Source: Erysipelothrix sp.
GTDB taxonomy: Bacteria; Bacillota_I; Bacilli_A; Erysipelotrichales; Erysipelotrichaceae
DNA: 37,758 bases
Assembly (NCBI GenBank): GCA_012512805.1
Contig: JAAZDN010000033.1
Coordinates: 1 to 37,758 of the forward strand
Direction: 5' to 3'
The notes beneath the pieces were generated by a model. It saw nothing but the letters and a program-made list of their open reading frames with translations, was not told where the DNA came from and did not search any database. Both the position numbers and the translations under genes were made by a program. The first letter of the stretch is position 1. Each line of letters begins with the position of its first letter. Positions 1-37,758 of the stretch are shown here, in pieces.

Positions 1-22
1 AAAAGAATAGGAGAAAAGATAT

Positions 23-489
23 ATGATTAATAATGTAGTATTAGTTGGCAGACTAACTCGTGATCCTGAATTACGTAAGACGCAGTCAGGTACGTCAGTA
101 TTATCTTTTAGCATTGCAGTTAACCGTCGATTCCAATCGCAAGAACAAACAGCTGATTTTATCAACTGTGTTGCGTGGAATCAAACTGCAGACTTCTTAT
201 CTCGTTATGCAACTAAGGTGCATTAATGAGTGTAGAAGGAAGAATCCAAACAAGAAACTATGAAGATAAATCAGGAAATCGTGTGTACGTAACTGAAGTT
301 GTTGCGGAACAAGCACAATTACTTGAAAGTCGTGCTGAGGCTGAACGCCGTCAATCGAATGCTGGTAGTCAAAATTATAATCAATTTGATAAACAACCAA
401 GTTATTACGAAAGTAACGATTCTGTCAATGTAGAAGAAGAGTTCGGAGGGCCAACACTAGATATTTCTAGTGATGATCTGCCATTTTAA
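23..489 (+). pseudogene. ssb: Single-stranded DNA-binding protein, split by an apparent 1-nt deletion into ORFs 23..226 and 226..489
   Basis: ORF1 [37 protein letters not shown]...FLSRYATK and ORF2 [29 protein letters not shown]... with acidic tail DDLPF are the two halves of one SSB. Adding one G at 217-218 restores ...[19 protein letters not shown]... Confidence 0.93.
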
Positions 490-508
490 ATAGATAGGAG
501 CAAAGACA

Positions 509-736
509 ATGGGTTTTAGAAAATTCAGACCAAGAAAAAAAGTTTGTCATTTCTGTAAAAACAAAGTTGACCATGTAGACTATAAAGATGTAGATCTTTT
601 AAGAAAATATGTTTCAGCTAATGGAAAAATCATTCCAAGAAGAGTGACTGGAACTTGTGCTAAACATCAAAGAGTTTTAGCAACAGCAATTAAGCAATCT
701 CGCGAAATGGCTTTAATTCCATACGTAGCGGAATAA
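509..736 (+). CDS. rpsR: 30S ribosomal protein S18, cysteine-containing form
   Basis: [43 protein letters not shown]; located directly after ssb. Confidence 0.98.
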
Positions 737-749
737 TAATGATTTAAAC

Positions 750-783
750 AAGCCTTCGTATTTTTTACGGAGGCTTTATTTTA
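750..783 (+). terminator. Rho-independent terminator after rpsR
   Basis: aagccttcgta-tttttt-tacggaggctt followed by a T-rich tract. Confidence 0.85.
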
Positions 784-795
784 TGTGGAGGTTAT

Positions 796-1737
796 ATGAA
801 TAAAAAAGTACGTGCAATAACAGAAGGAGCATTTATGAGTGCCTTAGTAGGACTCTTAATTGTCTTAGATGGTCAAAGTGGCTTACTCATTGATGGCTTA
901 CTTTTTTGGATTATTCCAATCCCTGTCATCATATATTCAATAAGACATTCATTAAGTGCAGGATTAATGGTCAGTACGGCTACAACCATCATGGCTTTTA
1001 TATTAACCCTACCACATATTGCCTTACTCATTGGATTCTCAAATATAATAGGATTAGCCTATGCATTTTCAGTTAAAAAAGAGTATCCTCAAGCGATCGT
1101 CTTTAGTCTTACCTTTGGTGCAACCGCAATTTATTATATATTATCAATGGTAATCTTTGCGGGCTTCTTCGGATACGATGCCTTAGCAGAGATTAGTGAG
1201 ATAACGAAGATGGTGACATCCATCGTTCATGGTTTAATAAATGAGGACGTAAATGTTGTAAAGATATTATATTTGTATAATCCCTTTTTTAAAATGTTAA
1301 CGATGTTTCCTTTATTTTTACCACTGACGATTGCACTGCTTCAAACTTTTATAACGCTGATGGTCAGTAAAATTATACTAACACGACTTAAATTAATGGA
1401 ATTTGCTCCAGTGAGTATCTTTAAATTTAAACTAAATAGTTGGATTGGATATCCACTCATGCTTTTTGTGATCGTGACAATTATCATAGAGTTTTCAACT
1501 AATTTTCACTTTGATAGTGTTATAATGTTAGTACAATTCATTGGACAATTGTTATTTATTTATATTGGAATATTATGTAGCTTAACAATTGTAATTGTGA
1601 AACGTGTTCCGCTTTTCTCAATTGTTGTTGCCCTTTTAACATTGAGTTTTCCGTATGTAACAATGGTCATTGGAATGCTGGACTTTGTATTTAATATTCG
1701 TGTATTAATAGTTAGGAAGGTTTTGAATGAAAGATAA
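796..1737 (+). CDS. DUF2232/YybS-like multi-pass membrane protein
   Basis: Hydrophobic 313 aa protein with MxxKVRAITEGAFMSALVGLL start; position directly upstream of gdpP. Confidence 0.75.
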   Translation: MNKKVRAITEGAFMSALVGLLIVLDGQSGLLIDGLLFWIIPIPVIIYSIRHSLSAGLMVSTATTIMAFILTLPHIALLIGFSNIIGLAYAFSVKKEYPQAIVFSLTFGATAIYYILSMVIFAGFFGYDALAEISEITKMVTSIVHGLINEDVNVVKILYLYNPFFKMLTMFPLFLPLTIALLQTFITLMVSKIILTRLKLMEFAPVSIFKFKLNSWIGYPLMLFVIVTIIIEFSTNFHFDSVIMLVQFIGQLLFIYIGILCSLTIVIVKRVPLFSIVVALLTLSFPYVTMVIGMLDFVFNIRVLIVRKVLNER

Positions 1738-3715
1738 AATTGAACAATTAAAATTTAGTGCAGTTATTGGAATTTTAATCCAAGTTGTCGTTTTCACCTT
1801 ATTTATCTTTTGGAATGGGATCACACAATCAACCTTTGTGATGATTTTCTTACTCGTATTTGAAACTGCTATCCTCTTCTATATCATATCTACCTATGAG
1901 CGTGATTTAAATAAACAGATTGTTAATCTTAAAGAAATCGTCGGAACTGAAACATATGATGCCTTCTTATTTGGAAATATTGGCTTAGTTGTCTATGATG
2001 AAGACTATAAGGTTATTTGGATGAGTGATTATTTTAAAAGTGTTAAAGTGAATGCTAAAGACATGAAAGTAACAGAATGGTTACCTGAAATTATCCCTTT
2101 ATTTAACGGTGATGTGGACGTTATTGATGTTGAATATGAAGACTTTGTCTTCAATGTTGTACGAAATTCAGAGGCACGATTACTCTACTTTAAAGACATT
2201 ACAACAGAGTATCGCGTGATTGAAAAATATACAAATGATGCACCAGTAATGGGACTTATCCACTTGGACAACTATTTAGAATATACACAGTACGAAGAAG
2301 AATCTCGCGTGTATTTTGTTGATAGTATTGTAAAACAAAACTTACTCAACTGGGCAAGTGAAAATGATATCTTTATTCGACGATTACGAAACGATCGATA
2401 CTTGGTCCTGTTGAATCATGAAGTGTTTGAAGAGATAAGTAAAACCAATTTTTCAATCATGCACAAGATTCGACGTGAGGCTCAAAACAATGATCTAGCA
2501 CTTTCACTCTCAATGGGATTTGCGCTTGGAACCTCAGAGTTTACAGCACTAGAAGAGTTATCCAATGACCTTTTAGAACTTGCTCAAAGCCGTGGTGGAG
2601 ACCAGGTAGCAGTGCGTGTTATGAACGAAGAAATAAGATACTATGGTGGAAACACTCAATCACGAGAACGCCGAAGTAAGGCTCGTGTTCGTGCTATATC
2701 CCAATCCGTTCGAGAACTTGTAGATGCGAGTGATAAGGTCATACTCGTCTTCCATAAAAATATGGACTTTGACTGTCTTGGATCAGGCCTTATATTAAGT
2801 AAGATGATTAAAGACCAGAAGAAAGATGTCTATTTGGTCACTGAGAGTGGTGGCATTGAATCTAAGCTCTTATCATCATTAAAAGTAAATGGGAGCATTC
2901 TAGAAAAAGATCATAAATTTATAGATGAAAAAGAAGCACTCAATCTATTAACGTATAACACCTTAGTCGTCTTATTGGATCATCATAATGATACTGTATC
3001 AAATGGTGCTGATGTTATAGAACAAGCAAATAAAGTAGTCATTATTGATCATCACCGTCGTACTACTGATTATAATTTCCAACCCGTATTAGCATATATT
3101 GAATCATCAGCATCAAGTACCACTGAAATGGTCACTGAAATGTTACAATATCAAGAGAAGCGTGTTGCGATAACACCACTTGAAGCGACCTATGCCTATA
3201 CAGGTCTTATCGTTGATACGAATGGATTTATTAATCGTGTGGGTAGTCGAACCTTTGAGGCAGCATCAATTCTTCAAAAATTTGGAGCTGATGTCCGCTA
3301 TGCTAATGAGCTATTAGATGATAGTTTTGATGACATTCAAAAGAAAAATAAGATCTTTGAAAATGTCGTTAGAAAAGTGGATGAAGGTGTAATGTACGCA
3401 CCCGTCTTTGATGGAACGATTATTCCACGAGGATTAATATCAAGTGCTGCAGATGAGTTATTAAGTGTACAAGATATTAAGGCGGTCTTTGTTGTATCCG
3501 CTATATCGAATGATCGTGTTGGAATCTCTGCCCGTTCACGTGGCGAATTTAACGTTCAAAAAATAATGGAAAAACTTGGAGGAGGCGGTCACTTTAATGC
3601 CGCAGCTGTCCAAAAAGAAAATATGAGTATCGAAGCGCTTGTGGCGCAATTAGAAACAGTCGTAGAAGCGTACTTAGAGGAGGTATACAACGATGAAAGT
3701 AATATTGTTGGATGA
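1727..3715 (+). CDS. gdpP: GdpP-type cyclic-di-AMP phosphodiesterase (TM + PAS + degenerate GGDEF + DHH/DHHA1)
   Basis: N-terminal TM helices; DHH motifs VFHKNMDFDCLGSG, LLDHHND and IIDHHRR; C-terminal GGGGHFNAAA. Confidence 0.95.
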   Translation: MKDKIEQLKFSAVIGILIQVVVFTLFIFWNGITQSTFVMIFLLVFETAILFYIISTYERDLNKQIVNLKEIVGTETYDAFLFGNIGLVVYDEDYKVIWMSDYFKSVKVNAKDMKVTEWLPEIIPLFNGDVDVIDVEYEDFVFNVVRNSEARLLYFKDITTEYRVIEKYTNDAPVMGLIHLDNYLEYTQYEEESRVYFVDSIVKQNLLNWASENDIFIRRLRNDRYLVLLNHEVFEEISKTNFSIMHKIRREAQNNDLALSLSMGFALGTSEFTALEELSNDLLELAQSRGGDQVAVRVMNEEIRYYGGNTQSRERRSKARVRAISQSVRELVDASDKVILVFHKNMDFDCLGSGLILSKMIKDQKKDVYLVTESGGIESKLLSSLKVNGSILEKDHKFIDEKEALNLLTYNTLVVLLDHHNDTVSNGADVIEQANKVVIIDHHRRTTDYNFQPVLAYIESSASSTTEMVTEMLQYQEKRVAITPLEATYAYTGLIVDTNGFINRVGSRTFEAASILQKFGADVRYANELLDDSFDDIQKKNKIFENVVRKVDEGVMYAPVFDGTIIPRGLISSAADELLSVQDIKAVFVVSAISNDRVGISARSRGEFNVQKIMEKLGGGGHFNAAAVQKENMSIEALVAQLETVVEAYLEEVYNDESNIVG

Positions 3716-4142
3716 TGTAAAAAAAGTAGGTAAAAAAGGTGAAGTTGTCGAAGTAGCAACTGGATATGGACGTAACTTCTTAATTCGTAATAACTTAGCA
3801 GTCATTGCATCAAGTGGAAGTATGGACGTCTTAAAAGGACAGAAACAAGAAGAAGCAGATCATCAAGAGTCCTTAAAGCAACAAGCACTTGTTGATAAAG
3901 AAAAAATAGAAAAAATATCACTTGACTTCTTTTTAAGTGTTGGGAAAGAAGGAAAATTATTTGGTTCCGTCTCTTCTAAACAAGTAGCAAGTGAATTAAA
4001 TACACGATTCAAAATTAAGGTTGATCGTCGTAAGTTCTTAGACAATGGACCATACAATCATTTAGGCATTAACAATGTTGACGTTGAACTGTATAAAGGT
4101 GTCATTGCAACAATTAAAGTTCATATAAAGGAAAAGAAGTAA
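3693..4142 (+). CDS. rplI: 50S ribosomal protein L9
   Basis: MKVILLDDVKKVGKKGEVVEVATGYGRNFLI. Confidence 0.98.
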   Translation: MKVILLDDVKKVGKKGEVVEVATGYGRNFLIRNNLAVIASSGSMDVLKGQKQEEADHQESLKQQALVDKEKIEKISLDFFLSVGKEGKLFGSVSSKQVASELNTRFKIKVDRRKFLDNGPYNHLGINNVDVELYKGVIATIKVHIKEKK

Positions 4143-4143
4143 A

Positions 4144-5484
4144 ATGGCACGCACACTACCGAGTAGTGTCGATGCTGAACAAGCAATCTTAGGCGCAATG
4201 CTAATGTATCCGAACGCTGTTCAAGCAGCCGTCGAATATGGTTTATTAGCAGAGCACTTCTTTTTACTATCGCATCAACAACTTGCTCAAACAATGTTTG
4301 ATATCTTTGAAGAGAATAGTCCTGTTGATCCTACGATCTTAAAAACACGCTTAGAAGACTTAAACATTCTAAATAGTGTCGGTGGACTTGACTATATCTT
4401 AGCACTCACAGACAGTGCAACAACGTCCGCAACCTTAAAACACTATGTTGAGATTATTATAAATAAGCATACCCTACGCCGATTAATGGAGGCAATGGGA
4501 ACCTTAAGTGATGAGGCCGCAACAAATCCAAGTGATATTGAAGGAATTATGGATAGTGCTGAACGTGCAATCTATAACATTACACGATCACGCCGTAGTG
4601 AAGACTTTAGAACGTCTAAAGAAGTCGTTGAAGCCGTACTTGAAAGTATTAAATTAAAAAGTGAATCTGGAACGAATATTACCGGAATGAAAACAGGCTA
4701 TGGAGATCTTGATAACATTACCTCAGGGTTTCAACGCGGTGATTTAATTATCCTCGCTGCCAGACCTTCAGTGGGTAAGACAGCCTTTGCTTTAAATGTA
4801 GGTGTAAACATGGCACTGTACAATGATTTACCAACCGCAATCTTTTCTTTAGAAATGCCTGCCGAACAATTAATGTCTCGTATTCTTACCTTTGAAAGTG
4901 AAATTAAAGGAACGAAATTACGTGATGGTACATTAAGAAGTGATACAGAATGGAATAAATTATATGAGGCCGCAAACCGCGTTAAGGAAGCAAAGATCTT
5001 TATCGATGATAGTCCGTCCTTAAGAATTTCAGACATTTTTTCAAAATGTCGTAAACTAAAAGCTGAACATGATTTAGGCGTCATCATTATTGACTACTTA
5101 CAGCTTATGGAATCAAATAAAAATGCAGAAAGTCGACAACAAGCCGTATCTGAAATTTCACGTGCCTTTAAAGGGTTAGCACGTGAACTGGACGTACCTG
5201 TTATCGCTTTATCACAATTATCACGGTCAGTTGAAACTCGTGCGGATAAACGCCCGATGTTATCTGACTTACGCGAATCAGGGGCAATTGAACAGGATGC
5301 CGATATCGTCATGTTCTTGTATAGGGAAGACTATCACAGTCTGGAAGAAGAAGCTGATCGCCAAGATACTGATGTCATTATTGCGAAACACCGTAACGGA
5401 TCACTCGCAGACGTCAAACTCGTCTTTGACAAAACGATTAATAAGTTCTTCTCCCGTGTCAATCACCCAGGAGTGAATTTTTAA
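4144..5484 (+). CDS. dnaB: Replicative DNA helicase
   Basis: Walker A AARPSVGKTAFALN; IIDYLQLM; SQLSRSVETRADKRPMLSDLRESGAIEQDAD. Confidence 0.98.
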   Translation: MARTLPSSVDAEQAILGAMLMYPNAVQAAVEYGLLAEHFFLLSHQQLAQTMFDIFEENSPVDPTILKTRLEDLNILNSVGGLDYILALTDSATTSATLKHYVEIIINKHTLRRLMEAMGTLSDEAATNPSDIEGIMDSAERAIYNITRSRRSEDFRTSKEVVEAVLESIKLKSESGTNITGMKTGYGDLDNITSGFQRGDLIILAARPSVGKTAFALNVGVNMALYNDLPTAIFSLEMPAEQLMSRILTFESEIKGTKLRDGTLRSDTEWNKLYEAANRVKEAKIFIDDSPSLRISDIFSKCRKLKAEHDLGVIIIDYLQLMESNKNAESRQQAVSEISRAFKGLARELDVPVIALSQLSRSVETRADKRPMLSDLRESGAIEQDADIVMFLYREDYHSLEEEADRQDTDVIIAKHRNGSLADVKLVFDKTINKFFSRVNHPGVNF

Positions 5485-6995
5485 TGAATAAAAACAAAAC
5501 AATACTTGTCCTATCGATCATTACACTAGTTAGTGCAATGTTCTCATTTGTGCCAGAAATTATTAATGCGAAAAGTGAAGTAAGTTTATTAAACAGTAAC
5601 TTACTACAGGCAACGAATCAATCAAAGATAGAACAAAAAATATTAAATGAAACAAAATTACCCGTCTCACAACGTGTTCTTTATGCGAATAATGAAGTCA
5701 TTGGTGTCGTCAGTGATTTAAGTCGTATTGAAGAAGTCATTGCTACGATAGGAATTGAAGAATACTCACAAGATTTTCCTGATTCACAGCTTGTGCTTGG
5801 AGATGATGTTTTTATTGCGGAAGAAATGTTGAATTTTCAATATGAAAATATTGATGATCAAATTATTGAATACATTGTCGACAATGATCTTTTAGCAATC
5901 GAAACAAATAAGGTAACCTTTAGTAATGGAGCAGTAATCTATGTAAAGAATGCCGTCGATTTTGATGAAGCAAAAGATGAGTATCTTTTAAACTTCATTG
6001 CAGAAGATGATATGAAATACATTAAAAACAATGAAGCTGTACCTTATGATCCGAATGCCTACTCCACAACGCCACTTAGTTTAGAAATTGTTGAAAAGAC
6101 AAATCTAACAAAGGGATATGCATCAAAGGAAAATATCTTAAAAGATAAGCGTGAAATTATCGAGTTTTTATCCTATGGATACAGTACAGATAAACAGTTT
6201 TATACAATTGAAGCCTTTGATACAGTGGATGGAATTGCCTATCAAGCAGGAATTTCACCACAACAATTACTTACCATTAATCCAAATATTAAATCACGTG
6301 AACAATTATTAAAAGAAGGTGATGAGATTAATGTAACCTTCTTTGACTCGCCAATTAACGTTATCGTTAAAAAACGTGCTGTGAAGCAAGAAGTTGTGTA
6401 TCCAGCATCAACCTTATACGTCAACGATCCAACCTTACGTGAAGGAAGTACGTATATTAAAACACAGGAAGAAACAGGAAGTAAACGGGTTGTCTATGAA
6501 GAAACATATGTCAATGGTGCGCTTAAAGATGGCTCAACAATATTAGATAGTGAAATTCTAAAAGAGCCCGTCCGTGAAGTTATTTATAAGGGAACAATGA
6601 TTGTTCCAAGTATTGGTTCAGGTCGCTTTAGATATCCAGTTGATAATCCAAGCTTAACGTGTGGATGGTACTGTTATGCGGGTCATACTGCGAATGACTA
6701 TCAGAATCGATACAACCGCTACGGTAGTGTTAGAGCCTCTGACCGTGGAACTGTTCAAGTTGCTTCGTACCATAGTATTAATGGATATTACGTATGGATT
6801 AACCACAATAACGGATACAGAACATATTATGGACACTTTAATGGTCCTGCCTATGTACGTCCCGGACAAGTAGTCGAACGTGGAGAAGTTATTGGTCAAA
6901 TTGGAATGACAGGTGTAGCCACAGGACCCCATGTTCACTTTATGATTCAATACAATGGACAATATATTAATCCTTCAGTATTGGTAGGTTATTAA
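5484..6995 (+). CDS. Secreted M23 metallopeptidase with LysM and G5-like domains
   Basis: Signal peptide; LysM-like FYTIEAFDTVDGIAYQAGISPQQLLTINPNI; G5-like REGSTYIKTQEETGSKRVVYEETYVNG; M23 motifs HTAND, YGHF and HVHF. Confidence 0.9.
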   Translation: MNKNKTILVLSIITLVSAMFSFVPEIINAKSEVSLLNSNLLQATNQSKIEQKILNETKLPVSQRVLYANNEVIGVVSDLSRIEEVIATIGIEEYSQDFPDSQLVLGDDVFIAEEMLNFQYENIDDQIIEYIVDNDLLAIETNKVTFSNGAVIYVKNAVDFDEAKDEYLLNFIAEDDMKYIKNNEAVPYDPNAYSTTPLSLEIVEKTNLTKGYASKENILKDKREIIEFLSYGYSTDKQFYTIEAFDTVDGIAYQAGISPQQLLTINPNIKSREQLLKEGDEINVTFFDSPINVIVKKRAVKQEVVYPASTLYVNDPTLREGSTYIKTQEETGSKRVVYEETYVNGALKDGSTILDSEILKEPVREVIYKGTMIVPSIGSGRFRYPVDNPSLTCGWYCYAGHTANDYQNRYNRYGSVRASDRGTVQVASYHSINGYYVWINHNNGYRTYYGHFNGPAYVRPGQVVERGEVIGQIGMTGVATGPHVHFMIQYNGQYINPSVLVGY

Positions 6996-7739
6996 ATGAA
7001 ATTTTATGTACTAGCTAGTGGATCAAAAGGAAATTGTACCGTCATTCAAAGTGGTGAGAGTACAATTGTTATTGATGCGGGTACAACGGATCGACATTTA
7101 AAAGCCTCATTTAAAGAAATCAATATTGATTACAAAAATGTGGATGCACTCTTGATTACGCATACACATAGTGATCATATTAATCGGATTAATTTATTTA
7201 AGGATATAACGATGTATACCCCAGAGTTTCTTGGAGATAAATATCGTCAAAAACCATTGTATGGTGAGGATCAATTTCAAATTAAAGATTTTGAAATTGA
7301 AACAATGACGCTTTCGCACGACCGAGCATTAACGCTCGGTTATATTATTAAAAGTAACAATCAAAAATTAGTGTATGTTACAGATACTGGCTACTTCAAA
7401 GATAATCATCTTGAAGCCATCTATAATGCAGACTATTACATCTTTGAAAGTAACCATGATCCAATGATGTTAATGGAAACAGATCGTCCCTTTATCTTAA
7501 AACAGCGGATAATGGCCATGGATGGTCACTTGAGCAATGAGGACAGCGGTTTGGTCTTATCACGAAGTGTAGGTACACATACTAAAGAAATTGTTCTAGC
7601 CCATTTGAGTGAAGAAGCCAATGATCATCACTTGGCTCTACAATCAATGCGTGAACATATCTACGATGAAAAGATAATAATTAAAGCAGCAAAACAATTT
7701 GAAATACTATATGGAGGTCAAAATAACGATGAAAGATAA
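6996..7739 (+). CDS. walJ: MBL-fold metallohydrolase WalJ/YycJ
   Basis: LASGSKGNCTVIQSGESTIVIDAGTT; THTHSDHI; YVTDTGYF. Confidence 0.93.
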   Translation: MKFYVLASGSKGNCTVIQSGESTIVIDAGTTDRHLKASFKEINIDYKNVDALLITHTHSDHINRINLFKDITMYTPEFLGDKYRQKPLYGEDQFQIKDFEIETMTLSHDRALTLGYIIKSNNQKLVYVTDTGYFKDNHLEAIYNADYYIFESNHDPMMLMETDRPFILKQRIMAMDGHLSNEDSGLVLSRSVGTHTKEIVLAHLSEEANDHHLALQSMREHIYDEKIIIKAAKQFEILYGGQNNDER

Positions 7740-8817
7740 AAGTAAAAAATCTATATTTGGAATATTAATGTGCACGTTAGTGTTATGGAATATTTTTATA
7801 ACTATAAAACTATATGAAGATCAACCATCAGGTGATCAGGAAGGTAGTATAACAAATAACGTACAAAATATATCGTACGCAACAACAGACTTAACAAAGG
7901 CTTCTGAAAAAGGAATACTGCGTACCGTCGCAATTAGTACAGATACAGGATCAGGAAGTGGAGCAGTATATAAAACAGTTGCTGCAGATAATCAATATGA
8001 AGTGACGATTATTACAAACAATCATGTTGTTGGAAATAATAAGCAGGTTAATGTGTTATTTGCAAATGGACAAACGATTGAAGGAGACGTTGTTGGTGGA
8101 GATTTATTCACTGACTTAGCCGTCGTTAAAGTTGTAACAAACTTTGCGGTTGATGCCTTTGATATCGGTGATTCAGAAGGATTAAGAAATGGAGAATGGG
8201 TCTTAGCTGTCGGAAGCCCACTTGGATTAGAATTCAGTGGTTCAGTAAGTGAAGGTATCGTCTCTGCAACTGAACGTATCATTGGAGTTGATCTTAATAA
8301 TGATGGAACGGATGATTGGGACATGCTTGTTATTCAAACAACAGCCGCAATCAATCCCGGTAATAGTGGTGGAGCGCTCATCAATCTTAATGGAGAACTC
8401 GTAGGTATTAATTCTATGAAGATTTCACAAGAAAGTGTAGAAGGAATTGGATTCGCAATTCCAATTCAAGAAGCAATCCCTATTGTGGAACAACTCATTG
8501 AACATCAAAAAGTAGTTCGTCCACTTATCGGAATATCAGGTCGTAGCATTAGCGATTATTCAATTGCCCAACGAAGCTACTACGGATTACCGCTCGATGT
8601 TGAATCAGGTGTTGTCGTTACAGATATAGTGAGAAATGGTGCTGCGGATAAGGTGGGTGTAAAAGTGGGTGACATTATCGTTGAAATGAATGGTGAACCC
8701 ATTGAAAACTTTAAAACCTTCCGTATTAATCTTTACAAACAATTACCAGGTGATGAAATTAAAGTGAAGATAAATCGTGCAAATCAACTTGAAGAAGTTA
8801 CGATTACGCTCGAATGA
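7729..8817 (+). CDS. htrA: HtrA-like trypsin/PDZ serine protease
   Basis: Triad H (NNHVVG), D (FTDLAVV) and S (NPGNSGGAL); C-terminal PDZ; GGAGG RBS supports ATG at 7729 rather than the tracked TTG at 7699. Confidence 0.94.
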   Translation: MKDKSKKSIFGILMCTLVLWNIFITIKLYEDQPSGDQEGSITNNVQNISYATTDLTKASEKGILRTVAISTDTGSGSGAVYKTVAADNQYEVTIITNNHVVGNNKQVNVLFANGQTIEGDVVGGDLFTDLAVVKVVTNFAVDAFDIGDSEGLRNGEWVLAVGSPLGLEFSGSVSEGIVSATERIIGVDLNNDGTDDWDMLVIQTTAAINPGNSGGALINLNGELVGINSMKISQESVEGIGFAIPIQEAIPIVEQLIEHQKVVRPLIGISGRSISDYSIAQRSYYGLPLDVESGVVVTDIVRNGAADKVGVKVGDIIVEMNGEPIENFKTFRINLYKQLPGDEIKVKINRANQLEEVTITLE

Positions 8818-9272
8818 TTCAATTAATCGTCGTCGGTAAACTTAAAGAAAAGAGCATGCAACAGTTAAGTGATGAGTATACAAAGAGAATACAACCGTAT
8901 CACAGATTGAAAATCACTGAACTAAAAGACTACAGTAATTCCAATAAAATGGATGCGATCACTAAAGAAGGTGATAGTATCTTAAAGAGTATTAAAGATA
9001 ATGAGTATATTATTATCTTAGATCTAAAAGGCAAGGATCTTACGAGTGAGGCGTTAAGTGAAAAAATTGATCAAATATTTACGAATCACAGTTCAAACAT
9101 TACCTTTATCATTGGGGGATCGATGGGAATTGATCCACGAGTAAAAGCACGAGCAAACTTTAGTTGGAAACTTTCAAATTTAACATTTACCCATCAATTT
9201 GCCCGTATTATTGCATTGGAACAAATCTATCGTAGCTTTAAAATTTTAGCAAAAGAACCATACCACAAGTAA
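8814..9272 (+). CDS. rlmH: 23S rRNA pseudouridine1915 N3-methyltransferase
   Basis: FIIGGSMGID...FTHQFARIIALEQIYRSFKILAKEPYHK. Confidence 0.96.
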   Translation: MIQLIVVGKLKEKSMQQLSDEYTKRIQPYHRLKITELKDYSNSNKMDAITKEGDSILKSIKDNEYIIILDLKGKDLTSEALSEKIDQIFTNHSSNITFIIGGSMGIDPRVKARANFSWKLSNLTFTHQFARIIALEQIYRSFKILAKEPYHK

Positions 9273-9311
9273 GCGGTTTGATGCTATAATATACACATCG
9301 GAGGTCGTAGT

Positions 9312-9833
9312 ATGTATCAATTAAATCCAAATGAAAAATTAGAATTAAAAGTTGAATCAACACCAAAGATTAAGGTTCAAAAAGAATCAGGTTATTTATT
9401 AGTTCTTGGAATTATCTTAGTACTTGTAGCACTCTTTTATAATTTTGCGAGTAAACAAGATTATATTTTAAACTTTATTACGATTGCTTCAGCAATCGGT
9501 AGTGTTATTGCCTTTGTAGCGTATTTTGTCATGGTAAATAATGCCAATAAAACACCTAAAGAAATATACTACATTACAAACACACGTGTTATTGCCGCAG
9601 ATACTGAAGGAAACCTTATACAAGATGTATTGCGTAAGAACATTAAGCGTATTGAAGGCGTAAATGTTGCCCGTAATAAAGGTGATATTGTGATCAATCC
9701 ACGTTTACTGGATCCGCAGGCAAAGTATAAACAAGAATTAAAAGGAAACCGACAACAAAAGTACACAAAAGACACATTTATTCTTAAAAATGTTGCACAT
9801 ATTCGTGAAATTTTGGAAACGGTTAAAGGTTAA
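9312..9833 (+). CDS. Two-TM membrane protein with a bacterial PH-like domain
   Basis: Two hydrophobic segments followed by YYITNTRVIAADTEGNLIQDVLRKNIKRIEGV; RBS ggaggt; TGCTATAAT promoter upstream. Confidence 0.65.
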   Translation: MYQLNPNEKLELKVESTPKIKVQKESGYLLVLGIILVLVALFYNFASKQDYILNFITIASAIGSVIAFVAYFVMVNNANKTPKEIYYITNTRVIAADTEGNLIQDVLRKNIKRIEGVNVARNKGDIVINPRLLDPQAKYKQELKGNRQQKYTKDTFILKNVAHIREILETVKG

Positions 9834-9896
9834 GCCTAATTAGTTGCTTAATTATGATATTTAGTATATATTTAATATAGAAGATGGAGGTATATT

Positions 9897-10163
9897 ATGA
9901 AGAGTTTTACAGCAGAAATTATTGATCCAGTAGGATTACATGCTAGACCAGCAACGATTGCGGTTTCAGTAGCAAGCAAATTCAAGAGTGATGTTACTAT
10001 TGGTTTTGATGGCCAAGAAGTTAATATGAAATCAATTCTTAATATTATTTCTTTAGGTGCTACACCTGGAGCAATGATTACAATCAAAACTGATGGTGAA
10101 GATGAAGAAGAAGCATTAGAAACAATCAGAGAAACATTACAAGCGCAAAAAGTAATAGCTTAG
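9897..10163 (+). CDS. ptsH: Phosphocarrier protein HPr
   Basis: VGLHARPAT (phospho-His) and MKSILNIISLGA (regulatory Ser). Confidence 0.97.
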   Translation: MKSFTAEIIDPVGLHARPATIAVSVASKFKSDVTIGFDGQEVNMKSILNIISLGATPGAMITIKTDGEDEEEALETIRETLQAQKVIA

Positions 10164-10173
10164 TAAAAGTTTT

Positions 10174-10196
10174 AGAAGGCGCTGCCTTCTTTTTTT
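10174..10196 (+). terminator. Rho-independent terminator after ptsH
   Basis: agaaggc-gct-gccttct followed by T-run. Confidence 0.85.
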
Positions 10197-10212
10197 ATGG
10201 AAAGGGATAACT

Positions 10213-11883
10213 ATGGAAAAAGTGTTAAACATGTGGCTAGATAGCCCAAACGTAAGTGATGAAGATAAACAAACCATTTTAGCAATGAATCACACCGAAA
10301 AACAGGAAGCATTTTATAAGGATGTCGAATTTGGAACGGCTGGAATGCGTGGTTTAATGGGAGTGGGAACAAATCGTATCAATGACTTTACGATTGCTCG
10401 TGCAACCCAGGCATTTGCAGAGTACATCAATGCACGTAATGTTAACAAGCGTGTTGCGATTGCCTATGATAATCGAAATAATTCACGTCACTTTGCAAAC
10501 ATTAGTGCCCAAGTACTTGCCCATAATAACATTGAAGTGTACATTTATGATGAAGTGATGGCAACACCACTCCTTTCCTATGCTGTACGACAACTTGATT
10601 GTGGAGGTGGTATTAATATAACCGCATCACACAACCCTAAGGAATATAACGGCTTTAAAGTATATGATGAAACAGGCTCACAACTTGTAACACGTCTTGC
10701 GAAAATTGTTGTGGATAATGTATCGAAACTTGATAACTACTTAGATATTATTAAACCGAGTACGGATGCTGCAAATGCACTCATTCATCACATTGATAAA
10801 AAGGTAGTTGAAAAATATACCCAAACCATTTTAAACTTACAATTTCAACCAAACCAAACCGAAGACTTTCATCTTGTATACTCACCACAACATGGTGCAG
10901 GTGTCAATGTCATTCCGCAGCTTTTAGACAAGGCGGGCTACCACTATTCACTTGTAAAAGAACAGGCAACACTTGATGGAAACTTCAGTAATACAGAATC
11001 GCCAAATCCAGAAGATAAGGCAGCCTATACACTCGCCTTAAAACAAGCTAAGGTTGAAAATGCTGATATGGTCGTAACAAGTGATCCAGATGCCGATCGT
11101 TTAGGTGTTGCGATCAAACATAATGGTGAGTACATCTTATTAAATGGTAATGAGACAACATCAATTATGTTAGAGTATATTTTAAAGCAAAGACAATTAG
11201 CGAATACACTTCCACAAACTCCATTTGTAGTCAATACAATTGTTACAAGTGACTTGGGATCTAAGATTGCTCAAAGTTATGGTGCAACAATGCAAAAAAC
11301 CTTAACAGGATTTAAGAATATTGGAAGTTTAATGGAAAAAGGTGATAACCTTAAAAACTATGTCTTTGGTTATGAAGAAAGTTATGGATCACTACCCTTT
11401 GCTATCGTTCGCGATAAGGATGCGGTCAGTGCAACCCTGCTCTTAGCTGAAATGGGAAGTCAGGCTAAAAAACAAGGGCTAACCTTAGTGGACGTCTTAA
11501 ATGAATTATACAAAAAACATGGTTATCATATTGATACCCAACAAAGTATCACAATGGCAGGTCTTGATGGACCAGAAAAAATTGCTGCAGTGATGGCAAA
11601 GTTCTATGAACAAACTATTGGAACAACAGACTTTGGTGACATTGAAGTGATTGAAAACTATGCAACATCAGAGCGTATTGATGCAAAAAATACCACACCA
11701 TTAGATTTTGAAAAAGCAGACGTCTTTAAAGTGTTCTTCAAGGATATGGGATGGATCGCAATACGTCCAAGTGGTACAGAGCCAAAAATTAAAGTATATT
11801 ATGGTGTAACAGGAAAAGATGAAACTGCCGCACAAGCAAATCTAAAACAACTTGAAGCATACGTTAAAATAAAAATAGATTAG
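10213..11883 (+). CDS. pgcA: Alpha-phosphoglucomutase / phosphohexomutase
   Basis: TASHNPKEYNG phosphoserine loop; DPDADR; RPSGTEPKIK. Confidence 0.95.
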   Translation: MEKVLNMWLDSPNVSDEDKQTILAMNHTEKQEAFYKDVEFGTAGMRGLMGVGTNRINDFTIARATQAFAEYINARNVNKRVAIAYDNRNNSRHFANISAQVLAHNNIEVYIYDEVMATPLLSYAVRQLDCGGGINITASHNPKEYNGFKVYDETGSQLVTRLAKIVVDNVSKLDNYLDIIKPSTDAANALIHHIDKKVVEKYTQTILNLQFQPNQTEDFHLVYSPQHGAGVNVIPQLLDKAGYHYSLVKEQATLDGNFSNTESPNPEDKAAYTLALKQAKVENADMVVTSDPDADRLGVAIKHNGEYILLNGNETTSIMLEYILKQRQLANTLPQTPFVVNTIVTSDLGSKIAQSYGATMQKTLTGFKNIGSLMEKGDNLKNYVFGYEESYGSLPFAIVRDKDAVSATLLLAEMGSQAKKQGLTLVDVLNELYKKHGYHIDTQQSITMAGLDGPEKIAAVMAKFYEQTIGTTDFGDIEVIENYATSERIDAKNTTPLDFEKADVFKVFFKDMGWIAIRPSGTEPKIKVYYGVTGKDETAAQANLKQLEAYVKIKID

Positions 11884-11891
11884 AGGTAATT

Positions 11892-12677
11892 ATGGAAGGT
11901 CGAAAAGAGTATATTGTTGAAATAACAAAAGCAGCACAACAGATTATTTTAACGAAGTTAAATGATAATTATGCAATTGATATTAAGAACAACAATCAAT
12001 CGGATATTGTCACTGAGATTGATATTGAAGTTGAGAAATTTCTTGTCAATAAAATTAAGGAACGTTATCCAAATGATGGATTTATTACGGAAGAGAATAC
12101 AGTCTGTGATCCAAATAAAGATTATGTATGGATTATTGATCCCATTGATGGAACAATGAACTTTGTATATGAACAACGTGACTTTGCGATTTCTATTGCC
12201 CTCTATCATGAAGGTATTGGAGAAGTTGGGGTTGTCTGTAATGTTGTTAATGATGAGATGATTGTCGGTGTACGTAATGAAGGTTTAAGTGTTAATGGTA
12301 TAAAACCATCACCTTTAACAACAGTGAACTTACGTCAATCAATCATTGATGTATCACTTCGTACAATGGTTACACTTAATGAAAAAGGAATTGCGAACTT
12401 ATTCAAGATGAGTTCAAGTATTCTTTCACATCGAAATATTGGTTCCGCAGCCATTCGTATCTGTGATGTTGCCCTTGGTCGTGCCCATATGTATATTTCA
12501 GATACCTTATGTATTTGGGACTTTGCAGCAGGAATCATTATATTACGTGAAGCAGGTGGATACGACAACTATATGGAAGAAGAACTTAAATTTACAAGTG
12601 ATCGTGTTGATTTAATGGTTGCGAATAACAAAGGAATTGTTACAGAACTCAAAGATAAATTTTATTTTAATAACTAA
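11892..12677 (+). CDS. suhB: Inositol monophosphatase family protein
   Basis: DIVTEIDIEVE; GFITEEN; WIIDPIDGTMNFVY; IWDFAAGIIILREAGG. Confidence 0.92.
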   Translation: MEGRKEYIVEITKAAQQIILTKLNDNYAIDIKNNNQSDIVTEIDIEVEKFLVNKIKERYPNDGFITEENTVCDPNKDYVWIIDPIDGTMNFVYEQRDFAISIALYHEGIGEVGVVCNVVNDEMIVGVRNEGLSVNGIKPSPLTTVNLRQSIIDVSLRTMVTLNEKGIANLFKMSSSILSHRNIGSAAIRICDVALGRAHMYISDTLCIWDFAAGIIILREAGGYDNYMEEELKFTSDRVDLMVANNKGIVTELKDKFYFNN

Positions 12678-12699
12678 ATATGCAAAAGCATATTTTTTT
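12678..12699 (+). terminator. Rho-independent terminator
   Basis: atatgc-aaaa-gcatat followed by T-run. Confidence 0.75.
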
Positions 12700-12786
12700 A
12701 TATTCATAATGTAAATGCAGTTACAATAAAATGAAAATCTTACAAAAATAATGTATAATAGAACATATAGAAAAGAGTGAGAAATT

Positions 12787-14589
12787 ATGAGTGTTAATTT
12801 ACCATTAAGAGCCGATGTTCCCGTTAAAGAAACGTGGGATTTAACAGGCATATATGAAAATAATGAAGCATGGGAAACAGCATATACTAAAGTAGAAGCC
12901 CAATACAGTGATATTAAACAATTTGAAGGACACATTCTTGATAGTCCACAAACCTTATTAGATTTATTAAAATTCAATGAAGAAATTTCATTACAAGTGA
13001 TGCACCTCTACGTATATACACACCTACAATCTGATACGGATGTCAGTAACAGTTTATACTTAGGCATGCAAACACGTGCGATCAATTTACTAACAAAGAT
13101 TCAAGCAGAATTTGCTTTTATTGATCCTGAAATCTTAGCTGCAGATGAAGCACTTGTGTACAAATATATGAGTGAATTAGAAGACTTAGCGATATATGAT
13201 CATTACTTCAAACGTCTCTTTGCACAACGCCCACATATTTTAAGTGCTCGAGAAGAAAGTATTCTTGCAATGGCAAGTGGTCCCTTAGCATTATTTGATG
13301 AAATCTACGGAGTGTACACAAACTCAGAAATGAAAATGCCAATCGTGAAAGATGAGAATGGTGTTGAAATGAAATTATCATATGGTCGCTATGCAAAACT
13401 TCGTGAGAATGCGAATAAGGCAGTTCGTAAAGAAGCCTTCATTAATATGCATGAAACTTATGGTTCAAATAAGAATACTTTGGCAACTGTTTTATCAGGA
13501 AATGTTAAAGCTGGAAACTTAAATGCACAAGTACGTGGATACAACAGTGCACGTCATGCGGCACTCTTTGCGAACAACGTTGATGAGTCTGTTTATGATG
13601 GACTTGTAAATACAGTGAACGACAACCTTGATGCTCTACATGAATATGTTGATGTTCGTAAAGAAATCTTAGGCTTAGATGAAATTAATATGTATGATCT
13701 TTATACACCATTAGTAAAGGAAGTTGATATCAAATTTACTAAAGAAAAAGCACAAGAAATTATTCTAGAAGCACTCGCACCACTTGGTGAAGAATACGTC
13801 AGTGTTGTGAAACGTGCCTTTGATGAACGTTGGATGGATCTTGTCGAAAATGAACACAAACGTAGTGGTGCCTATTCATCAGGAACATATGGAACAAACC
13901 CATTTATCCTAATGAACTGGCAAGATAGTTTAGACAACGTCTATACACTTGCCCATGAACTTGGACACTCACTCCATTCATACTACACACGCAAATATCA
14001 ACCACAGGTCTATGGTAATTATTCAATCTTTGTGGCAGAAGTTGCCTCAACTACAAATGAACAATTATTAACAGACTATTTCTTAAAGAAATATCCAGAA
14101 AAAGAAATGCAAGCATACATCTTAAATCACTACTTAGATGGTGTAAAGGGCACAGTATTCAGACAAACACAGTTTGCGGAATTTGAACACTTCCTCTACA
14201 CATCAGATCAAAACAATGTTGCACTCACAGGTGAAATGTTAACAGAAGCATACTTAGAAATGAACAAGAAATACTACGGTGAAACAATGACCTATGATGC
14301 AGAAATTGGATATGAATGGGCACTTATTCCACATTTCTACTATAACTACTATGTATATCAATATGCTACAGGATTCAGTGCCGCAACCGCACTATCATTA
14401 AACATCCTATCAAATGATCAGGCTAAAGTTGATGCATACATTGATTATCTAAAAGCAGGATCAAGTGATTATCCAATCAACGTCCTTAAAAAAGCAGGTG
14501 TTGATATGAACTCAGCTGCTCCAATTGAAGCAACAATCAAAGTGTTTAGAGAACGCTTAGCTCAACTAAAAGATCTCTTAAGTAAATAA
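12787..14589 (+). CDS. pepF: Oligoendopeptidase F (M3B)
   Basis: HELGHSLHSYYTRKYQP zinc motif; 600 aa. Confidence 0.96.
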   Translation: MSVNLPLRADVPVKETWDLTGIYENNEAWETAYTKVEAQYSDIKQFEGHILDSPQTLLDLLKFNEEISLQVMHLYVYTHLQSDTDVSNSLYLGMQTRAINLLTKIQAEFAFIDPEILAADEALVYKYMSELEDLAIYDHYFKRLFAQRPHILSAREESILAMASGPLALFDEIYGVYTNSEMKMPIVKDENGVEMKLSYGRYAKLRENANKAVRKEAFINMHETYGSNKNTLATVLSGNVKAGNLNAQVRGYNSARHAALFANNVDESVYDGLVNTVNDNLDALHEYVDVRKEILGLDEINMYDLYTPLVKEVDIKFTKEKAQEIILEALAPLGEEYVSVVKRAFDERWMDLVENEHKRSGAYSSGTYGTNPFILMNWQDSLDNVYTLAHELGHSLHSYYTRKYQPQVYGNYSIFVAEVASTTNEQLLTDYFLKKYPEKEMQAYILNHYLDGVKGTVFRQTQFAEFEHFLYTSDQNNVALTGEMLTEAYLEMNKKYYGETMTYDAEIGYEWALIPHFYYNYYVYQYATGFSAATALSLNILSNDQAKVDAYIDYLKAGSSDYPINVLKKAGVDMNSAAPIEATIKVFRERLAQLKDLLSK

Positions 14590-14598
14590 CATAAGTAA

Positions 14599-14622
14599 GA
14601 AGCCAATACAGGCTTCTTTTTT
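14599..14622 (+). terminator. Rho-independent terminator after pepF
   Basis: gaagcc-aataca-ggcttc followed by TTTTTT. Confidence 0.88.
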
Positions 14623-14678
14623 GATAATACTACTGGAAAATATTTTTTAATTATCATTACAATAAAATAATAATATGC

Positions 14679-14684
14679 TATAAT
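14679..14684 (+). promoter_or_regulatory. -10 box of the P-type ATPase promoter
   Basis: TATAAT, with a weak -35 (TTACAA) about 16 bp upstream. Confidence 0.7.
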
Positions 14685-14686
14685 AC

Positions 14687-14706
14687 ATATGAACAAACAC
14701 TCATAT
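14687..14706 (+). promoter_or_regulatory. Palindromic repressor operator (ArsR/SmtB-CzrA-like consensus)
   Basis: ATATGAACAAACACTCATAT between the -10 and the RBS; near-identical copy at 28905..28924. Confidence 0.75.
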
Positions 14707-14722
14707 GAAAGGAGCGGATGTT

Positions 14723-16798
14723 ATGAAAACTGTGAAATATAAAATCAGTGGACTTGACTGTGCATCATGTGCAGCTAAAATTGAAGAATCCAGTTGTAAA
14801 CTTGAAGGTGTCAATAATGTAACGATTGACTTAATGAATCATAATGTATGGCTCCAAGCAGATGAAAACTCAGATGATAAGCACATCTTTGATGAATTTA
14901 ATAAGATTGCAGATCGTATTGAACCTGGTGCAAAACTTGTTAGTGAAGAGATTGAAAGTGAAGAGACTGAGCATTCAAATATCTTAATGCGAATTATCAT
15001 TTCAATAGTATTTATTGCGATTGGTTTTATGAGCAACAATGATAGTATTAGTCTAACATCATTCTTAATATCATATTTTGTAGTGGGATACGATGTAATA
15101 ATATTAGCCTTTAAAAACTTAATTCGTGGACGTGCTCTGGATGAAAACTTTTTAATGAGTTTAGCAACCGTTGGTGCCTTTCTTATTAATGAACATTTTG
15201 AAGCCGTCTTAGTCATGCTACTGTACCAAATTGGAGAGTACCTTCAACATGAAGCCGTACACCAATCCAAACAATCAATTACAAAATTGATGAACATTAA
15301 AGCAGAATATGCGATGAAACTCGTTGATCATAAAGAAGTGATGATTGATCCTGAAAATGTAATGTTAGATGATGTCTTAGTTGTACGTCCTGGTGAGAAA
15401 ATTCCAGTAGACGGTATGATTATTAGTGGACTTGGAGCAATTGATTATAAGGCTTTAACTGGAGAGTCATTACCTGTTGAAGTGAATGTTGATACTGAAG
15501 TATTAAGTGGTGGTATAAATGTTGATAGCGTCTTACACATTCGTGTTACAAAGACATATAATGACTCAACGATTAAACAAATCTTGGACCTTGTTGAAAA
15601 TGCAAGTGCAAATAAGGCACCTGCAGAGAAATTTATTACTCGCTTTGCGAAGTACTATACACCTATTGTTGTAATGCTTGCAGTCATAATTGCCTTTATA
15701 GTACCACTTATACTTGAAGGTAAATTGTATGATTATGATTACATGTATCGTGCTTTAACCTTCCTCGTTATCTCATGTCCATGTGCGCTTGTTATATCAG
15801 TTCCACTCAGCTTCTTTGGTGGTATTGGTGGAGCAAGTAAATTAGGAATCCTGTTTAAGGGAAGTAACTACATTGAAGCCTTAGCTAAGGCTGAAGTTGT
15901 CCTCTTTGATAAGACTGGAACACTTACTGAAGGAAGCTTTAATGTTGTTGAAGTCAAGAGTGAGTATGATGCTGAGCAAGTGATTGAATATGCGGCCATG
16001 GCTGAATACTATTCAAACCATCCGATTGCAAAATCGATTGTGAATCACTATGGAAAAGATATTGATTTTAGCAGCCTTGCACAAGGTCAAGAATTAGCAC
16101 ATCTTGGTGTTGGTGTCCTCTATAACAATAAACAAGTATGGGCAGGTAACTACAAGCTCATGCAAGAAAAAAATATTGATGTCAAAGAAGTTCAAACAAC
16201 AGAGTCCATTGTTTATGTCGCTGTGGACAATACTTTCTATGGGACAATCGTCATTGCTGATAAGATCAAAAAAGATGCAGCTGAAACAATAAGCAATCTA
16301 AAACAATTAGGTATTAAACAGATTGAAATGTTGACGGGAGATAATAAAACTATTGCCCAAAGTGTTTCAGAAACATTAGCACTTAGTAACTATCATGCCG
16401 GACTCACACCACTTGATAAGGTAGATATTGTTGAAGCTTATGAACAAAATGATGAACGTGTCATCTTTGTTGGAGATGGAATTAACGATGCACCGGTCTT
16501 AACGATGGCAAGTGTTGGAGTAGCTATGGGATCACTGGGTAGTGATGCAGCAATTGAAGCAGCAGACGTTGTCATAATGGATGATAATCCAATACGGCTT
16601 CCATATGCGATTAAACAAGCACGAAGAACAATGAATATTGTAAAACAAAACATTACCTTCGCCCTTGCAACGAAATTCTTATTTATGGCACTTGGTGCCT
16701 ATGGTATCAGTAATATGGCAATGGCCATCTTTGCGGATGTTGGAGTATCACTTTTAGCAATACTCAATGCTTTACGACTATTACGCGTTAAACAATAA
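14723..16798 (+). CDS. Heavy-metal P1B-type ATPase (Zn/Cd/Pb-type) with N-terminal HMA domain
   Basis: GLDCASCAAKIEES HMA motif; SCPCALVIS; DKTGTLTEG; GDGINDAPVL; RBS aaaggag supports ATG at 14723. Confidence 0.95.
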   Translation: MKTVKYKISGLDCASCAAKIEESSCKLEGVNNVTIDLMNHNVWLQADENSDDKHIFDEFNKIADRIEPGAKLVSEEIESEETEHSNILMRIIISIVFIAIGFMSNNDSISLTSFLISYFVVGYDVIILAFKNLIRGRALDENFLMSLATVGAFLINEHFEAVLVMLLYQIGEYLQHEAVHQSKQSITKLMNIKAEYAMKLVDHKEVMIDPENVMLDDVLVVRPGEKIPVDGMIISGLGAIDYKALTGESLPVEVNVDTEVLSGGINVDSVLHIRVTKTYNDSTIKQILDLVENASANKAPAEKFITRFAKYYTPIVVMLAVIIAFIVPLILEGKLYDYDYMYRALTFLVISCPCALVISVPLSFFGGIGGASKLGILFKGSNYIEALAKAEVVLFDKTGTLTEGSFNVVEVKSEYDAEQVIEYAAMAEYYSNHPIAKSIVNHYGKDIDFSSLAQGQELAHLGVGVLYNNKQVWAGNYKLMQEKNIDVKEVQTTESIVYVAVDNTFYGTIVIADKIKKDAAETISNLKQLGIKQIEMLTGDNKTIAQSVSETLALSNYHAGLTPLDKVDIVEAYEQNDERVIFVGDGINDAPVLTMASVGVAMGSLGSDAAIEAADVVIMDDNPIRLPYAIKQARRTMNIVKQNITFALATKFLFMALGAYGISNMAMAIFADVGVSLLAILNALRLLRVKQ

Positions 16799-16802
16799 TG
16801 AG

Positions 16803-16825
16803 AGCCTACTTCGGTAGGCTTTTTA
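16803..16825 (+). terminator. Rho-independent terminator with UUCG loop
   Basis: agcctac-ttcg-gtaggct followed by TTTT. Confidence 0.9.
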
Positions 16826-16884
16826 AAAGGAGCGGCCACCTTAATAAAGTGTGGCTATGCTATAATTAGAATGAGGTGTTTTTA

Positions 16885-18204
16885 ATGAATGATACAATTG
16901 CGGCTATCGCAACACCCCTAGCACAAGGGGCTATTTCCATCATCAAAGTGAGTGGTGAGGATGCAATATATTATGTGAATAAAATATTTGATCGAGATCT
17001 TACACAATTTGATCGTAATACAATAAATTATGGAAACATTATCCATAACAATGAAATTATTGATGAAGTCATGGTCAGTATTTTTAAAGGTCCCCATTCT
17101 TTTACACGTGAAGATGTCGTTGAGATTAATACACATGGTGGAGTTTTAGTAACCCAGACGGTATTGACCTTACTGTTAGCACAGGGGGTTCGAATGGCAA
17201 ACCCTGGTGAATTTACACAACGTGGATACTTAAATGGACGTTTAGACTTAACACAGGCAGAGGCGATTCATGACTTAATTGAAGCGAATAATAATCAAGG
17301 ACTGAAGCTTGCGGTATCTTCATTAAAAGGTTCTGTGAAACGCTTGTTAGATCCATTAATTGAGGATGTACTTGATACGATTGCGGTGATCGAAGTAAAC
17401 ATTGATTATCCGGAATACGACGATGTTGAAATATTAAGCAGTGAAATCGTAAAACCACGATTGGATAAATGGCTTATTGAACTTCAAGCAATTATTGATC
17501 GTGCAGAGCGCACAAAAGAGATTAAAGATGGCGTCAAAACGGTCATTATTGGTGAGCCTAATGTTGGTAAGTCCAGTATTTTTAATGCACTTATTGAACA
17601 AGATAAGGCCATCGTTACGAATATTGCAGGAACAACACGTGACTTAGTCGAAGATAAGATTAGACTTGAGAATGTAACCTTAGCTTTAGTAGATACTGCG
17701 GGACTTCGTGATACTGAAGATGTTATTGAACAAATTGGAATTGAAAAAACAAGAGCAGCTTTAGCTGAAGCTGACTTTGTCATTATGGTTCTTGATGCAA
17801 GTCGTGATATGAATGCTGCTGAGGTAGAACTTCAAACATTAATACAAGATAAAAAACATCTTATTGTTCATAATAAGAGCGACTTAAATGCTGAAGGATT
17901 AATTCAGGTCAGTGCACTTAATAATGATGTCAGCCAGTTAGAAGAAGCAATTAATAAATTATTTTCTGATAATGTTATTGATGTAAAAGTTGAAACCTTA
18001 AACAATGAACGCCAAATAGGACTTGCACTAAAAGCCTTGAATCATTTTAATGATGCACTAAATTCTATTGCCTTAGGTATGGAACTTGAACTGGTGGCAA
18101 TTGATTTAGGTGAAGGATACATGGCGATGAAAGAGATCTTAGGTGAGGTAAGTCGTGATGATTTACTCGATACACTCTTCTCTAAGTTCTGTCTTGGTAA
18201 GTAA
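16885..18204 (+). CDS. mnmE: tRNA modification GTPase MnmE/TrmE
   Basis: MNDTIAAIATPLAQGAISIIKVSG; GEPNVGKSS; C-terminal FCLGK. Confidence 0.97.
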   Translation: MNDTIAAIATPLAQGAISIIKVSGEDAIYYVNKIFDRDLTQFDRNTINYGNIIHNNEIIDEVMVSIFKGPHSFTREDVVEINTHGGVLVTQTVLTLLLAQGVRMANPGEFTQRGYLNGRLDLTQAEAIHDLIEANNNQGLKLAVSSLKGSVKRLLDPLIEDVLDTIAVIEVNIDYPEYDDVEILSSEIVKPRLDKWLIELQAIIDRAERTKEIKDGVKTVIIGEPNVGKSSIFNALIEQDKAIVTNIAGTTRDLVEDKIRLENVTLALVDTAGLRDTEDVIEQIGIEKTRAALAEADFVIMVLDASRDMNAAEVELQTLIQDKKHLIVHNKSDLNAEGLIQVSALNNDVSQLEEAINKLFSDNVIDVKVETLNNERQIGLALKALNHFNDALNSIALGMELELVAIDLGEGYMAMKEILGEVSRDDLLDTLFSKFCLGK

Positions 18205-18205
18205 G

Positions 18206-18973
18206 ATGAAGATTGGATGGATGGATACGCATGCCCATGTTATGGATGCGAGTTTATTGTTACAAATCGATGATGTTATAAAGCGTTGTATTGAAAATGA
18301 TGTTGTAAGTGTTACCCTTATTTGTATGAGTATAGAGGAGATTGAATTAGGTATCCGGTTACAATCAAAGTATCCTATGCTTGAATTATTTGGAGGTTTT
18401 CATCCTGTTGACATAACGAACGACAGTATTGAGAATTACCAAAAATTGGAAGAATTCATAATTAATGGTAAAATCGTCGGAATTGGTGAAATAGGGCTTG
18501 ATTTTTATTGGGATAAACAGTATAGGGATGCACAGATTGTGGCCTTTAGAAGACAGTGTGAGTTGGCAATTAAACATGATGTGCCGATCAATATTCATAT
18601 GCGGGATGCAACGCAAGAGGTTTATGACATTATATCTTCATATAAGGGTCAACTCCGTGGGGTCATGCATTGTTACAGCGGAAGTGTAGAAATGGCAAAA
18701 GCCTTTATAAAACAAGGGTTTTTGATCTCTTTAGGTGGAATCTTAACGTTTAAAAATGCGAAAAGTGTGATCGAAGTCGCAGAAGAAATCGACCTTGAAC
18801 ATCTTCTTATTGAAACCGATAGTCCTTATCTTACGCCACATCCATATCGAGGCAAGCTAAATGAGCCCAGTTATGTGGCTTTAGTTGGAGAAAAGCTTGC
18901 GTCCATTAAAAACATGGAACATTTCACAATTCAAACACAAATGCAAAAAAACTACAAGCGCCTTTTTAAATAA
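18206..18973 (+). CDS. tatD: TatD-family DNase
   Basis: MDTHAHV; GEIGLDFYWD; INIHMRDA; HCYSGS; ETDSPYLTPHPYRGKLNEP. Confidence 0.95.
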   Translation: MKIGWMDTHAHVMDASLLLQIDDVIKRCIENDVVSVTLICMSIEEIELGIRLQSKYPMLELFGGFHPVDITNDSIENYQKLEEFIINGKIVGIGEIGLDFYWDKQYRDAQIVAFRRQCELAIKHDVPINIHMRDATQEVYDIISSYKGQLRGVMHCYSGSVEMAKAFIKQGFLISLGGILTFKNAKSVIEVAEEIDLEHLLIETDSPYLTPHPYRGKLNEPSYVALVGEKLASIKNMEHFTIQTQMQKNYKRLFK

Positions 18974-19029
18974 TTGTAACGATTTTGTCACTATGCTATT
19001 ATTTAACAGTCCAAAAAGGAGAGAAAAAA

Positions 19030-19863
19030 ATGATAGCAAAAAAGAGAGTAATATTATTACTTTCATTATTATTAGTTCTAAGTGGATGTGTTTTTAAAGA
19101 AGATGAAACAAATATTGTTCTACCAGTATTAGCGCTTGGTGAATTAGACGAACAAGTTTTAACACAAGCAAACTTCCGTCAGGATTATACTGAAGTAGAT
19201 GAACCAATAATAGGAACCAAAACTAACAAAATAGAATATACAGAATCAGGCCAAGGTATTCCTTGGTTAGTAAAAAAAGTAAGTGACTCAAAAGAAGCGC
19301 GTCGTCAGTACACGCAACTTGATACTTACAATCAATTCGATGAACTTATTTCATCAACAGTTATTCCAAGCTCAGAAAAATTAATTGAGCCAACACCAAA
19401 TATTTATGAATATGGACAACCACTCGAAGTCGGCGTTGAATATGCACCACGACGTGTTACACGTTATGGATATGACTGTGGTGGATGTAGTGTCACTGCT
19501 GAAGATTTCAGTGGATCTGCAAGTGGTGTTAAATTTGGAAACAACCGTGTACGTCAATTTGATGGAACATGGCAAGAAGGAATTACCTATGGTGGACTTT
19601 ACGTTTTAGCAACATCACCAAGTATTCCATTCTGTACTGTTGTTGAAATATCAAATCACCCATTTAACGGTGGTGGCTTAACTAAGGGTGTCCCTTTCCA
19701 AGCAATCGTCTTAAACCGTGGAGTATCAGGTAGTGATATCGATTTATTTATCGGAAGTGAAAGTCAACGTGTTGTAACACAAGCCGGCAGTACAATTGGA
19801 ACAGGAACGAAGATTAAAGTCATCGGATCAAAACAATATGTACGTAACCAAGGTTGTAGATAA
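19030..19863 (+). CDS. Lipoprotein with a divergent 3D (double-psi barrel-like) domain
   Basis: Lipobox LVLSGC; RYGYDCGGCS...YVLATSPSIPFCTVVEI...GSDIDLFIGSE aligns by eye with 3D domains; occupies the yabE position between tatD and rnmV. Confidence 0.65.
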   Translation: MIAKKRVILLLSLLLVLSGCVFKEDETNIVLPVLALGELDEQVLTQANFRQDYTEVDEPIIGTKTNKIEYTESGQGIPWLVKKVSDSKEARRQYTQLDTYNQFDELISSTVIPSSEKLIEPTPNIYEYGQPLEVGVEYAPRRVTRYGYDCGGCSVTAEDFSGSASGVKFGNNRVRQFDGTWQEGITYGGLYVLATSPSIPFCTVVEISNHPFNGGGLTKGVPFQAIVLNRGVSGSDIDLFIGSESQRVVTQAGSTIGTGTKIKVIGSKQYVRNQGCR

Positions 19864-19890
19864 TACAGACACAAAGTTTTAAAATCAAAT

Positions 19891-19920
19891 TGGCCATTCT
19901 CAAATGAGGTGGTCTTTTTT
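19891..19920 (+). terminator. Rho-independent terminator after the lipoprotein gene
   Basis: ggccattctc-aaat-gaggtggtc followed by T-run. Confidence 0.7.
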
Positions 19921-20413
19921 ATTTCTTCACAGACATTAGGATCTTTGATGCGATCGGTAGCATAATACAATTTCCAATCGTACTTGGAATAACAATCGTT
20001 ACAAATAAGAAAGAAAACATATTGAGTGATTGAGAAAGAGTGAGAGCTACTGCTAAGAAGATAGATCCACTCAGTAACGTTGCGATAAGACCAAACATAA
20101 AGACATGGGTCTTATGAGTGAGTGATAAATGAAAGATATTTTTTATCGTGTATAAGATAAGCGCAATCATAAACTTATCAATGATGTTCGCAATCTGTCC
20201 GTTTGGAAAGGTTGTGGTAAGTGCTGTAAGTAATCCAAAGGCTAGGCCAGCGAGTAGGGTCTCTTCATAAGATTCGGCTAAGAGTAGTGATAAACATAGC
20301 ATCACTACAACAAAATCAACTTTCATTCCTTGAATTGAAAACACTTGAACCATTAGATTTAATACCAAACCTAAGGCTAATAAAATACTCATGTATGAAA
20401 TTCTTTTTGTCAT
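19919..20413 (-). CDS. trpP: TrpP-like tryptophan transporter (small membrane protein)
   Basis: MTKRISYMSILLALGLVLNLM...TTTFPNGQIANIIDKF; RBS aggagg supports start at 20413; preceded by a Trp T-box. Confidence 0.85.
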   Translation of the reverse strand: MTKRISYMSILLALGLVLNLMVQVFSIQGMKVDFVVVMLCLSLLLAESYEETLLAGLAFGLLTALTTTFPNGQIANIIDKFMIALILYTIKNIFHLSLTHKTHVFMFGLIATLLSGSIFLAVALTLSQSLNMFSFLFVTIVIPSTIGNCIMLPIASKILMSVKK

Positions 20414-20433
20414 GTTAATGACCTCCTTTAAAC

Positions 20434-20682
20434 ACAAAAAAGACATCGCCTCAGGACGATGTCTGCGTGGTGCCACCTGAATTTATGTTTACTTAAAAAC
20501 AATCTTAATCGGATACTATCATATCCGTGCTCTGTTAATGGTGAGCCTCCAGTGTCTGCTACTAACTCAGTGTTCGCATCACTTCTCGCAAGTCCATTCA
20601 TATGAAATAATTTATATAGCTTTTCAGCAACCGCTACTCTCTGTCTAAATTAAAACTCATACTACTCCTCTTGGTCAATGAA
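20434..20682 (-). ncRNA. T-box riboswitch leader, predicted tRNA-Trp specific
   Basis: Minus strand: AGAGAG...gcggttgctgaaa Stem I elements; specifier GAA-UGG-ACU (UGG at 20594..20596); T-box AGGTGGCACCACGC (20465..20478); terminator AGACATCGTCCTGAGGCGATGTCT + U-run (20435..20464). Confidence 0.93.
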
Positions 20683-20691
20683 TTTATGTTA

Positions 20692-20697
20692 ATTATA
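20692..20697 (-). promoter_or_regulatory. -10 box of the T-box transcript
   Basis: TATAAT on minus strand just upstream of the leader. Confidence 0.6.
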
Positions 20698-20795
20698 GTA
20701 TATATGATTTTTGATGAAATTGAAAATATAATTAGTAATCTTAAATATCTTCTCCAACAAGCAAGGTCTGTATTAGTGTATAATAGGAGGTAGAA

Positions 20796-21356
20796 ATGAA
20801 AGAGGCATCCATGAAAATTGAGAAAGTAATTGTAGTAGAAGGAAAGAATGATGTTTTAGCAGTGAAACGTGCCGTTGATGCAGATGTTGTCATTACATCA
20901 GGCTCAGGATTAAATCCAGGTATCTTTAAAATGTTAAAGACCTTACATGATGAACGAGGACTCATTGTCCTCACGGATCCAGATGGACCTGGTGAGCGTA
21001 TTCGTTCCTTAATACAAGAACAAATACCAACAGTAGATCATGCCTTTATTCAAAAAAGTGATGCACTTGTTAATGATGATATTGGAGTTGAGAATGCTTC
21101 AATTGAAACCATACGTAATGCTTTGAAACATTATCTTGTATACAGTGAAGATCAGATCGATATAGCAATGTCAGATCTTATTGATTTAAACCTTCAAGGT
21201 CACGCGCATGCTAAAGCATATCGTCAACAATTATGTGCCACTTTAAAAATAACGTACTGTAATAGTAAAACACTATTACAACGTTTAAAAATGCTTAAAA
21301 TTGATGCACAACAATTAAAAACAATAATGGAGGAGTTACATGAAGCAAATCGGTAA
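20796..21356 (+). CDS. rnmV: Ribonuclease M5
   Basis: Toprim VVEGKNDVLAVKRAV; VLTDPDGPGERIR; upstream of rsmA. Confidence 0.94.
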   Translation: MKEASMKIEKVIVVEGKNDVLAVKRAVDADVVITSGSGLNPGIFKMLKTLHDERGLIVLTDPDGPGERIRSLIQEQIPTVDHAFIQKSDALVNDDIGVENASIETIRNALKHYLVYSEDQIDIAMSDLIDLNLQGHAHAKAYRQQLCATLKITYCNSKTLLQRLKMLKIDAQQLKTIMEELHEANR

Positions 21357-22197
21357 TATAAAAAATACACAATACCTCCTTGATAAGTATAATTTAAATG
21401 CGAAATTATCTCTGGGACAAAATTTTATTGTGGACCAAAAAGTATTAGAAAAAATTATAGAACACATTGATCCAAGTGAAAACTGTGCGATTGTGGAAGT
21501 CGGTCCAGGTTTAGGTGCACTTACTGAACACCTAGTTACCTTCGCAAAACATGTGGTCAGTATTGAGATTGATCAAAGAATGGTCCATGTTTTAAATGAG
21601 TTGTATGATGAGACAGACAACCTTGAAATCATTCATGAAGATATTTTAAAGGTTGATTTAAATGAACTTGTTTCAAACTTAAGAAAACAATATGATCAAG
21701 TTTATATGGTTGCTAACTTACCGTATTATATTTCCTCGGAAATACTGATGCAGGCCTTTGGACTTGATCATGGCTTTGATATGATCCTTGCACTCGTTCA
21801 AAATGAGTTTGCACAACGACTAATAAGTGAGCCAAATTCAAAAGCATATCGACCACTGAGTGTCATTGCGAAAACAATGTATAAGTGTAAGATCAGTTTT
21901 AATGTGAGTAAACATTGTTTCTATCCGAAACCAAATGTGACATCATCGATTATTAAATTGAATAAAAAACAAATTGAAATAAGTCATCGAAAAGATTATA
22001 TCGAGTTTATTCAATGGTGTTTTATTCAAAAGCGAAAAACAATTTATAATAACTTGCGTCAACAGTTTGATGAAGATTTTACGCGTGATCTCCTTTTAAA
22101 GGCAAATATAAGTGAAACACTGCGTCCTGCAGAATTGGATATTGAAGCATATGTAAATTTATTTGAGGTGTACTATGAAACGCAAAGCCTTCGCTAA
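21340..22197 (+). CDS. rsmA: 16S rRNA dimethyladenosine transferase
   Basis: LGQNFIVDQKVLEKI; VEVGPGLGALTEHL; VANLPYYISSEIL. Confidence 0.97.
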   Translation: MKQIGNIKNTQYLLDKYNLNAKLSLGQNFIVDQKVLEKIIEHIDPSENCAIVEVGPGLGALTEHLVTFAKHVVSIEIDQRMVHVLNELYDETDNLEIIHEDILKVDLNELVSNLRKQYDQVYMVANLPYYISSEILMQAFGLDHGFDMILALVQNEFAQRLISEPNSKAYRPLSVIAKTMYKCKISFNVSKHCFYPKPNVTSSIIKLNKKQIEISHRKDYIEFIQWCFIQKRKTIYNNLRQQFDEDFTRDLLLKANISETLRPAELDIEAYVNLFEVYYETQSLR

Positions 22198-23041
22198 ATT
22201 AAATCTGTCCTTAAATATAGTTGAACAACGACCTGATGGTTATCATGATCAAAATATGGTGATGGTCCCAATCAATCTTTTTGATACGGTTGAAATCCAA
22301 GTAGCAGAGTCAATGAGCTTAGAGACAGATAAGTATTATTTACCTAATGATAAACGTAACTCAGTCATGAAGGCGATCAATATATTACGGACTCGTTATC
22401 ACTTCAAAGAAAACTTTAGGATTAGAATCGTTAAAAACACGCCTACACGCTCAGGAATGGGTGGGGGCAGTAGTAATGCAGCGTTGACGATTAGAATGCT
22501 TAACGAGCTTCTAAAGCTTGATATGAGCGAAGATGAATTGTTGGAGGTTGCGGATCTTGTAGAGACGGATGCACCGTTCACAATGTTTGGCCGTCCGGCT
22601 CAAGTTAAAGGGACTGGAAACATCATTGATCCCATTGATAATAAGCTTAAATTCTGGCTCTTTATTGTGAAGCCAAAACGTGGTATTTCAACACGACAAT
22701 TGTTTAAACATATTAATTATGATCATATGGAACACTTTGATTCAGATAAGGTTCGACGCGCACTAGAAACCAATGATTATCAATTACTGCTTGATAATAT
22801 TGGAAACTCACTTGAGCATACGGCCATTAAATTTGTTCCAGAAATTAAGAAGATTAAAAAGGAACTCGTGAAGTTTGGATTTGATAAGGTTGTCATGACT
22901 GGATCTGGATCAACAGTGTATGCCATCACCCAAGATGAAAAATTAGTCGATGCCGCAATACCTAAATATTTTCTAAAATATAGTTTTGTGAAAAAAGCAC
23001 ATGTAATTTCAGATGTGCGAGAAGTGGAAAAGATTAGATAA
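22175..23041 (+). CDS. ispE: 4-(cytidine 5'-diphospho)-2-C-methyl-D-erythritol kinase
   Basis: AKLNLSLNIVEQRPDGYHD; TPTRSGMGGGSSNAA; MTGSGSTVYA. Confidence 0.95.
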   Translation: MKRKAFAKLNLSLNIVEQRPDGYHDQNMVMVPINLFDTVEIQVAESMSLETDKYYLPNDKRNSVMKAINILRTRYHFKENFRIRIVKNTPTRSGMGGGSSNAALTIRMLNELLKLDMSEDELLEVADLVETDAPFTMFGRPAQVKGTGNIIDPIDNKLKFWLFIVKPKRGISTRQLFKHINYDHMEHFDSDKVRRALETNDYQLLLDNIGNSLEHTAIKFVPEIKKIKKELVKFGFDKVVMTGSGSTVYAITQDEKLVDAAIPKYFLKYSFVKKAHVISDVREVEKIR

Positions 23042-23085
23042 GCGTCCTAATAAGATGTATAATTAGAGTAGTAATGGAGGTAAGT

Positions 23086-24435
23086 ATGAGAAAAGCAATT
23101 ATTATAGCAAAAGAAAAAAATGAAGCGATGAAGTCACAAATTCCAACAATTTTTCATGAGATTATAGATAAGCCAATCATTAGTAAAATTGTTGATAATT
23201 TTGTGGAACTTGAATTTGATGATGTCACGACGGTTATTGCTCCGCAAATGCGCAAAGTAAAAGAGATATTACCTGAGCAATGTCAACTTTTAATGACAAC
23301 ACAAAGTGTCTTTGATTACAAACTATTAAAAAGTTTAATTAAAGATGAAGAGGGGGTAACTTTTATTACGCGTGGAAATATTCCAAACGTAACAAAGACA
23401 ACATACCTTATTATGGAAGAAAAACTAGCTGAATATCCTATGGTTGTCTTAACAACAAATGAGCGTGTTAGTGATGATCAAGATATTGTTCTAAGAAATC
23501 CAAGAGCGAGTATTCGATCAATGATCAAATATGCAGATGCAACTTTGGATCAACGTGAAATTAAAGAAGTAAATACGAATGTGTATGCCTTTAAAAACAA
23601 GATGTTGTTTGATTATTTAAATGCAAATGCACAGGATACTGATCTCTTTGATCCCGCTGAAATTATTAGCTGGTACAAGGAAGATCAACATCAAGTTCTC
23701 CCTTATATGTTGAACGGATCGCTTGAAGCACTCGCAATTCGTAGTCGAGAAGACCTTGTAAAAGCTTCCAATTGGGAAAGAGTTCGAATTATCAACCATT
23801 GGCTAGCTAATGGTGTTACAATATATAACAGTGATAGTGTTGTCATCGGAAATGATGTCAAGATTGATCATGATACCGTTATTTATCAAAATAATACAAT
23901 TGTTGGTAAGACTGTTATTGGAAAATATAATACGCTTGAAGTCGGAAATTATATTGATAACAGTACAATAGGACTTGCTAACACAATTGAACAATCTCGA
24001 ATCGTTAACAGTCACATTAAAGACCACAACTCAGTTGGACCATGGGCTAACTTACGTGAAAGTGTAAGCATTGGCAGTAAGAACCGTATTTGTACAAGTG
24101 TTGAGTTAAAGAAGGTTAGCATTCAAGATAATAATGCAGTTGCACATAATGTTTATTTAGGAAATACCGAAGTTGGAAGTGGATGTAATATTGGATGGGG
24201 CGTCGTTACGGCCAATTATGATGGAAATCATAAGTACAATACAACAATTGGCAATAACACGTTTGTTGGAAGTTCATCAACTTTAATTGCACCGATGCAA
24301 ATTGGAGATCACGTAGTCATTGCAGCAGGATCTACAGTATACGGTGAAGTTAATAATGATGATATGGTCATAGCACGAGCAAGACCAGTCGTTAAAACAG
24401 GTAGAGGTAAACAATTTTTAGAAGGGGACAAATAG
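23086..24435 (+). CDS. glmU: GlmU-like protein with a degenerate N-terminal uridyltransferase domain and a conserved LbH acetyltransferase domain
   Basis: N-terminus AIIIAKEKNEAMKSQIPTIFHEIIDKP is colinear with canonical AIILAAGKGTRMKS.LPKVLH but lacks GxGTRM; C-terminus GPWANLRE...VELKK...AVAHNVYLGNTEVGSGCNIGWGVVTANYDGNHKYNTTIGNNTFVGS; directly precedes prs. Confidence 0.85.
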   Translation: MRKAIIIAKEKNEAMKSQIPTIFHEIIDKPIISKIVDNFVELEFDDVTTVIAPQMRKVKEILPEQCQLLMTTQSVFDYKLLKSLIKDEEGVTFITRGNIPNVTKTTYLIMEEKLAEYPMVVLTTNERVSDDQDIVLRNPRASIRSMIKYADATLDQREIKEVNTNVYAFKNKMLFDYLNANAQDTDLFDPAEIISWYKEDQHQVLPYMLNGSLEALAIRSREDLVKASNWERVRIINHWLANGVTIYNSDSVVIGNDVKIDHDTVIYQNNTIVGKTVIGKYNTLEVGNYIDNSTIGLANTIEQSRIVNSHIKDHNSVGPWANLRESVSIGSKNRICTSVELKKVSIQDNNAVAHNVYLGNTEVGSGCNIGWGVVTANYDGNHKYNTTIGNNTFVGSSSTLIAPMQIGDHVVIAAGSTVYGEVNNDDMVIARARPVVKTGRGKQFLEGDK

Positions 24436-24439
24436 TTAA

Positions 24440-25411
24440 ATGAACAAAGACTTTATTGTATTCGCATTATCAGCAAGTAGTGAATTGGCAGATGAAATTT
24501 GTGATTATTTAGGAGTTAGACGTGGACGTATCAAAGTTGAACACTTTGCGGACGGAGAAATTATTGTAGAACCAGAAGAATCGGTTCGTGGTAAACATGT
24601 ATTTATCGTACAATCAACAAGTGCACCAACAAGTTCAACCGTAATGGAAGTACTTATAGCTCTTGATGCTTGCAATCGTGCTTCAGCATCAGAAGTTACC
24701 GTTGTAATGCCATACTTTGGCTATGCACGACAAGATCGTAAAGCCCGTGCTCGTCAACCAATCTCAGCACGTTTAATGGCAGACTTATATGAAGCAGCAG
24801 GAGCAAACCGTATGGTTACGATCGATCTTCATGCACCACAGATTCAAGGATTCTTCAAAATACCTACGGATGATCTTTCTATCGTTTCAATGTTTGGACA
24901 ATACTTCAGAAACAAAATGGCAGATGGACAAATTAAAAATGAAATCGTCGTCGTATCACCAGATCACGGTGGAGCAACACGTGCTCGTAAGTTAGCAGAT
25001 ACGATTCCAAACTCAACCGTAGCCCTTATCGACAAACGTCGTTCAAAACCAAACGAAGCAGAAGCCGTTAACTTAATTGGGGATGTTAGAAATAAAACCG
25101 CAATTATCGTTGATGACATGATCGATACCGGAGGATCAATGGTCGCAGGTGTTGATATGCTCCTTGCAAATGGAGCAACAGCAGTCTATGCTGCATGTTC
25201 ACACGGAATCTTATCAGGCAGTGCCATCGAAAGAATTGAAACATCACAAATCAAAGAACTTGTGGTATCAAATTCAATAAACTTATCGAATGAAGCTAAG
25301 AATGTTGATAAGATTAAACAAATTTCAGTCGCATACATGCTTGCGAAAACAATAGAAGCAATCAACGAAAGAACACCAGTAAGTAATATTTATAGTCTAT
25401 TTAACGATTAA
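24440..25411 (+). CDS. prs: Ribose-phosphate pyrophosphokinase
   Basis: MPYFGYARQDRKARARQPISARL; DLHAPQIQGFF; VVSPDHGGATRAR; IVDDMIDTGGS. Confidence 0.97.
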   Translation: MNKDFIVFALSASSELADEICDYLGVRRGRIKVEHFADGEIIVEPEESVRGKHVFIVQSTSAPTSSTVMEVLIALDACNRASASEVTVVMPYFGYARQDRKARARQPISARLMADLYEAAGANRMVTIDLHAPQIQGFFKIPTDDLSIVSMFGQYFRNKMADGQIKNEIVVVSPDHGGATRARKLADTIPNSTVALIDKRRSKPNEAEAVNLIGDVRNKTAIIVDDMIDTGGSMVAGVDMLLANGATAVYAACSHGILSGSAIERIETSQIKELVVSNSINLSNEAKNVDKIKQISVAYMLAKTIEAINERTPVSNIYSLFND

Positions 25412-25428
25412 TCAAACACAATAAAGGT

Positions 25429-25458
25429 AAGCCATCAGTTCATGAACTGATGGCTTTT
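25429..25458 (+). terminator. Rho-independent terminator after prs
   Basis: aagccatcagttcatgaactgatggctttttaa. Confidence 0.9.
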
Positions 25459-25509
25459 TAACTGATGAATTGGATAAGTTTGAAGCAATGTTTTGAAAAT
25501 GAATCGGTA

Positions 25510-25815
25510 TTATGATGATTTTCTTTTAATAAAAACCTTCTTGAAAAAATGAAGTGAAAATAACAGAAAAATAGCTACAAATATTAGTAATGAATATAGT
25601 TTATGTATCAATGCATAATACACTGTATACAGCAAAAAACCAAAAATATAAGTAAAAAAACTAACACGAAAAATATACTTAAAAATATTTGATAATTTCT
25701 TTTTATTTAGTAATACAAAAATTTTTTCCATCATAATTGAAAATGAGCAAATAAGAAATGGGGAAATAATGATTTTGCTTATCCATTCATTTCGTAAAAA
25801 AGCCCAAGATAACAA
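25510..25815 (-). CDS. Small hydrophobic protein of unknown function; start uncertain, possible remnant
   Basis: 101 aa with several TM-like segments; open frame continues upstream to a TGA at 25878..25876 without ATG/GTG. Confidence 0.3.
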   Translation of the reverse strand: MLSWAFLRNEWISKIIISPFLICSFSIMMEKIFVLLNKKKLSNIFKYIFRVSFFTYIFGFLLYTVYYALIHKLYSLLIFVAIFLLFSLHFFKKVFIKRKSS

Positions 25816-25994
25816 TATAAGTGCAGTAAATGCAACAACAATTTGTCTGACATCATATGTTTTTTTAATATTCCATCAAACCTTTCTAGGTTATTCTATA
25901 TGTAAATCACTATTACTAATTATTATAACTTTTTTCATATTCTTCTTCAAATGGATATTTATAATTTTGAGTATATATTTTTGAGTTTTTGAAA

Positions 25995-26023
25995 ATAAAA
26001 AGAGGAACAATTTCTTGCTCCTC
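25995..26023 (-). terminator. Rho-independent terminator of the CoADR-symporter operon
   Basis: Minus strand: gaggagcaa-gaaa-ttgttcctc followed by TTTTTATTTT. Confidence 0.85.
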
Positions 26024-26028
26024 TTTCG

Positions 26029-26106
26029 ATAGTTAAATTTATGATCGCTTAACTATAAGCGAATGCCTAGCAATAGTTAAATTTATGAACGCTTAACTAT
26101 AAGCGA
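26029..26106 (-). repeat. Two tandem 34-bp structured repeats (33/34 identical, 44-bp period) in the 3' UTR of the symporter gene
   Basis: 26029..26062 and 26073..26106; each carries CGCTT-ATAGTT-AAGCG plus a downstream AACTAT complementary to the loop. Confidence 0.9.
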
Positions 26107-26144
26107 TATGTACTACCATTATATCATGGCAATAATATACTATT

Positions 26145-27542
26145 TTATTTTACTGCGTTAAATTCGTCTTGGTTGAATGTACCGTCCCATTTGTCGATAA
26201 TGACAGCTGCGACCATTGCTCCAGCAACGTTTAACATTGTACGTCCCATATCTACGATTGGGTCGATTCCGAATACTGCACCGATGTTTGGAATAAGTTC
26301 TCCAAGTCCAATACCGTTTAACGTAACGGTTGCGGCTACTGTTGCTGTACCTGGAACTCCGGCAATACCGATTGATCCGATAGTAACAACTAATACTAAC
26401 ATTACATAGAATACGAAGTTAATTTCAATACCTGCTGATGCAGCAACTAAGATACCAAGCATTGCTGGGAATAAACCAGCACATCCATTCATACCGATTG
26501 AAGTTCCAAGTGTCGCAACGAAGTTTGCTGTTGATCCTGAAACACCCATGTCGTTTTCTAATGTTTGTAAAGTATATGGTAATGTACCAACACTTGAACG
26601 TGATGAGAAGGCAAAGACGAGTGTCGTAAATGCTTTTTTGAAGAAGACAACTGGGCTAATTCCAGTTAATGTTAGAAGGACAACATAGAAGAGTAACATA
26701 ATGATTACACCAACGTATAGTGCGATGATGAATCCACCCATTCCGATAATTGCTGCAACACCGCGTGAAATGATTGTGTTTGCGACAAGTCCTAAAACTC
26801 CATAAGGCATAAATTTAATAACGTTAATTAACATTGAGTTAATGACTAAACGTGCTGAGTCTAATAAGTCAATAAATGGTTTAACTTGTTCTGGTTTTTT
26901 AACGCTTAAGAAACGTAGTGAAGCTGCGAATAATGCTCCAATAATAACTGTAGAAACAACTTGTCCATTTGATGAGAATGTTGACATCATGTTGTTAGGA
27001 ATAAATCCTAGGAAAAATTGTGGGAAACTTTGTGATGCAATTGTACCCATACGATCAATTTGTCCTGCTGATAATTCTCCAACAAGGTTAATACTTTCAA
27101 GGTTAAATAACTTAACGACAACGATACCAACGATTGCTGAAACGGCAGTTGTACCAAGTAATACGATGAATGTTTTTGACGTTAATGTTTTAATACGTTT
27201 TGCGTCAACATCAGTAATTACTTTAATGATTGATAAGAATACAACTGGAACTGCGAGTAATTGGACAAGTTTAATGAATCCTGATCCAAGTAGTGCGAAC
27301 CAATCTGAGATTTCTTTTTGTGCTCCGTTGGCGTAGAGTGCATTGTTTGCACCTACGACATCAAGTAGAATACCAAGTGCTAGTCCTAAAACTAAACCAA
27401 TTAACATTCTATTTGAGAAACTTACTTTCTTTTTACCTAAGCTTCTTAGGAAAAAGATACTTGCGCCAAGTAATAATAATGCCACTAAAGTGTATACATT
27501 ACTTAAGCGTAGAAATTGCGTAAAAAATGGTGAATTAATCAT
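26145..27542 (-). CDS. Dicarboxylate/amino acid:cation symporter family, TcyP-like (probable cystine importer)
   Basis: KKKVSFSNRMLIGLVLGLALGILLD; GSGFIKLVQLLAVPVVFLSIIK; FSSRSSVGTLPYTLQTLENDMGVSGSTANFVATLGTSIGMNGCAG. Confidence 0.85.
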   Translation of the reverse strand: MINSPFFTQFLRLSNVYTLVALLLLGASIFFLRSLGKKKVSFSNRMLIGLVLGLALGILLDVVGANNALYANGAQKEISDWFALLGSGFIKLVQLLAVPVVFLSIIKVITDVDAKRIKTLTSKTFIVLLGTTAVSAIVGIVVVKLFNLESINLVGELSAGQIDRMGTIASQSFPQFFLGFIPNNMMSTFSSNGQVVSTVIIGALFAASLRFLSVKKPEQVKPFIDLLDSARLVINSMLINVIKFMPYGVLGLVANTIISRGVAAIIGMGGFIIALYVGVIIMLLFYVVLLTLTGISPVVFFKKAFTTLVFAFSSRSSVGTLPYTLQTLENDMGVSGSTANFVATLGTSIGMNGCAGLFPAMLGILVAASAGIEINFVFYVMLVLVVTIGSIGIAGVPGTATVAATVTLNGIGLGELIPNIGAVFGIDPIVDMGRTMLNVAGAMVAAVIIDKWDGTFNQDEFNAVK

Positions 27543-27555
27543 AATTCTATTCCTC

Positions 27556-28890
27556 CTATTTCGCAGTATTCGCTGCGACGTTTAATGCTTCCCATGTTGA
27601 GGCAAATGGTGGTGCGTAACCAAAGTCCATAAAGCCTAAATCTTTTGTGCTCAGCCCAGCATAAATGGCTGTTGTTAAAGCCTGAATTCTTAATACAGCT
27701 TCACTCTCACCTGCTACTTGTGCTCCAAGTAGGACGAAGTCTTTTGCGTTATATATAAGTTTAATCATCACAGGTTGTTGATTTGGATAATAGTTTGAAT
27801 GGTTGTTCGCATTTACAAGTGTTGTTTTAATATCCAAGTTTAAGGCCTTAGCCTGAGCTTCAGTGAGTCCAGTACTTGCGGCTTCATAATGACCTGCTTT
27901 TAAATAACTTGTTCCGAGTGCTCCATTAAACTTAATCCAATCATCCTTATCTCTAACGATGTTACTTCCAATAATACGTCCCATTTTATTTGCATACGTT
28001 GCAAGTGGGATATACTGAATGCCTGAAAGTCGATGATTTACAGTTGCGCAGTCGCCTGCTGCAAAGACATCTTTCTTGGATGTTTGACCATAGTCATCTG
28101 TGATGATTGCACCATTGGATAACATATCTAACTTCCAGTCTAAGAATGCTGTATTGGGTTTAAAACCAATTGCTAAAATCACAACATCAACATCATAGCT
28201 ATTGTGTTCGGTAATAACCTGTGTCACTTCTCCATCCTTAACAGTGAAGTTCACAGCGCGTTCATTCAATACAACATTGATGTTCTCAGCTTTTAAGGAT
28301 TGTTCAATCTTCTCTGAGAATTCTGGATCGAAAACAGCATTCATCAGATGTGATCGAGAATGGATTAGTGTAATGTCTTTATTGAAAGGTGCTAACTGCT
28401 CCGCAACTTCAACACCAATGAAGCCACCACCAATAATAGCGATACGCTTAGTCTTGTCGAGATTGCTTTTTAAGCGATCAACGCTCTCAAGAGTTGTAAA
28501 GGTAAATACATTCTTACTGGTTACACCTTCAATGTTTGGAATTGTAGGTGTAGCTCCTGTCGCAATCATAAGCCGATCGTAAGTGAGATCACCTTGAGCA
28601 TCTGTCTCTAAATCGATGTATGTTACGGTCTTATTATCAAAGTCAACATTCGTAACTTCCGTTCTTAATAAGAGGTTGATACCTGATTTTTCGATTTGTT
28701 CAGGTGTACGTGCAAACATTTCCTGTGCATCACTAAATTGCTCACCTAAGTAATAAGGTAGACCACAGGCTCCAAATGAGATGTAATCTGCTTTTTCAAT
28801 AACGGTAATATTGGCATTTGGATTTTCACGTTTTGCTTTCGCTGCTACTGACATCCCTGCCGCAATTCCCCCAATTACAATAATTTCCAT
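27556..28890 (-). CDS. cdr: CoA-disulfide reductase (FAD/NAD(P)H pyridine nucleotide-disulfide oxidoreductase)
   Basis: IVIGGIAAGMSVAAKAKRENP; SFGACGLPYYLGEQ active-site Cys; IIGGGFIGVEVAEQL; no C-terminal rhodanese. Confidence 0.85.
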   Translation of the reverse strand: MEIIVIGGIAAGMSVAAKAKRENPNANITVIEKADYISFGACGLPYYLGEQFSDAQEMFARTPEQIEKSGINLLLRTEVTNVDFDNKTVTYIDLETDAQGDLTYDRLMIATGATPTIPNIEGVTSKNVFTFTTLESVDRLKSNLDKTKRIAIIGGGFIGVEVAEQLAPFNKDITLIHSRSHLMNAVFDPEFSEKIEQSLKAENINVVLNERAVNFTVKDGEVTQVITEHNSYDVDVVILAIGFKPNTAFLDWKLDMLSNGAIITDDYGQTSKKDVFAAGDCATVNHRLSGIQYIPLATYANKMGRIIGSNIVRDKDDWIKFNGALGTSYLKAGHYEAASTGLTEAQAKALNLDIKTTLVNANNHSNYYPNQQPVMIKLIYNAKDFVLLGAQVAGESEAVLRIQALTTAIYAGLSTKDLGFMDFGYAPPFASTWEALNVAANTAK

Positions 28891-28904
28891 AATTTCCTCC
28901 TAAT

Positions 28905-28924
28905 ATATGAACAAGCGCTCATAT
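28905..28924 (-). promoter_or_regulatory. Palindromic repressor operator matching the site at 14687..14706
   Basis: ATATGAACAAGCGCTCATAT within the larger palindrome ATATATGA-N8-TCATATAT (28903..28926), immediately upstream of the aggagg RBS. Confidence 0.75.
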
Positions 28925-29034
28925 ATCCTTATCTATTAAACCATAAAAATACAAACTAATAAAGTAATATTCACTTTTCTCGCATAATTTTCACCTTACA
29001 CCATTCAACAATAAGGTTCCTCATAACTATTATA

Positions 29035-32000
29035 CTATAAGCCAATAAATTGTTCTAAATTTAAACTGTAAATATAGGCTTTGATTTCAAGATGTGGATA
29101 GGCATGTTTCATAGCATTTTTGTATCCATCAATCTGCTCTTGATAACGTGAAATAAATTCACTGGCATCATCAAGATGATCTGTCTTAAAATCAATGATC
29201 GTTAGGGTTTCATTATCATAGGCAAACATATCGATATATCCTTGTTTAACTCGTGAGCCCTCTTGATAAAGATAGGGCATTTCCTTATAAACTGTTTTTT
29301 GATTGAATTGCTCAATAAAGAAGGGATCGTGACTTAAGCGTACAAGTTTTTCTAAGCTTGATTGTGGTAGATTTGAATGTTCTTGTAAGTCTTCTAGCGT
29401 CCACTGATTTCCTTCCATAATTTCAAGTAAATGGTGAACGTGAGTCCCATAATCTGTCGCTTGATAATCACTTAAAAGATCGAGTGGATAGACGGTTGTT
29501 TTATAGCTTGGTTTTTCAATGTGCTCAATGACTTCTGCCTTAACAATTGGCTGTGCGAGCTGTGTCGCCTTTATTTGTTGTTCAAGATTGAAGTCTTGAA
29601 CGATTTCAACATACAAATGTCGTGAGGGATCATAATAGCTTGTGGCATGCATCCACTTTGTAAAGGATGAGCGTAATACCTCATCTTTAGAGAGTGTGAT
29701 ATATGAAGGTTCTTCATCCTCTTTAATACTGATCGTATCCACAATATATAGTTTATCTTGGGCTCTGGTTAGGGCAACATAAAGTAAACGCATATCTTCT
29801 TCAATGGCTTCTTGATGGTTTACTCGTTTAATCATACGATAAATAAGATTATCAAATTCTAAGCGTGAGTCTTCAAAAGATGACTTAATCGCAAGACCCA
29901 AAGTAGGATGTAAGCTAAACTTACTCGTTAAATCATTATCACGATACGTACTCTTGCTCATTAAAAAGACATTTTTAAACTGGAGTCCCTTTGAAGTATG
30001 AATGGTCATTACATTCACAACATTATCTTCATTACTAATTGAAGATCCTTCTTGAGCTTTAGCATCCTCATTTAAGCGACTGATTTTTAAGAAGTTATAG
30101 AGGCCGACATGTTTTTGGTCATACTCTAACACTAAATTGTAGAAGACATCAAAGTTAGTTCGGTTTTGTTTTGAAAGTTTTTGTTCATAAAAGTCATTGA
30201 TGAGCATGATCTCATCGACCATTTGAGTAATACTTAGACTGTCTTGTTGATAGTGAAGCTTATAGATGGTGTCCATTAATGTTGGAACCAATTGTTTTGC
30301 GGCCATAAACAGATCTTGATCTTTCAAATAGTGTTTCACAATATCATTCTCACTCACATCATACAACATTGTTAAGACACTCATTAGTGCAAGCTTATCG
30401 CTTGGATCATAAACAAGTTGTAAATACGCTAAGGTCAAACTGACCCCCTCTGATGCATACAAGCCATCAGATAAGGCAATAAAGTATGGAATGTTCGCAT
30501 CATCAAAGGCTCTTTTAAGCGGAAGTTTCATAGAGTGTGCATTGACAAGAATTGTAAAGTCCTTCCACTGTAGATTAGAATCAATATTCTTAAGTTCGAT
30601 AATCTGTGAGGCAATATAGGCTGCCTTAAGTTGAGCATTGTTTAAGTCTAGATGATCTTCAGATAAATCTTCACTCTTCTTATTAATAAGGTGGAGTTCA
30701 ACTGGATAGCTATCATGTTTTTGGCCTTCGGTACCAACTGTGACACTATCGTAGCTATTGTATGAACTGTTAAAGCCATCAATGTTCATCATCTGATTAA
30801 AGAGATGGTTATTGTAATCAACGATGGCGTGTTTCGATCTAAAGTTATTACTCAGATAGATTTGTTTGTGTGTAGCTGATGGTGGCTCATTCATCAGTGT
30901 TTGCATCAGTTGTGGTTTGGCACCACGGAAGCGATAAATGGATTGTTTAACATCACCAACACGGAAAATATTGTGTCCATTGCCTAAGAGTTCAATGATT
31001 GCGTTTTGAAGATCATTTGTATCTTGAAACTCATCGACAAGAATATCACTGATCAACAGTCGTAAACTTTTGGCTACCGCCTGATCATCTGCTTGTAAGA
31101 GTTGATAGGTTAAGGTTTCCATATCGTTAAAGGTAATCTTATTTTGCTTCTTAATCGCAGCTTGATAATAATTATAATAAAGAAGCGTGAGATCACGAAG
31201 GATGGTCAGTGGTTCTTCTAAAGTGCGAATCTGTTCTAAAAGTTCTTCCTCACTAAATAGATGACGTGCTAAAGTATCAAAGTGCTCATACAGTGTACTG
31301 CGCAAAGCGGTATATTCAGGCTGCTTACTGATGGTTTTATTCTCGAGTTTAACAAGCTCTTTAAAAGAAGCACGAAATGCACTATAGTTATGAGCATCCA
31401 AATAGGTGTGTAAGGTTTTGATTTCACTATAAAGTGTTTCAAGCCACAGGCTTTGATCGTATGCATTGACGCTTTCATCCAAATTGTCTACAAAACTCAA
31501 GGCATTGATGACGGTGTTTTTAATCTGATTAAGATGATCCTTTAGATCATCATAAAATAAATGTAAGAACACGTCTGGCAGATCATTGAGTGATTGATAG
31601 CTTTGATATGCACTAACACTATGCACAATGAAGGCTTCAGCATCCGTCGTTGAACTGGCCTTTGTGGCAATGGTTTCAATAAGATTGCTCAGATTATCAA
31701 GACGTAGTGGACTGCTTGATAAATGTGTCAGAAGCAATGAAATCTTACGTTGATCGTAGTTTTCTAAGACGGTATCAAAAACTTCATTTTTTAATGCCAG
31801 CTGATCACTATCAGAAATAATATTGCTCAAGGCACTTGGATTAAGATTAAGCACATAGTAATAATCTTTTAAAAGACTTAAACAGAAGGAGTGGATCGTT
31901 GTAATGTTGGCATCAGGAAGTAAGGTAATTTGTTCCATAATATAAGCGTCATTCGGATTCTCAGCTTGTTTACTCAGTAGCGCCTTCATCAGTCGGTTCT

Positions 32001-32190
32001 TCATTTCACTGGCTGCGGCATCAGTAAAAGTAAGGGCAACGATTTGATCGACACTGACTTTATCAATTAGAATACGCTTGAGCAAGCGTTCCACAAGTAC
32101 AGCTGTCTTTCCGGCACCGGCACTTGCTGAGACGGTGACATTTGTATTAAGTATGTTTATGGCTTCACGTTGTTCACTTGTCCACATCAT
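29035..32190 (-). CDS. addA: ATP-dependent helicase/nuclease subunit A (AddA/RexA)
   Basis: VTVSASAGAGKTAVLVERLLKR; ILVDEFQDTNDLQ; C-terminal nuclease GYIDMFAYDNETLTIIDFKTD. Confidence 0.96.
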   Translation of the reverse strand: MMWTSEQREAINILNTNVTVSASAGAGKTAVLVERLLKRILIDKVSVDQIVALTFTDAAASEMKNRLMKALLSKQAENPNDAYIMEQITLLPDANITTIHSFCLSLLKDYYYVLNLNPSALSNIISDSDQLALKNEVFDTVLENYDQRKISLLLTHLSSSPLRLDNLSNLIETIATKASSTTDAEAFIVHSVSAYQSYQSLNDLPDVFLHLFYDDLKDHLNQIKNTVINALSFVDNLDESVNAYDQSLWLETLYSEIKTLHTYLDAHNYSAFRASFKELVKLENKTISKQPEYTALRSTLYEHFDTLARHLFSEEELLEQIRTLEEPLTILRDLTLLYYNYYQAAIKKQNKITFNDMETLTYQLLQADDQAVAKSLRLLISDILVDEFQDTNDLQNAIIELLGNGHNIFRVGDVKQSIYRFRGAKPQLMQTLMNEPPSATHKQIYLSNNFRSKHAIVDYNNHLFNQMMNIDGFNSSYNSYDSVTVGTEGQKHDSYPVELHLINKKSEDLSEDHLDLNNAQLKAAYIASQIIELKNIDSNLQWKDFTILVNAHSMKLPLKRAFDDANIPYFIALSDGLYASEGVSLTLAYLQLVYDPSDKLALMSVLTMLYDVSENDIVKHYLKDQDLFMAAKQLVPTLMDTIYKLHYQQDSLSITQMVDEIMLINDFYEQKLSKQNRTNFDVFYNLVLEYDQKHVGLYNFLKISRLNEDAKAQEGSSISNEDNVVNVMTIHTSKGLQFKNVFLMSKSTYRDNDLTSKFSLHPTLGLAIKSSFEDSRLEFDNLIYRMIKRVNHQEAIEEDMRLLYVALTRAQDKLYIVDTISIKEDEEPSYITLSKDEVLRSSFTKWMHATSYYDPSRHLYVEIVQDFNLEQQIKATQLAQPIVKAEVIEHIEKPSYKTTVYPLDLLSDYQATDYGTHVHHLLEIMEGNQWTLEDLQEHSNLPQSSLEKLVRLSHDPFFIEQFNQKTVYKEMPYLYQEGSRVKQGYIDMFAYDNETLTIIDFKTDHLDDASEFISRYQEQIDGYKNAMKHAYPHLEIKAYIYSLNLEQFIGL

Positions 32191-34762
32191 TATCAAGCTC
32201 CTTTTTTAGATTGGCATCAGCGTAGGGAATACTGCGCTTAAATTTAGTATGAGTATTATGACACAGGTGTGGTGCATCACAGTAGGTGTGTTGTCCTAAT
32301 GTTGGATCACTATCAATGATCCCTGCTTTTAAGTCAGTATAAATTTGGGTGTATACTGCTTTTAATACCGTTTCAATCGTATCAAAGTTATACAGACTTG
32401 ATGTTAAGATCATATCATCTTTAACCTTTAAACTGTTTGTAACAGAAGCATTCGAATAGACGTCCACAAGTTCCTTAAAGTGCCATCCTTTTAATTGATT
32501 GTGCTTCATACGTTGTTGGATATAATCATCATGTGTATATGCGGTTAAATAGGGCTTACTCTTTTTAACACTGTTCGCAACAACATTAAGGTAGCGCTCT
32601 TGCAGTGAAACATAATACACACCAGCAGGTTTTAAATTAAAGTCAGAACTTGCTGCAAGCATGTACGTTAAAAGTTGGAGTTGTTCACCCGCCTTAACCT
32701 TTGTAGCACTTAATAATTGAGGTGAACTCTTATAATCAAGAATGCGTACAAGATCATCTGCTTGATCGATGCGGTCAATCTTTCCACTTATATGAAGAGT
32801 GTCATTGATGTCAACATTAAAACCATGCTCTAAGGCAATCGGTTTAAAGAGTGTGGCCTCATCGTCGGCATGTAGCCGATTTAAGACGTGTTTGAAATGT
32901 ATTTTTAAATTTTCTTGAACAAGCAGTACCTTCACATCCTTAATAAAGTGAAGCGAACTAAAGGCCTCATCAATCATTGTATCAATGTGTTCAGCACTAA
33001 CAATCTGTTGATTTTTCATCTTTTCATTCATGATCGTTTCAATTAAGTTGTGGAGGACACTCCCCATGTATTTCGGTGAGAGTTCAGGCAATGATTGTGG
33101 GAAAATACGCAGACCATACTGAAGAAAATAGGAGTAAGGACAGCGTGTATACCTCTCAAGAGAACTGATGGATCCATATAAATGATCCTCTTTGAAAAAG
33201 AGTTCATCAGCAAGTTCAGGTTTGAGTGATCGTTGTTTAAAGATGAACGTATCATTTTCTAAAAGTGGATAACGTTGTGGTTTTTGATCTTTTTGTTGAG
33301 CAAAGTTCAATATTGAGAATGCCGGCTCAACTGCTTTGCCGTCCAAGTTCGCAAGTGGATAGAATATCGTCAGGTGTTTCGCATCCAAAAGATGTTCATA
33401 CTGTTTTAACTGTGCTTCAAAACGTGATTTCTTACTTGGATAATTTAAATGTTTAACATACTGCTCATCAATGATGCCCTTTAAACTTTTTAGACTTGGA
33501 AAGTTCTTACTCGTCGCACCAAGAATGATGACGTGATCCTTATTTACGTAGCGATGTTGATCCTTCGGTGTGATACGGATTGAATCATTACTTTGTAGTA
33601 CCGTTTTACTATGGAGCAGTAAGGCTTCAAGTTGAATCATTATGTCATCTGATTGTTGGAGTAAATGACGGTTTTCTCGTAAAATATTCGCAAGCTTATT
33701 TACATCAGGATGCACATGAAGTTCACTAAAGACATCAAAGATTTGGTTGATAAGAAGGCGTGGATCGACATCCATATCAAAGGCATTGATAAAAGATTTA
33801 ATGGCTTCAATATGATCAAAACTGGCTTCAAGTAAATGATTGTAGTGTTTAAGATCATACTGATTTAAAATGGCATCATGGATGGGCATGTGTTTAAACG
33901 ATAATAATGAATTCACATCAAACTTTAAAAAGTCATTAAGACTTCGAAGTGGGTTCAAATTTTCTAAGGCGAGTGGATTACTGCTTAGAAAAGAAACAAT
34001 GCTCTGCTCATCACGGCTGACTAATACATTTACAAGGTCATAGAACTTGATAAAGAGTGTATTTATTGAAGGTTGATCACGTTCAATTAAATGATAACGA
34101 GCATACACTTGTTTAATAATCGGTAAGTACTCATCATTTAAGGGGATCACTTGAACATGTTCAAGCTTATGTTTCACTAAATACTGCGCACTTGCTTCGA
34201 CCTCACTTCGAATATTATTTGCATAGTAAAGTTCAAGTGACTGCAGTGATGTTTGATCTTCTTCATAGTAAAGTGCCCCATGCTCTAATAATAAGTTGAT
34301 GAGTTTTTTCTCATACTCACTTTCATAATCATGATGTAAGATGTAAATATCTTTTAAGGGATGATTTTCCAAGTGAAGTTTAAGTTGATCAAACTGGTGC
34401 ACTTCAGAAGGTGTAGTATCTGAAAGTGCAGTATAAATCGTAAGTAAATCTTTATTTTTTGCACCCATCGTATCCAAGTCAGAAGTGTGAATATTAAAGA
34501 GATGCATATCAATATGAAAGTTTTTGATCGCTTGAATAAAGTCTTCATCAAAGACATAGTCCTTCAATACATGCAGCTGTTGATCACCTTGAAGTATCTG
34601 TCGTAGTCGATCATCATAATCATCATTTAAAGGGTGAATGATATCATCCACAAACACGTTTAATGGAACAATTTTTGTGTTCATTACAACGGTTTGATCA
34701 TCAAGTATTTTTTTTGCGATACGATCCTGTAAATAAGCGGGTCCAATATAAGTCTTACTCAT
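32174..34762 (-). CDS. addB: ATP-dependent nuclease subunit B (AddB/RexB-like), no evident Walker A
   Basis: SSLERYTRCPYSYFLQYGLRI; nuclease motif IDRIDQADDLVRILDYKSS; YCDAPHLC; overlaps addA. Confidence 0.93.
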   Translation of the reverse strand: MSKTYIGPAYLQDRIAKKILDDQTVVMNTKIVPLNVFVDDIIHPLNDDYDDRLRQILQGDQQLHVLKDYVFDEDFIQAIKNFHIDMHLFNIHTSDLDTMGAKNKDLLTIYTALSDTTPSEVHQFDQLKLHLENHPLKDIYILHHDYESEYEKKLINLLLEHGALYYEEDQTSLQSLELYYANNIRSEVEASAQYLVKHKLEHVQVIPLNDEYLPIIKQVYARYHLIERDQPSINTLFIKFYDLVNVLVSRDEQSIVSFLSSNPLALENLNPLRSLNDFLKFDVNSLLSFKHMPIHDAILNQYDLKHYNHLLEASFDHIEAIKSFINAFDMDVDPRLLINQIFDVFSELHVHPDVNKLANILRENRHLLQQSDDIMIQLEALLLHSKTVLQSNDSIRITPKDQHRYVNKDHVIILGATSKNFPSLKSLKGIIDEQYVKHLNYPSKKSRFEAQLKQYEHLLDAKHLTIFYPLANLDGKAVEPAFSILNFAQQKDQKPQRYPLLENDTFIFKQRSLKPELADELFFKEDHLYGSISSLERYTRCPYSYFLQYGLRIFPQSLPELSPKYMGSVLHNLIETIMNEKMKNQQIVSAEHIDTMIDEAFSSLHFIKDVKVLLVQENLKIHFKHVLNRLHADDEATLFKPIALEHGFNVDINDTLHISGKIDRIDQADDLVRILDYKSSPQLLSATKVKAGEQLQLLTYMLAASSDFNLKPAGVYYVSLQERYLNVVANSVKKSKPYLTAYTHDDYIQQRMKHNQLKGWHFKELVDVYSNASVTNSLKVKDDMILTSSLYNFDTIETVLKAVYTQIYTDLKAGIIDSDPTLGQHTYCDAPHLCHNTHTKFKRSIPYADANLKKELDNDVDK

Positions 34763-35381
34763 CTTTATCTACTCTCACTTTCACTTCTATTTCAATGGGA
34801 TCATAAGATTCAATCTGAATACTACCACGAGTAATTTCATTCATCTGTGGAACTAAATCATCGTTTGTATGCAAGTAAGTAAAGCTCACATCAATACCGT
34901 AGTCTTTTTCAAGGACATCATAGTCCTCAAGAAGACGTTCAATGTGATCAGCATACGTATAGGCGACATTTAATTTTGATTTTTTCATTAATTTAACTTC
35001 ATAAAGATCGGTTGTATTTAAGGCGTCATTCACTCCTTTAGAATAGGCACGAATAAGTCCTCCAGCTCCAAGTAAGACACCACCAAAGTAGCGTACAACT
35101 ACCGCAACAACTTGTTCCATTTCACGTTTACGTAAGATTTCAAGCATCGGAATACCGGCCGTACCTGAGGGTTCACCATCATCATTTGAGCGTTGATTCA
35201 TCTCATCTATTATAAAGGCTTGACAGTGGTGAGTTGCCTTTGGATGAAGTTTTTTAATGCTGTCAATATAGGCCTTTGCCTCATCAACAGAACTTACACG
35301 TTGAAGATACGTAATAAACTCTGATTTATTCACAATAAACTGATCAATAACCTCATTTTGAATTCGATACAAAGCAATCAC
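34755..35381 (-). CDS. YigZ/IMPACT family protein
   Basis: HHCQAFIID...SNDDGEPSGTAGIPMLEIL; VVVRYFGGVLLGAGGLIRAYS. Confidence 0.94.
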   Translation of the reverse strand: MIALYRIQNEVIDQFIVNKSEFITYLQRVSSVDEAKAYIDSIKKLHPKATHHCQAFIIDEMNQRSNDDGEPSGTAGIPMLEILRKREMEQVVAVVVRYFGGVLLGAGGLIRAYSKGVNDALNTTDLYEVKLMKKSKLNVAYTYADHIERLLEDYDVLEKDYGIDVSFTYLHTNDDLVPQMNEITRGSIQIESYDPIEIEVKVRVDKDE

Positions 35382-35512
35382 TCCTTCAGTAATTTTCTAC
35401 TTCCATTGTAACATAGCAACGACAAAATTCAGGATAAAAGGTCAGGTAATGAACATGAAAAAACTTGTGAAATATAATGATTCAAAGACAAGGTTCATCA
35501 GATCGCGTGTTA

Positions 35513-35518
35513 TAATAG
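35513..35518 (+). promoter_or_regulatory. -10 box upstream of degV
   Basis: TATAAT 21 bp upstream of the ATG-proximal leader. Confidence 0.55.
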
Positions 35519-35539
35519 AAAAGATAGGGGGTTTTTAAA

Positions 35540-36397
35540 ATGAAAATCGCAATCGTAACCGACAGTTCAAGTGATATTTATGATGATTTAGAAGCAATCA
35601 AGGGAATATACCGTTTACCACTAAAAATAAGTAGTGATGAAGAAGTGTTTTTAGATATGGAAACTATTGATCGTAGTGAAGTCTTCGATATGATGGAAGC
35701 GGGTCGTCTTTTTCAAACCTCGCTCCCACCGCTTGATAAGAGTGAAGACTTACTGAGACAATTAAAAACTGAAGGCTATGATCTTGTCTTTGGTATTAAT
35801 ATTAGTACCGGATTATCTGGAACAACGCAGTCTTTAAAATTGGCTGCTGATGAGGTGGATATTGATTTTGATTACTTTGATGCCTTTACAAGTGGAGAAC
35901 TTTTATATACCTATGTTAAGGCAGCACGCATCATGTTTGATAAGGGCTTTAGCATTGAAGATGTGAAAGCAAGATTATCAGAAGCACGTGATCATTCCGC
36001 AACCTACGTCTTACCCGATAATTTAAAGCATTTGATGCGCTCTGGTCGAGTTTCATCAACGAGTGCCTTCGTTGGATCACTCTTAAAAATAAAACCTGTT
36101 TTATACTTAGGTGAGAAAACAAATGGATTGATGGAGGCTGGTGCGAAACCAAGAACGATGAATCGCGCAATCAGTGATGTTGTCGATCGCTTTGTAGCAG
36201 CGGGTGTAAACAAGGATTATATTGTCTATATCGTGCATGTACGCAATGCGGCGACGGCGCTTAAGATGAAAGAGTTACTTCTTTCAAAGGTTGAAGGCGT
36301 TGAAGTATACATTAAAGAGCTCGTTACTGCAGTTGCGATACACGTTGGAATTGGTGGCATCGCCAGTCAGTATACAAAAAGAATAAACATTAATTAA
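35540..36397 (+). CDS. DegV family fatty-acid-binding protein
   Basis: IAIVTDSSSDI; FQTSLPPLDK; INISTGLSGTTQSL; LMRSGRVSSTSAFVGSLLKIKPVL. Confidence 0.95.
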   Translation: MKIAIVTDSSSDIYDDLEAIKGIYRLPLKISSDEEVFLDMETIDRSEVFDMMEAGRLFQTSLPPLDKSEDLLRQLKTEGYDLVFGINISTGLSGTTQSLKLAADEVDIDFDYFDAFTSGELLYTYVKAARIMFDKGFSIEDVKARLSEARDHSATYVLPDNLKHLMRSGRVSSTSAFVGSLLKIKPVLYLGEKTNGLMEAGAKPRTMNRAISDVVDRFVAAGVNKDYIVYIVHVRNAATALKMKELLLSKVEGVEVYIKELVTAVAIHVGIGGIASQYTKRININ

Positions 36398-36430
36398 ACT
36401 TAAACACAAATGGTGGAAGGAAGTGTTGTG

Positions 36431-37348
36431 ATGATAAACAGTAAAATCATCAAAGCGTTAAGCTTAAGTGAAACACAGTTACAAACAATGAATGAGGCCA
36501 AGGAAGCAACTAAGTTTGATCGCAAAGATTTTATCTTGCTTGGATTGGCTGTACTCAGTCTCTTTCTAGGCTTTTTTGGAAATATTTTCTTAGTCTTTAT
36601 ACCGGTTGCGATTGTACTCGTCGTTATTGTCATTGTACGAATGATCAATGCGAACCGTAAGTATCAACTCGTTCTTAAAGACATTATTGTCTTAAAGATG
36701 TTTGAAAAGAACTTTGATCATGTTCAATATCAACCAACTAAAGGTTTTACAGAAGAGTTTATTGAAAGTACACAGCTCATTGTTGATGGGAATAGATTTT
36801 ACAGTAATGATCATTTAACGGCATCATATAAGGGTGTTGGCTTTATGCAGGCTGATGTTCATGTTCAACAAGTTACAAGTGATGGTGACTCAACAACAAC
36901 GACTGATATCTTTAAAGGACGTTGGCTCGTCTTGGATTTCTTTAAGGAATTTAGTGGTATTCACCAAGTTCGAAAAAATCATGGCTTCTTTAAAAATCGC
37001 AAACCCTTATTTTCGCGTAAATTAAAACGCGTTGAATTTGAAGATGCGTATTTTAATGAGGAATTTACCTGCTACACAGACAATGAACAAGAAGCATTTT
37101 ATTTAATGACACCACGCTTGATGCAACATTTGCTTGATTATCAAGAACAATACAATTGTGAGATCATCATTGGTTTTCTAAACAATAAACTTCATGTGGC
37201 GATTAATGATAATACGAATGCCTTTGAATTTAGACGCAAAGAAATTAATCAGGATACACTCAACACAATTCAAGCAGAAATTGATGTCATCAAACAAATC
37301 GTAGATGATTTAAATCTTGATAATGAATTATATAAGGCGGAGGTGTAA
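36431..37348 (+). CDS. DUF3137-like membrane protein
   Basis: Two TM segments; FIESTQLIVDGNRFYSNDHLTASYKGVGFMQADVHVQ; FKGRWLVLDF; directly upstream of lemA. Confidence 0.75.
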   Translation: MINSKIIKALSLSETQLQTMNEAKEATKFDRKDFILLGLAVLSLFLGFFGNIFLVFIPVAIVLVVIVIVRMINANRKYQLVLKDIIVLKMFEKNFDHVQYQPTKGFTEEFIESTQLIVDGNRFYSNDHLTASYKGVGFMQADVHVQQVTSDGDSTTTTDIFKGRWLVLDFFKEFSGIHQVRKNHGFFKNRKPLFSRKLKRVEFEDAYFNEEFTCYTDNEQEAFYLMTPRLMQHLLDYQEQYNCEIIIGFLNNKLHVAINDNTNAFEFRRKEINQDTLNTIQAEIDVIKQIVDDLNLDNELYKAEV

Positions 37349-37349
37349 A

Positions 37350-37758
37350 ATGGAAATTGTAATGTTACTCATCGCAGTCTTAATCGTCATCCTCATCATG
37401 TATGTGAGCATGTACAATAAACTCGTGAAATCTAGAAACAGTGTTTTAGAAGCCAAATCAGGGATCGATATTAGTCTTTTAAAACGCTTTGATCTCATTA
37501 CGGATTTAGTAGAAGTCGTTAAAGGCTATACGAAGTATGAGAGTGAAACCTTAAATAAACTGATTTCACTTCGAAACAATAATAACAGTGAATTCAATGA
37601 AACAAACGAATCCTTAAATGAAATTACAAACAGTTTAAATGTCGTCATTGAAAAGTATCCGGATTTAAAAGCGAGTGAACAATTTTTAAACTTACAAAAG
37701 AACATGGCCAATGTTGAAGAACATCTTCAAGCATCACGTCGTTTCTACAATAATAATG
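37350..37758 (+). CDS. lemA: LemA family protein, truncated by window end (absent from supplied ORF track)
   Basis: My translation: MEIVMLLIAVLIVILIMYVSMYNKLVKSRNSVLEAKSGIDISLLKRFDLITDLVEVVKGYTKYE...YPDLKASEQFLNLQKNMANVEEHLQASRRFYNNN. Confidence 0.93.
   Translation, partial: MEIVMLLIAVLIVILIMYVSMYNKLVKSRNSVLEAKSGIDISLLKRFDLITDLVEVVKGYTKYESETLNKLISLRNNNNSEFNETNESLNEITNSLNVVIEKYPDLKASEQFLNLQKNMANVEEHLQASRRFYNNN

Follow-up and report, generated by a model that had tools for sequence, protein, structure and literature searches.

As a rule, the export of zinc and cadmium is regulated separately from thiol metabolism, although thiols are a main buffer of intracellular metal. In Bacillus and Staphylococcus, one repressor, CzrA, acts in trans on several metal-efflux transcripts; we know of no cystine importer and no CoA-disulfide reductase (CoADR) in the CzrA regulon. 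SmtB/ArsR regulators bind 12-2-12 repeats that lie near or over the start site (PMC8790569). In Anabaena 7120, a remote alpha5 SmtB-family repressor, AzuR/AztR, binds such a repeat before the metallothionein gene nmtA, and a similar repeat precedes the ATPase gene aztA (PMC8790569).

The window analysed here, a stretch of 37,758 nucleotides, belongs to the MAG of an uncultured Erysipelothrix relative (G000; 1,167,801 bases in 122 contigs, 94.9% complete, 6.6% contamination). It carries two similar palindromes, one before a metal ATPase gene and the other before a CoADR-tcyP operon. Probably, both transcripts are controlled in trans by a Zn(II)-responsive repressor of the SmtB/CzrA type, the regulon of which has been extended in this genus to cystine import and disulfide reduction. 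The system resembles those of the SmtB/CzrA/ZiaR-type alpha5 zinc repressors in the sequence and ligands of the repressor, in the 12-2-12-like operator at the transcription start and in the P1B ATPase target, and it would share control in trans with the CzrA regulon of Bacillus and Staphylococcus. In contrast to the SmtB/CzrA/ZiaR systems, its arsR gene is detached and siteless, and its second target is a cystine-import/disulfide-reductase operon. AzuR of Anabaena may be taken as a precedent for the logic, and the circuit described here could, by analogy, be seen as a small-molecule counterpart of SmtB-metallothionein. It differs from AzuR/AztR in that the thiol arm consists of cystine import and a reductase rather than of a cysteine-rich protein, and the lineages are unrelated. 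The switch is of a known type, whereas the added cystine-operon target looks new. A literature search of partial coverage returned nothing joining ArsR, cystine and CoA-disulfide reductase, which is weak evidence of novelty.

Operator sites and target genes

The features of the two loci are as follows.

Positions 14656-14684, plus strand: ATPase promoter, ATTACA-17-TATAAT with a TG before the -10, assigned by consensus match only
Positions 14687-14706, plus strand: putative operator 1, ATATGAACAAACACTCATAT, which overlaps the presumed start of transcription of the P1B-type metal ATPase gene
Positions 14723-16798, plus strand: heavy-metal ATPase of the P1B-type Zn/Cd/Pb class (TIGR01525 and TIGR01512 above cut-off)
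Positions 26145-27542, minus strand: SDF-family symporter, TcyP-type, second gene of the CoADR operon
Positions 27556-28890, minus strand: CoADR-family flavoenzyme, first gene of the operon (NF007123)
Positions 28905-28924, minus strand: putative operator 2, ATATGAACAAGCGCTCATAT (the coding strand reads ATATGAGCGCTTGTTCATAT), located downstream of the CoADR operon's -10 and upstream of its RBS
Positions 28935-28945, minus strand: TATGGTTTAAT, probable extended -10 of the CoADR operon, conserved in the sister species G182 according to the aligned upstream regions

The two sites are 20-bp imperfect palindromes that are identical at 18 of 20 positions. When the sequence was re-read, the positions, the two differences and the proximity of each site to an RBS were all as described in the original prediction. 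Operator 1 starts 2 nt past the extended -10 of the ATPase promoter and is separated at its end by 16 nt from the ATG (14723) of the ATPase gene, adjoining the RBS. Operator 2 lies about 10 nt downstream of TATGGTTTAAT and 14 nt upstream of the CoADR ATG (28890, minus strand), where it adjoins AGGAGG; promoter prediction gave no promoter above threshold on the strand of the CoADR operon. Both sites comprise half-sites of the type TGA(A/G)YR around a 2-bp centre, forming 12-2-12-like imperfect inverted repeats near the transcription start. Their geometry is TGAACA-N2-CRCTCA, with TGARYR-N2-YRYTCA as the general form.

With regard to the ATPase, an N-terminal HMA domain (CASC), a CPC motif and the K/DxG residues of TM7/TM8 can be read from the sequence. 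The flavoenzyme scores 536.7 bits with NF007123 (cut-off 458), TIGR03385 and NF010037 being below their cut-offs. Its active-site cysteine, Cys42 (SFGACGLPYY), is the single redox cysteine and is invariant, together with Tyr367 and Tyr425, in all four close homologues. The best structure match, aligned over the full length, is 3CGB, which we take to be the B. anthracis CoADR, and the homologues include the CoA-persulfide reductase 8a56. The enzyme shares with these CoA-disulfide/CoA-persulfide reductases the full-length family match, the single redox cysteine and the pair of tyrosines; unlike the longer CoADR-Rhd forms, it has no rhodanese domain. It is predicted to be a CoADR-family reductase, and its substrate may be CoA disulfide, cystine or a persulfide. 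The symporter is nearer to E. coli TcyP (34% identity, 213 bits) than to GltP (126) or DctA (102), which bears out its earlier labelling as a cystine symporter. The gene context of CoADR-tcyP suggests that the operon serves to import and reduce cystine.

Occurrence of the sites in the genome

The pattern ATATGA-N8-TCATAT has exactly two matches in the whole genome, which are operators 1 and 2. The consensus of the family, ATATGARCNNNNGYTCATAT, yields 2 sites in this genome at no more than one mismatch, against 0 for the reversed control. A chance likeness of two AT-rich palindromes would be helped by base composition, as ATATGA-N8-TCATAT is expected about 0.4-0.9 times in an AT-rich genome of this size. 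However, an identity of 18/20 at a promoter has a p of about 1e-6 per gene. This value comes from a first-order Markov model and applies to the presence, in one particular upstream region of 60 bp, of a 20-mer with no more than two differences from the ATPase site; it corresponds to about 3e-5 for the 30 genes of the window and to about 1e-3 when every upstream region in the genome is counted. Moreover, G182 keeps the site at the same position, with both loci conserved, and we regard chance as an exceedingly improbable explanation.

When up to three mismatches were allowed, 20 sites were found in the whole genome against 22 in the control. With no more hits than the control, the loose scan gives no hint of further, undetected regulon members, and a larger regulon in this genome was rejected on these grounds. 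The three-mismatch scan of the original prediction, with 3 sites found for 0.82 expected, was only mildly unusual. The other sites with one or two mismatches that we inspected in this genome are within coding regions or before unrelated genes. It is the exact sites, and the fact that they are conserved, that carry the case, not the loose scan.

Distribution of the operator in the family

Of the 276 genomes of the family, 134 contain ATATGARCNNNNGYTCATAT at no more than one mismatch, and 16 contain the reversed control (counted from the table). For 40 exact-match sites in other genomes of the family, the neighbouring genes were examined: 38 of these sites are located directly before a metal ATPase gene or an arsR-ATPase operon, and the remaining two are truncated by the end of the contig. 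In some cases, a small HMA protein is encoded ahead of the ATPase that follows an exact site. Among the one-mismatch sites, 7 of the 15 examined stand before a metal ATPase or arsR-ATPase. In two Erysipelothrix-like genomes of genus g25 (G145 and G157), arsR directly precedes the ATPase homologue, with the site at the arsR start, and these arsR homologues are 41-42% identical to the ArsR of the genome studied here. In G146, the site ATATGAACACACACTCATAT, 19/20 identical to operator 1, precedes a His-rich metal ATPase. The prevalence of metal ATPase and arsR-ATPase genes after the exact sites (38/40) indicates that the motif is the ArsR/SmtB metal operator of the family, an identity that is well supported at the level of sequence comparison.

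Conservation in the sister species

G182 is a different species of the same genus, with a reductase 73%, an ATPase 68% and an ArsR 71% identical to those of G000. The conservation of the sites at both loci in relatives, which the original prediction had named as a check, was found in this species, and for the CoADR site it rests on this one other species. Some distant loci that had been read in the wrong orientation (L043, L044, L047, L050, L052 and L066) are left out of this comparison. The CoADR site of G182, ATATGAATGAACACTCATAT, is at -32; this palindrome was read from the sequence, the alignment having put a gap inside it. The ATPase site, ATATGTATAGTGGTTCATAT, lies directly before the RBS and is degenerate, with two mismatches to the family consensus. 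Around the sites, the intergenic DNA of G182 for the most part does not align convincingly with that of G000. A third member of the genus (66% complete) has no close homologues of the reductase, the ATPase or ArsR.

Candidate repressor

Contig C84, positions 5591-5938 (L008, positions 1396-1743): arsR, after miaA and a tcdA-like gene

This is the single ArsR gene that three profile models detected in the genome, and it lies outside the window. Its product scores 92.5 bits with the metalloregulator model NF033788 (cut-off 55) and 63 bits with PF01022 (cut-off 22). The nearest solved structure is SmtB (E=3e-21), followed by CzrA. When aligned with SmtB (1r1t) and CzrA (6cda), the alpha5 ligands D-x-H-x10-H-x2-E are intact, and they are conserved among the aligned ArsR homologues. 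The CadC-type alpha3N thiolate site is absent from this protein, as CVH replaces CxC and there is no N-terminal cysteine. The assignment of this ArsR to the SmtB/CzrA type is well supported by these protein features.

The original prediction had left two branches, a metal sensor and a thiol- or persulfide-sensing ArsR protein. In the second case, the regulator would be SqrR/BigR-like, with CoADR-tcyP as the main target and metal export as a passenger. Such a regulator would suit an operon that concerns sulfur chemistry and a reductase with the CoA-persulfide reductase 8a56 among its homologues, and the BigR model does match the protein, albeit weakly (47.6 bits, for a cut-off of 155). However, the only ArsR detected has one cysteine in the whole protein, whereas SqrR/BigR sensing needs two, its alpha5 metal site is intact and its nearest structures are those of SmtB and CzrA. 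In addition, the operator is found family-wide at metal ATPases and is missing from other CoADR genes. We therefore consider persulfide control very unlikely. The intact alpha5 site and the single cysteine favour the sensing of Zn(II) (or Co(II)) and disfavour that of persulfide, so that the metal branch is the one retained. Judging from the repressor protein, Zn(II) is the favoured metal.

A TetR-family repressor acting on both sites had also been raised. The genome does contain one TetR gene (C19:27164), and TetR operators are also inverted repeats. In contrast, both sites are retained in G182 (84% complete), where no TetR gene was detected, and across the family the motif accompanies arsR and metal ATPases. 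The TetR candidate was rejected because of its absence from the genes detected in G182, and its probability is close to negligible.

No operator was found before arsR in G000 or in G182, where the gene likewise follows a tcdA-like gene (L090, positions 1501-1842). Autoregulation of arsR was discarded for this reason, and in this genus the repressor appears to be detached from its targets and not autoregulated. As arsR lacks an operator of its own, its link to the two sites rests on the family-wide association and on its being the sole candidate. The G000 assembly might have missed a second ArsR gene, given its fragmentation (122 contigs) and contamination (6.6%); G182 has a second, weaker ArsR-like gene (C3), which is below the metalloregulator cut-off. 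The comparative evidence as a whole, namely the C84 ArsR, the family link and the sister species, favours the proposal that both genes are under the control of a single trans-acting repressor whose gene is not in the window.

Two further observations were made around arsR. The end of C84 and the start of C61 (L008, L099) share the 3' end of arsR, beyond which they differ and continue into fragments resembling sugar ABC transporters; this is probably due to strain mixture or misassembly in the MAG. In both species, another, conserved palindrome, GTTAGCAATGGCTAAC / GTTAGCAGCGGCTAAC, precedes a FecCD-like permease gene (L099, about 1018-1035; L090, about 2006-2023) and may serve a different metal repressor as its operator.

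The CoADR-tcyP pair in other lineages

Enterococcus, Vagococcus and Erysipelothrix-like MAGs have CoADR and tcyP in the order seen here, Clostridia in the reverse one. In Vagococcus, a RidA-family protein and a cystathionine-lyase-type enzyme border the pair. Scanning the GTDB species genomes with a pattern seed gave 53 other CoADR homologues, often in the same gene pair, and none of these has a site with up to two mismatches within 400 bp upstream, or within the shorter upstream stretch available. Among the homologues examined, the CoADR operator appears limited to this genus, and its gain at CoADR in this genus would be the simplest history.

The role of the CoADR site deserves separate consideration. 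Both sites could be bound while the CoADR site does not serve thiol buffering: it might be for Fe-S repair or for electron disposal (zinc-induced cystine use), or it might be nearly neutral. This would agree with the CoADR-TcyP module elsewhere, which resembles general cystine use (RidA, Cys/Met lyase-type enzyme) and not metal stress. Neutrality, however, is argued against by the retention of the site in two species despite the divergence of the intergenic DNA around it. On balance, we regard such another purpose as rather unlikely.

At L122 (positions 1094-6461) and at similar loci of Enterococcus and Vagococcus, CoADR-tcyP occurs with RidA, the cystathionine-lyase-type enzyme and a YheO-like PAS/HTH regulator. 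This neighbourhood is likely a cystine-utilisation cluster, of which the YheO-like protein may be the own regulator. Ignatzschineria (Gammaproteobacteria; L131, L133 and L167) possesses CoADRs that are 54-57% identical, which suggests horizontal transfer with Firmicutes.

Proposed mechanism and significance

In the mechanism that we propose for the zinc-responsive repressor, dimeric ArsR would, without excess metal, occupy the 20-bp palindromes at the start or leader and block both the ATPase gene and CoADR-tcyP. Zn(II), or possibly Cd(II) or Co(II), would bind at the interfacial alpha5 site (Asp-His-His-Glu) and free the repressor, so that both transcripts are made. The ATPase would then export the metal, TcyP would bring in cystine and the CoADR-family enzyme would reduce disulfides. 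The resulting rise in cysteine and CoA thiols would buffer the metal and replace metal-bound thiols. The release of the repressor and the derepression are modelled on the established behaviour of SmtB/CzrA. We infer repressor binding, the identity of the metal, the direction of the response and the physiological purpose. Metal overload probably raises the supply of metal-binding thiols. Slightly short of an even chance, in our view, is the full picture of a two-arm detoxification under a zinc sensor, in which P1B export goes together with cystine import and disulfide reduction induced by zinc, the metal is buffered inside the cell by small thiols, and the second arm was acquired through one operator gained before a ready-made cystine module.

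If this is true, the cell itself would couple metal export with thiol supply through one zinc sensor. The genus gives a simple two-promoter system for testing the coupling between export and thiols. As the site is missing from this gene pair in other Firmicutes, the genus would also offer a clean case of regulon growth by the gain of one site.
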